64,000 nt of DNA, from NCBI GenBank assembly GCA_021205245.1, contig JAJPXZ010000173.1:1-64000 (forward strand). Reading direction: 5' to 3'. This DNA is from Planctomycetaceae bacterium (lineage in GTDB: Bacteria > Planctomycetota > SZUA-567). The position numbers and the translations under genes were made by a program. This document shows positions 1 to 64,000 of this stretch, piece by piece; the stretch's first letter is position 1; each line of letters opens with the position of its first letter. The notes beneath the pieces were generated by a model that saw only the letters and a program-made list of their open reading frames with translations, made no database searches and was not told the origin of the DNA.

Positions 1-111
1 CCCGGCCGAACCGCCCGCTTATTTCGCTGGTGGAGGTCCGCACGCCGGGGTGACGATGGGGGAGGGTGCTAGGTTTGGGGTACGGCGGATGTTGCAGTAC
101 CACCGTTCCTT
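1..111. repeat. Dispersed intergenic repeat A, copy 1 (truncated by window edge)
   Basis: CCCGGCCGAACCGCCCGCTTATTT...GGTCCGCACGCCGGGGTGACG...GTACCACCGTTCCTT shared with 3351-3481, 42222-42355 and 42467-42570. Confidence 0.8.
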
Positions 112-122
112 AGCGGATTGCG

Positions 123-1322
123 TTATGCCAGCCGGCTCTTTCGACGGATGGCGATGATCTGCCACGCTGAAATGAGGGCCGCCATCAGGGCGCAGATGGC
201 GATGAAGACGACGATGGTGGAACTGGTGACGCCACGGCGCATCAAGGCTCCCGCTATCATGATGACGACGGAGGCGGCGGCAAAAGTGCCGCCCATCATC
301 AGGCTCATACGAAGCATCTGGGTCGCGCCCGCCATGTTCTTGGCTATGGCGACCGCGGCCGGGTGAATCGCCGCCGGCGTGACGATGCATAACGGCAGCG
401 AGACGACAAATCCCCATTCAGGCGACGGCACATACGCCATCAACAACAGCAGCGGAAATGCCAACAATTGCGTCCCGAGGGCAATCGGATAAAAACCCCT
501 GGACCGCGTCAGGCTGCTCCACAGGAACGAACTGAGAGACGACCCCACCCCCATCACCATCAAGACCCAGCCGCTCCAGTGCCGCGACTCCGGCCCGAAA
601 CGGAGTTCGAAATGGCTGGAGAGAATGGCCAGAAACAGACCTGTCGCAATACACATGCACATACCGACGGCCAACAGCGGCCAGTAACTCAAGGCCCCGT
701 CCTGCACCCGGGTGATCCGCTTCGACCTCGGCCTGATCATGACCGACGGATGCTCGCGCTTCCTCTTTCGGTAGGAAATGAGAAAGATGCCGGCCACGAT
801 GACGGCCGGCACGGCAAACCACGCCAGCGCCGGGAATCCATAGGATTCGGTGACGCGGATGCTGAGGGGCGTCATGGCTGCGTAAATCGCCGCCCCGCCA
901 GCCATGAAGAATGGAATGCCCAGGTACGATTTTTCGCCCGAGGCGTCGTGGGCCGAAAGGACGGCCTCGGGGTGGTAGAGGCCGGTCCCGGCTGCGCCGA
1001 TGACAATGATGATGGACAGGGAGACAATGCCGGTGGCAAAGCCCATAAACACCGCCGAAGACGCCATTATGATGGCCAGCCACAACACCCAGGCGAGGTT
1101 GCGGTTGCCCATGACATAGGCGGCGGTGGGTTGGATAAGGTTGTTGACGAGGGCGCTCGCGCCGATCAGCATGACGACGTCGCCGATGGGGATACCCAGG
1201 TAGGCGGCAAGGCCGGGGGCCAGAACCTGCAACATTCCTCCATAGGAATCGACCAGACCGTGGCCGAGAGTGAGGAGCATAACCGGTGTGAAATACTTCA
1301 GTTTCGCGAACATGGGATACAT
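123..1322 (-). CDS. MFS transporter (Fsr/fosmidomycin-resistance-like)
   Basis: 399-aa ORF with about 12 hydrophobic segments and an N-terminus typical of Fsr-like MFS proteins (LLTLGHGLVDSYGGMLQVLAPGLAAYLG). Confidence 0.8.
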   Translation of the reverse strand: MYPMFAKLKYFTPVMLLTLGHGLVDSYGGMLQVLAPGLAAYLGIPIGDVVMLIGASALVNNLIQPTAAYVMGNRNLAWVLWLAIIMASSAVFMGFATGIVSLSIIIVIGAAGTGLYHPEAVLSAHDASGEKSYLGIPFFMAGGAAIYAAMTPLSIRVTESYGFPALAWFAVPAVIVAGIFLISYRKRKREHPSVMIRPRSKRITRVQDGALSYWPLLAVGMCMCIATGLFLAILSSHFELRFGPESRHWSGWVLMVMGVGSSLSSFLWSSLTRSRGFYPIALGTQLLAFPLLLLMAYVPSPEWGFVVSLPLCIVTPAAIHPAAVAIAKNMAGATQMLRMSLMMGGTFAAASVVIMIAGALMRRGVTSSTIVVFIAICALMAALISAWQIIAIRRKSRLA

Positions 1323-1345
1323 CCAAAAAAAGGAATGGAATAGGC

Positions 1346-1380
1346 AAGCCGCCGTCGGTCAAAAAACCGTACGGCGGCTT
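1346..1380 (-). other. Strong inverted repeat (AAGCCGCCGT/ACGGCGGCTT) between two minus-strand genes; possible terminator of the EF-hand gene
   Basis: 10-bp perfect stem with an inner CGGT/ACCG; no clear U-tract after the stem. Confidence 0.5.
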
Positions 1381-1438
1381 CTATATAATCCCTTTTCGCG
1401 GGGGGAATGCAACCGCAATGGGGAACTTATTGCAGAAT

Positions 1439-2788
1439 TTACTTTTTGCTCTTCAACCACACGTCCGCCACCAGCCCCTGACTCCCGTCGGTACGGGTGA
1501 ATGACGACTTTTCACCGATGACGTTGCCGTGCTGATCCAGCTCGTAATCCTTGTTGTAGTTCAGGTCGATGGACTTGATGCCGGCTTCGGCGAGGGTGAG
1601 GGATTCGTCGGTCTGGTTGACGCCGTCGCCATTGAGGTCGCGCCACAGGCGGAGCTGGCTGTAGACCGCGTCGTTTTCGTCAATGACGCCGTCGCCGTTG
1701 TCGTCGTACTGGCGCAGCTTTTCGAAACCGTTGGCGTGGCCGCCCTGGTCGCCGAAGAGTTCGTTGGCGTCGTCGGCGACGCCGTTGCCGTTTTCGTCAA
1801 GGTAGAGGAAGGCGTTGTTGCCCTGGATAAAGGCGGTCTGGACCGGCGAGCCGTCGCCCTTGATATCGAAGTAGACGCCGTCGTCGGCCGAGGTCAGGTT
1901 GATGCCTTCGCCGCCCAGGTCGAAGACGAGCGGGTCGGACAGGTCTTCCCATTCGATATAGGACTGGAGATCCATGCCGGATATGGTGCCGCCGTTCTGG
2001 ACCTGTTCGATCATGACGTCCAGGGAGGCGCTGAAGGAACGTTGCGAGTTCAAGGTCTGGTTGGCGATGGAGCTGCTGGAGAAAAGCATCTCGAAGCGCC
2101 AGTTGCTGTTGGAACTGACGATATTATTGAAATTGAAGTTCTTGGAGTTCGACTGGGAGCCGCCCCAGAGGGCGAAGTTCTGGCTGGCGCTGTTGCCGCC
2201 GGTGTTGCCGCTGGTGGCGTTGCGGTAATTAGCGCTGATGGAGGTCAGCAATTTTTCAATCGTGTCCGCCAGCATCTGCTGGGTCTTGATGGCGAGGGAG
2301 GCGACGGACATGGTCGAGCCCTGCGCGTTCCGCTGCACTTCGACATAACGGACTTCGCCGTTATTGATATTGATGTTGCGGGAGATGTCGTCGCCGCCGG
2401 TGTTGACCAGGTTCTGGTTTTCGCCCGCCTTCATAAGGCCTTCAAGCAGGGACTTGACCTTTTCGAACAGATCTTCGTCACCCGCCATCTGTTCCATCGT
2501 CTCGGCGCTGATGTTGATGGTGGCGTCGAGGCCGGTTTCGACAAAGTAGCTGCCGGCTTCGGCGAACGAGGACAGCGACCGGTTGGTGATGGTGGTGCCG
2601 GGGAGAGAAGTGGCGAGGCGTTCCATCGTCACGCTGATCTTCTCTTTCATGGACATGCCGGTGGTGTCTACGAGACGTGAACCCAGTTCCTTGGCGAACA
2701 GCGCCGGATCGACATTTGCGTCGGTATTGGCAGATGCGGCGGCGGCAGCGGCGGCGGCTTGGGTTGCTTCGGCGGTCGAGTTGAGCAT
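1439..2788 (-). CDS. EF-hand/dockerin-like calcium-binding protein of unknown function
   Basis: 449-aa ORF; C-terminal acidic loops DENGNGVADDANE, DDNGDGVIDENDA, DLNGDGVNQTDES; N-terminal poly-Ala; no signal peptide seen. Confidence 0.75.
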   Translation of the reverse strand: MLNSTAEATQAAAAAAAASANTDANVDPALFAKELGSRLVDTTGMSMKEKISVTMERLATSLPGTTITNRSLSSFAEAGSYFVETGLDATINISAETMEQMAGDEDLFEKVKSLLEGLMKAGENQNLVNTGGDDISRNININNGEVRYVEVQRNAQGSTMSVASLAIKTQQMLADTIEKLLTSISANYRNATSGNTGGNSASQNFALWGGSQSNSKNFNFNNIVSSNSNWRFEMLFSSSSIANQTLNSQRSFSASLDVMIEQVQNGGTISGMDLQSYIEWEDLSDPLVFDLGGEGINLTSADDGVYFDIKGDGSPVQTAFIQGNNAFLYLDENGNGVADDANELFGDQGGHANGFEKLRQYDDNGDGVIDENDAVYSQLRLWRDLNGDGVNQTDESLTLAEAGIKSIDLNYNKDYELDQHGNVIGEKSSFTRTDGSQGLVADVWLKSKK

Positions 2789-3350
2789 GGTAATCCTCCT
2801 TGGATGGCGCGATGACGCGTCGTTAATTTAAGGCCCACTCCGGGCATTCGTCTTTTCTGGTCGTCCCTGTTCGCCGTAAAGGCGGGCTTGGGGGGCGGGC
2901 GTCGCCTCTCTAGGGTGAGGCAAGCGCTGCCTTGAAGGGGAGGCTTGGCGCAAGCCCGGAGCGTTGTTGGAAATGTCGATGATTTCCGTGAACGCAACCC
3001 CCCAAGAATATGGAAGGGACATTATTCGTACTGCCATACTCGCCAACTACACTGTGGAACTTTGCCTTGCGGTTTGTTACAGCCTTGTCTAGAGGTTGTG
3101 CAATTTTTTAGTTATCTGAAGGGGAGGAAAGCAAGCTCGTTGCCTTTTTGCCAAAAAAAAGGATTGCCGGCAGAAAAGTGCGCTAACTTCAGTAAATTTA
3201 TTATTTTTCTGGTGAAATATTTGGCTAAAGTTGAATGGATTTTTTGCCGAAGGGGGCGGTGGGGAAGCACTTGCCGGAAGGAACGGACTTTTTTGCCGAC
3301 AGGGTGGAGGATTGGTTGTTTTGTGGAGGTCTGGAGCGGAGGGTTGGGGC

Positions 3351-3481
3351 GTGGACCCCGGCCGAACCGCCTGTTTTTTGCCCGGGTGAATGCTGTATAC
3401 GCCGGGGTGACGTGTGGGGGAGGATGGGGCGATTTTGGTGGGCCGATTTGATATGTCGCTGGGTATGTACCACCGTTCCTT
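3351..3481. repeat. Dispersed intergenic repeat A, copy 2
   Basis: GTGGACCCCGGCCGAACCGCC...CGCCGGGGTGACG...TATGTACCACCGTTCCTT. Confidence 0.75.
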
Positions 3482-3494
3482 CGTTGATCCGTCC

Positions 3495-3787
3495 GCTGGG
3501 CCCCCGCGTTCGCGGGGGTGACGATTCTTTTTGGAGTGAGCGGGGCAGATTCAACGCCGAACTCTCCCTCGACGTCACTCTATGCTTCGCTATGGCGGAA
3601 AAAGCCAAACATAAAAAAGCGGTCCCCGCTACGGGGACCGCTGGGCCCCCGCGTTCGCGGGGGTGACGATTCTTTTTGGAGTGAGCGGGGCAGATTCAAC
3701 GCCGAACTCTCCCTCGACGTCACTCTATGCTTCGCTATGGCGGAAAAAGCCAAACATAAAAAAGCGGTCCCCGCTACGGGGACCGCT
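3495..3787. repeat. Perfect tandem duplication, period 145 bp (3495-3642 and 3640-3787)
   Basis: Direct comparison: both copies run GCTGGGCCCCCGCGTTCGCGGGGGTGACG...AAAAAAGCGGTCCCCGCTACGGGGACCGCT; also visible as repeated peptides in ORF 3518..3841. Confidence 0.95.
3757..3787 (-). terminator. Rho-independent terminator of ferredoxin gene (duplicated at 3612-3642)
   Basis: Minus strand AGCGGTCCCC-gtagc-GGGGACCGCT followed by TTTTTT, just downstream of the ferredoxin stop. Confidence 0.85.
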
Positions 3788-3818
3788 CGTCATGCTTCAT
3801 GCCTCAATGAGACACATC

Positions 3819-3989
3819 TCATTCGGGGGCGATGGCATTGACCGGGCATTCGCCAACGCACGCACCGCAATCGACACAGGCGGCTGCGTCGATGGTGTAG
3901 ATCGGATCGCCTTCGTTGATGGCGCTGGTGGGGCAGACATCTTTGCAGGCGCCGCAGGCCTGGCAGGCATCGGAAATGACGTGGGCCAT
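3819..3989 (-). CDS. 2[4Fe-4S] ferredoxin
   Basis: Two CxxCxxCxxxCP motifs (CQACGACKDVCP, CVDCGACVGECP); RBS AGGAG upstream of MAHVISD. Confidence 0.95.
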   Translation of the reverse strand: MAHVISDACQACGACKDVCPTSAINEGDPIYTIDAAACVDCGACVGECPVNAIAPE

Positions 3990-4284
3990 ATTTCTCTCCT
4001 TGTGTGCTCGCTTAAAACGGGTACCCACCCTACGGGGAGGGTTACAATCGACTTTCCTTGGACGGTACGGTTTACCTTACACTATGGATGGGCAAAATCA
4101 ACCAAAAAACAAGCGAAAATGCGAACGGGAAAAAGTTGGACCAGTCATAGATTCTTTCAGGGTAACCAACTCCCGCCATTAGACTTGGAAAAAGAAGCCT
4201 ATTCGCCCGCCACGTCGTTTTCTCGATTGCCTTGATACCATATAATATCTATAGTAGCGCTCTTACCCTTCTTAAGGATTATCC

Positions 4285-5691
4285 GTGGATAGCCAGCGTT
4301 TCAACCTTACCCAAGGCAGCATCACCCGCAAGCTGCTCATGGTCTCCGTTCCCATCATCGGCACCCAATTGATGCTGATGGGCTACAACCTGGTGGATAT
4401 GTTCCTGCTTGGCCGGGTCGGCTCGGGCGCGGTGGCGGCGTCGGGTTCCGCCGGCATGTTCATGTGGCTGGCGGGCGGGCTGATGCTGGTGGGCAGGATG
4501 GGGTCGGAAATCGGCGTCGCCCAATCCAAGGGGCGGCGCGATAACGCAAACGCCATGGGCTTTTCCCACGATTCACTCTTCCTCGCGCTGATCCTGAGCC
4601 TAGTTTTTGCCGCCGCCTGCCTGTTTGTACCCGGGTCGATGATCGGCTTCTTGAATATCCAGGAGCCTGACATCGCAAAAGCGGCGCAGGACTACCTTTC
4701 CATCAACGGTTTGTGCATCCCGGCCCAGTTGCTCTCCAGTGCCATAAGCGGCGCATTCACCGGCGCCGGTAACTCGCGCGCGCCGTTTTTCGTCAATGCC
4801 ATCGGCCTTGGCCTCAATGCCGGCCTTGACCCGCTGTTTATTTTCAGCCTCGGCATGGGTGTCCAGGGCGCGGCGTGGGCGACCATTATCTCGCAGAATA
4901 TCTCCTGCCTTCTTTGCATCTACTGGCTGTTGTACCGGAAGGACCGGCCTTTTCCCCAGTTCATCATCCGGCAACGGCCGGACGTCGCCCGCGTCAGGCA
5001 AATTCTGCGCTGGTCGGTGCCGGTCAGTATCGAGAATATGCTCTTTACCTTTTTCTCCATGGTTGTGGCACGGCAGGTGGCTTTGTTCGGCGCTGATGCC
5101 ATTACCGTTATTCGCGTGGGGAGCCAGGTCGAATCGCTCTGTTGGCTGATATGCCTCGGCTTTTCATCAGGCATTACCGCCTTTATCGGCCAGAACTACG
5201 GCGCGGGGCTGTGGATGCGTATCCGGCGGGGGTTGCGGCTCTCGCTCCTTCTGATCACCGCGTGGGGTTTGCTGGTGACAGCCTTGTTTCTTACCTATGG
5301 CCGGGAGGTGACCGGGCTGTTTGTCCCGGAAGAACGCATCGCCGAGATGGGCGAAGTGTATCTCCGCATTCTCGCCATGAGTCAGGTATTTTTCTGTCTC
5401 GAGTCCATCGCCGCCGGGGCGTTCCGGGGCCTGGGCCGAACCACGCCGCCGTCAATCGTCTCCATTATATGTAATGGGGCGCGCGCGCCCCTCGCCTACC
5501 TTATCCCCGCCATGGGCTTTGGCTTACCGGGAATGTGGTGGGTGATTGCCATCACCGCCTCGGTGCGCGGCGCCTGGGTTTTTATCTGGTTCCTCCTCTA
5601 TGCCCGCAACAAACCGGTGGACGATGTGCCGCCCACGCCCCTCCCGAGCGAAGTTTCCAGCGACGTACCAAGCGTCCGCATTCTTCCATGA
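4285..5691 (+). CDS. MATE family efflux transporter
   Basis: 468-aa polytopic protein with MATE features (PIIGTQLMLMGYNLVDMFLLGRVG...). Confidence 0.9.
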   Translation: MDSQRFNLTQGSITRKLLMVSVPIIGTQLMLMGYNLVDMFLLGRVGSGAVAASGSAGMFMWLAGGLMLVGRMGSEIGVAQSKGRRDNANAMGFSHDSLFLALILSLVFAAACLFVPGSMIGFLNIQEPDIAKAAQDYLSINGLCIPAQLLSSAISGAFTGAGNSRAPFFVNAIGLGLNAGLDPLFIFSLGMGVQGAAWATIISQNISCLLCIYWLLYRKDRPFPQFIIRQRPDVARVRQILRWSVPVSIENMLFTFFSMVVARQVALFGADAITVIRVGSQVESLCWLICLGFSSGITAFIGQNYGAGLWMRIRRGLRLSLLLITAWGLLVTALFLTYGREVTGLFVPEERIAEMGEVYLRILAMSQVFFCLESIAAGAFRGLGRTTPPSIVSIICNGARAPLAYLIPAMGFGLPGMWWVIAITASVRGAWVFIWFLLYARNKPVDDVPPTPLPSEVSSDVPSVRILP

Positions 5692-5833
5692 TGGTGAATA
5701 TTACAGACTTAGAACGAAAGCCAAAATTTATTTACCAAGAGTACAGTTTTTGTGAAACATAAGTGTACCGGCTGGTACTGTTATTATGGAGGCGGGGTTG
5801 AGCCGCCACCAGTACCCCTTAGAGGAGCCAGCC

Positions 5834-6166
5834 ATGAATAAGCTTATTATTTGGGCGCTCGCCGCCGTCATGTTTGCCAGCGTTATCGTCACTCCCGTCC
5901 AGGCGATGGAGCCACTCAAGGCTGGCGGGAGTCAGGAACTCGTCGCCAATCGGCGCGGCAACCGTCAGCCGCCCCGCCGCGACCGTGGCCGTGGCCACGA
6001 CCGTGGACGCGACCGCCGCCACAGCAGCAATTCCGGTTGGGGTTGGGCTATCGCCGGTGCGGTTATCGGCGGCGCGATTGCCTCCGGCATCGCCGAATCG
6101 TCCCGTCCGGCCGAACCGGTGCTGGTGTGCGACGCCTACGGCAACTGCTACTACGTTTACCAGTAG
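5834..6166 (+). CDS. Small exported Arg/Gly-rich protein with glycine-zipper-like segment
   Basis: Signal peptide MNKLIIWALAAVMFASVIVTPVQA; RGRGHDRGRDRRH stretch; AIAGAVIGGAIASGIA; RBS AGAGGAG. Confidence 0.75.
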   Translation: MNKLIIWALAAVMFASVIVTPVQAMEPLKAGGSQELVANRRGNRQPPRRDRGRGHDRGRDRRHSSNSGWGWAIAGAVIGGAIASGIAESSRPAEPVLVCDAYGNCYYVYQ

Positions 6167-6294
6167 AGCTTTTTCTTCAAACCCCCCGCTGAGGCCGCGC
6201 AGCGTCTCCACCCGGACGCATGAGTTCCGGGACAAGTAAACGCCTGCCTTTTTGCCATGTGGAGATTGTGAGCTGCGTGGAGTGCGGAAAGTGT

Positions 6295-6326
6295 GGCCCG
6301 GGCCGTGACGGTCCGGGCCATTTTTG
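6295..6326 (+). terminator. Rho-independent terminator after small exported protein
   Basis: GGCCCGG...CCGGGCC followed by ATTTTTG. Confidence 0.8.
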
Positions 6327-8087
6327 TTATCCGACTTCGGCGACGATACGCATGTCTTTGAAAAAATCGCATCCCGCCACAGGCGCGCGGCCGGGGCCGG
6401 GAGGGCGGACCATGATCGGCTGCTTGACCTGATTTTCCGGCTTGCCTTCGGCCGCCTTGCGGGCGCGCCATTCGTCATAACAGCCGGGCGCCAGAATGAC
6501 GGCGCGGGGGAAGGCAATCCTGCCGTCGTCGCGCTTGGCCTGGTACTCGACATTGCGGTGCATGAGTTCGTCGTCAAATACCGATAAGAGCTGTTGCAGA
6601 CGTTCGCGGAGCATTTTGCCCTGGCTGCCGGGCAGGCCTTCGTCGGTCGCGCCACGGCATTCCATCGCCACGACATAGCGGGCGACATCGCCCTCGATTT
6701 CGTAGGTAAGGGTAAAGCCGTTCATGAGCGGGCCGTTGACAGCCGCCGTCTCCATGGCCGCAATGACCTGATCCTCGGTCAGCTTCTCGCCCGTCGCCGA
6801 CAGCACCGATCCCGCCCGGCGCTCGAACGCGACCAGCGGCGTCCGCCGCATAAAGCCTGTCACCCGCACGAGGTCGCCCATATCGTACCGATAGAAGCCG
6901 CCGCTGGTGGTGATGATGAGCCGGTACAGCTCGCCTTCCTGCAACTGCCCCGGCAAAAGCGTCGGCCTGATGCCGCGCGGATCATCGATATCTGCCGGCA
7001 CGAATTCCATCACATGCCCGCCGACCGCGAGAACGCCCGAGGGATCGTCGTCCCAAAGGGGGATGGAGAAGGTGCCTTCGGACGCGCGGAGGCCAAGACA
7101 GCGCATGGGGGTATTGCCCCACAACGCCGCCACGTGGGGGAGATAAAAGGACGACGCGCCGCCCTGCCAGGTGAGAATCATCGCCAAGTGCGGCCATGCC
7201 GCCATGGGGGTGAGGAGACCGTCGGCGGCGACTTTTTCCCGCAATTCACGAGCCCGCGAGGGGTTGGGCCGGAACGACGACGCCAGGCTCCGCAGGGTGG
7301 GCGAGGCGTTCTTGTCGCCGCGCGCTGGATGGCCGTGGGCGAGGTGATCGAGGAGGCGATCGGCGTCGCGGGCCATCCGCCCCGCCATCGCCACCAGCGT
7401 CGACGGGTTGACCGACGTGACGACGCGGAGGTTTTCCTCCGCCAGGGCGAAAAGAATGAGGTTGAACCACCGGTCCTCGGCATCGGTCAACCGCTGAATC
7501 GCGGCCGGGACTGCCATGCGCCGCCGCACCGGGATCGACTGGGTGTCGAGCTGTTTGCCGCTCATCGCCCCGTAGGGGATGCCGCCGTCGGTCCTGCCGA
7601 ATTCGGCCGGGCTGGCCATAACCAGGTACTTGCCCTGGTTCACCGGCGGGTGGTCGCGGTAGACGTGGTACATCCAGATCAGGTGTTGGCGATGGTGCTC
7701 GCGGATAAAGGCGCGGTTGACCGGGCAAAACTTCGGCTCCGACGTGGTGCCGCTGGTGAGGGAAAACATGTCGGGCTTGCCGGGGGTGAGAACGTTTTCC
7801 TCGCCCGCTTTCATGCGATCGATTTGGGGCAGGAAATCGGAATAATTGCGGATCGGCACGTCGCGACGGTAGGCTTTCCAGAGATCGGTGCCGGGAAGGT
7901 CGGCCATGGCGGCGAACTTGTGCTGGACACCAAACTCACTCTGACAATTCGCCTCCAGGATGCGCCGGAGCGCCTCCTCCTGGGTGGCGAAAGGCCTGTT
8001 GACCGCCTGCTCGAAGCGCCCGAGGGGCTTGTGCATGACTTGGTCAAAGACCCAGCCGAGAAGTTTTGCCATTATGGCGTCTTTCAC
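6327..8087 (-). CDS. GH3 auxin-responsive-promoter family protein (acyl-adenylating amido synthetase-like)
   Basis: 586 aa with GH3-type SLTSGTTSEPKFCPVN motif and overall GH3 layout. Confidence 0.85.
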   Translation of the reverse strand: MKDAIMAKLLGWVFDQVMHKPLGRFEQAVNRPFATQEEALRRILEANCQSEFGVQHKFAAMADLPGTDLWKAYRRDVPIRNYSDFLPQIDRMKAGEENVLTPGKPDMFSLTSGTTSEPKFCPVNRAFIREHHRQHLIWMYHVYRDHPPVNQGKYLVMASPAEFGRTDGGIPYGAMSGKQLDTQSIPVRRRMAVPAAIQRLTDAEDRWFNLILFALAEENLRVVTSVNPSTLVAMAGRMARDADRLLDHLAHGHPARGDKNASPTLRSLASSFRPNPSRARELREKVAADGLLTPMAAWPHLAMILTWQGGASSFYLPHVAALWGNTPMRCLGLRASEGTFSIPLWDDDPSGVLAVGGHVMEFVPADIDDPRGIRPTLLPGQLQEGELYRLIITTSGGFYRYDMGDLVRVTGFMRRTPLVAFERRAGSVLSATGEKLTEDQVIAAMETAAVNGPLMNGFTLTYEIEGDVARYVVAMECRGATDEGLPGSQGKMLRERLQQLLSVFDDELMHRNVEYQAKRDDGRIAFPRAVILAPGCYDEWRARKAAEGKPENQVKQPIMVRPPGPGRAPVAGCDFFKDMRIVAEVG

Positions 8088-8213
8088 AGCGGACCCTCAT
8101 TGCGAAAGAGCCATAGTACGCGAAGCAAGGCCGGGTTACAACGGGAAATAACGCCGGGATTCCGTCCGGGTTGATGCCACACGAGCGGGCTTTTGTTTTG
8201 TGGGAATAAAGTC

Positions 8214-9134
8214 CTAATGTCTCGATTGAGGGCGAAATACATAGAACAGGTTGGGTTCGGAGACGAGGTAGAGGGTATCGTCGTCGTCCATCGCCACGCC
8301 CTCGGGCTGCGGCACCGGGGCGCTCAGGCCGTGGCCGGATTGGAGCGACTGGCTACTGACCGGCTGGCCGCTTGTGTCAATCTCCAGGAGAATGCGCGAC
8401 TCGTCCGACAGGACCAGGAGGTGGCGATAGCGCTGGTTGAAATCGAGGCCGGAGACATCGGTGACGAAGAGGCGGTCGTCGCGCTGCTGGTTATCGGTGA
8501 CGTCGACATTCAGGGCATTGCCGGAGTTATGGGGAAAACCGGTGACCTCATAAATGTGGACAGGCCGCTTTTCCTTGGCGGCGTAGAGTTTTCTTTCGGA
8601 AAAGTCCCACGCCAGACCTTCGACCCCGCTGTTGCCGGCGTCGCCCGAGCCGACGGTTATGCGTTGCAGATCGCGGGCATCGACCGAGTCGGTGTTCGCG
8701 TCGATAAACACCTGGACCAGCTTTTGCGCCCGTTCGTCCGACAGGATGTAAGAGCCGTCACCTATGTACTCGATAGCCTCCGGATCGGCCATCCCCCGCA
8801 AACCGATGCTGCGGAGAACATCGCCCCCGGTGGATAATTCGACGATTTCGGCCGGGTTGTTGATAACGGCGAAGAGGGTGCGGGTGTCCCGGTTCCAGGT
8901 CAGGCCCGATAGATTGTCGTCGACGCCCGCAACCGGCTTCGCCTCGAGCGTGACCGCGTAGCCGGGGAGCCACAGCGAGCGCTCGCGCCATTCGCTGGCG
9001 TAATACCATTGCCGGAAATCGAAACAGACCCGACCGAAGAAGCGGAAATGTCGGCCCGCCACAACTCCGGCCGCCACCACGATAACCGCGACGACGCAGA
9101 GGACGAACCTGCCTTTCTTTTTCCGTTTCGTCAC
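8214..9134 (-). CDS. SdiA-regulated (YjiK-like) domain protein, membrane-anchored
   Basis: N-terminal TM helix; NLSGLTWNRDTRTLFAVINNPAEIVELSTGGDVLRSIGLRGMADPEAIEYIGDG beta-propeller pattern. Confidence 0.75.
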   Translation of the reverse strand: MTKRKKKGRFVLCVVAVIVVAAGVVAGRHFRFFGRVCFDFRQWYYASEWRERSLWLPGYAVTLEAKPVAGVDDNLSGLTWNRDTRTLFAVINNPAEIVELSTGGDVLRSIGLRGMADPEAIEYIGDGSYILSDERAQKLVQVFIDANTDSVDARDLQRITVGSGDAGNSGVEGLAWDFSERKLYAAKEKRPVHIYEVTGFPHNSGNALNVDVTDNQQRDDRLFVTDVSGLDFNQRYRHLLVLSDESRILLEIDTSGQPVSSQSLQSGHGLSAPVPQPEGVAMDDDDTLYLVSEPNLFYVFRPQSRH

Positions 9135-9440
9135 GCGCTCCCTTTCATTCCATACCTCCGATTAATTCTACCTGAAATCCCCGGCATGGTTGCCCGAATT
9201 TTCCCATTGTGCCCGCTTGGCTTAAAGATCTGTCACAGGCTGCGTTGCCAAAGTGAAACGGGAACGGGTGGAACAAGCGTCATGACGCCGGTATAGTGAC
9301 GGCGTGGGCACACAGCGCGTTTTCGTTTGTTCCTTGCCTCATAGCCCGCAAATCTTCCGCCTACTCCACATCGGTTCGCAGTACCCGCAGGGCATTGTGC
9401 CAGCTATGGCTGATATTTCTTGTTGAACAAGGGGAACATC

Positions 9441-10841
9441 ATGAAAGAGACGTTGCAACGGGGAGGCCGCTTCCTCAGCAGCATGGTTATGCCGAACATC
9501 GGCGCGTTTATCGCCTGGGGCCTTATCACCGCCCTGTTTATTCCCGATGGATGGTTGCCGAACGCCAAATTCGCCACCCTGGTCGGCCCGATGCTGACCT
9601 ACCTCCTGCCCCTCCTGATCGGCTACACCGGCGGCACCATGGTAGCGGGACAACGCGGCGGCGTGGTGGGCGCAATCGCATCGCTTGGCGTTATCGCCGG
9701 CGCGGACGTGCCGATGTTCCTCGGTTCGATGATTACCGGCCCCATCGGCGGCGTCGCCATCAAGGCATTTGACAAGCGCATGCAAGGGAAGATTCCGGCA
9801 GGCTTCGAAATGCTTATCAACAATTTCTCCGCCGGTATCATCGGTGCGATTCTCGCCATCCTGGCGCTGGTCCTTATCAACCCGATCGTGATGGGCCTGA
9901 ACACCATCCTCTCGTCCGGCGTCGCCTTCTTTGTCGAACACGGGCTGCTGCCGCTGACATCCATCTTTGTCGAACCGGCGAAGGTGTTGTTCCTGAATAA
10001 CGCCATCAATCACGGCATCTTCACCCCGCTCGGCATCGAACAGGTCGCGGAGGCGGGCAAGTCCGTCTTCTTCATGATTGAATCCAATCCCGGCCCGGGC
10101 CTCGGATTGCTCCTGGCTTACTGCCTCGTCGGCCGCGGCTCCGCCAAAACGAGTGCGCCCGGCGCGGCGATCATCCACTTCCTGGGCGGTATCCACGAGA
10201 TTTATTTCCCCTACGTCCTGATGAACCCCATCCTCATCCTCGCCATGATCGGCGGCGGCATGACCGGCGTCTTCACCCTGCAAATTTTTGACGGCGGCCT
10301 GATCGCGGCGGCCAGCCCGGGCAGTATCTTCGCCGAACTGCTGATGACCCCGAGGGGCGGCTTCTTTGCAAATATCGCAGCCATTATCGCCGGCGGCGTG
10401 GTAAGCTTTATCCTGGCCGTCGTTCTCCTGCGCGTCTTCGGCAAGGAGGAAGACGACCTCATGGCATCGCAGCGTCGCATCAAGGAAATGAAGGCGAAAT
10501 CGAAGGGCCAGTCCCTGCCGTCCGAACCGGCCGCGACCGCAACCGCCGCCGTCGGCCCGGTCAAGAAAATCGTCTTCGCCTGCGACGCGGGTATGGGCTC
10601 GAGCGCCATGGGCGCGACCATGCTCAGGAAGAAGCTGAAAAACGCCGGTCTCGATATCCAGGTGGTGCACGCGTCCATCGGCGAAATTCCAGCCGACGCG
10701 GAACTCATCGTCACCCACGAAGAACTGAAGGAACGGGCGGCCCGCGCCAACCCGGCGGCACGCATCATCACCATCACCAACTTCATGGGCGCGCCCGAGT
10801 ACGATACCCTGGTGGACGAGCTGGTCAAGGCGCAGAAATAG
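9441..10841 (+). CDS. mtlA: PTS mannitol-type transporter EIICB
   Basis: MtlA-type membrane domain (RGGRFLSSMVMPNIGAFIAWGLITALFIPDGW) plus EIIB VFACDAGMGSSAMGATMLRKK; start chosen after RBS AAGGGG. Confidence 0.9.
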   Translation: MKETLQRGGRFLSSMVMPNIGAFIAWGLITALFIPDGWLPNAKFATLVGPMLTYLLPLLIGYTGGTMVAGQRGGVVGAIASLGVIAGADVPMFLGSMITGPIGGVAIKAFDKRMQGKIPAGFEMLINNFSAGIIGAILAILALVLINPIVMGLNTILSSGVAFFVEHGLLPLTSIFVEPAKVLFLNNAINHGIFTPLGIEQVAEAGKSVFFMIESNPGPGLGLLLAYCLVGRGSAKTSAPGAAIIHFLGGIHEIYFPYVLMNPILILAMIGGGMTGVFTLQIFDGGLIAAASPGSIFAELLMTPRGGFFANIAAIIAGGVVSFILAVVLLRVFGKEEDDLMASQRRIKEMKAKSKGQSLPSEPAATATAAVGPVKKIVFACDAGMGSSAMGATMLRKKLKNAGLDIQVVHASIGEIPADAELIVTHEELKERAARANPAARIITITNFMGAPEYDTLVDELVKAQK

Positions 10842-10865
10842 CCGCTGGACACTTTGGAGACACGT

Positions 10866-11123
10866 ATGAAAGAACTGACCTTCACCATCCGCGATCAGGA
10901 CGGCATCCACGCCCGCCCTGCCGGAATACTTGTCAAAACAATGCAGGGATTCGCCAGCGCCGTGACGATCAAGAACGGCGAAAAAACAGCCGACGGCAAA
11001 AAGCTGTTCCAGGTGATGAAGCTGGGCGCCAAGTGCAACGACACCATCACCGTCACCACCGACGGCGACGACGAAGACGCGGCGCTGGCCGGGGCCAAAT
11101 CGGTTCTGGAGGAAAACCTCTAG
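10866..11123 (+). CDS. HPr family phosphocarrier protein
   Basis: GIHARPAG active-site His motif; 85 aa. Confidence 0.92.
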   Translation: MKELTFTIRDQDGIHARPAGILVKTMQGFASAVTIKNGEKTADGKKLFQVMKLGAKCNDTITVTTDGDDEDAALAGAKSVLEENL

Positions 11124-11125
11124 CT

Positions 11126-13114
11126 GTGAAAGAACTGCCGCCGCGACTCAGGAACCTGTTGACCATCCTCGCCACCGACCCCGACCCACAGGGCGTTGGC
11201 CAGGTGGCTGACAAACTCCGGGTAAGCAAGAGAACCGTGTTCCGCGAGTTGGCCAAGGCAGGGACGGTGCTTGAACCCTATGGACTCGAAGTCGGTTCCA
11301 AGCCTGGGGAGGGCGTGCGCATCGAAGGCCCACCCCAGGCACGGGACAAACTGCTGGACGACCTGGACACGCTGGAGGAGGCGAATCCGGCCGACAAGCG
11401 GGAACGCCAGGACCGGCTGGTCGTGGCAGTGCTCGCAAACCCGGGTCAAAAACTGGCGACATACGCCGACAAAGTAAAAGCAAGCGCGCCGACCATCAGC
11501 CACGACCTCACCGAGGTCGAGCCGAGACTGGCTGAACGCGGCTTGCAGGTACAGCGGCGGGCCGGGACCGGCTTGGCCATCCACGGCGACGAGATGGGAA
11601 TCCGGCGTCTCGTCATCGCCCTGCTGTTCAGGGCGCGGGAGAACGGGTCGACCCTCCCTTACCCGCATCCGGATATTCTTTTAGATATTCACGATCTCGA
11701 TAATGAATTGGACCCGCTGCTCGGCTGGATGACGCCGCACTCCCGCGATGCCCTCTACGCTTATCTCGCGGTCATGGTTCAGCGCGTCATGGACGGACAC
11801 ACCGTCGGCCCGGCGGAACCGGTAGAGGACAACCGGGAGACGGCGCACACACTCGCCACGATAGTGGAGGAAGCGTTCAACATCACGCTGCCGGAGGGGG
11901 AACGTGCATGGCTCTCTATCGAAATAGCCGGTTGCCGCCCGGCAGGGGCAGGCCCGAAGCGAAGCGAGGCGGACATGCCGCTGGAGGCCTTGGCGGCGGA
12001 AATGATCGACCGCTTCGACCCGGCCCGTGCCGCCGTCCTTAAGCTTGATGAATTACTGGTGGACGGTCTGGTAACGCACATGCGGACCGCCCTGGTGAGA
12101 ATCCGCCACGGTATCGAACTGCGGGATCCCATGCGCGAGCAGATCGTGACCACCTACCCGGACGTGATGGGCCGCAGCCGCAGGGCATGCTCGGTGTTGA
12201 AGCGTTACGGCGAAACGATCTCCGATGACGAGGTAAGCCTTATCGCCGCGCATTTCGGCGCGTCGCTCCTGCGCTTGGGCGAAAAGGGACTGCGGCAACA
12301 GACAGTGCGGGTGGGAGTGATTTGCGTCCATGGCATTGGCTCGTCCTACCTGCTGGCGTCCCGGGTGCGGCGCGAATTCGGGTCGCGGCTGTTGGCCGAA
12401 GTGAGCTGGCACGACGACCGGGAGAATTGGCGCAACTACGATATCCTCGTCAGCGCCACGCCGCTCCCCGAAGCCGACATGCCGGTGGTTGTCGTCTCGC
12501 CCATGTTGGACAAAGCGGATGTCGAACGCATCGAAGCGGTGCTCGCCGCCCAGACCGGAGAGCGCGAAAACAACGAACCCGGCCCGGGCTTTGTCGATAA
12601 TCTCGCAACGCTTGCCCTCCTCGCCGACGCGGCCAAAGGACTTGTCGAGGGATTCAGGGTCGAGAAGATACGGGGAGACATAGAATTTAGAGAGTTGGCT
12701 GCAGTGGCGGGCCGGGTTTTCTGCCACGGCGACGAGGAGGCACGCGACATCACCGCCGCCCTGCTGAATCGGGAAGCCATCGCGTCGCAGGTGGTGCCGG
12801 AGCTGGGTGTCGTGCTGTTGCACTGCCGGACCGCGAGCGTCGCACGACCGTTGTTCGGCTGTATTCAACCCGACGGCGGCGCGTTTTCCCGGCCAAATTT
12901 TACTGGAGCCGCCATGGCAGTCGTGTTGATTGCGCCCTCGACCTCGCCCCGCGAAATCGCCGAGATGATGGGGGCAATCAGCAGCGCCCTGATCGAGCGG
13001 CCGAAATTCCTGGTGTCGGTGCGGGCGGGCGACGCATCGGCCATACGCGCCGGCATCGAGGGGTTGCTCGGTGAATTCCTGTTCCAGTTTTCCTTGCAAA
13101 AATTGAAAGGGTAA
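11126..13114 (+). CDS. PRD-containing transcriptional regulator (BglG/MtlR family: HTH, PRD, EIIB-like, EIIA-like)
   Basis: 662 aa; N-terminal HTH (QGVGQVADKLRVSKRTVFRELAKAG), PRD-like His-containing segments, EIIA-like C-terminus; GTG start adjoining HPr stop. Confidence 0.85.
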   Translation: MKELPPRLRNLLTILATDPDPQGVGQVADKLRVSKRTVFRELAKAGTVLEPYGLEVGSKPGEGVRIEGPPQARDKLLDDLDTLEEANPADKRERQDRLVVAVLANPGQKLATYADKVKASAPTISHDLTEVEPRLAERGLQVQRRAGTGLAIHGDEMGIRRLVIALLFRARENGSTLPYPHPDILLDIHDLDNELDPLLGWMTPHSRDALYAYLAVMVQRVMDGHTVGPAEPVEDNRETAHTLATIVEEAFNITLPEGERAWLSIEIAGCRPAGAGPKRSEADMPLEALAAEMIDRFDPARAAVLKLDELLVDGLVTHMRTALVRIRHGIELRDPMREQIVTTYPDVMGRSRRACSVLKRYGETISDDEVSLIAAHFGASLLRLGEKGLRQQTVRVGVICVHGIGSSYLLASRVRREFGSRLLAEVSWHDDRENWRNYDILVSATPLPEADMPVVVVSPMLDKADVERIEAVLAAQTGERENNEPGPGFVDNLATLALLADAAKGLVEGFRVEKIRGDIEFRELAAVAGRVFCHGDEEARDITAALLNREAIASQVVPELGVVLLHCRTASVARPLFGCIQPDGGAFSRPNFTGAAMAVVLIAPSTSPREIAEMMGAISSALIERPKFLVSVRAGDASAIRAGIEGLLGEFLFQFSLQKLKG

Positions 13115-13117
13115 CCA

Positions 13118-13546
13118 GTGCCTGAAATCCTTCAGCAGAAAAATATCAAGACCGGCCTCGCCAGCGAACCCCACGAAGACGTTATCCGCCGCTGCGGCGA
13201 AATGCTGGCAGCCGACGGCTATGTCGAACGGGAATATATCGACGGAATGCTGGCCCGCGACCGCGATTTTTCCACCGCTATCGGGAACGGCATCGCCATT
13301 CCCCACGGCGCGAAGGAATTCAAGGATCATATCCTCGCCACCGGGCTGGTGGTGCTGACATATCCCGACGGCGTGCCGTGGAACGACGGCATCGTCAAGC
13401 TGGTGGTCGGCATAGCCGCCAAGGGCGACGAACACATTGAAATTCTGGAACGCCTTGTCGACGCCTTCGAGGACGAGGAACAGGTGGACGTGGTCGTGGC
13501 CGCAGGCGACGCCGAGACCTTGTTCGAACTCCTCGCGAAGGGATAG
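13118..13546 (+). CDS. PTS sugar transporter subunit EIIA (mannitol/fructose type)
   Basis: GNGIAIPHGAKEFKDHI active-site His motif. Confidence 0.9.
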   Translation: MPEILQQKNIKTGLASEPHEDVIRRCGEMLAADGYVEREYIDGMLARDRDFSTAIGNGIAIPHGAKEFKDHILATGLVVLTYPDGVPWNDGIVKLVVGIAAKGDEHIEILERLVDAFEDEEQVDVVVAAGDAETLFELLAKG

Positions 13547-13548
13547 GC

Positions 13549-14484
13549 ATGCGTATCGTCACCGTGACCCTGAATCCCGCCCTGGACAAAACCGCCGTCC
13601 TGGACACGCTGCAACCGGGCGAACTGAACCGCCTCCGCGACGTCACCGTCGACGCCGGCGGCAAGGGCGTGAATGTGTCGAAGATGATAGCGGCGTTGGG
13701 CGGCGAGTCGATTGCATCGGGCTTTGTCGGCGGCGGTAGCGGCGACGAAATTGCCAAGACGTTGTCATCGCTCGGAATCAACCACGACTTCCTCCGCATC
13801 GCCTCGCCCACCCGCACCAACCTCAAGGTCGTCGACCAGGGGAGCCGGTTGACCGAGTTGAACGAACCCGGTCCGGCCGTGACCAGTGACGAGGTCGAGG
13901 CGCTGCGGCACAAGTTACAAACCTATGCCGGTGCGGATAGCCTTTTCGTGTTTTCGGGCAGTCTGCCCTCCGGAGTCGGTAAAGACATATACCGCGATCT
14001 CATCACCCTGGTTCGGGACGCCGGAGCCACGGCATTCCTTGATGCCGACGGCGACGCGTTCGCGCAGGCTGTCGATGCGGGACCATCGTTTATCAAGCCG
14101 AACCGGTTTGAACTGTTGCAGTATTTCGACGCGGGCAAATCCGCAGACACGCACACGCTGGTCCGGCTGTGCCGGAAGCTGCTTGAAAAAGGTATCGGGC
14201 GCATCGCCTTGTCGATGGGGAAGGAAGGCGCGCTGTTTGTGTCGGGGGACGACGTTTTTGCCTGTCCCGGGCTGGAGGTGGAGGCACAGTCCAGCGTCGG
14301 CGCGGGCGACAGCATGGTGGGGGCGGTGGCCTACGGCACGGTCAACAACCTGTCGTGGCGGGACACTGCCGCGTTGGCTATGGCCTCGTCCGCCGGGGCG
14401 GTGACGACCGTGGGGACCAAGCCGCCATGCCGGGAGGTGGTGGATGCGTTGTTGCGGCAGGTGCGGTTTGTGGATGTTGGATAG
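13549..14484 (+). CDS. fruK: 1-phosphofructokinase family hexose kinase
   Basis: PfkB motifs: VTLNPALDKT, GGKGVNVSKM, VGAGDSMVGA. Confidence 0.88.
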   Translation: MRIVTVTLNPALDKTAVLDTLQPGELNRLRDVTVDAGGKGVNVSKMIAALGGESIASGFVGGGSGDEIAKTLSSLGINHDFLRIASPTRTNLKVVDQGSRLTELNEPGPAVTSDEVEALRHKLQTYAGADSLFVFSGSLPSGVGKDIYRDLITLVRDAGATAFLDADGDAFAQAVDAGPSFIKPNRFELLQYFDAGKSADTHTLVRLCRKLLEKGIGRIALSMGKEGALFVSGDDVFACPGLEVEAQSSVGAGDSMVGAVAYGTVNNLSWRDTAALAMASSAGAVTTVGTKPPCREVVDALLRQVRFVDVG

Positions 14485-14573
14485 GGGCTTCCCGGGGGTG
14501 AGAACGGGCGGTTCGGCCGGAATCCACGGGGCTGAACTTCGGCTACAATATAAACCTGAAAGGGAAGAGAAAC

Positions 14574-15833
14574 ATGAAAACGCGTGCGGTCCGTTTATAT
14601 GGGGCAGACGACCTCCGGCTGGAAGAATTCGAGCTGCCGGAAATAAAGGACGACGAGATACTGGTCAAGGTGGTCTGCGACAGCATCTGCATGTCCACCT
14701 ATAAACTGCTGAAACAAGGCAAGGCGCACAAGCGCTGCCCGCAAAACGTCGATACCCATCCCATTATCATCGGCCACGAGTTCGCCGGCGATATCGTCCA
14801 GGTGGGGAAGAAATGGGCTAACGAATTCACCCCGGGCGAAAAGTTCGCCCAGCAGCCAGCCCTCAATTACAAAGGCAGCCTCGCATCGCCCGGCTATTCG
14901 TATGAGTACTACGGCGGGGCCTGCACCTACTGCATCGTGCCGCATGAGGTGATGGAACTCGGTTGCCTGCTCCATTACGACGGCAAAAGTTATTTCAACG
15001 CCTCCCTGGCCGAGCCGATGTCCTGCATCATCGGCGGCTATAATGCCATGTACCACACCAACAAACAGAACTATGATCACGCCATGGGCATCAAGCCGGG
15101 CGGCGCGGTGCTGATTCTCGGCGGAGCCGGCCCGATGGGCCTCGGCGCGGCCGAATACCCGCTCGCCCTCGACGACAAACCGCGCCTGGTGGTGGTCACG
15201 GACGTCGACCCGGACCGTCTCGCCCGCGCCCGCGAATTGCTGCCCGAAGACGAGGCGCGCAAGGCCGGGGTGGAGCTGCATTTCGTTAATCCGCGCGATC
15301 TGGACGATCAATATGAATACCTGATGAAGCTGACCGGCGGCACTGGCTTTGACGATGTCTTTGTGTATGTGCCGATCCGTGAACTCGCCGAAATGGGCGA
15401 CCGGTTGATGGCGTTCGACGGCTGTATGAACTTCTTCGCCGGGCCGTCGGACAAGGATTTCCAGGCGATGATCAACCTCTACAACTGCCATTACACCAGC
15501 ACCCACATCATGGGTACAACCGGCGGCAACACCGACGACATGCGCGATGCCTTGCGCCTGTCAGCCCAGGACAAAATCCGCCCCGCCCTGATGATCACCC
15601 ACATCGGCGGCATGGACGCAATCGCCCCCGCCACCGCCGACCTGCCGAACATCCCGGGCGGGAAAAAACTCACCTATACCGGCTTCAACATGCCGTTGAC
15701 CGCCATCGACGATTTCGCCCGGCTGGGCGAGACGGATCCGCTGTTCCGCAATTTGGCCGAGAGCTGCTCAGGCCATTGCGGTTTGTGGAACGACGACGCG
15801 GAGGCGATTTTACTGGCCCATTTTGGTGCGTAG
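14574..15833 (+). CDS. Zn-dependent MDR dehydrogenase, L-sorbose-1-phosphate reductase (SorE)-like
   Basis: 419-aa MDR with GHEFAGDIVQVG, GGAGPMGLGAAEYPL; SorE-like overall organisation. Confidence 0.7.
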   Translation: MKTRAVRLYGADDLRLEEFELPEIKDDEILVKVVCDSICMSTYKLLKQGKAHKRCPQNVDTHPIIIGHEFAGDIVQVGKKWANEFTPGEKFAQQPALNYKGSLASPGYSYEYYGGACTYCIVPHEVMELGCLLHYDGKSYFNASLAEPMSCIIGGYNAMYHTNKQNYDHAMGIKPGGAVLILGGAGPMGLGAAEYPLALDDKPRLVVVTDVDPDRLARARELLPEDEARKAGVELHFVNPRDLDDQYEYLMKLTGGTGFDDVFVYVPIRELAEMGDRLMAFDGCMNFFAGPSDKDFQAMINLYNCHYTSTHIMGTTGGNTDDMRDALRLSAQDKIRPALMITHIGGMDAIAPATADLPNIPGGKKLTYTGFNMPLTAIDDFARLGETDPLFRNLAESCSGHCGLWNDDAEAILLAHFGA

Positions 15834-15870
15834 AATCGAGTGTTCCTGTGAGACGGCATTGGAGGTGAAC

Positions 15871-17499
15871 ATGCGTCAATTGCACGGCAAAGCGGTTTGC
15901 GGCGGCATCGCCATCGGCCGGTTGGGCTTTTTTCGCGGCCGCGACCGCACCGTCACCCAGGTGAGGATTGCCGACGCTACGGCGGAACACGAGCGCTTCG
16001 CCTCTGCCCACGCGCTTGCGATTGTTCAGGTCGCGGCGCTGCAGGAAAAGGCGCTGGCGGAGATTGGCGAAAACGAGGCGGCGGTCTTTGAAATCCACCA
16101 GATGATGCTGGAGGACGAGGATTACCTCGATGCCATTCGCGGCATCATTGCTGAACAAAACTGCAATGCCGAATACGCGGTAGCGGTGACGCGGGAGGAA
16201 TTCGCCCGTTCCTTTGCCGAAATGGACGACCCCTATATGCAGGGCCGCGCCGCCGATGTGCGGGATATTTCGAACCGTCTCCTTGACTGCCTCGCCGGGA
16301 AATCGGGCGATCTGGAACTTGGCGACGAGCCGGTCGTTGTCGCGGCCAAGGATTTGACGCCGAGCGAAACGGTGCAGATGGACAAGCGGAAGATCCTTGC
16401 CTTTGCCACCGGCGGCGGCTCTTCCAACTCCCATACCGCGATTCTGGCGAGGACCATGGGCCTGCCCGCAATCGTGAATCTTGGCGACGACCTGGACGAG
16501 CGGCTCGACGGCCTGCCGGTCATCGTCGACGGATTTACCGGCACCGTCTATATCGAACCAGATGCCCAGACGACCGCCGCCATGGAAAAACGCAGCGATG
16601 AAGAAACCGCACGGCAGGCATTGCTCGAATCATTCAAGGGCAAACCCAACCGCACCCGCGACGGCAAAGAGGTGCTGGTCTATGCAAACATCGGGTCTGT
16701 CGCCGAGGTCGAGCTAGTGCACCGTTACGATGCCGGCGGCATCGGACTTTTCCGGAGCGAGTTCCTCTTCCTCAATAGCGGCGACTATCCGGACGAGGAC
16801 GCCCAATTCGCCGCCTACCGGAAGGTGGCGAAGGATATGGGGGGCAAACCCTCCATCATCCGCACCCTCGATATCGGGGCGGACAAACAGATTGCCTACT
16901 TCAACCTGGATGCGGAAGAAAATCCCGCCCTCGGGCTGCGCGGCCTGCGCCTGTGCCTGGAACGGCCCGAGGTGTTTAAGACGCAACTACGCGCGCTGCT
17001 GCGGGCGTCGGCGTTCGGCAAATTGGCCGTGATGTTTCCGATGGTGGCGTCGGTGTGGGAGGTCACCGAAGCGAAGGCGATACTGGAGACGGTCCGGGAA
17101 GAACTACGGGCCGAAGACAAGGCCTTCGACGCCGACATGGAGGTGGGGGTGATGATTGAGACGCCGGCGGCGGCGGTGATCAGCGATCTCCTCGCGCGCG
17201 AGGTCGACTTTTTCAGTATCGGAACCAACGACCTGACACAATACACCCTGGCTGTGGACAGACAGAACGCAAGGCTGGACCGCTTTTCCGACCCGCATCA
17301 TGAAGCGGTGCTGCGTTTGATCCGCATTGTCGTCGACAACGCCCATGCCAACAACGCCTGGGTCGGCGTGTGCGGCGAACTCGCCGGCGACCTCGCCATT
17401 ACCGAGACATTGCTGCGGATGGGAGTGGATGAGTTGTCGGTGTCGCCGCCGAAGGTGCTGGAGCTGCGGAAGACCATTGCCGAGTGTACGCTGGCTTGA
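15871..17499 (+). CDS. ptsI: Phosphoenolpyruvate-protein phosphotransferase (PTS enzyme I)
   Basis: His-domain GGGSSNSHTAILARTMGLPAIV; PEP-binding signature DFFSIGTNDLTQYTLAVDR. Confidence 0.95.
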   Translation: MRQLHGKAVCGGIAIGRLGFFRGRDRTVTQVRIADATAEHERFASAHALAIVQVAALQEKALAEIGENEAAVFEIHQMMLEDEDYLDAIRGIIAEQNCNAEYAVAVTREEFARSFAEMDDPYMQGRAADVRDISNRLLDCLAGKSGDLELGDEPVVVAAKDLTPSETVQMDKRKILAFATGGGSSNSHTAILARTMGLPAIVNLGDDLDERLDGLPVIVDGFTGTVYIEPDAQTTAAMEKRSDEETARQALLESFKGKPNRTRDGKEVLVYANIGSVAEVELVHRYDAGGIGLFRSEFLFLNSGDYPDEDAQFAAYRKVAKDMGGKPSIIRTLDIGADKQIAYFNLDAEENPALGLRGLRLCLERPEVFKTQLRALLRASAFGKLAVMFPMVASVWEVTEAKAILETVREELRAEDKAFDADMEVGVMIETPAAAVISDLLAREVDFFSIGTNDLTQYTLAVDRQNARLDRFSDPHHEAVLRLIRIVVDNAHANNAWVGVCGELAGDLAITETLLRMGVDELSVSPPKVLELRKTIAECTLA

Positions 17500-17529
17500 C
17501 GCGCCTCTCGAAGAAATGGGTCTTGTGGT

Positions 17530-17560
17530 CCCGCTTCCTTGTGAAGCGGGGCTTTTTGTT
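17530..17560 (+). terminator. Rho-independent terminator of PTS operon
   Basis: CCCGCTTC-cttgt-GAAGCGGG followed by GCTTTTTGTTT. Confidence 0.85.
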
Positions 17561-17673
17561 TGATGAGCGGGACCAGGCGAGCCGGATCATGGACGACTTG
17601 ATACTATACATATCACTTATTGAGTATATCGTCTCATGAATGGAACTTTTTAGGATAATTTAACGTGATTTAC

Positions 17674-17690
17674 ATACGTTGGTTACGTAT
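17674..17690. promoter_or_regulatory. Candidate operator ATACGT-TGGTT-ACGTAT upstream of ABC sugar operon
   Basis: Perfect 6-5-6 inverted repeat in AT-rich region before gene 17799. Confidence 0.4.
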
Positions 17691-17798
17691 TTTTTACGAA
17701 TATATTCTAATTCATTCCATCGCATTTGAGAATTGAGCGCATATACTACTGTTGCTGACCCCATTCTTTCAATCAACCATCACCACCGGGGAACAACC

Positions 17799-18623
17799 AT
17801 GCAAACCTACAAGCTGGGCATTTGTGAGTGGTCGCTGCCGCTTCCCGGTCCCGCCGGGCTGGGCATCGCCGCCGAGATGGGATTGCGTGGCGTCGAACTG
17901 TTGCTGGGCGAATACGAGAAGAGCTTCCCCCTCTCCAACCCGCGCATCCAGGCCAAATACCTGGAGGAAGCGGCCAAGCACTCGATCGAGTTCCCCTCCA
18001 TCGCCCTCAACTCCATGGACAACCACGGCATGTCCAACCCCATGGAGAGCGTCGACGGCGTTATCGCGGTCGAATGTCTGAAAAAAGGCGTCGCGACGGC
18101 GGCGTCTATGAAGATTCCGCTGGTGCAGATTCCCAGCTTTGTGAACGGCGCCATCACCGACGACGTCACCCTCAGAAACACCTGCGAAAAGCTGCGCATG
18201 GCCTGCCGCCTCGCGGCCGAACACGGCATCGTCATCGCATCGGAAAACGACTGTTCGCCCGAGGACACGGAGCGCATGGTGGCCGAAGTCGCGTGCGACA
18301 ATTTCCGCATCTTTTACGACACCCAGAACTACTTCCTGAACAAAGGCTATTCGCAGCCCGATGTGCTGCGGAAAATTCACCGCCACGTTGTGCAACTCCA
18401 CCTTAAGGACGGCTACAACGGCCACATCAGCTCGGCGCTTCTGGGCTGCGGCGAGACGAACTTCCGCGAGACCGCCGAGGTCATCAAGGAAACGCGCTGC
18501 AGTGAATGGCTTATCCTCGAAAACTACTACAACTGCCGGCCAATGAGCGATCTAGACAGCGATCCCTTCGCGCTCTTGGCCCGGGACATCGTCCTCGCCG
18601 GGGAATTCTTCCCCCTCTCCTAA
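17799..18623 (+). CDS. Sugar phosphate isomerase/epimerase (xylose isomerase-like TIM barrel)
   Basis: GICEWSLPLPG..., FRIFYDTQN, HRHVVQLHLKD motifs of AP-endonuclease-2/xylose isomerase-like fold. Confidence 0.82.
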   Translation: MQTYKLGICEWSLPLPGPAGLGIAAEMGLRGVELLLGEYEKSFPLSNPRIQAKYLEEAAKHSIEFPSIALNSMDNHGMSNPMESVDGVIAVECLKKGVATAASMKIPLVQIPSFVNGAITDDVTLRNTCEKLRMACRLAAEHGIVIASENDCSPEDTERMVAEVACDNFRIFYDTQNYFLNKGYSQPDVLRKIHRHVVQLHLKDGYNGHISSALLGCGETNFRETAEVIKETRCSEWLILENYYNCRPMSDLDSDPFALLARDIVLAGEFFPLS

Positions 18624-18690
18624 CCCAGCCAGCCTCTGTTATTCGACTCCCCACGGGGAGAGTATACCCTTTTGGCCTAAGGAGAAATCT

Positions 18691-19635
18691 ATGCAACACC
18701 GTATGTGGAAGACCGGGTGCATCGTCGCGGTAATGGCTTTCGTGCTGTCGATCAACACGGCGCTGGCCGGCGAGTTCAAGAAGGTCGGCGTTATCATGAA
18801 GTCCTTCGACGAGTTCCAGAACGCCGTTATTGAAGGCGCTGAAAAGGCGGCAAAGGAATTGGGGCTGGAAATCATGGCCACCGCGCCCGACGCCGAGACG
18901 GAAGCGGCCCGGCAGGTGGAAATGATTGAGGACATGATCACCGGTCGGGTCGACGTGCTCCTCATCGCCCCCACCCTCCTGGACACGGTCAAGGAGCCTC
19001 TCGACCGCGCTATCGACCGTGGCATCAAGGTCATTTTCGTCGATTATTCCGATTACCAGAATTATCCGAAAATGCTCTTCGCCATCGGTACCGGCAACTA
19101 CAACGCCGCGAAAACCATGGGCGAGCATTTCATCACCACCCTTGACGATCCGAAAACCGCCAATGTCGCCATCGTGCGCGGCATGCTTGGCGCGGAGAAC
19201 CACAACCAGCGCACCCAGGGCTTTGTCGATGTCATGGAAGGTGCGGGCGTCACCGTCGTCGACGTTCAGGACGCGGCCAACTCGGCCGACCGCTCCGCCA
19301 CCCTGACCGAAAACTGGATTCAGAAATACGGCATCGACGGTATCCAGGGCATTATCTCCACCTCCGATTCGCAGGCCCTTGGCGTCATGTCGGCGGTCAT
19401 CAACGCCGGCGCGCTCGAGAAAATCCGCACCCAGGGATTCGACGGCAACACCGCCATCATCGAAGCGGTCCGCGACGGCACCATGACCTTCACCGGCGCG
19501 CAGCGTCCGCTGAAAATCGGCTACGACGCCGTCATGTACGCACGCGATCACTTCGAAGGCAAAAAGCTCGAGAATTATTACGACACCGGCGTCGACATCA
19601 TCACCAAGGAAAACGCCGCCAGCTTTCTGAAGTAA
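18691..19635 (+). CDS. Sugar ABC transporter substrate-binding protein (RbsB-like)
   Basis: Signal peptide; periplasmic binding protein fold with DVLLIAPTLLDTV, NAGALEKIRTQGFDGN. Confidence 0.9.
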   Translation: MQHRMWKTGCIVAVMAFVLSINTALAGEFKKVGVIMKSFDEFQNAVIEGAEKAAKELGLEIMATAPDAETEAARQVEMIEDMITGRVDVLLIAPTLLDTVKEPLDRAIDRGIKVIFVDYSDYQNYPKMLFAIGTGNYNAAKTMGEHFITTLDDPKTANVAIVRGMLGAENHNQRTQGFVDVMEGAGVTVVDVQDAANSADRSATLTENWIQKYGIDGIQGIISTSDSQALGVMSAVINAGALEKIRTQGFDGNTAIIEAVRDGTMTFTGAQRPLKIGYDAVMYARDHFEGKKLENYYDTGVDIITKENAASFLK

Positions 19636-19694
19636 CCCCCATCGCGGACGGCGCTGCGCTCACGCGCCGTCCGCACAGTACGAGGAGCTGAAAA

Positions 19695-21193
<1,499 letters not shown>

Positions 21194-21197
<4 letters not shown>

Positions 21198-22201
21198 AGC
21201 GGAACAAGAAGTCGATGCCGGCGTGGTTCGGCCCGTTGATCGCCCTGGCGATTCTTGTCATTATCCTCGCGGTGGTGACGAACCGCTTTATCTACCACGA
21301 CAACATCATGAATGTTTTGCGCCAGTCATCCATCAATGCGCTGGTCGCGCTGGGCATGCTGTTCGTGCTCCTGACCGGCGGCATCGACCTGTCGGTCGGC
21401 TCGGTGGTGGCGTTGTCGGCCTGCGTCATGGCGGTGGTGATGAAGGCGTTCGGCATCCAGTCCGCCGTCGTGTTGATTCCGATCGGGCTGGCGTGCGGGC
21501 TGGCGGTGGGATTGGTGAACGGCCTCCTCTTCACAAAGGCCAAGCTGCCCCACCCCTTTGTCTCGACCCTTGGTATGATGATGATCATCCGGGGCGTCTG
21601 CCTCATCATCACCGGCGCGAGGCCCATCACCGGATTTGACGGCTCGGTGCTGTGGCTGGGCCGGGCCAACCTGGTGTTCCCGGCGTGCTTCATCCTCGTC
21701 ATTATTATGTGCCTCCTCTACTCGGTCCTCCTGAACCGGACCACGCTGGGGCGGCAGATTTACGCTGTCGGCGGCAACCGCGAAGCGGCGCGGCTTTCCG
21801 GCATCGACGTTGACCGAACGGTCTGTTTCGTCTACATTGTATCCGGTTTCATGGCCGCCCTGGCAGGCATCGTGCTGCTGGGCCGCATCTCCACCGCCTA
21901 TGCGCTGTCGGGCGACAAGTACGAGATGGACGCCATCGCCGCCTGCGTCATCGGCGGCGCGTCGTTCAACGGCGGCGTGGGGTCGGTGTTGGGGACGCTC
22001 ATCGGCGCGTTGATGATTGGCGTGCTCCGTAACGGCCTGAACCTGTTGGGCGCGAAGTCGGACGTCACCCAAGTGGTGATTGGCGCGGTCATTATCCTCG
22101 CCGTTTATATCGACGTGATGCGTGGCCGGGCCGCCTACAACCTCGAACGCAACGAACAGGCCAAGGCGATGGAAGCGGAAGAAAAGCAGCAGGCGCTGTA
22201 A
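21194..22201 (+). CDS. Sugar ABC transporter permease (RbsC-like)
   Basis: LTGGIDLSVGSVVALS; YAVGGNREAARLSGIDV; ATG overlaps upstream stop. Confidence 0.93.
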
Positions 22202-22361
22202 GCGAAAATCGGATTATACTGAAATTCGCTAAAAATTCGGTCAATGTGAAAAACGAGGTAGCGTAGAACTCCTTTGCTGCAAGGAACGAATGACGCGAAT
22301 TACAGTGAGGTAAAAGCCGAAATTTATAGTGTCTTCGGTATATCTCTGACTTGGGGGTCAC

Positions 22362-23462
22362 GTGTCGGGCTATAAATATCGCCACCTTGCCGAACGGCTG
22401 CGGAGTGAGATTGAACTCGGCATCCGTGCGCCTGGACAACAAATTCCCACCGAGGAGGAACTGGCCAGCCGCTATTCCCTGGGCAGAAATACCGTCAGGC
22501 AGGCTGTCCGCCTCCTGGTCGAGCAGGGATACCTGGTGCGTATCCAAGGGAGCGGGACGTATGTTGCGGACTCCATCGATGCCTCGCCGCATTCGAGCGA
22601 GCCGGTGGGGTCCCGCAGCATCGGGGTGGTCCTGCCCCGCTGTTCGAACTACATTTATCCGGAAGTATTGATGGGGATCAGCGAGTGTCTGTTCGAACAC
22701 GATTACACCATGGTCTACCGCATCACCTACAACAAGATTGACAAGGAACGCCAAGTCCTCGCCGAACTTCTTTCCACCAACATCGCCGGGCTGATTATCG
22801 AGCCGACCCGCTCGGGCTGGCCGTTGGTCAATGCCGACCTGTATCGGCGCATCGAAGCCAAGCTGCCGTGCGTGCTCACCCACGCCACCCTGTCCGGCTT
22901 CTCGTTCCCCACTATCGGCGTCAGCGATTACGAAGGCGCGGCAATGCTGGTCGACCATCTCGCCGCCAACGGCCACCGACGCATTGCCGGCTTTTTCAAA
23001 TCGGACGAACAGACCGGAGTGCGGCGCTTTCACGGTTACGCCGGTGGGTTGAGCCGGAACGGCATCCACCTGGACGAAACCAACCTGCTCTGGTATTTCG
23101 ACGAGGAATTCCCCACCCTGTTCACAGAGGCCGGCAGCCAGCGCGTCCTGCGCGCGCTCGAGGGCTGCATCGCCGTCGTCTGCTACAACGACGAGACCGC
23201 CAGCCGGCTCTATCCTTTCCTGCAGGCGCGGCAGATACGGGTGCCGGAGGATATTTCGATTGTCGGGTACGACGACACGCACGACCTCAGCGGCATAAAG
23301 CCGTTTACAACAATTGATAACCCCAAGGCCATCCTCGGCCGCGCCGCCGTGGAGGCATTGCTCCGGCTGATCAAGAACCCGAACGAGGATGTGTCTCTGC
23401 AATTCCCGCCCACCCTGATCGAACGGGACACAGTGATGAATCTGGCCGAGGTTTCGGTTTAG
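22362..23462 (+). CDS. GntR-type HTH plus LacI-type ligand-binding transcriptional regulator (AraR-like architecture)
   Basis: KYRHLAERLRSEIELGIRAPGQQIPTEEELASRYSLGRNTVRQAVRLLVEQGYL; LacI-like C-terminal domain; GTG start. Confidence 0.9.
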   Translation: MSGYKYRHLAERLRSEIELGIRAPGQQIPTEEELASRYSLGRNTVRQAVRLLVEQGYLVRIQGSGTYVADSIDASPHSSEPVGSRSIGVVLPRCSNYIYPEVLMGISECLFEHDYTMVYRITYNKIDKERQVLAELLSTNIAGLIIEPTRSGWPLVNADLYRRIEAKLPCVLTHATLSGFSFPTIGVSDYEGAAMLVDHLAANGHRRIAGFFKSDEQTGVRRFHGYAGGLSRNGIHLDETNLLWYFDEEFPTLFTEAGSQRVLRALEGCIAVVCYNDETASRLYPFLQARQIRVPEDISIVGYDDTHDLSGIKPFTTIDNPKAILGRAAVEALLRLIKNPNEDVSLQFPPTLIERDTVMNLAEVSV

Positions 23463-23500
23463 GGGTGGGGCGCTGGGTATTGACCGTTGTTTGTTTTCGT

Positions 23501-23526
23501 ACGGGACCTTATTGGTCCCGTTTTAT
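23501..23526 (+). terminator. Rho-independent terminator
   Basis: ACGGGACC-ttatt-GGTCCCGT followed by TTTATT. Confidence 0.8.
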
Positions 23527-23573
23527 TATACTTAAGGGACGACTTCCCTCGTTCCATAGAGAGCTGGTGAATA

Positions 23574-25127
23574 ATGAGAGTGGCGTGCATTCAACAAATG
23601 GCGCAGGGCATTGCCGAGTACGATGCGGTTTTTGACGCCATGGTGGCTTTGACAGAAGAGGCAATTGCCGGCGGAGCGGATCTTATTGCCCAGCCGGAAG
23701 CGGCCTATCCTGCCTATTTCCTTGGCATCGACCCCGCCATGCAGAAAAAGGCGCTTGCCCGCTCGGACGACTATCTGAAGGCGATGGCCTCCCTCGCTCG
23801 CCGAAACGGGGTTCACATCGTGGCAGGCGTGGCGTTGCCGGTTGGCGAGGAGATCTTCAACGCCGCCATACTCTATGACGACCGGGGAATCGAACTGGGG
23901 CGCGCCTACAAGTCGGCACTGTGGCATTTCGATAGCCAGTGGTTTACGCCGGGAGATTCCTACCAGGCATTCGATACGAAGTTCGGCCGGATGGGCATGA
24001 TGATATGCGCCGACGCCAGGCTGCCTGAGATCGCCCGTATACTGGCGCTGGACGGGGCGAAGGCCATTATCGATATCGTCAACCTCGCCGCCGCCGCTCC
24101 TCAACCCGCAGGACTCATGAACCTCCAGTACGCTTTTATGCTGCCGGTCCGCGCTCGTGAAAATGGCGTCTGGATACTTATGCCGGATAAGGTGGGCCTC
24201 GAAGCGCAGACGGTGAGTTATCTCGGCCGCAGCATGGTTATCAATCCGATGGGGGATATCGTCGCCGAAGCGTCGCCGGACAAGGCGGAGATTGTGTACT
24301 GCGATATCGATCTGAATGCTTCCCGCCCGGCGCTGCCGGAACGCCGGCCTGCCCTGTACTCGGCGCTGGCCAGGCCAACGGAAGATCTTCCCGTCCATGC
24401 CTCCATGCATTCGGGAATAGGTACCTTTGCCGACGCCGAGGCGCTGGTGACGGCGGTACAATTCGCCGCCGATTCGGCGGGCGAGTATGTGGACAAGGCG
24501 GCGAAGTTTTGCCATGCGGCGTCACTCCTGGGGACTCGGCTGCTTTGCCTGCCGCCAGCGCGGCACGGCGTCCTCGCCGATATCGTTGGGGCGGTGCAGC
24601 CGCGATTGTCCGAGGGCATGCTGGCGGTGCTTGCCGCGCCGCAGCCGGACGGGTATGGTGCGGTCGTCTGTGACAACGGGAGGATTTACGGAGAATTCCA
24701 GCAAACCCACGGCGCGGCTGCCGATGCGGCTGGGGAGATTGCCGTCGCCGATACCCCGGTTGGGAAAATCGGGGCGATATTCAATGACGAAGCGTACATC
24801 CCCGAGGTGTCCCGCGTTAGTATGGTGCTGGGCTGCGAGGTGCTGATATGGTTCGACTCCACGCCACGCCCCATGAACACGAAAGTGCTCCAGACCAGGG
24901 CGGCGGAAAACAAGATGTACGTGGTCCGCGTCAATAACAGTGTTGACGAGGACTGCGCCGCCGTTGTCACTCCCGACGGCGGCATCATGACAACCACCTT
25001 TGTCGGGGTCGAACAGGGCGCGAGCGCGCTGGTGCTTCCGCCTCTCGCCAGGGCAAAAACGGTGGTGCCGTTCACGAATGTGGTTACCCAACGCCAGGGG
25101 CCGACATATGGGGCGCTGCTGCGGTGA
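23574..25127 (+). CDS. Carbon-nitrogen hydrolase (nitrilase superfamily) with tandem nitrilase domains
   Basis: N-terminal half with E (QPEAAYPAY), K (YKSALWHFD), C (MMICADARLPE); C-terminal half with second nitrilase-like fold lacking Cys (AIFNDEAYIPEVSR). Confidence 0.75.
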   Translation: MRVACIQQMAQGIAEYDAVFDAMVALTEEAIAGGADLIAQPEAAYPAYFLGIDPAMQKKALARSDDYLKAMASLARRNGVHIVAGVALPVGEEIFNAAILYDDRGIELGRAYKSALWHFDSQWFTPGDSYQAFDTKFGRMGMMICADARLPEIARILALDGAKAIIDIVNLAAAAPQPAGLMNLQYAFMLPVRARENGVWILMPDKVGLEAQTVSYLGRSMVINPMGDIVAEASPDKAEIVYCDIDLNASRPALPERRPALYSALARPTEDLPVHASMHSGIGTFADAEALVTAVQFAADSAGEYVDKAAKFCHAASLLGTRLLCLPPARHGVLADIVGAVQPRLSEGMLAVLAAPQPDGYGAVVCDNGRIYGEFQQTHGAAADAAGEIAVADTPVGKIGAIFNDEAYIPEVSRVSMVLGCEVLIWFDSTPRPMNTKVLQTRAAENKMYVVRVNNSVDEDCAAVVTPDGGIMTTTFVGVEQGASALVLPPLARAKTVVPFTNVVTQRQGPTYGALLR

Positions 25128-25224
25128 GGGTCTTAACAACTTGATGAACAACGACTTACGTGTCCACGGATTTGCTATACTTTCCCCTATGTACTGAACT
25201 TCTCGGCTATAGCCTCAAATTTAC

Positions 25225-25279
25225 GGTACCATTCCTGTTGTATTAATAGTACTATTCAATCCGAATGAATGGTACTATT
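25225..25279. promoter_or_regulatory. Operator-like inverted repeats upstream of Phd/PIN module
   Basis: AATAGTACTATTCA (25245-25258) vs TGAATGGTACTATT (25266-25279), one mismatch; extra half-site GGTACCATTC at 25225-25234; TTGACA at 25283. Confidence 0.55.
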
Positions 25280-25338
25280 GAATTGACACCACAAGGACAT
25301 ATGGGTAGAAATATTCGAATGCTTTAAGGAGTACGGTC

Positions 25339-25554
25339 ATGATAAAAATCAGTCTATCAGAACTTAAATCCCATACCGGTAAGTATGTGGAAATCGCCGC
25401 AGGCGACGAGACGGTCTATATCACGAAACGCGGACGGCCTATTGCCAAAATTGTAAGCACCACACCTGATATCATGTCCTTAATCGGCTTTCTCCCGCAG
25501 GACGTGGATCTCGACACCGCTCGCGAGGAGCGTCTCCACGAGAGAATGCAATGA
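25339..25554 (+). CDS. Type II antitoxin, Phd/YefM family
   Basis: IKISLSELKSHTGKYVEIAAGDETVYITKRGRPIAKIV. Confidence 0.9.
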   Translation: MIKISLSELKSHTGKYVEIAAGDETVYITKRGRPIAKIVSTTPDIMSLIGFLPQDVDLDTAREERLHERMQ

Positions 25555-25973
25555 ATGTCCTTCTCGATACCAACATCGTCTTGGACGCTCTCGCAGCCAG
25601 GGAACCGTTTCGTGCACATGCCGAATCTATCTTTGAGCTCATTAAGGATAAGAGAATAACCGCCTTTCTCACCGCCAATAGCATCACGGATATTTACTAC
25701 ATCATACGAAAGAACCGCGACGAATCCGAAGCACGAGAGGCTATGCGGATTCTTCTCGCGACGTTTTCCATCATTGATATCCGTGGCCGCGATTGCTTGG
25801 ACGCCCTTGATTTTCCCATCGACGATTACGAGGATGCTATCCTGCTGGTCTGTGGCATGCGGTCCCACGCCGATTGCATCGTTACACGAGACAGGCATCT
25901 CTTGGAAATACCAGGCCAGGACACCCAAGTTCTCTCGCCTGAATCCTTCCTAACCAAAATGTCTCGCAAATAG
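25551..25973 (+). CDS. PIN-domain toxin (VapC-like)
   Basis: MNVLLDTNIVLDAL, DYEDAIL, ADCIVTRD acidic motifs; ATGA overlap with antitoxin. Confidence 0.92.
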   Translation: MNVLLDTNIVLDALAAREPFRAHAESIFELIKDKRITAFLTANSITDIYYIIRKNRDESEAREAMRILLATFSIIDIRGRDCLDALDFPIDDYEDAILLVCGMRSHADCIVTRDRHLLEIPGQDTQVLSPESFLTKMSRK

Positions 25974-25989
25974 CTTGGCCTGTTGAAAA

Positions 25990-26526
25990 TTAGATAAGAC
26001 GTTTAAAGAAATAATGGCATCCCTCGGCATCGATATGATAGGTGTCAAAGCCGAGTGATTGATGGGCTTTCTTGGACACATCGCGGAAATCATCCGTATC
26101 CGACAGGATGAACAGACAGCCATGCTCCCTTACCCATTGTGCGGCGTGGAGCATGAGTTGCGCGCCGATCCGCTTCCTTCTCAGATCCTCGTCCACATAC
26201 CACGATTCGACAACAGGAATCGGGAGGTTGGCGGCGAGTCGCTGCCGCACCTCATCACCATACGCCGTGTTGCGAAAATCCTCCAATTTCTCTTCATAAT
26301 CGACCGCGCTGACAAAGCCGATTTCAATAAATCCACCTAATCGACCGTCACCGCGCCCATATACCAAGCTGGTCCACAGATCGTAATTCCTAAACCGGTT
26401 CGCATGCGGATGGTAGAAAAACGCCGTCACCTCGTCCCGCAGTTCCTGCGTGGAATGCTTTGGGTAGAGCAAGCATCTGAGCCTCAGCAGCTCCTCAAAA
26501 TCGTGTTCGCGGTATGTTCTTATCAT
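25990..26526 (-). CDS. GNAT family N-acetyltransferase
   Basis: ESWYVDEDLRRKRIGAQLMLHAAQWVREHG motif A; AKKAHQSLGF. Confidence 0.85.
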   Translation of the reverse strand: MIRTYREHDFEELLRLRCLLYPKHSTQELRDEVTAFFYHPHANRFRNYDLWTSLVYGRGDGRLGGFIEIGFVSAVDYEEKLEDFRNTAYGDEVRQRLAANLPIPVVESWYVDEDLRRKRIGAQLMLHAAQWVREHGCLFILSDTDDFRDVSKKAHQSLGFDTYHIDAEGCHYFFKRLI

Positions 26527-26730
26527 TGTTTAACCCACTCCTCTATGGTTTCCGGTTCGTGTGGCATCAATAACCAACTACAGGACACATGTCAAGTCAT
26601 TCACAGACAATGAAATAGGTGCCACGATAAACATTCGGGCGAATCGGTGTTTATATGGACGGGGTTTTTATGATGCCGTGGACTGGGCTGGTCAACCGCC
26701 TTAAAATGGATAAGGTGAGAAGATACGGTT

Positions 26731-26805
26731 GCACTCCGAAAGCTTCTTTCGTGCGAACCGGCGAACGATCACCGGCGCGGTTGATCAACTAACCTCATGG
26801 TTAGT
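26731..26805 (+). other. Cluster of three hairpins in the leader region of the chemoreceptor gene
   Basis: GCAC-tcc-GAAAG-ctt-CTTTC-GTGC; GATCA/TGATC; ACTAACC-tcat-GGTTAGT. Confidence 0.35.
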
Positions 26806-26961
26806 CGGTCACTTATAAATCCATAGCCCGAAAAGACTCTCACTCAGTCTTAAGGGTTCATTAATACCCGTTAGACATGACAGACCACTAATATCCGTTG
26901 CAAAAACGCCCCTTCGTCCCTACCATATGATAAATCACATACCGACAGTAACGGGGCCCAC

Positions 26962-29214
26962 ATGCATACCTTTCTTGATATCAAGTGGCGGGTTATCGCC
27001 GCCGTCGTCGGCGTCAGCCTGCTTTCGCTTGTCATTACCATCTTCGTTACCCGCAAACAGACGGAAGGGTTTATCCTCGACAAGAGTAGAGACCTCTTCC
27101 GGGAAATGACCGTTATCGAGGCAGACGGCTACAGCACGGCGTTTATGGAATCCGCCTCGCTTATGCGCAGCCTGATTTCACGCGTCCAGTCCGAACTCTC
27201 CATCGGCGACAGCGACCATGCCCCGGCAAATCTTACTCGCCTTAGTTCATATGTTGGAAGCGTCCTGGACAGCGCCAACATTACCGTGCGCGGCTACGGC
27301 GTTGTACTGAAGCCGGGCGTATATCCGGTTACGGCGGAGGACGATCCGGTCAATGTCAACGCCGACGGCAACGTGAGCATCGTCTACACCCGAAAAGGCG
27401 GCGTGCTGGGGCAGACCCCGCCCATGACGCCTCGGGAACTGCGGGAGAGCGGCTGGTGGCAACGGGCCTCCGAAGAGGGAATAACCACCTGGGACGAACC
27501 GTACATGGTCCTGGCGGACAATCCCGGCGGCAACCCCATTCCCCGCTCGGTGTTCATGGTTGCCCAACCTCTGACCTATGGGGACGAAATCATCGGCGCG
27601 GTGTATCTTCGCTTCTGCGTTACCCGTTACCAGGAAGTCACCGCCGCCAAGAGACAGGCTTCCGGCCAAATCAGTAAACTGAACGCCATGTTTGTGTCGC
27701 CGGAAGGAGCCTGTATCGGCGTACCACAAGGGATGGACCTCTCGGACCTGGTCATCCAGAGTCCCGATCCCTCTCTCATTCCGCACCTGAAACCGGGCGC
27801 GCACCCCGAGCTCGCCAGTGCCGTCGCAGCCAGTCGGGTCTTTTCCGGGACTATTCTTCTGGGAAGGGACCAGCAACCCACCTTTGTGGTGAGTCGGCCC
27901 GTCTCCCACGATCTTCCGGTACAGTACTGGTCGGTGGTGGCGTTCCTCCCTGAAGCAGACCTCTATGCCGAGGCGCAGCGGGCCATGGCCGGACAACTCC
28001 CGGTCTTCGCCGGGTTACTGCTGCTGGCGCTGCTGTTCGGGTATTTCATCGCCCGGCTGACGGGCAAAAGTCTGGTCCAAAATGAGGACTGGTACCGGGC
28101 TATTCTTGACCGCGTACCGCTTCCGCTGGGTATAGTCGGGAAGGACAATGCCTGGGGTTATGTCAATTCGACCCTCAAGCGTCTGTTCACCAATCGAGGT
28201 AGAGAAGAGTTTGTCGGCGCTACGGTGGAGGAGACCCTTTTCCCCGACGAAGCGGCCTTTTGCCGACGGTCGAACCAGGAAAGCGTTCCCGAAATCATCA
28301 CCGAGGATTTTGTCCAGGACAACGGCGCGGCCTACAGCATCACCTCCTGCCGGCTGCTGGATTCGACAAACACCTATCTCGGCCGACTGGTTATCGGCAT
28401 AGACACCACCAACGCCCGGAACATTGCGTTGACTCTGCAGGATGCACAGAATACCGCGCTGGCCCTGGACGCCAATTCCGACGATATCTATTCTGCCTCG
28501 CAGGAGATGTCCGCAAGCACCATGCAAATAACCGCCGCCATTGAGGAAATAACCGTCACGGCCCAGGACATGGGTGAAATGTCGGCGGAGTATTCGAAAT
28601 CCGCCGAGCGGAGCCACCAGATGGCGGCCATGACGAGGGAGACGTCCGGCAGCAGCGCCGTGGAAGCGGAAGGCGCGGCAGAGGCGATGCGCAAGGTGCG
28701 GGATTCTGGCGAGAAGGTGGCCAGCGTCATCCGCCTCATCGACGAGATTGCGTTCCAGACCAACCTCCTTGCCCTGAACGCGGCGGTCGAATCCGCACGC
28801 GCGGGCAGGCACGGGCGCGGCTTTGCCGTCGTCGCCGACGAGGTCCGCCGCCTTGCCCAGCGATCCGCCAAGGCGGCTGGTGAAACCTCAACCATGATTA
28901 CCGAAATGACCGAACGCATCGGCGACGCGGCCACGTCCATCGAAATGCTTGCCGAACGGCTGAAGGGTATCAGCGAGGGCGCCGACATGTTGACCCGCAA
29001 CTCCGACGAGGTCGCGCGTCTGGCCGACAACCTGACCCAGGGCGTCCGCCAGGTACATGCCAGCCTCAACCAGATCACCGAGAACCTCCAGTCGGCTACG
29101 GTTGTGTCCCGCCGGGTCAGCGACATCGCCGGCGTCATCCAGAACCAGTCGACCCAGTTGCGAGGATTGACCCAAAGGCGCGGCCGGAAACAGTTGCGGA
29201 TTGGAAAGTCGTAG
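26962..29214 (+). CDS. Methyl-accepting chemotaxis protein (dCache-like sensor, PAS-like segment, MA domain)
   Basis: [43 protein letters not shown] hairpin signature; periplasmic sensor between two TM helices. Confidence 0.93.
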
Positions 29215-29248
29215 GGGTATGATCAGATCATGATAAGACAAAAAGGAA

Positions 29249-29446
29249 ATGGCGACCAAGGGCAAGATCCGCGATATTATAAAACTAATTGAAAAGGATG
29301 GCTGGGTACAAGTGGATCAGCGCGGCAGCCACCGTAAGTTCAAACATCCGGCGAAGTCCGGTGCGGTCACCATTCCCGGCCACCCCGCCGACGATGTTCC
29401 GCCGAAGACATGGGACAGTATCATGCGGCAGGCAGGGTTGAAATAG
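29249..29446 (+). CDS. hicA: HicA-family type II toxin
   Basis: LIEKDGWVQVDQRGSHRKFKHPAKSGAVTIPGH (catalytic His in GSHRKFKHP). Confidence 0.93.
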   Translation: MATKGKIRDIIKLIEKDGWVQVDQRGSHRKFKHPAKSGAVTIPGHPADDVPPKTWDSIMRQAGLK

Positions 29447-29455
29447 GAGACGGTT

Positions 29456-29740
29456 ATGGTCAAGAAAATATGGGTGTGCATTGAGAAGGCGGATAGCAAC
29501 TACGGCGCGTACGCCCCCGAGGTGCCGGGCTGCATCAGCACAGGGGCCACCATCGAGGAAACGCGCGCCAATATCATTGACGCGCTCACCTTCCATTTGG
29601 AAGACATGGACGAGAAGGCACTGGCTGCCATCAGCGGCGATTTTCCACTCGCCAAGGCACTGGAGAGTGAAGACAGGGCCGAGGATGAGTATTATGCTCT
29701 GGTTGAAATTCTGATAGCGGATTCAAAGGTAGGCGTTTGA
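29456..29740 (+). CDS. hicB: HicB-family antitoxin
   Basis: SNYGAYAPEVPGCISTGATIEETRANIIDALTFHLEDM. Confidence 0.92.
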   Translation: MVKKIWVCIEKADSNYGAYAPEVPGCISTGATIEETRANIIDALTFHLEDMDEKALAAISGDFPLAKALESEDRAEDEYYALVEILIADSKVGV

Positions 29741-29836
29741 AAAACACATCACCTGCGGCTTTGTTACTGGCTGCTCATATTCTTGTATGCCAATAAAAAT
29801 TGGAACCATCCTGATGGATGGTTCCAACTGTTATTA

Positions 29837-29912
29837 TGGCTCCCCCGGCTGGATTCGAACCAGCGACCTGCGGATTAACAGTCCGACGCTCTACCAGCTG
29901 AGCTACAGGGGA
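29837..29912 (-). tRNA. tRNA-Asn(GUU)
   Basis: Reverse complement TCCCCTGTAGCTCAGCTGGTAGAGCGTCGGACTGTTAATCCGCAGGTCGCTGGTTCGAATCCAGCCGGGGGAGCCA; anticodon loop CTGTTAA. Confidence 0.97.
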
Positions 29913-30116
29913 ATATGTCACATCAAGTCGCCACCTCGCCTAAGCGATGCAGCGAAGGGAATATCTTACAAATACCGCTGTCCATGTCCAGAAAAAAACC
30001 CTCCTTTCCGCCACAACTCCATAAATTTCGCTCCTCAGGCAAACACTCCCCGTTCCTTAATAGACACATAGTGGCGTAAGGCTGCCTCGCAGCGAAAAAA
30101 AATCTGGTTTTCCCCC

Positions 30117-30160
30117 TTGCTAATGGAGCAATGAGGTTGTATAAATAGTAATGATTACTA
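30117..30160 (+). promoter_or_regulatory. Promoter (TTGCTA-N17-TATAAA) with abutting 7-1-7 palindrome TAGTAAT-g-ATTACTA (PerR/Fur-like box) upstream of ahpC
   Basis: Perfect inverted repeat directly downstream of the -10; PerR boxes are 7-1-7 inverted repeats. Confidence 0.6.
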
Positions 30161-30215
30161 ATTATGAATTACCGCGATTTACTTTTTTTTACCCTTTGGG
30201 TTTTAGGAGCAAAAC

Positions 30216-30779
30216 ATGTCGATGATTAACAAGGAAGTGGGCGATTTCTCGGTCCAGGCCTATCACAACGATGAGTTCAAGACCGTCAGCAAAAAGGATA
30301 TCCTGGGCAAATGGAGCGTCTTCTTTTTCTACCCGGCCGACTTTACCTTCGTCTGCCCCACCGAACTGGAAGACCTCGCCAATAAGTATGAGGATTTCAA
30401 GGCCGCCGGCTGCGAAATTTACTCGGTCTCCTGCGATACCCACTTTGTCCACAAAGCCTGGCACGACGCGTCCGATACGATTAAAAAGATCAAGTACCCC
30501 ATGCTCGCCGACCCAACCCACGTGCTTGCCAAGGACTTCAAGGTCTATATTAAAGATGCCGGCGTGGCCGAGCGCGGCAGCTTTATCGTCAACCCGGAAG
30601 GCAAGATCGTGGCCTACGAAGTAACCGCCGGCAGCGTCGGCCGTAACGCTGACGAACTGTTCCGCCGCGTGCAGGCGAGTCAGTTCGTCGCCGGGCACGA
30701 CGGCGAAGTCTGCCCCGCCAAATGGCAGCCGGGCGTGCAGACGCTGAAGCCCAGCCTGGACCTGGTTGGCCAGCTCTAA
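30216..30779 (+). CDS. ahpC: Alkyl hydroperoxide reductase subunit C (2-Cys peroxiredoxin)
   Basis: FFFYPADFTFVCPTELEDLA; resolving Cys in GEVCPAKW. Confidence 0.96.
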   Translation: MSMINKEVGDFSVQAYHNDEFKTVSKKDILGKWSVFFFYPADFTFVCPTELEDLANKYEDFKAAGCEIYSVSCDTHFVHKAWHDASDTIKKIKYPMLADPTHVLAKDFKVYIKDAGVAERGSFIVNPEGKIVAYEVTAGSVGRNADELFRRVQASQFVAGHDGEVCPAKWQPGVQTLKPSLDLVGQL

Positions 30780-30794
30780 ATCCTTTCCTCCTCA

Positions 30795-30832
30795 GCGCGA
30801 ACCGTCCCGACCATTATCGGGACGGTTCGCGC
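30795..30832. other. 16-bp perfect hairpin between ahpC and ahpF-like gene
   Basis: GCGCGAACCGTCCCGA-ccatta-TCGGGACGGTTCGCGC; no U-tract. Confidence 0.8.
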
Positions 30833-30859
30833 ATATCATGGCTTCTGTATGGAGACCCT

Positions 30860-32479
30860 ATGGAAGACTTTTATGATGTCGTCATTATCGGCGGCGGACC
30901 GGCCGGCCTCACCGCCGCCCTTTATCTCGCCCGCGCCCGCTATCGGGTGGTGGTGGTCGAGAAAGACCACTTCGGCGGCCAGATAACCATTACCCACGAA
31001 GTCGTCAATTATCCCGGGGTCGAACGCGCCGCCGGCGGGGACATCACCGAGACGATGCGCCGTCAGGCCCACAACTTCGGCGCTGAGTTCCTCCTGGCCG
31101 AAGTCGAATCCCTGGACTGTTCCGGCGACATTAAAACCGTTCGCACCAGCGGCAAAACCCTCCGTTGCTTCGGCGTTCTGGTGGCGACCGGCGCGCATCC
31201 GCGGACGGTCGGGTTTACGGGAGAACTCGAATTCCAGGGTCGCGGCGTTGCCTATTGCGCCACTTGCGACGGCGAGTTTTTTACCGGCAAGGAGGTGTTT
31301 GTGGTTGGAGGCGGCTTTGCTGCTGCCGAGGAGGCCGTGTTCCTCACGAAATACGCCAGCCACGTCACCATCCTGATCCGGAAGGACGACTTCAGTTGCG
31401 CCAAAAGCGCGGCCGATCTCGCCCGGAATCACGAAAACATCACCGTCCTCTGCAATACCGTTATCGAGGAAGCGTCGGGCGACACCGCCCTGCGGGCGCT
31501 CCGGTATAAAAACACCGCCACCGGCGAGGTGACCGAATACCGCGCGCCGGACGGCGATACTTTTGGCATTTTCGTCTTCGCGGGGTATGCTCCCGCCACA
31601 TCCCTGATCAAGGATATCGCCACGCTGGACGAGTACGGATATGTCATCGTCGACCGTAACCAGCAGACAAACGTCGAAGGCCTTTATGCCGCCGGCGATG
31701 TCTGCGTCAAGAACCTCCGCCAGGTGGTGACGGCTGTCGCGGACGGAGCGATCGCGGCGACTGAACTGGAAAAGTACGCCGGGGTGCTCCAGAAAAAGAC
31801 CGGCATCCGCCCGGTTATGGCCGAGCCGACCGGCAGGCCCGAACCGGAAGAACCGCCGCCCGCCGATTCGGACGATCTGTTTTCCGCCGATATGCGGGCG
31901 CAGCTTGCGCCTTTGTTCGAAAAAATGGCCAATCCGCTTATCCTGCGCCTCAGCTTGGACGACCGGCCGGTGTCGGCGGAACTCCTGCATTACATGGAGG
32001 AGTTGGTCAAATTGACGGACAAGCTCACGGTCGAGGTTATCCAGGGCGAAGAGAAGGAAGACCCGCTGCCGCCGTGCGTCCGTGTCTTCCGTGCCGACGA
32101 GACAGATACCGGCATTGCCTTCCACGGCGTGCCGGGCGGTCACGAGTTCACCTCTTTTGCGCTTGGGTTGTATAACGCATCTGGTCCGGGACAACCGTTG
32201 GATGCGGAGACGTTGGAGGCAATTAGGGCGATTTCAAAACCGACTGAAATCCAGGTGCTTGTTTCCCTTACCTGTACCATGTGTCCGGATACGGTCAAGG
32301 CAGCGCAACGCATGGCGGCCGAGAACCCGAACATTACCGCCGAAGCGTATGACCTCAACCACTTCCCCGACCTGCGCGACCAGTACAAGGTCATGAGTGT
32401 TCCCTGCGTGGTCGTCAATGGCGAGACGGTTTCGTTCGGGAAGAAGAATGTTAAACAGTTGCTGGAGTTGGTTGGCTAA
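30860..32479 (+). CDS. AhpF-like disulfide reductase: N-terminal thioredoxin-reductase domain plus C-terminal thioredoxin-fold domain
   Basis: GGGPAGLTAALYLAR; CATC active site; C-terminal SLTCTMCPDTVKAAQ. Confidence 0.88.
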   Translation: MEDFYDVVIIGGGPAGLTAALYLARARYRVVVVEKDHFGGQITITHEVVNYPGVERAAGGDITETMRRQAHNFGAEFLLAEVESLDCSGDIKTVRTSGKTLRCFGVLVATGAHPRTVGFTGELEFQGRGVAYCATCDGEFFTGKEVFVVGGGFAAAEEAVFLTKYASHVTILIRKDDFSCAKSAADLARNHENITVLCNTVIEEASGDTALRALRYKNTATGEVTEYRAPDGDTFGIFVFAGYAPATSLIKDIATLDEYGYVIVDRNQQTNVEGLYAAGDVCVKNLRQVVTAVADGAIAATELEKYAGVLQKKTGIRPVMAEPTGRPEPEEPPPADSDDLFSADMRAQLAPLFEKMANPLILRLSLDDRPVSAELLHYMEELVKLTDKLTVEVIQGEEKEDPLPPCVRVFRADETDTGIAFHGVPGGHEFTSFALGLYNASGPGQPLDAETLEAIRAISKPTEIQVLVSLTCTMCPDTVKAAQRMAAENPNITAEAYDLNHFPDLRDQYKVMSVPCVVVNGETVSFGKKNVKQLLELVG

Positions 32480-32649
32480 CCTGTTCAGGCGTGCGTTATT
32501 ATCTTTCGGGAATCGTCCGGCTGGGCGGTTCCCGTTTTCAGTGGCCGCAATAAAACCCTTGTCCCGCGCCCTCTCCATGACTAAAACTAGACATCCATGC
32601 GGGTGGGGAACCCGCCGCGCTGCGGATTGTCACGGAATTGGAGAACGAG

Positions 32650-33069
32650 ATGTCGACCACCCCCAAACGGCCATGGTATGCCGAAGGCCTGCACTTTCAA
32701 TGCCAGGGATGCGGCGATTGCTGCCGGGGTCCGGGGGGCTATGTCTGGGTCACAATGCAGGAAGCGCAGGAAATAGCCGCCGCGATTGCCATGGAGTTCG
32801 ACCGCTTCGCCGCCACCATGCTGCGGCAGACGCCGTCCGGGCTGGCGCTGGTCGACGGTGTCCACGGCGATTGCCCGCTTCTCGATGCGAAGGGCGGCTG
32901 CCTCGTCTATCATAAGCGCCCGATTCAATGCCGCACCTGGCCGTGGTGGGACGAAAACCTCGCCTCGCCGGGCCGCTGGGAAGACGCCGCCACCCGCTGC
33001 CCAGGCATGAACAAGGGGCCTGCCCACTCGCTTGTCTATATCGAAAGCGAACGAGCCAAGGAATTTTAG
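32650..33069 (+). CDS. YkgJ-family cysteine cluster protein
   Basis: FQCQGCGDCCRGPGG...CPLLDAKGGCLVYHKRPIQCRTWPWW. Confidence 0.85.
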   Translation: MSTTPKRPWYAEGLHFQCQGCGDCCRGPGGYVWVTMQEAQEIAAAIAMEFDRFAATMLRQTPSGLALVDGVHGDCPLLDAKGGCLVYHKRPIQCRTWPWWDENLASPGRWEDAATRCPGMNKGPAHSLVYIESERAKEF

Positions 33070-34439
33070 TGCCGTATTTTTCCCACGACGATATTGCGCA
33101 AATCGGTACGCCCCCCGGCCCGTCGCCGGTGGGCGCGTTGCGGCTGTCGGGCGACAATGCTTTTGCCATTCTCGGGGCGGTGAGCGATATTTCCAATGCT
33201 CCTGGCCCGCGCACGCGGTGTGTCGTCGAGAGTGTGATGCGAGTTCCTCTTGCCGGCGACGTGCTATCGTGCCCGGCGCGGGTGCTGGTCATGCCCGCCC
33301 CGGCAACCTATACCCGCGAGCCGATGGCGGAAATCCACCTGCCGGGCTCGCCGCCGCTACTGCAGGCCGCCTTGACCGCCCTTGTCGATGCCGGGGCGCG
33401 GGCGGCGGCTCCGGGGGAATTCACCTTTCGGGCATTCCGGAACGGACGCATCGGCCTTGGCCAGGCCGAAGCGGTGGAAAGGCTGATCCGCTCGACCACC
33501 GACGCGGAACGCCGCCAGGCCTTGTCGCGCCTGGGCGACCGCGAAGGCGCGGCTATCCGCCGCTGGCGGGATGATCTCCTGGACATTGCCGCACGGGTCG
33601 AAGCGGTTCTGGATTTTTCCGACGAGGAATTGGAACCCGGCATCGAAGCCGATCTCGCCGGTTTGGCGGAACAACTCACCGCGTCGGCCCGCGCACGCGG
33701 CGATCATACCCCGGAACGAGCCGGCCGACGCGTCGCCCTCGCCGGTTTGACCAACGCGGGCAAAAGTTCGTTGTTCAATGCCCTGCTGGGCGAAGATGCG
33801 GTGCTGGTTTCGGAGGACGCCTCCACGACCCGGGACAGCATCCGTCGTCCAGTGGTATGCGACAGTATTGAGGTGGAACTGAGCGACAACCCCGGCTTCG
33901 ACCCCGATACTTCCGGCCAAGGCGGCGACGCGGCTACCCGAGGCGGCAAGGTGACCGGGGGCGACGACATCGTCCTGTGGGTGGTGGATGCGTCGCGCCA
34001 CCTCGACAAACGGGATGTCGAGTTCGCCTCGTCCCTTACCGGCGGGGTGCTCCTGGTCCTGAATAAATCCGACCTGCCGCCCCGAACCGATGCCCACCAG
34101 GCGGCGGCACTGCTGGACGGTGCCGAAGCGACGCTTCTCGGTGACATCGCCGTCAGCGCATCGACCGGCGACGGCATCGTTGCATTGCGGACCGAGATCG
34201 CGCGGCTGGCGGGTGCGTTATCGGGGGACGGCGGCTGGAACCGTCGGGAACTCCTGGAACTGGCGGCTGCACGGGAATGTTGCCGCCGGGCCGCAGCGGA
34301 TTTAAGCCTTGGCAACAGGTTGGAACTGGCGGCAGAAGAACTCCGCCACGGCGTGCTCTGCTTTTCCCGTATGGTAGGGGAAGGCTATGCCGAGGAAGCG
34401 CTTGGACGAATTTTCTCCCGGTTTTGCATAGGAAAATGA
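33069..34439 (+). CDS. mnmE: tRNA uridine-5-carboxymethylaminomethyl(34) synthesis GTPase MnmE
   Basis: [18 protein letters not shown]-terminus; [24 protein letters not shown]-terminal FCIGK. Confidence 0.9.
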
Positions 34440-34903
34440 CGATGGCTGGTGAGGCGGCGGAAGTAGCGGTGGAACTCTACGCGGACGGCGCGTGTTCGGG
34501 TAACCCCGGACCCGGCGGATGGGGCACCATCCTCCGTTGCCGGGAGCAGAATCTGATCAAGCGCATGTCCGGCGCGGAAAAAAACACCACCAACAACCGC
34601 ATGGAACTCACTGCGGTTATCGAAGGGCTTAAAGCGTTAAAAATGCCGTGCCGGGTGGTGGTTACCACCGATAGCCGCTATATCGTCGATGCCTTTGCCA
34701 AGGGCTGGCTCAAGAATTGGCAAAAAAACGGCTGGCGCACCGCTTCTAAACAGCCGGTGAAGAACGAGGACCTCTGGCGCGCCCTTATGGACGCCATGCA
34801 ACCGCACCAGGTGCGGTGGGAATGGATTCGCGGCCACGCCGGTCATCCGGAAAATGAGATGGCCGACCAGTTGGCGGTGGCGGCTCGGTTGAAGATTGCC
34901 TGA
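34436..34903 (+). CDS. rnhA: Ribonuclease HI
   Basis: [52 protein letters not shown]. Confidence 0.95.
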
Positions 34904-35004
34904 GGGGAACGGTCAGGCAGGTCTACCACTTGCCTTTTTGTGTCCAAATCCGCACAATGGGTGGATACCCGGGCAGCTCGCCTGCCCCAACACAAAGGAA
35001 CACT

Positions 35005-36495
35005 ATGCCAGGCATTCGGGTTAAAAACGGGCCCAGCCAGGGACAGACATTCACTATCACCGAAAAGCCCCTGATTATCGGTAGGGACGAGACCTGCGAC
35101 TTGTCGCTTCAGGACAAGGGTGCATCGCGTCAACATGCCGAAATTTTCAGGATTGGCGATATGAGCTTTATTCGCGATCTCGAATCCAAAAACGGCACCT
35201 TCGTCAACGACAACCGTATCACCGAGGAAATGCTCCGCGACGGTGACCGCGTCCAGATCGGCGGCACCGTTATCGTCTTCGAACCGCTGGCCGGCGGCCG
35301 CGCCGATGACGAACTCGACTTTTCCGAGGATGAACTCGAGGCCTTTTACGAACTGCGCCTCGAAGACCTGACCGCCGTCAATGTCGGCGAAGGCGACGTG
35401 TCGTCGGAAATCCACCTTCGCGCCCTCTATCGGCTCTCGCGGCTGGTGGCAAGCGAAGACGTCGAGGACGAATTGGTCAAAAAGGGCCTCACCTTTATCG
35501 TCGAGACCCTCCGGGCCGACGGCGCGTATCTGTTTGGCCGCGACCCGCAAAAGGGCGGCATTGTCACGCTTGGGTCGCATGTGCCGAAGGGTGGGCAGTC
35601 GGGGCAATTGTCCCGCACCATTATCCGCAAGGTTTTGCAGGACAAGCGGGCGCTCCTGGTCACCGATGCGATGCGGGACGACCGATTCTCGTCCAATGAA
35701 TCGGTGATGCGCCACAACATCCACGCGGTTATCTGCGCGCCGATGCCATTGTATGAAGGGGTGGAAGCCGCCCTGTACATCGCCGGCGACGACCCGGGCA
35801 TCTCATTTACCGAACAGGAATTGGAACTGGTGGCGGCGATGGCCGACCAGATGGGCCTGGCCCTGGCGCACATTGCGTCCAAGTTGCGGCGACGCGAATA
35901 TATGCTTTCCGCAGTGCGGATGCTCCTCCGGGCGGCCGATGTAAACACGCCCGGCATCATGAAACGGAACGAACGCCTCGCCGGCTACATGCGCGCTATT
36001 GGACGGGCCTTGCAGCTCGGTCCGTCGGTCCTGGAAAAACTGCAACTCGCCGGTATGCTCCATAATTATTCCGATATGGTCGGCGATTCTTCCAGCCGTA
36101 CGCCGGAGGAACGCGTTGCCGAAACAGTCGACCTGATGGCGCGGGAGACTTTCTTCCCCGAAATCGAAGATATGATTGCCTATCAGCTCGAACGCTACGA
36201 CGGCACCGGCCCCAAGGGACTCTTGGGTACCGAACTCCCGCTCGGCGCGCGCATTTTCCAGGCCGCGCACGACCTGAGCGCCGCCACCGAGGCGGACGAC
36301 AGCAAAGAAGCGCTGGCTGCGAAGGTGCTGGAGATGACCCGTGGCGCAGGCAAAGTCTATGACGCCGAAATCGTCAAGGCGGTGAGTGAAGCCGAGCGGG
36401 CGGGTACGCTGGCGATGACCCTTGAGGAACAATGGCGCCAGGCGCGTTCATCGCGTATGAGCGCCTTCCTTCATGACGAGGAAGCGGCCGTATAA
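35005..36495 (+). CDS. FHA-GAF-degenerate HD-GYP signalling protein
   Basis: FHA (IGRDETCDLSLQDKGASRQHAEI...SKNGTFVN), GAF, C-terminal HD-GYP-like (ERYDGTGPKGLLGTELPLGARI) with lost HD and GYP residues. Confidence 0.8.
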   Translation: MPGIRVKNGPSQGQTFTITEKPLIIGRDETCDLSLQDKGASRQHAEIFRIGDMSFIRDLESKNGTFVNDNRITEEMLRDGDRVQIGGTVIVFEPLAGGRADDELDFSEDELEAFYELRLEDLTAVNVGEGDVSSEIHLRALYRLSRLVASEDVEDELVKKGLTFIVETLRADGAYLFGRDPQKGGIVTLGSHVPKGGQSGQLSRTIIRKVLQDKRALLVTDAMRDDRFSSNESVMRHNIHAVICAPMPLYEGVEAALYIAGDDPGISFTEQELELVAAMADQMGLALAHIASKLRRREYMLSAVRMLLRAADVNTPGIMKRNERLAGYMRAIGRALQLGPSVLEKLQLAGMLHNYSDMVGDSSSRTPEERVAETVDLMARETFFPEIEDMIAYQLERYDGTGPKGLLGTELPLGARIFQAAHDLSAATEADDSKEALAAKVLEMTRGAGKVYDAEIVKAVSEAERAGTLAMTLEEQWRQARSSRMSAFLHDEEAAV

Positions 36496-36548
36496 GACAT
36501 GTCGGGAGGGAAACGGTCGTCTGGGACGCAGAGAAAGAACGGTGCGGC

Positions 36549-36977
36549 ATGCCCGAATGGATAGAATGCGAGTTGGCGCAAATCCTGCTGATGACTGACA
36601 GCATTTCCAGTCCGCAGGTGATTGTGTTGCGGGAAATCGAGGGTGCTGGGCGCTCGTTTATGGTGCATATCGGGTTGTTCGAGGCGCTGGCCATCAACCG
36701 GCAGATCCACGGCGAAGCGATGCCCCGCCCATTGACGCACGACCTCCTGATGACTATGATGACCGCCCTGGGCGGTCGGCTGACGCGAGTGGCGATTTCC
36801 GACCTCGTCGAGGACCAGGACGGCAACGGTACCTTCTACGGCTTTTTGGTGGTGGAACGGGACGGCGGCGAGCTGGTAATCGACTGCCGCCCATCCGACG
36901 CCATCGCCATGGCGACACGGGCCGAGTGCCCGATTTTCGTCGCCAAGGAGGTCATCGACAAGGTGACGCTGACCTAA
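36549..36977 (+). CDS. Bifunctional nuclease (DUF151) family protein
   Basis: VIVLREIEGAGRSFMVHIGLFEALAI...PRPLTHDLLMTMMTALGGRLTRVAISDL...IDCRPSDAIAMATRAECPIFV. Confidence 0.9.
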   Translation: MPEWIECELAQILLMTDSISSPQVIVLREIEGAGRSFMVHIGLFEALAINRQIHGEAMPRPLTHDLLMTMMTALGGRLTRVAISDLVEDQDGNGTFYGFLVVERDGGELVIDCRPSDAIAMATRAECPIFVAKEVIDKVTLT

Positions 36978-37013
36978 CGAATCACCCCTGGTTACCTATA
37001 TACAACATTCTGT

Positions 37014-37101
<88 letters not shown>

Positions 37102-37117
37102 ATTATTAAACCGCGAT

Positions 37118-37150
37118 AACCCGCCATTAGCCAAAAAGCTATGGCGGGTT
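37118..37150 (+). terminator. Hairpin/terminator immediately downstream of tRNA-Ser, inside the inserted segment
   Basis: AACCCGCCAT...ATGGCGGGTT followed by TAGCTTTAT. Confidence 0.6.
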
Positions 37151-37273
37151 TAGCTTTATAGGTATGGATGGTTCGGGTAATGCCGGGGTATTCCCTTGGC
37201 ATTCGCTCTATTTATGGGTATTTCTGCGGGTATATTTACCGCCTTTTTTATTGCTCTCTCAAGAGCTATTTAT

Positions 37274-38647
37274 ATGGAGTTTTTTACGTTGCGTAAACAA
37301 GAAGAAAACGCGCTGGCAAAAAGATTCAATATGGGTTCACTCCTTGCCTTTGCCGCCCCGACCATGGTCATGATGCTGTTCAACGCTATGTATGAAAGCG
37401 TGGATTCAATCTTTGTATCAAGGTATGTCAGCACAGATGCACTCTCCGCCATCAACATCGTCATGCCGGTCATCAGTATTTTATGGGGGCTGGGCATTAT
37501 GTTTGCCACAGGTGCCAGCGCCCTCATAGCCAAAAAGATGGGTGAAGGAAACAATCAGGAAGCACGGCGGAATTTTTCAGCCATTGTATTGGTGGGGTGC
37601 GCATTTGGAATTCTGTTGGCGCTGGTCGGAAATATATTTTTGGATGATCTTCTCTTGGTGCTCGGAGCCTCCGCCAGAGTGCTTCCCTATGGCCGGGTGT
37701 TCTTAGGGTTTCTCCTCTGGTTTGCTCCTGCCACACTCGTGCAGGTTTTGTTCCAAAGTTTGTTTGTTACAGCAGGTAGGCCTCGGCTAGGGCTGGCAGT
37801 TATGATTGGCGCGGGCGTAACCAACCTTGTTTTGGATTATCTTTTGATTGTGGAGGTGAAGCTGGGGATTATGGGCGCGGCCATCGGTACCGGCGCCGGC
37901 TACTGCATTGCTACCATCGCAGGGCTCATTTTGTTTTCCCGGCAAAAAGGAACCTTGCACTTTACCAAACCTGGCATCAGGGCAAAGGAATTGGGCCTTT
38001 GCTGTTATAATGGGTCCTCCGAGATGGTCACCCAGCTCGCCGCCGCCATTACCATTTACGTATCGAATATAACGATAATGCGTTATGCCGGTGAAAACGG
38101 TGTTGCGGCGGCTACAATCATGAACAATACCCAGTATTTATTCACCACGTTGGCAATGGGTTTTTCCATGGGGGTAGCCCCAGTGCTCAGCTATCAATAC
38201 GGGGCGAAAAACACAAGAGAACTGAGACGAATAATGAAGTTCTGCCTGTTTTGGGTGGGCTTATTCTCCGTGGTGCTCTTTGGCATTTGCGCCATCACCG
38301 CACCGGCAATTTCCGGCCTCTATGCACCACCAGGTTCGCCGACCTACCAGCTCGCAGTTAACGGGTTCCGTATTTTTATGTTCTGCTTCCTGTTCAGGGG
38401 CATTGGGGTATTTACGTCGGCAGTGTTTACCGCGCTGTCAAACGGCAAGGTGTCGGCAATTCTATCTTTTGTCCGTACATTTGCCCTGCTGACGGTTTTT
38501 CTGCTGGTATTTCCCCGCCTCTTAGGCCTAAACGGCGTATGGCTTGCTACTCCGCTGGCCGATGGCGCTGGTGCGCTGTTATCTATCGCACTGTTACTAG
38601 GGCATCGAAAAAAGTATTTTGGTGAGCGCTCACCATCTTATCACTGA
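37274..38647 (+). CDS. MATE family efflux transporter (cargo of the tRNA-Ser insertion); ORF may start upstream at 37196 or 37214
   Basis: AAPTMVMMLFNAMYESVDSIFVSRYVSTDALSAINIVMP and 12-TM MATE layout. Confidence 0.9.
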   Translation: MEFFTLRKQEENALAKRFNMGSLLAFAAPTMVMMLFNAMYESVDSIFVSRYVSTDALSAINIVMPVISILWGLGIMFATGASALIAKKMGEGNNQEARRNFSAIVLVGCAFGILLALVGNIFLDDLLLVLGASARVLPYGRVFLGFLLWFAPATLVQVLFQSLFVTAGRPRLGLAVMIGAGVTNLVLDYLLIVEVKLGIMGAAIGTGAGYCIATIAGLILFSRQKGTLHFTKPGIRAKELGLCCYNGSSEMVTQLAAAITIYVSNITIMRYAGENGVAAATIMNNTQYLFTTLAMGFSMGVAPVLSYQYGAKNTRELRRIMKFCLFWVGLFSVVLFGICAITAPAISGLYAPPGSPTYQLAVNGFRIFMFCFLFRGIGVFTSAVFTALSNGKVSAILSFVRTFALLTVFLLVFPRLLGLNGVWLATPLADGAGALLSIALLLGHRKKYFGERSPSYH

Positions 38648-39082
38648 ACGCATGGGAGAAGAACGCTTGCGGTCAGTCCACACTTTTTTGTTTACGCTGT
38701 GAGTGTGACGGGTTACTCTGCGAGAGGTGGATGTGGGCCATTAGTTGGATGGGAATGGTGCAGCATCCGACAGCGCCGGATTTAATGCGATGATGCGGCA
38801 ATCGCCAATCCCAAGAATGCTGGCTTAGCAAGTGTGGCGATGCGGCAGAGCCGCTTTCGCCACTAAACACCGACCGGATGCGCCTTCGGCGCGTGATAAG
38901 GATACGTCAGCATTACGAGAAACGTTTTTCCATAGTACCGGCGTCCAGATGATTTTCGTCTCTTTTCTTCGTTAGTTCGGAACGTTTTAGACTGGTTCGA
39001 AATATGCCGCCTTTACCCATCCAAACCATGGGTATTATTGCGGGTATTTTATGTTATAAAATATTTCAACTCTCCGCATGAA

Positions 39083-39106
39083 GTTCGAATCCCTCTCTCT
39101 CCGCCA
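39083..39106. repeat. att-like direct repeat, distal copy
   Basis: GTTCGAATCCCTCTCTCTCCGCCA. Confidence 0.92.
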
Positions 39107-39219
39107 CTTATACGTTCGCACTGGCCGGAATGGCGCAATTGCGATACCCATGACACATGCGAAGCGCGCCCGTCCGGACGCGCTTCGCGCTTTGGCTTGT
39201 TGTTTTCTGATCGATCGGA

Positions 39220-40443
39220 CTAAAACGAGACCCCGTACATGCCGGTGAATGAGTGGTTCTGGTATTTTTTGCCGATGGTGTAGTTGTAGTCGATTTCGAA
39301 GATGTAGCGATCGGCGAACTTCACTTTCAGGCCGGCCCCGGCGGTGCCGTATGAACCGGTGAACTTGGCGGATTTGGTGGTGAAATAATCCAGATTGTTA
39401 GCCGAATGGAAGTCTATATCGGCGCGGCTCCTTCCTACCACCGGGACATAGCCGGCACGGACTTCGGGCGTCCATAGGGAACGGGCGCCCTTAAAAGACA
39501 TGAAGTCGGCCCCGAAGGTGCGGTTCACAGACACCATGATCGGCATGGCGAGGTTCGAATAGCTGCTTTTGCCGCTCCGGAGAGCATTATCACCATTGCC
39601 GGAATGAGTCCGTTCGGTGATTGCATCCATGCGGACATGGCTGAAGTCGAGACCGAAGGACGGGGTTATGCGGGTGTCGTTTTCGAGAATCCAAACATAA
39701 CTCGCCTTTATTCCGGCGGAGTAGACGTTGTCGCGGTAATTATCTTTGTGCAGATCCTCGCGAACACCCGCGTCCACAACCTCACGCTCCATGCGGTTCC
39801 AGGCTCGGGACCACCCGACATAGGCGTCGATGTACACGTTGCCGATATTAGTGCCGCCGAACAGAGCTACGTGCAGCGTATCCGCCCGGTTGCGGAAGTG
39901 GTAGCCTTCGCCCTTCGGGGTCATGCGGCGGGCGTCGTAGCCGACAGCCAGGCCGATGGCGCTGGAATCGCCCACCATGCGGCTGATGCCGGTGGCGAAA
40001 CCGGATACGGCGGTGGAGTAACCGAGATCACCGTCGGACGGTTTCTTATTGTCACGCATATAGAACGGCACGTCCCACATTACCCATCGTTTGCCCGGAG
40101 CGCACAGGGTGGTTGGGCAGCCGGCGGACGAGGTTCCGACGCTGGCGACGTCGGCATAGGCTTCGCCCGTGACGCCGTAATCGGCTCTGTCCTGATAATG
40201 GGCCGTTTGACTGTAGTTGTAGATCGATGGAAGCGTCCGGCGGAACTCGCGCTGAATGGTGATGGAAGCGCCCATCACATCGGCGTAGGGTTCACCGACA
40301 TAGGTATTGCTGAAATCGCGAGGATACGAACGCTGTTGCGACAAGGCCGCGCCGTTATTGGTCAAATAATCCAGCGCGTTCACTCCCCCCACCGTCATCA
40401 TGAAGGCTGCGGCAACCAGCCCTGTAAAACCAACCTTTTTCAT
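39220..40443 (-). CDS. Autotransporter beta-domain-like outer membrane protein
   Basis: Signal peptide MKKVGFTGLVAAAFMMTVGGVNA; alternating beta-strand pattern; C-terminal aromatic GMYGVSF. Confidence 0.75.
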   Translation of the reverse strand: MKKVGFTGLVAAAFMMTVGGVNALDYLTNNGAALSQQRSYPRDFSNTYVGEPYADVMGASITIQREFRRTLPSIYNYSQTAHYQDRADYGVTGEAYADVASVGTSSAGCPTTLCAPGKRWVMWDVPFYMRDNKKPSDGDLGYSTAVSGFATGISRMVGDSSAIGLAVGYDARRMTPKGEGYHFRNRADTLHVALFGGTNIGNVYIDAYVGWSRAWNRMEREVVDAGVREDLHKDNYRDNVYSAGIKASYVWILENDTRITPSFGLDFSHVRMDAITERTHSGNGDNALRSGKSSYSNLAMPIMVSVNRTFGADFMSFKGARSLWTPEVRAGYVPVVGRSRADIDFHSANNLDYFTTKSAKFTGSYGTAGAGLKVKFADRYIFEIDYNYTIGKKYQNHSFTGMYGVSF

Positions 40444-40834
40444 CAACCACTCCTTGGACCGCTCAATTCGGGTCGCCCCCTGTGGAGTCATGGACTTTCA
40501 CCTCTTTCCGGATGGTACCATTTGTATACTATAGAGCCGAACTGCCCCGTATGCAAACGCTTTCCCGGTTCCTTATTCTCTATTCACCTGCGGCAAACGG
40601 TGTGAGGCCAGCCACCCCGCGTACTCCCAGCCCTATGAAAAATCCAATTGACGAAAAACGCCACAGCGCGGATACTATAACGTAAAGTTGTCAGACCTCT
40701 TTCACGACCTTCATAACCCATCCCAATGCTCTCGTCACCTTCTGACAACTCTGCTCTTCCGGGTGAGGCGGCACCGTTTCACGCGCGGCAGACTCGTCCT
40801 GCACGCGAACAATTCTACGGATAAGGAGAATGTT

Positions 40835-42097
40835 ATGAAGAAAGTCGTGGCCGCTCTACTTGTCGCCCTCGGCCTTATGGCCGCGCCGGCTCTCGCCGGA
40901 ACCACCCTCAGGGTCGTCGGCGTCAACCATCCCTATGTCGAAGCCATCAGGGATATGATTCCCGAATTCGAGAAAGAAACCGGCATCAAGGTCGAGCTGG
41001 AGATGTACGGCGAAGACCAGCTCGGGCAAAAACTCACCACCGAGTTCGCCGCCGGCGGCTCGTCCGTCGACGTCTTCTCCACCCGCCCGCCGCAGGACGC
41101 GCGCGTTATGCACCGGAACGGCTGGTACGCCGACCTCGCCCCATACATCAAGGCCACGGCCGGCTACGACTGGGACGATTTTTCCCAGTCCGCCCACGAT
41201 GCGGTGACCTTCGACGGTTTCGTCGTCGCCATCCCCACCGTCAACGAATGCCATGTCATGTACTACCGGAAGGACTTGCTGGAAGCCAAGGGCCTCAAGG
41301 TCCCCACAACCATGGATGAACTGTACGACGTCGTCGGCAAAGTCACCGACCGCGCCAACGACATCACCGGCGTCGCCCTCCGTGGCCAACGCAGCCCCCT
41401 CGTCACCCAGTTTTCCAGCTTCCTGTTTTCCTACGGCGGCGACTTCTTCGACAAAGACATGAACGCCACCATCAATACCCCCGAAGCCCTCGCCGCCATG
41501 AAAATGTACGGCGACCTCCTGCACAACTACGGGCCGGAAGGCGCCTTGAACATGTCGTGGCCGCAGGCGGCAGCTATCTTTGCCCAGGGTAAAGCCGCGT
41601 TCTGGATTGATGCGTCCAGCCTTTCGTCCAACGTGCTCGACCCGACCAAAAGCACCGTCGCCGACAAGACCGGCGTCGCCGTCTTCCCCGCCGGTCCGGC
41701 CGGCGCGAAGATGTACAACATCTCCCAGTGGGCGCTCGGTGTCTACAGCGGCTCGAAGAACAAGGACGCCGCCTGGCAGTTCGTGGAATTCATGACGAAC
41801 AAGAAGGGCATCACCTATATGCAGGGTTCCGGCCTCAACCAGTGCCCGCGCCAATCGGTGTGGGAGACACCTGAAGGCACGGCCAAGTTCCACCCCGAAT
41901 GGGTCAAGGCCGTGGCCGCTTCGACCACTGGCGTCCCCTACGACAGGCCGCTTCTCGCCGCCGTCAGCCAGGCCCGCGACATTATCGGTGAAGCCGTTAC
42001 CGCCGCTATCGAAGGCCGTGACGAATCCGTCGTCAGACAGCGCGCCGACCAGGCCAATGTCCGCTTCCAGGCCCTGTTGGATCGCGAAAAACAGTAA
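40835..42097 (+). CDS. Extracellular solute-binding protein family 1 (sugar ABC transporter), no adjacent permease
   Basis: Signal peptide; KVELEMYGEDQLGQKLTTEFAAGGSSVDVF; AWQFVEFMTNKKG. Confidence 0.88.
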   Translation: MKKVVAALLVALGLMAAPALAGTTLRVVGVNHPYVEAIRDMIPEFEKETGIKVELEMYGEDQLGQKLTTEFAAGGSSVDVFSTRPPQDARVMHRNGWYADLAPYIKATAGYDWDDFSQSAHDAVTFDGFVVAIPTVNECHVMYYRKDLLEAKGLKVPTTMDELYDVVGKVTDRANDITGVALRGQRSPLVTQFSSFLFSYGGDFFDKDMNATINTPEALAAMKMYGDLLHNYGPEGALNMSWPQAAAIFAQGKAAFWIDASSLSSNVLDPTKSTVADKTGVAVFPAGPAGAKMYNISQWALGVYSGSKNKDAAWQFVEFMTNKKGITYMQGSGLNQCPRQSVWETPEGTAKFHPEWVKAVAASTTGVPYDRPLLAAVSQARDIIGEAVTAAIEGRDESVVRQRADQANVRFQALLDREKQ

Positions 42098-42128
42098 GAC
42101 GTGGTTTTTCCACAATCCATTCTTTTTT

Positions 42129-42160
42129 GCGGCCGGCCTTTGTGGCCGGCCGCTTTTTTT
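42129..42160 (+). terminator. Rho-independent terminator
   Basis: GCGGCCGGCC-tttgt-GGCCGGCCGC followed by TTTTTTT. Confidence 0.9.
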
Positions 42161-42221
42161 GGGGTGAATTGCTATCCACCATGCGAACTGATTGAGTTCG
42201 GTGCCTTTACTGTCTATCCCC

Positions 42222-42396
42222 GTGGACCCCGGCCGAACCGCCCGCTTATTTCATTGGTAGAGGTCCGCACGCCGGGGTGACGGTGGGGGAAGGTGCGGGG
42301 TTTTTGGTAAATCCGAAGCTGCGATAGGTTGGCTTGTATGTACCACCGTTCCTTTTTTGATGACTCCGCTGGGCCCCCGCGTTCGCGGGGGTGACG
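42222..42396. repeat. Composite dispersed repeat A-B (copy 3)
   Basis: GTGGACCCCGGCCGAACCGCCCGCTTATTT...TATGTACCACCGTTCCTT then CCGCTGGGCCCCCGCGTTCGCGGGGGTGACG. Confidence 0.85.
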
Positions 42397-42466
42397 GGGT
42401 TATAGGAGCGAGTGGGGGATGGTGCGGTGAACACGGTTGAGTTTGGTGCTTTCATTGTCTATCCCC

Positions 42467-42570
42467 GTAGACCCCGGCCGAACCGCCCGCTTGCGCGCTG
42501 ATGGAGGTCCACACGCCGGGGTGACGGTGGGGGAGAGTGAAAGGTTTGGGGTACGGCGGATATAACAATG
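42467..42570. repeat. Dispersed repeat A (copy 4)
   Basis: GTAGACCCCGGCCGAACCGCCCGCTT...CGCCGGGGTGACGGTGGGGGAGAG...GTTTGGGGTACGGCGGAT, matching copy 1. Confidence 0.8.
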
Positions 42571-42670
42571 GGGTTGATTCGTGGCGGTCGTTGACGATAA
42601 TGACCAGGAGTCGGAAATACCAAAAACGACCACTTTACCAAGGAAAAATAACGCTTTGGCCCATACACCC

Positions 42671-44326
42671 ATGCGCACACGCCCCTCTCGCCAGGACCGG
42701 CACGCCATACTACTACTCGTTGCGATTCGCTGCCACGGTGTCGCTGCTCTCGTGGCGCTGCTCCTTATGCTGCTCGCGGGAAAACACACCATCGCCGCCG
42801 AAACGTTCTCGTTCGCCGATGTGGAAGAACGGGCGCGACAGGCCGCTGCCACAGCCTATACGCAGCCTTCGGCAGGCGCGCCGGATTTTCTCCAGGCAAT
42901 GACCTTGGAACAATGGCAAACTATCCGCTACCGGCCGCGCGAAGGCGATCTGTGGCAGGGAGCTTCGCCCCTGCTGCCGCGAATCTTTTTGCCCGGATAT
43001 CTGTTCGGCCAGACAGCCGCGCTTAATGTGGTCGACGGTGGCGAGGTGCGGCCGCTGCGCTTCGACCCGGAGCTTATCCACACCCAAGACCCCGACCTCG
43101 CCGCCAAACTTGCCCGAACCGATCTTGGCTTCGCCGGGTTTTACCTCGATTACCCCGGCGGCAATGGCGAAACGGTGGCGGAAGCCGATTTCCCAGGCAT
43201 AATCGCCGCGTCGTATTTGCACTTTCGTGGCAGGAATTCGCGCTTTGGGCCGTACTCACGGCCGATCATCCTTGATCTCGCCGCCCAGACCGGCGAACAA
43301 CCCGCCTTTTTCCGCGAGTTCTGGCTGTGCGAGCCCCAGCCTGAAGGCGAAGCCCTCACCATCTACGCGCTCCTCGACGCACCCGCCCTGACCGGAGCCT
43401 ACGAGATAATCGTCACGCCCGGCACGACCTCGGTCCTGGATATCCGGGCGGTTCTTTTCCAGCGCCGCGGCGTTGCCGCGCCGGTCAAAATCGGCCTCGC
43501 GCCGGTGGTCGGCATGTACCTGTTTTCAGAAAAGGACGCCGGCGACCCGGCCGACTTCCGGCCCGAAGTGCATAACTGTGACGGCATGCTCATCCATCAG
43601 GCCGATGACGCCTGGTTGTGGACGCCGTTGCAAAACCCCCAGCGCCTGGCTATCGCCGGGTTCGATCTCAATAATCCGCTCGGCTTCGGATTGATACAGC
43701 GGGATGTCAATTTCGACCATTACCAGGATCTGCACCGCCGTTACGAGCGCTCATCATCTGTGTGGGTCGAACCGAAGGCGGGGTGGGGTCAGGGACGGCT
43801 GGAGCTGGTCGAAATTCCCAGCGCAAAAGAGTTCCACCCGAACATTATGGCCTACTGGGTGCCGGAGGCGGGTGCCGCGGAAACGGCTGACAATAGCACA
43901 AATGGACTTGGCCCATTGCTGGACATATCCTACCGGCTCTATTATATGCCGCCCGGCGGCAGGCTGCATGAATTGGGCGCGGTCAAGGATACCCGCACCG
44001 CTCGTTCCAGCGAAGACAACAGCGTCACCGTGGTTGTGGATTTCGAAGGCGAGGCCCTGAACGCCTTGCCCACCGATACCGGGCTGACCAGCGTTGTTGA
44101 AGCGCCGCCGGAAGCGCCGCTCCTGGAAAAGAACCTGATGAAAAACGAGGCAACCGGCGGCTGGCGGTTGACCATGAAGTTTTCGCTGCCCCAGAGCGGT
44201 GTATTGCAAAACCTCCTGGCGGCCCGCGAAGGCCCGCCGCAATTGGCTTTTTCCGCTTTTTTGAAAAAAGGCGAAAACCTCTCCGAAGTCTTGACCGAGA
44301 CCTGGCGCTACAACTATATCCCATAA
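42671..44326 (+). CDS. opgG: Glucan biosynthesis protein G
   Basis: YRPREGDLWQG, YLFGQTAALNVVDGG, FAGFYLDYP, NNPLGFGLIQRDVNFDHYQDLHRRYERSSSVWVEPKAGWGQGRLELVEIPS. Confidence 0.93.
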   Translation: MRTRPSRQDRHAILLLVAIRCHGVAALVALLLMLLAGKHTIAAETFSFADVEERARQAAATAYTQPSAGAPDFLQAMTLEQWQTIRYRPREGDLWQGASPLLPRIFLPGYLFGQTAALNVVDGGEVRPLRFDPELIHTQDPDLAAKLARTDLGFAGFYLDYPGGNGETVAEADFPGIIAASYLHFRGRNSRFGPYSRPIILDLAAQTGEQPAFFREFWLCEPQPEGEALTIYALLDAPALTGAYEIIVTPGTTSVLDIRAVLFQRRGVAAPVKIGLAPVVGMYLFSEKDAGDPADFRPEVHNCDGMLIHQADDAWLWTPLQNPQRLAIAGFDLNNPLGFGLIQRDVNFDHYQDLHRRYERSSSVWVEPKAGWGQGRLELVEIPSAKEFHPNIMAYWVPEAGAAETADNSTNGLGPLLDISYRLYYMPPGGRLHELGAVKDTRTARSSEDNSVTVVVDFEGEALNALPTDTGLTSVVEAPPEAPLLEKNLMKNEATGGWRLTMKFSLPQSGVLQNLLAAREGPPQLAFSAFLKKGENLSEVLTETWRYNYIP

Positions 44327-44336
44327 AGGGACCGTC

Positions 44337-44696
44337 ATGCAGACCGAACTCGACACCCCAGTCGCAACCGGCAGGAAAAGTTTTGCCGCCCGCGACCGCA
44401 TCCTCCTTTATCTCACCGGCCTGGATCTGGGCGATCTCCTCAGCCTTGAACTGGCTGGCGAATGCCTACGCCGCGCCGGACCGGATGCCGACGCCGCTAC
44501 CGCCATGGCGATTCTCCACGACATGCTGCGCGAACGAGGCGTCGGCGGACACGGCCATACGCCTTCGTCCCGGCTCCATAGTTATCCCGGCATGAATCGA
44601 AAAGCCATGGTGTCGAAAAAGATGGCTGGCTTCAGCCTGGTCGGATCGGCCAGGAAACTGGCGGCACGGGTCATGGGCAGGAAGCGGGGGGCGTAA
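44337..44696 (+). CDS. Hypothetical protein between opgG and opgH
   Basis: 119-aa ORF tightly packed in the operon; no recognised domain. Confidence 0.6.
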   Translation: MQTELDTPVATGRKSFAARDRILLYLTGLDLGDLLSLELAGECLRRAGPDADAATAMAILHDMLRERGVGGHGHTPSSRLHSYPGMNRKAMVSKKMAGFSLVGSARKLAARVMGRKRGA

Positions 44697-44698
44697 CC

Positions 44699-46762
44699 GT
44701 GGCTGATTCACCGGAAAAAGCTGGCCGATACCGTCGCCTCGCGTTATTAACTCTTACTATCGTTCCTTCGCTGGTGGCTGCGGCGACCATGTATCATATC
44801 CTGCCGGCTCGCGACGGACATCTCTTGAATGTACTGATCGCCCTCCTCTTCGCAACGCTGTTCGCGTGGGTATCGATGGGGTTTTGGAGCGCGCTTGCCG
44901 GCCTGCTCGTCATGCTGTTTCGTTATGACCGTTTTGTCGTCACCGCATCGCTGCCGAAAAGCCAGCCCCTCAAGCCCGAAGCGCGCGCCGCCATTCTCTT
45001 CCCTCTCTACAACGAAGACATCACCCGTGTCATCGAAGGGGTGCGCGTGGTGTGGCGGTCGCTCGCGGCTGCGGGTGCGCGGGACAACTTCGACATCTTT
45101 ATCCTTTCCGATTCCACCAGCCCGGATGCGTGGGTGAACGAGGAAGAAGCCTGGAACGCATTGTGCCGAGAAGAAGACGGCTTTGAGCATATCTTCTACC
45201 GCCACCGCAAGATCAATCGGAAAGGCAAAAGCGGCAATGTCGCCGATTTCTGCCGCCGCTGGGGCGCGAATTACCCCTACATGATCGTCTTCGACGCCGA
45301 CAGCCTTATGGCGGGCGAGACCCTCGTGCGTATGGTTCAGGCGATGGAAGCGCGGCCTGACATCGGCATTCTCCAGACAACGCCGAAGTCCATCAACAGC
45401 CGTTCGCTGATTGCCCGCATTCAGCAGTTCTCGAACCATCTCTATGGCCCGGTGTTTGCCGCCGGACTGCATTACTGGCAACTGGCGGATGCGCAATATT
45501 GGGGCCATAACGCCATTATCCGCACCGCACCGTTTATCCAGCACTGCCACCTCCCCGTCCTCGACGGGCCGAAACCGCTCGGCGGGCCGATCCTCAGTCA
45601 TGATTTTGTCGAAGCCGCGCTCATGCGGCGGGCCGGGTATGGCGTCTGGCTTGCCTATGAACTTGAAGGTTCCTATGAGGAAAACCCGCCGTCACTCATC
45701 GACGAGCTGGTGCGGGACAGGCGCTGGTGCCAGGGGAATCTGCAGCACAGCAAGCTTGTCCTGGCGAAGGGCTTCTTCCCCACGCATCGGGCGCTGTTCA
45801 TCAACGGCATCATGTCCTATTTTTCCGCCCTGCTCTGGTTCTTTTTCCTGATCGTCAGCACGGTGCAGGCGGTTGCCGTTCTCTTTCGGCTGCCGGTGTA
45901 TTTTCCCGAAGGGCCGACGCTGCTGCCGAGTTGGCCGCAGTATTTTTCCGGATGGATGTTGGCTCTGTTCACCGGGACCGCCGTCCTTCTCTTCTTGCCC
46001 AAACTGCTGACGCTATTGCTGGTGCTGGTAAAAGGCGGAAGCCGCGCCTTTGGCGGCGGGCCGGCCATGCTAGCGAGTGCGGTGTTTGAACTGTTGCTCT
46101 CCGCGCTGCTGGCGCCGGTGCGGATGCTGTATCATAGCCTTTTCGTCATCACCACTCTGCTTGGCTTTACCGTGCGCTGGAATACGCAAAACCGCGACGC
46201 GAGCGGCACCACCTGGCTGGAGGCGATTCGCTTTCACTGGTGGGGCGTGTTTATCGGCATGGTGTGGGGCGGGCTGATCATGATTGTCAATCCGCCGTTC
46301 TTTGTCTGGCTGTCGCCCATCGTGGCGGGCTTGGCGATTTCAATTCCACTGTCTGTGTGGACGAGCCGCTCCAGCCTGGGCCTGACCGCGATGCGGTGGG
46401 GGCTTTTTCTGACGCCGGCGGAGACATGCCCACCTGCCGAGGTCGCAGCGCTTAACAAGCTGATGCGGCGATCCACCTACCACTCGCCGTTCCGGATCGC
46501 GCCGGACAACGGTTTTATCAGGGCGGTGGTTATCCCGAAGACCTTTGCCCTACACCTGGCGCTTTCGGCCCACAAGCGAAAAAGCAACCCGGCAAAGGAA
46601 GCCGAATTGGCTGCGTTGGTGGAGAAAGCGGTGGCGGAAGGACCGGGCGGGCTTTCGGCCAAGGAAAAAAATACCCTGCTGCGCGAGCCGAAGGCGCTTG
46701 CCGATTTGCATACGCGGGTCTGGGCGCTGGCCGATGCCGAGCAGTGGGGAATCGTCTGCTGA
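44699..46762 (+). CDS. opgH: Glucans biosynthesis glucosyltransferase MdoH
   Basis: ILFPLYNEDITRVIEGV, IFILSDSTSPDAWVNEEEAW, FDADSLMAGETLVRMVQAME, RRWCQGNLQHSKL. Confidence 0.95.
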   Translation: MADSPEKAGRYRRLALLTLTIVPSLVAAATMYHILPARDGHLLNVLIALLFATLFAWVSMGFWSALAGLLVMLFRYDRFVVTASLPKSQPLKPEARAAILFPLYNEDITRVIEGVRVVWRSLAAAGARDNFDIFILSDSTSPDAWVNEEEAWNALCREEDGFEHIFYRHRKINRKGKSGNVADFCRRWGANYPYMIVFDADSLMAGETLVRMVQAMEARPDIGILQTTPKSINSRSLIARIQQFSNHLYGPVFAAGLHYWQLADAQYWGHNAIIRTAPFIQHCHLPVLDGPKPLGGPILSHDFVEAALMRRAGYGVWLAYELEGSYEENPPSLIDELVRDRRWCQGNLQHSKLVLAKGFFPTHRALFINGIMSYFSALLWFFFLIVSTVQAVAVLFRLPVYFPEGPTLLPSWPQYFSGWMLALFTGTAVLLFLPKLLTLLLVLVKGGSRAFGGGPAMLASAVFELLLSALLAPVRMLYHSLFVITTLLGFTVRWNTQNRDASGTTWLEAIRFHWWGVFIGMVWGGLIMIVNPPFFVWLSPIVAGLAISIPLSVWTSRSSLGLTAMRWGLFLTPAETCPPAEVAALNKLMRRSTYHSPFRIAPDNGFIRAVVIPKTFALHLALSAHKRKSNPAKEAELAALVEKAVAEGPGGLSAKEKNTLLREPKALADLHTRVWALADAEQWGIVC

Positions 46763-46817
46763 AACGCCGACGGACGCGACGTGAGCCGCGCCCGTTGAAA
46801 GAGATAGGCCGGCCGAT

Positions 46818-48464
46818 TTAATACAGACGAATCGGCAGCGTATAGATTTTTCCGCCCGCATCCATGAACACGGTGAGCACTTCGTCCTCCGGCGGCATGA
46901 ATTGTGGGAACGTGAGGGTGTTCGCGCCTTCGGCCGAATCCATCGCCGTTTCAAACACCGTCTCGCCGTCGTCGTCCATGATGCGGAACTTCACATCGCG
47001 CGCTTCTTCCAAAAAGAACGGTAACCCGTAGAGACCCGTGTCGGGATGGCGTCGCATCGGGTAGGCGTCGGGGACGTTTTCGTCGCCATCACGGCGTAGG
47101 GCGACAACCGCTTCGGGGAAGCCTTCGTCATGGCGCGGCGGGTGGAACCCGGCAGCGAGCAGGCCCTGGCGGACGTCCTTGTCTCCCATCAGCAAATTCC
47201 ACAACAGGCCGGAGCGGTAATTTTCCACCATACACACCATTGGCATTTGGTCGATGGCGAGGTAATGCTTGCTGACCCAATCGTCGCGAAGGCTGACCGC
47301 GTCGTAGGGACCGTATTCGCCCCAGGCGCGGCGCTTCATGCCATTGGCGAGGTTGTTCAGCACCTGCATGGAGAAATGCGGCGTGTACGGCATCGACGAG
47401 ACGGCGGCGGTCGGCGCAACAGTGCCGTTGTCGTTGATGGGGTCGTTGGCGAAATACCCGTTCTTGGTGTGGCAGGCGGTCAGGCCCCAGAAGTTTTCCG
47501 CATACTTGTTCTGCGCCGGCGCTTCGTAGAGGCAATAGCCACGGTTGGAAAGGGTGTGTTTAACGCCACGGACGAAGTAGCCCTTCTTAACGTATTCATC
47601 GGCAAGCAGGTGTGGGTTCAGGCCGATGAACGAGTAATGTGCCAGAAAGAGCGGGCCGCCCGAAAGGGACGTGGCTTCGACCTCGTAGCCGCTGATGGTG
47701 CGGGGGAGATAGGCTGCGCCGGAGGTCCAATAGTCGTAGGCCTTGCGGCTGATTGGATGGGTCGGCGAGGCGATGGCGAGGACATAGGTGATGAGGCATT
47801 CATTATAGCCGAGTATCTTTAGGCCGTTGTGGAAGCCTTTTTTGGGATCCCAATGCCAGTAGAGGCCTTCGTCCTCGCCGTTGGTGAACCAATTCCAATC
47901 CACGTCCTCCCACAGCTCGGTGATGGCTGCGCGTAGCTTTTCTTCGACGCCGGGGCCGTTGAAATACGCGCGGGCGATGAGGAGGCCTTGCAGGAGGAAT
48001 GACGTTTCGACCAGGTCGGCGCCTTCGTCCCGGTCGCCAAACGGCAGGGCATTGCCGGTGTTGCCGTCCAGCCAATGGGGAAATGCGCCGTGTAGGCGCT
48101 GGCGGGGTGTCTTGTCGCGCAGGAAGGTGACGATCTTCACGAGACGAGAGAGCGCTTCGTCGCGCGTCACCCATTCGCGGTCCACGGCGGCGATGGTTGC
48201 GGCGATGGCGAATCCGGTGCCGCCGACCGCGATAGGACGATTGTCCCAGTCATAATTGGCTTCATACACCATACCCGAAGCGGGATCGCCGTCATCCCAA
48301 AAATAGCGGAAGGCATCGTGTTGGAGCTTGTCCAGGACGGCTTGGTCATTGAGGTGGCTCTTATCCGGAGTATAAGCGGCATGTGCAGGCCGCACCGGCA
48401 ACTGGAAGAGGAGAACCGCCATGAGGGGCAGGCACAAGGGCACGATAGGTCTATTAAAGGCCAT
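46818..48464 (-). CDS. Glucoamylase-like family protein, GH144-like (endo-beta-1,2-glucanase candidate)
   Basis: Signal peptide; LDKLQHDAFRYFWDDGDPASGMVYE..., GGTGFAIAATIAAVDREWVTRDEA, YWHWDPKKGFHNGLKILGYNECLITYVLAIASPTH. Confidence 0.8.
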   Translation of the reverse strand: MAFNRPIVPLCLPLMAVLLFQLPVRPAHAAYTPDKSHLNDQAVLDKLQHDAFRYFWDDGDPASGMVYEANYDWDNRPIAVGGTGFAIAATIAAVDREWVTRDEALSRLVKIVTFLRDKTPRQRLHGAFPHWLDGNTGNALPFGDRDEGADLVETSFLLQGLLIARAYFNGPGVEEKLRAAITELWEDVDWNWFTNGEDEGLYWHWDPKKGFHNGLKILGYNECLITYVLAIASPTHPISRKAYDYWTSGAAYLPRTISGYEVEATSLSGGPLFLAHYSFIGLNPHLLADEYVKKGYFVRGVKHTLSNRGYCLYEAPAQNKYAENFWGLTACHTKNGYFANDPINDNGTVAPTAAVSSMPYTPHFSMQVLNNLANGMKRRAWGEYGPYDAVSLRDDWVSKHYLAIDQMPMVCMVENYRSGLLWNLLMGDKDVRQGLLAAGFHPPRHDEGFPEAVVALRRDGDENVPDAYPMRRHPDTGLYGLPFFLEEARDVKFRIMDDDGETVFETAMDSAEGANTLTFPQFMPPEDEVLTVFMDAGGKIYTLPIRLY

Positions 48465-48755
48465 AGGATGAGCGAGTCCAATTGCGGTCAGAGAGTAAAG
48501 GTAATGTCGTGAAATTACCCTTACATATGTCGGTGTTATGGGCGGATCCTGCTTGAACTAGTACTAAATATCACCTACATCCATAATCATCTGTGGAAGC
48601 GGATATAAAAGGTTGAAATTGGTTTTTACCAGTGGAGATTTTTCCCCTTGATATTCGCTCCCTTAATGGTACTATAACCCTAAGAAATTTCTGCTAAATA
48701 TTTGGCTAGGCAAATAGATTCCAATGCAACCACAATGCTGGTATTATTTTATGGT

Positions 48756-48824
48756 GGGTTTAACTTGGCCGTCCTTCCGGTAGACCGGAACGAGACAGTA
48801 TCCTCGGTTTGTCAAGTTAAACCC
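48756..48824 (+). ncRNA. Candidate structured RNA with three-way junction (P1 12 bp; P2 UUCCGG-UAGA-CCGGAA; P3 CGAG-N8-CUCG)
   Basis: GGGTTTAACTTG (48756-48767) pairs perfectly with CAAGTTAAACCC (48813-48824), enclosing two hairpins; terminator follows at once. Confidence 0.55.
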
Positions 48825-48827
48825 TTC

Positions 48828-48858
48828 AAAACTTCCGCCCCGAGGCGGAAGTTTTTTT
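48828..48858 (+). terminator. Rho-independent terminator after candidate RNA
   Basis: AAAACTTCCGCC-CCGA-GGCGGAAGTTTTTTT. Confidence 0.88.
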
Positions 48859-48909
48859 GTTGCCGTACGACATTGTAAAATGGCCGCTCTTAGAAGAAGG
48901 ATCGTCACC

Positions 48910-49926
48910 ATGATATGCATCCCAATCAGCGCCGCTACCAACCGGGAGATGCTCGCCCTCATCCGCCAGGCTGCCCTCGAACCGGCCGATTGCTATGAAC
49001 TTCGCCTAGACAACCTCGAGGAGCCGGCGCTGGTGGAGGAACTCGTCGCCGCCTGCGACAGGCCCATAATGGCCACGTGTCGCTCGACCGAAGAGGGTGG
49101 CGGCTACCGGGGCGGCTTCGCGAATCGACGCGATATCCTTCGCCGGGCAATTCTCGCCGGTGTGGAATATATCGACTGCGAAGCAAGCGACATGACCAGC
49201 CTGCGCGGTATCGGTAAGTCCAAACTTGTCATCAGTATGCACGATTTCAGCGGCACGCCGGCCGACCTCGAGTACCGTGTCTCCGCCCTTTCCGCGACCC
49301 AGGCGGATTGGGTCAAGTTCGCCGTCACCGCCCACAGCCAGGCCGACAACCTCAAGGTCTTCGATGTCGCTTCCCACTGCCATAAGCCGGTCATCAGTAT
49401 CGCTATGGGCGAAATGGGCCTGATTAGCCGCGTCCTGGGAAGGCGCTACGGCTCGCGGATAACCTTCGCCAGCTTGGATGCCGGCCGCGAATCCGCGCCC
49501 GGGCAAATCACCGCGCGCGAACTGGCGCGTCTGTACCGGTACGACCGCATCGACGACAACACGCAGCTCTTCGGTGTGCTTGCCGCACCCGGCTCCGGAC
49601 GGCACGACGTCATGGCGATGAACCTGGCCTTCATCAATGTGGGGCAAAACGCCGTGTGCATCCCCTTTGCCGCTCCCGACGGCGCGGAGTTTTTGCAAAC
49701 CATGCCGGCCGCCCTCGGGCTTCAGGGTCTGCGTGTCGCCGAAGTGCACCAAAAAGTCGCCTTGGAATGGGCTGACGAAGCCACCGCCCGAGCCAGAAGC
49801 GTCGGCGCCGCCAGCGTCCTCCTTCGCCGAGACGGGAGGTGGATTGCGGATTACGACCAAACCGCCTCGGGGGAGGGCCGCTGCCCTTTTTTGCATTTCA
49901 ACATCGGGATGGCGACATCGGCGTAA
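48910..49926 (+). CDS. aroD: Type I 3-dehydroquinate dehydratase fused to a degenerate shikimate-dehydrogenase substrate-binding domain
   Basis: CYELRLDNLEE, VISMHDFSGTP (His), VKFAVTAHSQAD (Lys), APGQI; C-terminal segment resembles AroE N-domain (LFGVLAAPGSGRHDVMAMNLAFINVGQNAVCIPF...AASVLLRRDGRWIADYD). Confidence 0.82.
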   Translation: MICIPISAATNREMLALIRQAALEPADCYELRLDNLEEPALVEELVAACDRPIMATCRSTEEGGGYRGGFANRRDILRRAILAGVEYIDCEASDMTSLRGIGKSKLVISMHDFSGTPADLEYRVSALSATQADWVKFAVTAHSQADNLKVFDVASHCHKPVISIAMGEMGLISRVLGRRYGSRITFASLDAGRESAPGQITARELARLYRYDRIDDNTQLFGVLAAPGSGRHDVMAMNLAFINVGQNAVCIPFAAPDGAEFLQTMPAALGLQGLRVAEVHQKVALEWADEATARARSVGAASVLLRRDGRWIADYDQTASGEGRCPFLHFNIGMATSA

Positions 49927-49951
49927 GCGGCCGTTGACGTACCGGGCACAG

Positions 49952-50860
49952 TTACATCGCGCTTTTGAAGGATTTGATAAAGCTGCCGAGCAGCGGTTTT
50001 TTGCTAGTGTTCCGTTTTCTGACAATGCTCACCTTCCAGTCCGGAAGGGTCGGCGCGGTGGTGAAAAATCGCGGCGCCGGCGGCTCGATTGGCGAAAGCG
50101 CGTACGACAGTGGCACGAAGGCCACGCCGACGTCGTGGGACGCAAGATGGATGGCGGTGGATACGCTGGCGGTAGTGACGGCGATATCCGGCGCTATTTT
50201 TTCAGCCTTGAAGAAGGCGTCGGCCGAGTCCCGAAGGCGCATGTGTTCCTGTGACAGGATGAACTTGGCGTCAACGAGGGAGGCTGGAGCGATGTACGGA
50301 TAGTCCTCGCCGTCGCGCGTTACGGCCTGATCGCAGAGCGGATTGTCTGGTGCAATCGCGAGGAGAATTTCCTCGTAAAATAACACCTCGTATAACAACG
50401 AGCGGTTCCGCCGCGTTTCGACAATGACGGCGACGTCTATGCCGCCATCCACAAGAAGGTTTTCCAATACAGACGAAGTCTCGGTATGGATAACCACCTC
50501 GATCTGCGGGTTGTCGCGGCTAAAGATCGGCAATACCTTCGGGACCAGACTTTTGCTAAAAGTATAGGAAATGCCGAAGTGGACCCGTCCGGCACTACCC
50601 TGCGATATGGCATGGAGTTCGGCGTCCATCTCATGCTTGATGCGAAGCAGTCGGCGGGTGATTTCGGAAAAGTTCTCCCCCGCTTCGGTGAGGTGCAATC
50701 CGTGCTGAACCCGGGCGAAGAGTGGGCAGCCGGTTTTTTCTTCCAGCTTGGCGAGTGTTTTCGACAAAGTCGACTGGCTGACGATGAGTTTTTCAGCCGC
50801 GCGCGAGAGGTTTTTTTCGCTGGCCATGGCGGCAAAATATTCGAGTTCCCTGAAATCCAT
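49952..50860 (-). CDS. LysR family transcriptional regulator
   Basis: MDFRELEYFAAMASEKNLSRAAEKLIVSQSTLSKTLAKLEEKTGCPLFAR. Confidence 0.93.
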   Translation of the reverse strand: MDFRELEYFAAMASEKNLSRAAEKLIVSQSTLSKTLAKLEEKTGCPLFARVQHGLHLTEAGENFSEITRRLLRIKHEMDAELHAISQGSAGRVHFGISYTFSKSLVPKVLPIFSRDNPQIEVVIHTETSSVLENLLVDGGIDVAVIVETRRNRSLLYEVLFYEEILLAIAPDNPLCDQAVTRDGEDYPYIAPASLVDAKFILSQEHMRLRDSADAFFKAEKIAPDIAVTTASVSTAIHLASHDVGVAFVPLSYALSPIEPPAPRFFTTAPTLPDWKVSIVRKRNTSKKPLLGSFIKSFKSAM

Positions 50861-50895
50861 CTTCCAACCACCTCTCTCTACCATTCCCAGCGGTT

Positions 50896-51789
50896 CTATC
50901 GGGCAAAATCCAAAACCAGCTTGGTGAAGTGTTCGGTGGCCTCATCGGGCCTGACATTTTTCAACCGGGTGAAATACACATCCATGACCACCGGGTCGCC
51001 GACAGAATAGAACGCCGGCGCTTCGGAAAAGCGGAAATGCCGTGTTCCCGTGGCTGGTGCGAAGCTGACGCCTGCGCCGGTGGCGGCAACGCGTATGGCG
51101 GTGAGAACGCTCCGGGTTTGCATCAAGATGCGGGGCGCGATTTTTTCCCGGGCGAGGAGTTCGTCCGACAGGACCCGGGTGCGCTGGTATGGGAAAAGCC
51201 GGATAAAGGAATCCCCGCTCAGCAGGTTGATATCGACCCACGGTTTGAAACAATCCTGCTTCCACACCGCATGTTCCGAGACGGGATGGTCCCGCGAGGT
51301 GACCAGCAGGATTTCGTCCCGCATCAACGGCACCTGGAAGAATTCGTTGCCTGGCAGCACGCTTGTCGTCACGGCGAGATCGGCCTGGCCACTGCGAAGA
51401 AGTTCCGCCGTGTCGTTCGATTCGATCATCATGAGGTTGACGTTGGGATGGGCGATGCGGAACTGGCGAATGGCGAAGGGATGGATATAACTGCCCTCGA
51501 ATGGTGGACACGTCACGCGGAGAAAACGGTCGGCCTCACGCGGCGCGACTTTTTCCAATTCACCGGCGATGCTTTCGATCTGCCGTGCATAGGCGATGAA
51601 TCGCTCGCCCGCATAGGTCGGTACGTAGCCGCCCTCACCCCGCTCGAATAGTTCCACGCCGAGGTTGTCCGAAAGATTCCGCAGATAGGTCGTCAAGGAC
51701 GGCTGGGAAATACCCAACGTTTTGGCAGCCGAAGAAATACTGCCGTTCTCCACCACCGCCATGACATACCGCATTGATTTGAAATCCAT
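50896..51789 (-). CDS. LysR family transcriptional regulator
   Basis: MDFKSMRYVMAVVENGSISSAAKTLGISQPSLTTYLRNLSDNLGVELFERG. Confidence 0.93.
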   Translation of the reverse strand: MDFKSMRYVMAVVENGSISSAAKTLGISQPSLTTYLRNLSDNLGVELFERGEGGYVPTYAGERFIAYARQIESIAGELEKVAPREADRFLRVTCPPFEGSYIHPFAIRQFRIAHPNVNLMMIESNDTAELLRSGQADLAVTTSVLPGNEFFQVPLMRDEILLVTSRDHPVSEHAVWKQDCFKPWVDINLLSGDSFIRLFPYQRTRVLSDELLAREKIAPRILMQTRSVLTAIRVAATGAGVSFAPATGTRHFRFSEAPAFYSVGDPVVMDVYFTRLKNVRPDEATEHFTKLVLDFAR

Positions 51790-51859
51790 CGCCGTTTCCC
51801 CACCGGATGAAATTCGTCTTTCTATAATGGTAGCGGATGGGTTCGCGAGAGGCCATAGG

Positions 51860-52054
51860 TTTTTGTCATACTTGAATAGGATTAACTCATTGGCAGCTCG
51901 TCGGGCCAGCGTGTATACTCAAATTACCGAGAGGACAAACGCGAAAGAAGCGCAAAAGCCGCCCTGGAAATGCTTCATATCGGAACAAATTTGCGCTCAG
52001 TGGGAAAACTTCAGGGTATAGTTTTTTGTCATACCCGTTATAGATTTTTGTCAT
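51860..52054. promoter_or_regulatory. Three TTTTTGTCAT(AC) direct repeats in the LysR/ALDH intergenic region
   Basis: 51860-51871, 52023-52034, 52045-52054; last two spaced 22 bp. Confidence 0.5.
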
Positions 52055-52271
52055 TGGCATGTAGCCCCGCTAGCGGCTACACTGATAGTGTCCCAAGCTA
52101 AACGGCTATATCCTAACCAGGCACACTTCACGTTATTGCAGCCACATCACTGAAGCACATCCTATCGACCACGTCACCCATACTGCGTCACTACGCGGCG
52201 CGGGAGCGCACGAACCGTGTCAAAACCGTCGTCCCTTGTGGACGTATTCCCTGACTGGAGGATTATTCGAG

Positions 52272-53729
52272 ATGGCAGACGTTAAGAAGTATATGAACTT
52301 TATCGACGGCAAATGGACCGCCCCCACCACGAACGAATACTACGATAATATCAATCCCGCGAACCGCGACGACGTCATCGGCAAATACCCTCTCTCAGCC
52401 AAGAAGGATGTCGATACGGCAATAGATAGCTGCCAGCGCGCTTTCAAGGTCTGGAGCAAGATGCTGGTCGGAGAACGGGAAAAGATTATAAACAAGTTCG
52501 TCGAACTCCTCGACGCGAACAAGCAGAAGATTGGCGAGATGCTCACCCGCGAACAAGGCAAGACGCTGAAGGAAGCTTTGGGCGAACCGACTCGCGGCGT
52601 TGTCGAATGCCGGTATTTCATGGGCGAAGGCACCCGCCTCGAAGGCATCACCATGCCGTCCGACCGTCCCGGCGTCATGTCGGTAGCGCAACGGGTTCCG
52701 CTGGGCGTGGTCGCCGCCATCGCGCCGTGGAATTTCCCCTTCCTCACCCCGCTTCGCAAAATCATGCCCGCCCTGGTCTGCGGCAACACGGTGATTTTCA
52801 AGCCCGCGTTCGAGACCCCCCAGTGCGGCGTCATGCTTATGGAATTGTTCGAACAGGCAGGCCTGCCCGCCGGCGTCGTCAACATGGTTATCGGCAAGGG
52901 CAGCGTCATGGGCGACGCCATATCGTCGAATCCGCTGGTTCGCGGCATCACCTTTACCGGGTCCACCGGAGTCGGCCAGCGCATTAACGAAACCGCCGCC
53001 AAGAACTTCACCAAGGTCCAGTTGGAGATGGGCGGCAAGAATCCTTCCGTCGTCGCCAACTATTCGAAGCTTGCCGCCGCCGCCAAGCAGCTCGCCGGCG
53101 CGGCCTACGCCCTCGCCGGTCAGCGCTGCACTTCCATCAGCCGGGTCATCGTCCTCGAGGATCAGGCGGAAGAGTTCGAAAACTATCTCGCTGAAGAAAC
53201 CACCAAGTTCGTTATGGGCGACGGCATGGACCCCAAGGTCACCATCGGCCCGGTCATGAATCAGAAAGCCTGCGATGATATCTTGGGCTACATCCAGTCC
53301 GCCAAGGACGAAGGCGCCACCATCCGCGTCGGCGGCAAACAACTCACCGGCGGCATCTACGACAAGAGCTGCTGGATTGAGCCGACCCTCATCACCAACG
53401 TGACGCCGAAAATGAAGGTGGCGATTGACGAAATCTTCGGGCCGGTCCTCGTCGTCCTCCGCGCCAAGAATTTTGAAGAAGCGGTCGCCATGGCCAACGA
53501 CACCAAGTACGGCCTCGCCTCGTCCATCTTCACAGACGACCTCGACAAGATTTACTACTTCGTCCAGGAAATCGAATCCGGCATGGTCCACATCAACCAC
53601 GGAACAGTCACCGACGGCACCATGCCGTTCGGCGGGGTCAAGCAGTCCGGTATCGGTCAGTTCTCAAAGGGCAAGACCAACAAGGACTTCTTCACCCAGT
53701 ACAAGGTCGTGTACACGAAGTACGTCTAA
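52272..53729 (+). CDS. NAD(P)-dependent aldehyde dehydrogenase (succinate-semialdehyde/lactaldehyde DH-like)
   Basis: VQLEMGGKNPSVV (Glu), AGQRCTSISR (Cys), AIAPWNFPFLTPLRKIMPAL. Confidence 0.93.
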   Translation: MADVKKYMNFIDGKWTAPTTNEYYDNINPANRDDVIGKYPLSAKKDVDTAIDSCQRAFKVWSKMLVGEREKIINKFVELLDANKQKIGEMLTREQGKTLKEALGEPTRGVVECRYFMGEGTRLEGITMPSDRPGVMSVAQRVPLGVVAAIAPWNFPFLTPLRKIMPALVCGNTVIFKPAFETPQCGVMLMELFEQAGLPAGVVNMVIGKGSVMGDAISSNPLVRGITFTGSTGVGQRINETAAKNFTKVQLEMGGKNPSVVANYSKLAAAAKQLAGAAYALAGQRCTSISRVIVLEDQAEEFENYLAEETTKFVMGDGMDPKVTIGPVMNQKACDDILGYIQSAKDEGATIRVGGKQLTGGIYDKSCWIEPTLITNVTPKMKVAIDEIFGPVLVVLRAKNFEEAVAMANDTKYGLASSIFTDDLDKIYYFVQEIESGMVHINHGTVTDGTMPFGGVKQSGIGQFSKGKTNKDFFTQYKVVYTKYV

Positions 53730-53802
53730 TTACGAATCGCACTGGCCGGCGGAATGGCTGCTCCGCACTGTTCCGCCGCCAAATAGAGAAGGAAGGCATT
53801 CC

Positions 53803-54477
53803 ATGATTCATGTGCGCACGAAATTTCAGCGGCCGGACGCGAAGGTGGTCGAGGCGTTCAAAAAGCACGCCAGCGCCACCGTTCACGAAGCCTCGGGCCG
53901 TAAGGGCTATATCGACTACCGCATTAAGCCCATCGCCACTGGCCTGCGGATTTGCGGACCGGCATTTACCTGCGAATGCGCGCCCGGCGACAATATGATG
54001 CTCCATAAAGCGCTCGAGCGGGCGCAGCCTGGCGACGTCATCGTGGCCACGACTGCCGGCGCGGAAGACTACGGGTATTTCGGCGACCTCATGGCAACGA
54101 GCGCATTGGCCCGCAAGGTCGCCGGGCTGGCCATCCAGGGTTGCATTCGCGACAGCGCCGAAATCATCGAAGCAGGCTTCCCAATCTTCTCCACCGGCAA
54201 GTGCATTCGCGGCACCGGCAAGGGCACCCTCGGCCTTATCAACTACCCGATATTCTTCGGCGGCTGCCAGATTGAACCAGGCGATATCATCATCGGCGAC
54301 GATGACGGCATGGTGGCGGTGAAGCTGGCCGATGCGGCAGAAATCCTGAAAAAGACCGAGGAGCGGGTCTCCAAGGAAGACGGCAAAGCGAAGACACTCG
54401 CGAGTGGTGTCTCCAGCGTCGAATTCAACAAGTTCGGCCCGATGTTCGAAAAGGCCGGCTTGGTCGAAGAAGAATAG
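53803..54477 (+). CDS. RraA family protein (HMG/CHA aldolase-like)
   Basis: GPAFTCECAPGDNMMLHKALERAQPGDVIVATT...FGDLMATSALARKVAGLAIQGCIRDSAEI. Confidence 0.9.
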   Translation: MIHVRTKFQRPDAKVVEAFKKHASATVHEASGRKGYIDYRIKPIATGLRICGPAFTCECAPGDNMMLHKALERAQPGDVIVATTAGAEDYGYFGDLMATSALARKVAGLAIQGCIRDSAEIIEAGFPIFSTGKCIRGTGKGTLGLINYPIFFGGCQIEPGDIIIGDDDGMVAVKLADAAEILKKTEERVSKEDGKAKTLASGVSSVEFNKFGPMFEKAGLVEEE

Positions 54478-54486
54478 GAAGACCTC

Positions 54487-55530
54487 ATGAAAATCGACGT
54501 TGCATCCCTGAGAAACGCGGCAATCACCATCCTGAAATCCTGCGGCGAATCCGACGAAGGCGCGGCCACCGTCGCCGATTCCATGATAATGGCCGACTCC
54601 CGTGGCATCACCACCCACGGCACCTATCTCCTCAGCCCCATCCGCAAGCGGGTCGATGCGAATCAGTTGCCGCTTCCCACCAAGGCGACCCTGACCGAGG
54701 ACAAGGGCTGCACCGCCGTCGTTGACGGTGGCGACGGCCTCGGCGCTATCGCCGGCAAGCTGGCGGTCGAGACCGCGGTGGCGAAGGCGAAGCAGGGCGG
54801 CGTGGCATCCGTTCTTATCCGCAACACCAACAATGTCGGTTCCCTCGCCTGCTATACGGAAGCTGCGGCGCGCCAGGGCATGATTGCCACAATGACCTGC
54901 AACGCAGCGCCCGCCATGTCCCCCTGGGGCGGAGCCGAACCTTTCCTCGGCACTAACCCCCTCGCCATGGCAATCTACACCGGCACCGACACGCTCTTTT
55001 CCGCCGACATGGCCTCGAGCGTTGTGGCGCGCGGCAAAATCCGCAAAGCGGCCCGGAACGGCGAGACCATTCCCAACAATTGGGCCATGGACGCGGACGG
55101 CAATTTCACCACCGATCCAAACGCCGCGCTGAAGGGGTGCCTGCTGCCAATGGGCGGTCCCAAGGGTTCGGCCATCGCCCTGTTTGTCGATATTTTCTCC
55201 GGCCTTCTCTCCGGTTCGCGGTACGCGCGGGATTTGAAAAGCTTCCACGCGCCCGAAGGTTCCACCGGCGTCGGCGCGGCCCTGACTGTTTTCAATATCG
55301 AAAACTTCATGCCGCTCGCGACCTTCAAGAACTTGATGCAGGACTACATCACTCAAATGAAAAGCCTGCCAAAAGCCAAGGGCTTTGACGAAATCTACCT
55401 GCCGGGCGAAATCGAACAAAATCGCGAACGCACCAGCCGTTCCGAAGGGGTCAACCTGGACGACAACGCGGTCAAGGCCATCGACGATTTGCTCGAAGCC
55501 GCCGGTTCGGCGCAACGCTTACAAAAATAA
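54487..55530 (+). CDS. Ldh family oxidoreductase (malate/L-lactate dehydrogenase-like, YlbC/YiaK type)
   Basis: ADSRGITTHGTYLL, NTNNVGSLACYTEAAARQGMIA, MGGPKGSAIALFVDIFSGLLSGS. Confidence 0.92.
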   Translation: MKIDVASLRNAAITILKSCGESDEGAATVADSMIMADSRGITTHGTYLLSPIRKRVDANQLPLPTKATLTEDKGCTAVVDGGDGLGAIAGKLAVETAVAKAKQGGVASVLIRNTNNVGSLACYTEAAARQGMIATMTCNAAPAMSPWGGAEPFLGTNPLAMAIYTGTDTLFSADMASSVVARGKIRKAARNGETIPNNWAMDADGNFTTDPNAALKGCLLPMGGPKGSAIALFVDIFSGLLSGSRYARDLKSFHAPEGSTGVGAALTVFNIENFMPLATFKNLMQDYITQMKSLPKAKGFDEIYLPGEIEQNRERTSRSEGVNLDDNAVKAIDDLLEAAGSAQRLQK

Positions 55531-55574
55531 CCTGTCTGTCATTTTTCCATTATTTCCCACTCAAGGAGAACACC

Positions 55575-55934
55575 ATGTCCAAATTAGTTTGGGTCGACAT
55601 CAAGGACGTCAAGGGCGAACGGCGCGATCCGCCGCGCACGAGCTGGATCCTCGTCTCGGAAAAGGTCTGCGGATCACAGAATTTGGCGATGGGCGTCAAC
55701 AAGACGCATCCGGGCGGGGAAGTGCCGCTGCACAAGCACGAGACCGAAGAAGAGGTCATGTATTTTATAAGCGGCAAGGGCCAGTTCATTACCGACGACG
55801 AGGTTATCGAATTGAAGCCCGGCATCTGCGTCTACAATCCTCCGGGCGGCAACCACAAGATCGTCAACACCGGCGACGAGGATCTGGAATTTGTCTGGAT
55901 CTACGCGCCGCAGCTCGCAGGCCATCGCAAGTAA
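55575..55934 (+). CDS. Cupin domain protein
   Basis: GGEVPLHKHETEEEVMYFISGKGQFITDDEVIELKPGICVYNPPGGNHKIVN. Confidence 0.9.
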   Translation: MSKLVWVDIKDVKGERRDPPRTSWILVSEKVCGSQNLAMGVNKTHPGGEVPLHKHETEEEVMYFISGKGQFITDDEVIELKPGICVYNPPGGNHKIVNTGDEDLEFVWIYAPQLAGHRK

Positions 55935-55970
55935 TTAACCACTATGACAGAGTCACATCAGGAGAGAACC

Positions 55971-56954
55971 ATGGAACTCGACGTCCCGAAAAATGAATGG
56001 ACCTTCCCCACCAAGGGTGCGATAGAATCCGAAGAAAAGCTGTACTACCACACCATGACCAAGAAGGATGTGGAAGAGAAGCTCAAGAAAAACGACATCA
56101 TCATCATTCCCGTCGGCTCGACGGAAAACCATGGCAACGCCGGCCCCATCGGCGAAGATACCTTTATTTGCACCCGCATGGCGGAAATGGTCGCCAGGAA
56201 AACCGGCGCCACCATCGCCTCGCCGGTGTGGTACGGCAGCCACCCGTTCCACCATATCGGCCAGCCCCTCACCGTGCCGCTTCCGGATTCGGTCTTTATC
56301 GACTACCTCCGCGCGATCATGACGGGGCTTTGGAACACCGGCTTCCGCAAACAGATTTTCGTCTCCATGCACGGCCAGGAATACTCCCTCCCCGTCGCTA
56401 TCCAAGAGTGGGGCAAACGCTACCAGGTTCCGGCGATGTTCTACTTCGTCGACGTCCCGCGCGTCATGGCGGAACTGCTGATGGACAAAAAGCACGGTGG
56501 CCCATATGACCGTCCGTTCCAGCACGCCTGCGAAGCCGAACAGTCGATTTCGATGGCCTTGTTCCCGGAATTTTGCGACCAGGAATCAGCCGAAAACACC
56601 GACATCAAGGGCATCCTGCCCCCGTTCCACGTCGACCGTGGCGGCGACATCTACGGCTACCCGATCCCCGGCCACTGCGTCATCGGCAACGCCGGCATCG
56701 AGTGTTACACCGCGCCGGAAGGCGTACTCGGCCATGCCAAGGACGCGGATCCGGAGAAGGCCAGGGCGTCTATCGAGCGCGTGTGCGATTATCTCGTCAA
56801 GCTCCATAACGACATCCTCGCCGCCTGCCCGGTCGGCACGCTGCCGCCAGCCGAGTTCATGAGCCAGCGGCCGAAGGAAGAGATCGAAGCCCTGTTGAAA
56901 GGCCCGATGGCCGAGGGCGGCCGCCATATCTATACCGTCGCCTGGCCGACCTGA
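55971..56954 (+). CDS. Creatininase family amidohydrolase; candidate 3-dehydro-scyllo-inosose hydrolase (IolN-like)
   Basis: IIIPVGSTENHGNAGPIGEDTFI, GSHPFHHIGQPLTVPL, HGQEY metal-site pattern of creatininase superfamily. Confidence 0.8.
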   Translation: MELDVPKNEWTFPTKGAIESEEKLYYHTMTKKDVEEKLKKNDIIIIPVGSTENHGNAGPIGEDTFICTRMAEMVARKTGATIASPVWYGSHPFHHIGQPLTVPLPDSVFIDYLRAIMTGLWNTGFRKQIFVSMHGQEYSLPVAIQEWGKRYQVPAMFYFVDVPRVMAELLMDKKHGGPYDRPFQHACEAEQSISMALFPEFCDQESAENTDIKGILPPFHVDRGGDIYGYPIPGHCVIGNAGIECYTAPEGVLGHAKDADPEKARASIERVCDYLVKLHNDILAACPVGTLPPAEFMSQRPKEEIEALLKGPMAEGGRHIYTVAWPT

Positions 56955-57228
56955 GTCTTGTAATCACCCACCCGGGGCGGCGGTCCGTCGCCGTCCCGGG
57001 TAATTTTTACCATGCAGTACGCGAAGCGGCGAACACCCTTGCCGCCGACGCGATACATGTGGACAATCGTCGACTTTTCCATGCGGATAATCAACAGACT
57101 CTCGACATGGTGTGCCGCGAAAACACGGAACTCAAAGAGCGGCAATCCTTCCGAAACTGATGAATAGAACCAGCGTCTCTTGACATTTTCCATACCGCGT
57201 TTTCCCAGCACGTGAGAGGAACATCATT

Positions 57229-58266
57229 ATGAAAGCACTTGTGTTTGTCGGCCCCCGCGACATGAAATACCAGGATGTACCTACTCCCGAACCCAAGGAG
57301 GGAGAAGTTCGCATACATGTCAAAGCGGTCTCCATTTGCGGCTCCGACTCCGGCGGGTACAAAGGCGGTTCGGCTATGCGCACGCCAGGCCTCATCATGG
57401 GTCACGAGTTTTCCGGTGTTATCGAAAAGCTTGGGGCAGGGGTAACCGGTCTGGAGGTTGGTCAGCGGGTCGGCACAGTGACGTGCCTTTTCTGCGAAAC
57501 CTGCCGCGATTGCGCCGACGGTCTCGGCAACGTGTGCATGAACCGCGCCATCATCGGCACCACCATGCCGAAGTATGGCCCGTATCAGGGCGCGATGTCG
57601 GATTACGTTATTGCACCCGCCAAGAAAATCATGCCGCTCCCCGATCACGTCTCCTTCAATGAAGCGGCGCTGATTGAACCTCTCGCCATATCGCTCCGCG
57701 CCGTCAAGCACGTCAAGGACATCAAGGGCAAGACCGTTGCAGTCTACGGAGCCGGCCCCATCGGTCTCCTCGCCATGCAGGTGCTTCGCGCCCGGGAAGC
57801 CGGTCGGATTATCGCTGTCGACATGGTGGATTCACGTCTCGAGATGGCGAAACAGTGCGGTGCCACCCATATCATCAATTCCAAAAATCAGAAGGTCGAA
57901 GAAATCATCGCCTCCATGACCGATAACGGCGGTGTCGACGTCGTCTTCGATGCCGTCGGCGCGCCGGCGACCATCAACGGCGGTGTGGAAATCGTTCGGT
58001 GCGGCGGCACCGTGGTTTGGATTGGCCTGGCTGTTCCGGTGTTCGAATTTGATTACAAACATGCGGTCTGCAAGGAAATCACCTTCCAGTGCAGCTACAT
58101 GTACACGACGGAGATGGAGGAGGGTCTCGACCTCATCGCCTCGGGCAAAATGGATGTGGCAAAAATCATCACCGGCGTCTACCCGATGAGCGAAGGCGGC
58201 AAACATTTCGAGCTGATCGCCAAGGGTGAAAGCAAAGACATCAAGATTATCCTCACCAACGATTAA
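57229..58266 (+). CDS. Zn-dependent alcohol/polyol dehydrogenase (MDR); candidate scyllo-inosose 3-dehydrogenase (IolM-like)
   Basis: SICGSDSGGYKGG, GHEFSGVIEKLG, CLFCETCRDCADGLGNVC, YGAGPIGLLAMQ. Confidence 0.82.
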   Translation: MKALVFVGPRDMKYQDVPTPEPKEGEVRIHVKAVSICGSDSGGYKGGSAMRTPGLIMGHEFSGVIEKLGAGVTGLEVGQRVGTVTCLFCETCRDCADGLGNVCMNRAIIGTTMPKYGPYQGAMSDYVIAPAKKIMPLPDHVSFNEAALIEPLAISLRAVKHVKDIKGKTVAVYGAGPIGLLAMQVLRAREAGRIIAVDMVDSRLEMAKQCGATHIINSKNQKVEEIIASMTDNGGVDVVFDAVGAPATINGGVEIVRCGGTVVWIGLAVPVFEFDYKHAVCKEITFQCSYMYTTEMEEGLDLIASGKMDVAKIITGVYPMSEGGKHFELIAKGESKDIKIILTND

Positions 58267-58404
58267 GCCGCCACGACAGGGTCACCACGCGTGGTTTGGC
58301 TGTGCTCGCTCCGCCGGTCGGTTATCGCTGCCGCCCCGATCGGCGGAACCGGGCGTTTCCATCACCGCGTCCTTTGCCGCAACCAAATAAGGAGATGCCT
58401 CGCC

Positions 58405-59208
58405 ATGAAAATGCGATTATCCTATTTCGGCTTTGCCAAAGATATCGACGATATCGACAAGGCCGGCTACGACTGCATCGAAATGCATATCAAGGAGGTG
58501 ATGGCGTTCAGCCAAAGCGAGTACGAAGAGGCCAAGCGCAAGCTCAAGGGCAGTGGCATAACCGCCGAAGTATTCGACAATCCCCTGCCTCTCGACAAGG
58601 TTGTGGCCAGTCCCGATTTCGACTGGGACTTTTACGTCGACTTTCTGAAAAAAGCGGTCGAGCGCACCGCCGCCATGGGCGCGCGCTACTATGTCTATGG
58701 CAATGGCAAAACCCGTTCCAGCCGTCCCGGGTCGACTGAAGCCGACGACATCAAGAAGAACGAAGACATGCTCGCCACCCTGTGTGAATTGGCAGCCCAG
58801 GCCAATATCACTATTCTCCTGGAACCGTTGGCGAAAAGCCTCTCGACCCGCTGGCTCGGCGTTCCGGAGAATTTCGCCTATGCCAAACAATCCGGCATTC
58901 CCAACCTGAAGACGCTGATTGATTACCGCTGGTTCCTCGAGGAAAAGCATCCGATCTCCATCATCGAGGAGTATGCGGACTTTATCCAGCACGTCCACAT
59001 CGACAACCCGCTGTCGCCCTTCCCGACGCGCATACCGCCGGCCATTGACGACGGGCATGATTATGGCCCGCTTTTCGATGCCCTGAAAAAGACCTGCTAT
59101 AAGGGAATATTGTCCATTGAGGCGAACACCACGACGGACTTCCCCGCCGATCTCAAACGTGGGCTTGATCTCATAGCCAGTCATGGAATTGAAGCGTACC
59201 GTTCCTAG
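58405..59208 (+). CDS. Sugar phosphate isomerase/epimerase (TIM barrel); candidate IolO-like epimerase
   Basis: ILLEPLAKSL, LIDYRWFLEEKHPISIIEEYADFIQHVHIDN, GILSIEANT. Confidence 0.8.
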   Translation: MKMRLSYFGFAKDIDDIDKAGYDCIEMHIKEVMAFSQSEYEEAKRKLKGSGITAEVFDNPLPLDKVVASPDFDWDFYVDFLKKAVERTAAMGARYYVYGNGKTRSSRPGSTEADDIKKNEDMLATLCELAAQANITILLEPLAKSLSTRWLGVPENFAYAKQSGIPNLKTLIDYRWFLEEKHPISIIEEYADFIQHVHIDNPLSPFPTRIPPAIDDGHDYGPLFDALKKTCYKGILSIEANTTTDFPADLKRGLDLIASHGIEAYRS

Positions 59209-59269
59209 CGCTTTTTAAAGAGAGATTGGTTCGCATTCAATTTAACACGCTAAAGAGGAGGTATTATCG

Positions 59270-59926
59270 ATGAGCGCATCAACAGAAAAGCCCCGGCCGA
59301 AGCACGGCTGGTGGGACGAAAATCTCGAAGAGGTCATCCTCGTTGTGCTCCTTGTCATCATGGCGGCGATTATGGGCGTGCAGGTATTTTCCCGGTACGC
59401 ATTGCGATCGTCCCTGGTTTGGTCGGAGGAGTTGACCCGGTACATGTTCATCTGGTCGGGTTTTCTTTCCATCGCCTATTGCGCCAGGAAGAAGTTAGGC
59501 CTGAGGGTCGATCTTCTCGTCGGGTATATGCCGGCAAAGATCGCCTTTGGCATGACGATTCTCGCCTTGATTCTCGAAGGCGCCCTTTTTGTGTACCTCC
59601 TGCCGTTCGCGTATCGCATCATGATGTTGGCGGTGAATACCGGCCGTTTAAGCCCGGCGACGCAGATCCCGATGTGGATGATGCAATCGGCGCCTTTCAT
59701 CGGTTTCGGTCTCGCCGCATTCCGCATTATCCAGCGTATTTATCGCGAGCTCTCAGCCAGCAAGATCGAAGCGCCGAAAACGCTGGAAGACGAAGCGGTA
59801 GCCCATTTCATTGAAGAAGCCAAGGAAGACCTCAAGGCCGGCCACACGACGGATGAATCCTTGCGGAAAAGCTGGACCATGCGCTTCACCAAGAAGTCAT
59901 CATCGAGAAGGGAGGACAAGAAATGA
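59270..59926 (+). CDS. TRAP transporter small permease (DctQ)
   Basis: MAAIMGVQVFSRYALRSSLVWSEELTRYMFIWSGFLSIAYCARKKLGLRVDLL. Confidence 0.92.
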   Translation: MSASTEKPRPKHGWWDENLEEVILVVLLVIMAAIMGVQVFSRYALRSSLVWSEELTRYMFIWSGFLSIAYCARKKLGLRVDLLVGYMPAKIAFGMTILALILEGALFVYLLPFAYRIMMLAVNTGRLSPATQIPMWMMQSAPFIGFGLAAFRIIQRIYRELSASKIEAPKTLEDEAVAHFIEEAKEDLKAGHTTDESLRKSWTMRFTKKSSSRREDKK

Positions 59927-61215
59927 CTGTACCCCTCATTATTCTGCTGTTTTTCATATTCCTCGCGCTTGCGGTGCCGATCAGTTCGGCCCTTGCCATG
60001 GTCGCTTCCATTCCCGGCGCCTTTGACAATTCCTTTACCGCTTCCGGCGGCTATGTGGTCCGCTCGATGATCAGCGGTATCGATTCGTTCCCCCTTCTCG
60101 CCATCCCCATGTTCGTCCTTTCCGGCGTCATTATGGCCCGGGGCGGCATTTCGAAAAAGCTCTTTGAAGTGTGTTTGTATTTTATCGGCACGAGAACGGC
60201 CGGCATGCCCTGCGCCGTCGTCATCACCTGCCTGTTCTACGGGGCGATCTCCGGGTCCGCGCCCGCTACCGTTGCGGCGGTCGGTTCCATGACCATTCCG
60301 ATTCTGGTCAACATGAAATACGACAAGGTATTCGCCGTCTCGCTTGTGGCAATCGCCGGTGGCCTGGGCGTGATTATTCCCCCGAGTATCCCATTCATTC
60401 TCTACGGCACCGCTTCGGGTGCGTCGGTGGGCAAGCTGTTTATGGCCGGTATCCTGCCGGGCATACTGATCGCTCTTTTACTTATGGGCTATGCGTTCAT
60501 CTACTGCAAGAAATACGGTGAAGACCACCAAAGAATCGGCGCGGCGGTGAATGAGCTGCGCTCCAAAGGCTTCGGACGGCTCTTGTTCGAAAGCATTTGG
60601 GCGCTTTTGACGCCGGTTATCATCCTTGGCTGTATTTATACCGGGGTTGCGTCCCCGACCGAAGCGGCGGTGATATCCGTGTTCTACTCGCTTCTGGTGG
60701 CGATCTGCTTCTACAAGACGATCAAGTTCGCCGACCTGTTCAGCATCTTCCGGGAAGCGGCGAGAACCTATGCGCCGATCCTGTTTATCCTGGCCGCGTC
60801 GGTTGCGTTCTCCCGCGTTCTTACCATCATGCAGGTGCCGACGATTATTCGCGACGTGATTTTCGACAACTTTACGTCGGGAGTCGCCATCCTGCTCGTC
60901 ATCAATCTTGCCCTTCTCTTTGTCGGCATGATTATGGACGTCGGTCCCGCCATCATGATTCTCACGCCCATTCTGCTTCCCATCGTTGTTGAAATTGGCG
61001 TCGACCCGGTGCACTTCGGCGTCATTATGGTCGTGAACCTTTGTATCGGTTTTGTCACGCCGCCGGTGGGTATCAATCTCTTTGTCGCCAGCTCCATGTC
61101 CGGAGTACCGGTGGTCTCCATTGCCAGGAAAGCGGTGCCGATGATTATCGCCTTCCTTGTCGCCCTTATGTTCATCACCTTTATTCCGTGGATCAGCCTG
61201 GCGCTGGTTAGATAG
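59923..61215 (+). CDS. TRAP transporter large permease (DctM)
   Basis: SFPLLAIPMFVLSGVIMARGGISKKL; SGSAPATVAAVGSMTIPILVNMKYDK; GLGVIIPPSIPFILYG. Confidence 0.96.
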   Translation: MTVPLIILLFFIFLALAVPISSALAMVASIPGAFDNSFTASGGYVVRSMISGIDSFPLLAIPMFVLSGVIMARGGISKKLFEVCLYFIGTRTAGMPCAVVITCLFYGAISGSAPATVAAVGSMTIPILVNMKYDKVFAVSLVAIAGGLGVIIPPSIPFILYGTASGASVGKLFMAGILPGILIALLLMGYAFIYCKKYGEDHQRIGAAVNELRSKGFGRLLFESIWALLTPVIILGCIYTGVASPTEAAVISVFYSLLVAICFYKTIKFADLFSIFREAARTYAPILFILAASVAFSRVLTIMQVPTIIRDVIFDNFTSGVAILLVINLALLFVGMIMDVGPAIMILTPILLPIVVEIGVDPVHFGVIMVVNLCIGFVTPPVGINLFVASSMSGVPVVSIARKAVPMIIAFLVALMFITFIPWISLALVR

Positions 61216-61224
61216 GAGGAACGC

Positions 61225-62238
61225 ATGATTACTCTGAAACGCGCTCTCATCGCCATGATGATCCTCGGTGCGGTTGCGCTCGCGCTTCCGGTTCGCGCCA
61301 ACGCGGGCGAGGAAATGACGTTTGCATGGCCGGTCTGCGTCGACAGTCCCGAAGACGCCGTGACCTTTATCATGGCAAAACGCTTTGCCGACGAGATTAT
61401 CCGTCTCTCGAACAACCGTCTCAAGGCCAAGGTCTACCCGAACGCCATGCTTGGCGGCGACCGCGAGCTGCTGGAAAGTGTCGAAAGCGGCGACATACCG
61501 TTTGTTGTCCAGACGACAGCGCCGCAAATCGACTTTGTCCCGGAAACGGCGATTTTCAACCTGCCAAGCGCCTTCGCGGATATTCCGCAACTCCGTGCCA
61601 CAGTCAGCGATCCGGATTTCCGCAAGGTGTTCGAGGACATGTATGAAGCCCATGGGTACAAGCTTCTCGCCGTCGGCGATCAGGGCTTCCGAGTTATGAC
61701 CACAAACAAGGCGGTCCGTTCATTGGAGGATTTTCAAGGTCAGAAAATCCGCACGATGGAAAACGTCTACCATATTGCTTTCTGGCGTGCCATCGGCGCA
61801 AGTCCGACGCCGATGAACTTCGGCGAGGTCTACATCGGCCTCCAGCAAGGCACTATTGACGCCCAGGAAAATCCGTACGAAACGACGGTGGCGGCCAAAT
61901 TGTATGAACAGCAACGCTATATTGTCGAGACCAACCACGTCCCCCATCTCCTGACCCTTATCGCCTCGAAGCGGTTTTATGAGAACCTCCCGGACGAGGA
62001 TCGGGCCATCCTGGACGAAGCTGCCCGCATCGCCGCAGAATTCGCCTACCAGCAGACTGACGCGCGCCTGGACGGGCGGATTAAGATCATCACCGATTCG
62101 GGGACGGAAATCATCAAGATTGAGCCGGATCTGCGCCAGGAAATCTTCGAGGCCTCACAACCGGTCTACACCATGATCCGTCAAGCGGTGGGCGACGAAC
62201 TGGTGGATGCGATGTTGAACGCCAGGCCGGAGCGCTAG
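61225..62238 (+). CDS. TRAP transporter substrate-binding protein (DctP)
   Basis: Signal peptide; [55 protein letters not shown]-type signature. Confidence 0.94.
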   Translation: [337 protein letters not shown]

Positions 62239-62268
62239 AATTTTTAGGCGCACATCAGGAGGATTGTC

Positions 62269-63450
62269 ATGAACAAAAAAGGCACGGTCACCATCGGCAT
62301 CGTCGGCGCGGGCTACGCCTGCCAACTCCACGGCAATGGCTACCGCCGGGTCAGCGGTGTCGATATCCGCCTCAAAACCATCTGCGACACCGACGCCGCC
62401 CGTGGCAAGGCTGAACTCGATCGCTTTGGCTTTGAGCACTACGAGCCGAACTTCGACGCGATGATCGCCGACCCGGAAATCGACGTGGTCGACATCTGCA
62501 CGCCGCCGTTTCTTCACCCCGGCATGATCATCAAAGCCATCAAGGCCGGGAAACACGTCATCTGCGAAAAGCCGTTGTCCGGGTATTTCGGCATGGCCGA
62601 CGATGTCGCGCCAATTGGCGATACCGTCTCCCGTGAGAAGATGTTCGATAAGGTCATGGCCGAAATGGACGAGATAAATACCGTCGTGTCCGCCAGCGAC
62701 CGCTTGTTTATGTATGCGGAAAATTATGTATACTGCCCCACCATCCAAAAGGCGGCGCAGGTCATCCGCGGCAAAAAATCGAAGATACTTTTCATGCGGG
62801 GCGAAGAAAGCCTCAAAGGCTCAAGCTCGGCGGTGGCCGGGCAGTGGGCGCGCACCGGCGGCGGTCCTCTGGCTCGCGTCGGCTGTCACCCGCTGTCGGG
62901 CGTTCTATGGCTTAAGCAACAGGAGGCGGCTGCCCGAGGCGAGACGATAGGCATCCAAAGCGTCACCTGTGCCACAGCGGTCGCGACCAAGGGCCTGACC
63001 GACGACGAGAAACGCCATATCGCCGCCCGCCCCGAAGATGTCGAAGACGTCGCCACCATGACCATCACCTTTACGGACGGCACCATGGCACTTGTCATCG
63101 CCGGCGATGTTTGCCTCGGCGGGACGGTGAATTATGTCAATGTCTACGCCAACGACGCGACGCTCGTGTGCAACATCACCCCGCCCGGAGCCATGCGTTC
63201 CTACATGCTGGACGAGAACGGCCTCGACAATGTGGTTCTCGGCGAAATGCTGCCAATGAAAACCGGCTGGCAGGACGTGTTCGTCGTCGACGAAATTCTT
63301 CGCGGCTACACGGACGAGTTCCAGGACTTCGCCGAATGCGTCCTCACCGGTAGAAAGCCGCAGTCCGATTTCTCCTTGGCCTACGACACGACGAAGTTGC
63401 TCTATGCCGCGTACTGGTCGGCGGCCGAAGGCAGGCGGATCGATCTGTAA
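62269..63450 (+). CDS. Gfo/Idh/MocA family oxidoreductase; candidate inositol 2-dehydrogenase-like
   Basis: TIGIVGAGYACQLHGNGYRRVSG; VDICTPPFLHPGMIIKAIKAGKHVICEKPLSG. Confidence 0.92.
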   Translation: MNKKGTVTIGIVGAGYACQLHGNGYRRVSGVDIRLKTICDTDAARGKAELDRFGFEHYEPNFDAMIADPEIDVVDICTPPFLHPGMIIKAIKAGKHVICEKPLSGYFGMADDVAPIGDTVSREKMFDKVMAEMDEINTVVSASDRLFMYAENYVYCPTIQKAAQVIRGKKSKILFMRGEESLKGSSSAVAGQWARTGGGPLARVGCHPLSGVLWLKQQEAAARGETIGIQSVTCATAVATKGLTDDEKRHIAARPEDVEDVATMTITFTDGTMALVIAGDVCLGGTVNYVNVYANDATLVCNITPPGAMRSYMLDENGLDNVVLGEMLPMKTGWQDVFVVDEILRGYTDEFQDFAECVLTGRKPQSDFSLAYDTTKLLYAAYWSAAEGRRIDL

Positions 63451-63483
63451 CCAATCGCCTCCTCCGAACATTCAATGCAAATG

Positions 63484-63514
63484 CCGGCGGCCATCAAGGC
63501 CGCCGGTGTCTTTT
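63484..63514 (+). terminator. Rho-independent terminator
   Basis: CCGGCGGCC-atcaa-GGCCGCCGG followed by TGTCTTTTA. Confidence 0.75.
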
Positions 63515-63530
63515 ATCGCAGGGAGTTCAC

Positions 63531-64000
63531 CTATTTAAGTGTGGAGTACACCGCATCCGAGACAGGCTCGCACCATTCAGTGGAAGCGCCTTCGGCCGGT
63601 ACACTGACCGCGAGATGCACAAACCACGAATCCTCGGCAGCGCCGTGCCAGTGCTTTACTCCGGCGGGGATATTGACCACGTCACCGGCATGGAGTTCCT
63701 GGGCGGGCTTGCCCTCTTCCTGATACCAGCCGCGACCGCCGGTAACGAGGAGGATCTGGCCGCCCTTGTGATGGATGTGCCAGTTGTTCCGGCATCCGGG
63801 TTCAAACGTCACGTTACCGATCGGCACATCGGTGGTGGTCAGCATGGTGAGGTAACTCGTCCCGACGAAATACTGCGCATACTCGGCGTTTTCCGGCCCA
63901 CGTGGGAAAATCACGCCGTCAGCGATATCGCTGTTGCTGGTTCCGAGAATCGAATCCAGTACCGTCCGCGCGGTGTGGCCAATATCAGCGTCGACCTTAT
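63531..64000 (-). CDS. Cupin domain protein, N-terminus probably beyond window edge
   Basis: NVTFEPGCRNNWHIHHKGGQILLVTGGRGWYQEEGKPAQELHAGDVVNIPAGVKHWHGAAEDSWFVHLAV; open frame (KVDADIGHTARTVLDSILGTSNSDIADG) continues upstream to the edge. Confidence 0.85.
   Translation of the reverse strand, partial: KVDADIGHTARTVLDSILGTSNSDIADGVIFPRGPENAEYAQYFVGTSYLTMLTTTDVPIGNVTFEPGCRNNWHIHHKGGQILLVTGGRGWYQEEGKPAQELHAGDVVNIPAGVKHWHGAAEDSWFVHLAVSVPAEGASTEWCEPVSDAVYSTLK

Follow-up and report, generated by a model that had tools for sequence, protein, structure and literature searches.

Descriptions of leader-peptide attenuation came from Proteobacteria and Actinobacteria and, since 2010, also from Firmicutes (PMC2965389). 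For Planctomycetota, the literature searched yielded no report of an attenuator that senses amino acids. A close described counterpart of the element analysed here is the E. coli pheL-pheA leader (RF01859), which combines a leader peptide rich in the sensed amino acid with a long outer stem (P1), a hairpin within P1 that holds the stop codon (P2), a terminator 3 nt after P1, and a P2 3' arm that can pair with the 5' arm of the terminator. All of these are found upstream of an aroD-like gene in a planctomycete. The two leaders have no sequence homology, however, and differ in what they appear to sense. The pheL-pheA leader senses Phe alone and has its Phe codons inside P1, whereas the Trp-Tyr-Tyr-Phe (WYYF) codons of the aroD leader lie before P1. 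Furthermore, pheL-pheA forms an 8-bp antiterminator with a modelled probability of 0.88 when the ribosome is stalled, compared with 0.00 in the aroD leader. Candidate ilvB leaders of Actinobacteria likewise have a leader peptide and a terminator with no experimentally consistent antitermination scheme, but concern branched-chain amino acids in another phylum (PMC1262725).

The window, the whole stretch of 64,000 nt that was analysed, encodes at 48910-49926 on the plus strand an aroD-like type I 3-dehydroquinate dehydratase isozyme of 338 aa (PF01487, 177 bits). Phe, Tyr, and Trp are the end products of the pathway served by AroD. The product scores 135 bits with TIGR01093, just below the 139-bit cut-off, and its C-terminal part aligns weakly to a bifunctional AroDE model; no separate shikimate dehydrogenase domain was detected with Pfam. 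A second, longer AroD-containing frame is present in the same genome on contig C21. An intergenic region of 445 nt separates aroD from a gene on the minus strand (46818-48464), and no coding gene ends upstream of the element on the plus strand. As this neighbour is divergent, the terminator found in the intergenic region (48828-48858) does not belong to any upstream plus-strand gene.

When 101 genomes were searched at the DNA level, strong homologues of the element turned up in just three others, all of the same genus: G006 (93%), G001 (82%), and G003 (81%). Together with the genome of the window (G000) these make up the conservation set, four genomes of one genus in two close pairs (G000/G006 and G001/G003). 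All four elements precede an orthologous aroD, with a different gene upstream. A model built from the element matches the aroD locus of this genus only among 296 genomes of the phylum. In a tree, the AroDs downstream of the four leaders group in a single clade (support 1.0), and their sister group (0.98) consists of leaderless short AroDs from another genus; the remaining AroD/AroDE copies that were examined likewise have no such element before them. This distribution suggests that an isozyme acquired the leader recently.

An initial annotation of this DNA had described a perfect 12-bp stem enclosing two hairpins and followed by an intrinsic terminator, and its sequences and coordinates for the stem, inner hairpin, and terminator were all correct on rechecking. 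P1 pairs GGGTTTAACTTG (48756-48767) with CAAGTTAAACCC (48813-48824) and extends to 14 pairs, with plus-strand arms at 48756-48769 and 48811-48824 according to fold prediction and alignment. P2, a predicted TTCCGG-TAGA-CCGGAA hairpin at 48775-48790 (plus strand), has a stem that is invariant in the four genomes. The second inner hairpin, P3 (48791-48806, plus strand), is present in the window as described, CGAG (48791-48794) facing CTCG (48803-48806), but its sequence and pairing differ in G006, G001, and G003. From this comparison, P3 is probably not functional as such. The junction interior also varies in sequence and length among relatives. The terminator begins 3 nt after the P1 3' arm and ends 51 nt before the aroD ATG (48910), in line with the ~50 nt first proposed. 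It consists of a 12-bp stem, AAAACTTCCGCC/GGCGGAAGTTTT (48828-48839 with 48844-48855), a CCGA loop, and a T7 tract (48852-48858, plus strand). The terminator scan found it to be the sole one in the intergenic region, and it is kept nearly invariant across the four genomes. The predicted fold agrees with the described structure, at -54 kcal/mol versus -31.9 +/- 3.5 for shuffled sequences (z = -6.36), with 0/200 shuffles as stable. Covariation, which had been proposed as a check on P1-P3, was seen in P1, with P2 invariant and P3 not conserved. Over 15 P1 positions in four genomes there are two double-sided compensatory pairs (A-U to G-C and U-A to C-G) and one A-U/G-U change, and two positions are mismatched in some genomes. 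With four sequences in two clades, covariation lends the structure modest support.

Absent from the earlier description is a short open reading frame (ORF) of 19 codons at 48724-48783 on the plus strand, which overlaps P1 and P2 and encodes MQPQCWYYFMVGLTWPSFR. It reads ATG CAA CCA CAA TGC TGG TAT TAT TTT ATG GTG GGT TTA ACT TGG CCG TCC TTC CGG TAG, with the UAG stop inside the P2 loop. The putative regulatory codons UGG UAU UAU UUU (48739-48750, plus strand) are conserved in each of the four genomes apart from a synonymous UAU/UAC change. They end 5 nt ahead of P1, and the codons that follow make up the P1 5' arm, which overlaps codons 11-16. Among dinucleotide shuffles of the intergenic region (445 nt), 0.22% contain an ATG-initiated ORF with four aromatic residues in a row and Trp, Tyr, and Phe all represented, or 0.52% if GTG and TTG starts are allowed. 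The locus thus combines a short leader ORF, in which successive codons specify end-product amino acids and are conserved in four genomes, with an intrinsic terminator (48828-48858) between this ORF and the pathway gene at 48910. No good Shine-Dalgarno sequence precedes the leader ATG in G000. A frame-2 ORF that overlaps the leader ORF and in G000 continues past the terminator was also considered and rejected, its start being lost in G006 and its frame broken between the pairs by a 5-nt indel.

The homologous leader peptides are MQPQRWYYFMVGLT (G006), MKPMVCWYYFMVGLTRQSFR (G001), and MKSMVCWYYFTVGLTRQSFR (G003), each followed by a stop codon, and the two pairs are set apart by a 3-nt in-frame indel between the ATG and WYYF. 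G006 lacks the UAG of the P2 loop, and its ORF instead ends five codons sooner at a UGA, which still overlaps P1. The onset of the conserved block is exactly the leader ATG, 32 nt 5' of P1. Identity between G000 and G006 is 47% in the 40 nt before the ATG, 93% from the ATG to the terminator, and 31% after it; the corresponding values for G001 and G003 are 35%, 95%, and 74%. The spacings from the aromatic codons to P1 and from P1 to the terminator are identical in 4/4 genomes.

Further upstream, a scan found a candidate sigma-70-type promoter, TTGATA-16 nt-TACTAT, at 48648-48675 (plus strand), although one such match is also expected by chance. The hexamers are similar in G006 (TTGATT-16-TATTAT) while the spacer diverges from that of G000, and G001 and G003 have TTGCGT-16-TATAGT in common upstream of the leader. 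Promoter-like hexamers are preserved within each genome pair. In G003, an additional terminator-like hairpin (GCCGCCTCGAAGGGCGGTTTT) lies between the promoter and the leader ATG (L012, minus strand, ~1660-1685); it is missing from the other three genomes.

The element is real and conserved, and probably regulatory. It is likely, judging from its sequence, to be a ribosome-mediated transcription attenuator through which the supply of charged tRNA-Trp, tRNA-Tyr, and tRNA-Phe would set expression of the AroD isozyme. The initial annotation had offered an attenuator of the shikimate gene among its suggestions, which is probably right given a conserved cis element with P1 covariation that always stands before aroD and has an intrinsic terminator at its end. 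The ORF, the conservation from its ATG, the covariation of P1, the terminator, and the linkage to aroD are all observed, and from these we infer that the ORF is translated, that the ribosome stalls, and in which direction the leader responds. The upstream promoter would give rise to a transcript that carries the 19-codon leader gene, with the Trp-Tyr-Tyr-Phe codons ending directly before P1. When aromatic amino acids are ample, the ribosome would reach the stop codon in the P2 loop, P1 would be melted, and the terminator would stop transcription. During aromatic shortage, the ribosome would stall on the WYYF codons and more polymerases would read through into aroD. One leader that senses Trp, Tyr, and Phe to control an enzyme of the common pathway is a sensible design. 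To our knowledge, a leader that jointly senses all three to control a common-pathway enzyme is known in no model organism.

Attenuation of this kind has a parallel in the same organisms. In each of the four genomes, trpE is preceded by a textbook Trp attenuator with a leader, an intrinsic terminator, and an antiterminator formed by regions 2 and 3 (modelled at 0.90). These attenuators lie on the minus strand ~100-260 nt upstream of trpE (L117, L118, L119, and L120; contig C85 in G000). Their leader peptides are of the WWRGNWW or WWLGSWW type, ending SWWRGNWWRLTPPAVP... (CWWRGNWW... in G006) or NWWLGSWWRVTPPAVP..., and GGCTGTTCCC in the leader can pair with the 5' arm of the terminator AGGGACAGCC/GGCTGTCCCT. 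Like the aroD leader, they combine aromatic codons with an intrinsic terminator and sense a product of the same pathway; unlike it, they sense Trp alone and possess an evident region 2:3 antiterminator, and no sequence similarity between the two was noted. Further Trp-rich leader ORFs stand before trpE in G015 (L145), G012 (L151), and G004 (L152), with terminator-like hairpins behind them, and perhaps also in the more distant G050 (L142) and G039 (L127). Such leaders thus occur elsewhere in this family and may extend to others of the phylum. No convincing aromatic leader was found before DAHP synthase or prephenate dehydratase genes in the same genomes. The presence of classical trp attenuators indicates that ribosome-mediated attenuation is probably in use in this lineage, and the aroD and trpE leaders together suggest that Planctomycetota use attenuation for aromatic amino acids.

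How a stalled ribosome would defeat the aroD terminator is less straightforward. Two candidate switches can be proposed: an antiterminator in which the P2 3' arm (48786-48790) pairs with the terminator 5' arm (48833-48837), or steric occlusion by a ribosome stalled at the foot of P1, which would be ~4 nt from the terminator through the helix. The switch was examined with a thermodynamic model only, in which a ribosome was set on each codon in turn and the RNA past it was folded. As positive controls, E. coli pheL and the four trpE leaders gave 0.88-0.90 antiterminator capture of the terminator 5' arm at their regulatory Phe or Trp codons. In pheL, this was just 0.63 at the last Phe codon and 0.01 at the stop codon, and in the four trpE leaders it fell to 0.34-0.69 at the stop codon. 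In the aroD leader, the P2 3' arm/terminator 5' arm antiterminator had a probability of 0.00 with the ribosome at W, Y, Y, or F in 4/4 genomes, because the ribosome stops before P1 and both P1 and P2 still fold. The folding model thus yielded no mutually exclusive antiterminator released by a ribosome stalled at the regulatory codons in any of the four genomes, and the classical scheme is not demonstrated at the conserved codons. The initial annotation had pointed to the P2 5' strand CTTCCG (48774-48779) and the terminator 3' strand CGGAAG (48846-48851) as an alternative fold; the complementarity is exact, but for such a switch P2 would have to open once the terminator hairpin had already formed. 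Kinetically, the sensible pairing is between the P2 3' arm and the terminator 5' arm, although in the model even this is not released by a ribosome at WYYF. Another pairing, AAGUU/AACUU between the 3' arm of P1 and the 5' arm of the terminator, was discarded as it is absent in G001 and G003.

The antiterminator does appear in the model when the ribosome is at about codons 14-18, and only there, reaching 0.8-0.9 in G001/G003 and 0.2-0.7 in G000/G006. It may be that the leader is a strictly classical attenuator, in which ribosomes slowed inside P1 (at Trp15 in G000, or Phe18/19) expose the P2 3' arm as antiterminator and WYYF sets the timing only. This would be a sub-mechanism of aromatic attenuation and not an exclusive alternative to it. 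The invariance of the P2 stem is in keeping with such a role, as is the CUUCCG that occurs in the 5' arms of both P2 and the terminator, for which a rough hand estimate puts chance at 0.3%. However, the conserved regulatory codons lie upstream of the codon 14-18 window, and codon 15 is Trp in G000 only; G001/G003 have Arg there, and in G006 it is a stop codon. In G006, a ribosome at the normal stop would by its position favour antitermination. The strictly classical scheme is possible but somewhat doubtful.

More tentatively, and with rather low probability, the leader may attenuate with no antiterminator at all. Here P1 would serve as a bridge: the stalled ribosome would leave it intact, be held by it ~4 nt from the terminator stem, and block folding of the terminator, while an unstalled ribosome would melt P1 and the terminator would then work. 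This hypothesis fits the fixed spacings from codons to P1 and from P1 to the terminator in the four genomes. Reports of terminators being suppressed by a nearby ribosome (PMC4824070) are likewise compatible with it. In pyrBI-type control, such closeness acts without an antiterminator as proposed here, but there the stop codon is near the terminator in sequence, whereas in the aroD leader the nearness is hypothetical and would arise via the P1 helix only. If the antiterminator is truly missing, the leader would reveal a further means by which stalled ribosomes overcome terminators.

In the folding model, termination is the predicted outcome at a WYYF stall and at the stop codon alike. This would suit a leader that responds in the opposite sense, or an ORF that is translated with no regulatory effect. 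Either is unlikely, as there is little reason other than aromatic sensing for four consecutive aromatic codons to be conserved ahead of an aromatic-pathway gene.

The initial annotation also raised a standalone sRNA. An extended -10 promoter (TGGTATTAT) just before P1 could produce an RNA of ~105 nt, with the WYYF codons being promoter sequence, and in G000/G006 a TGN-TATTAT is found at the right distance from P1. The box becomes TATTAC in G001/G003, however, and the block is conserved back to the ATG, with another promoter-like element upstream, sequence features that favour a longer leader transcript. The tight linkage to aroD also argues against an independent sRNA, which is considered unlikely. 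A terminated leader would be a small RNA in any case and could act in trans, as is reported for the Sinorhizobium trp leader peptide (PMC7298713).

A ligand-binding riboswitch or protein-binding leader made of P1-P2, with the ORF accidental, would account for a stable conserved structure immediately before a biosynthetic gene. It is nevertheless highly improbable. The three-way junction proposed earlier is unsupported as a ligand riboswitch because P3 is missing in relatives, no Rfam family matches above threshold, and conservation starts not at P1 but 32 nt before it, at the leader ATG; the junction interior is variable as well. The lack of resemblance to riboswitch consensuses noted initially holds for T-box elements, riboswitches, and other Rfam cis elements. 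Gathering-level Rfam matches in the whole window are limited to two tRNAs, with no convincing weak match at the element. The Phe_leader model (RF01859) gives it 34.3 bits, below the 55-bit gathering threshold, and finds no genome above the cut-off among 101. Its highest-scoring site within G000 lies elsewhere, at 44.3 bits on contig C178 (L092:1470-1630), where a response-regulator gene and lysS converge on a long stem flanked by two strong terminator-like hairpins. This is likely a false positive at an ordinary terminator pair. With this stronger 44-bit match in view, the covariance-model resemblance was dropped as evidence of membership, and the likeness to pheL-pheA is one of architecture only.

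Strong terminators are common, and an ordinary terminator pair reaches comparable Rfam scores, which could point to an ordinary terminator with a chance hairpin or to a mobile repeat, but this is scarcely credible for a single-copy element that is 93-95% conserved with compensatory pairs beside a divergent neighbour. Scatter of the kind seen with MITEs, with P1 as terminal inverted repeats, is excluded in practice by its fixed synteny with aroD and because a search of 296 genomes from the phylum found no copy away from the aroD locus.

The surrounding genes of the window are of other kinds. The divergent neighbour (46818-48464) is a PF10091 gene, a putative glucoamylase, and is convergent with a homologue of the glucan biosynthesis glucosyltransferase MdoH at 44699-46762; the two are perhaps a beta-glucan synthesis/turnover pair. 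Beyond aroD, two adjacent LysR regulators (49952-51789) are divergent from a long gene run at 52236-63450. Its genes resemble aldehyde dehydrogenase, RraA-like proteins, dehydrogenases, and parts of a TRAP transporter, and the run is probably a catabolic cluster unrelated to aroD.
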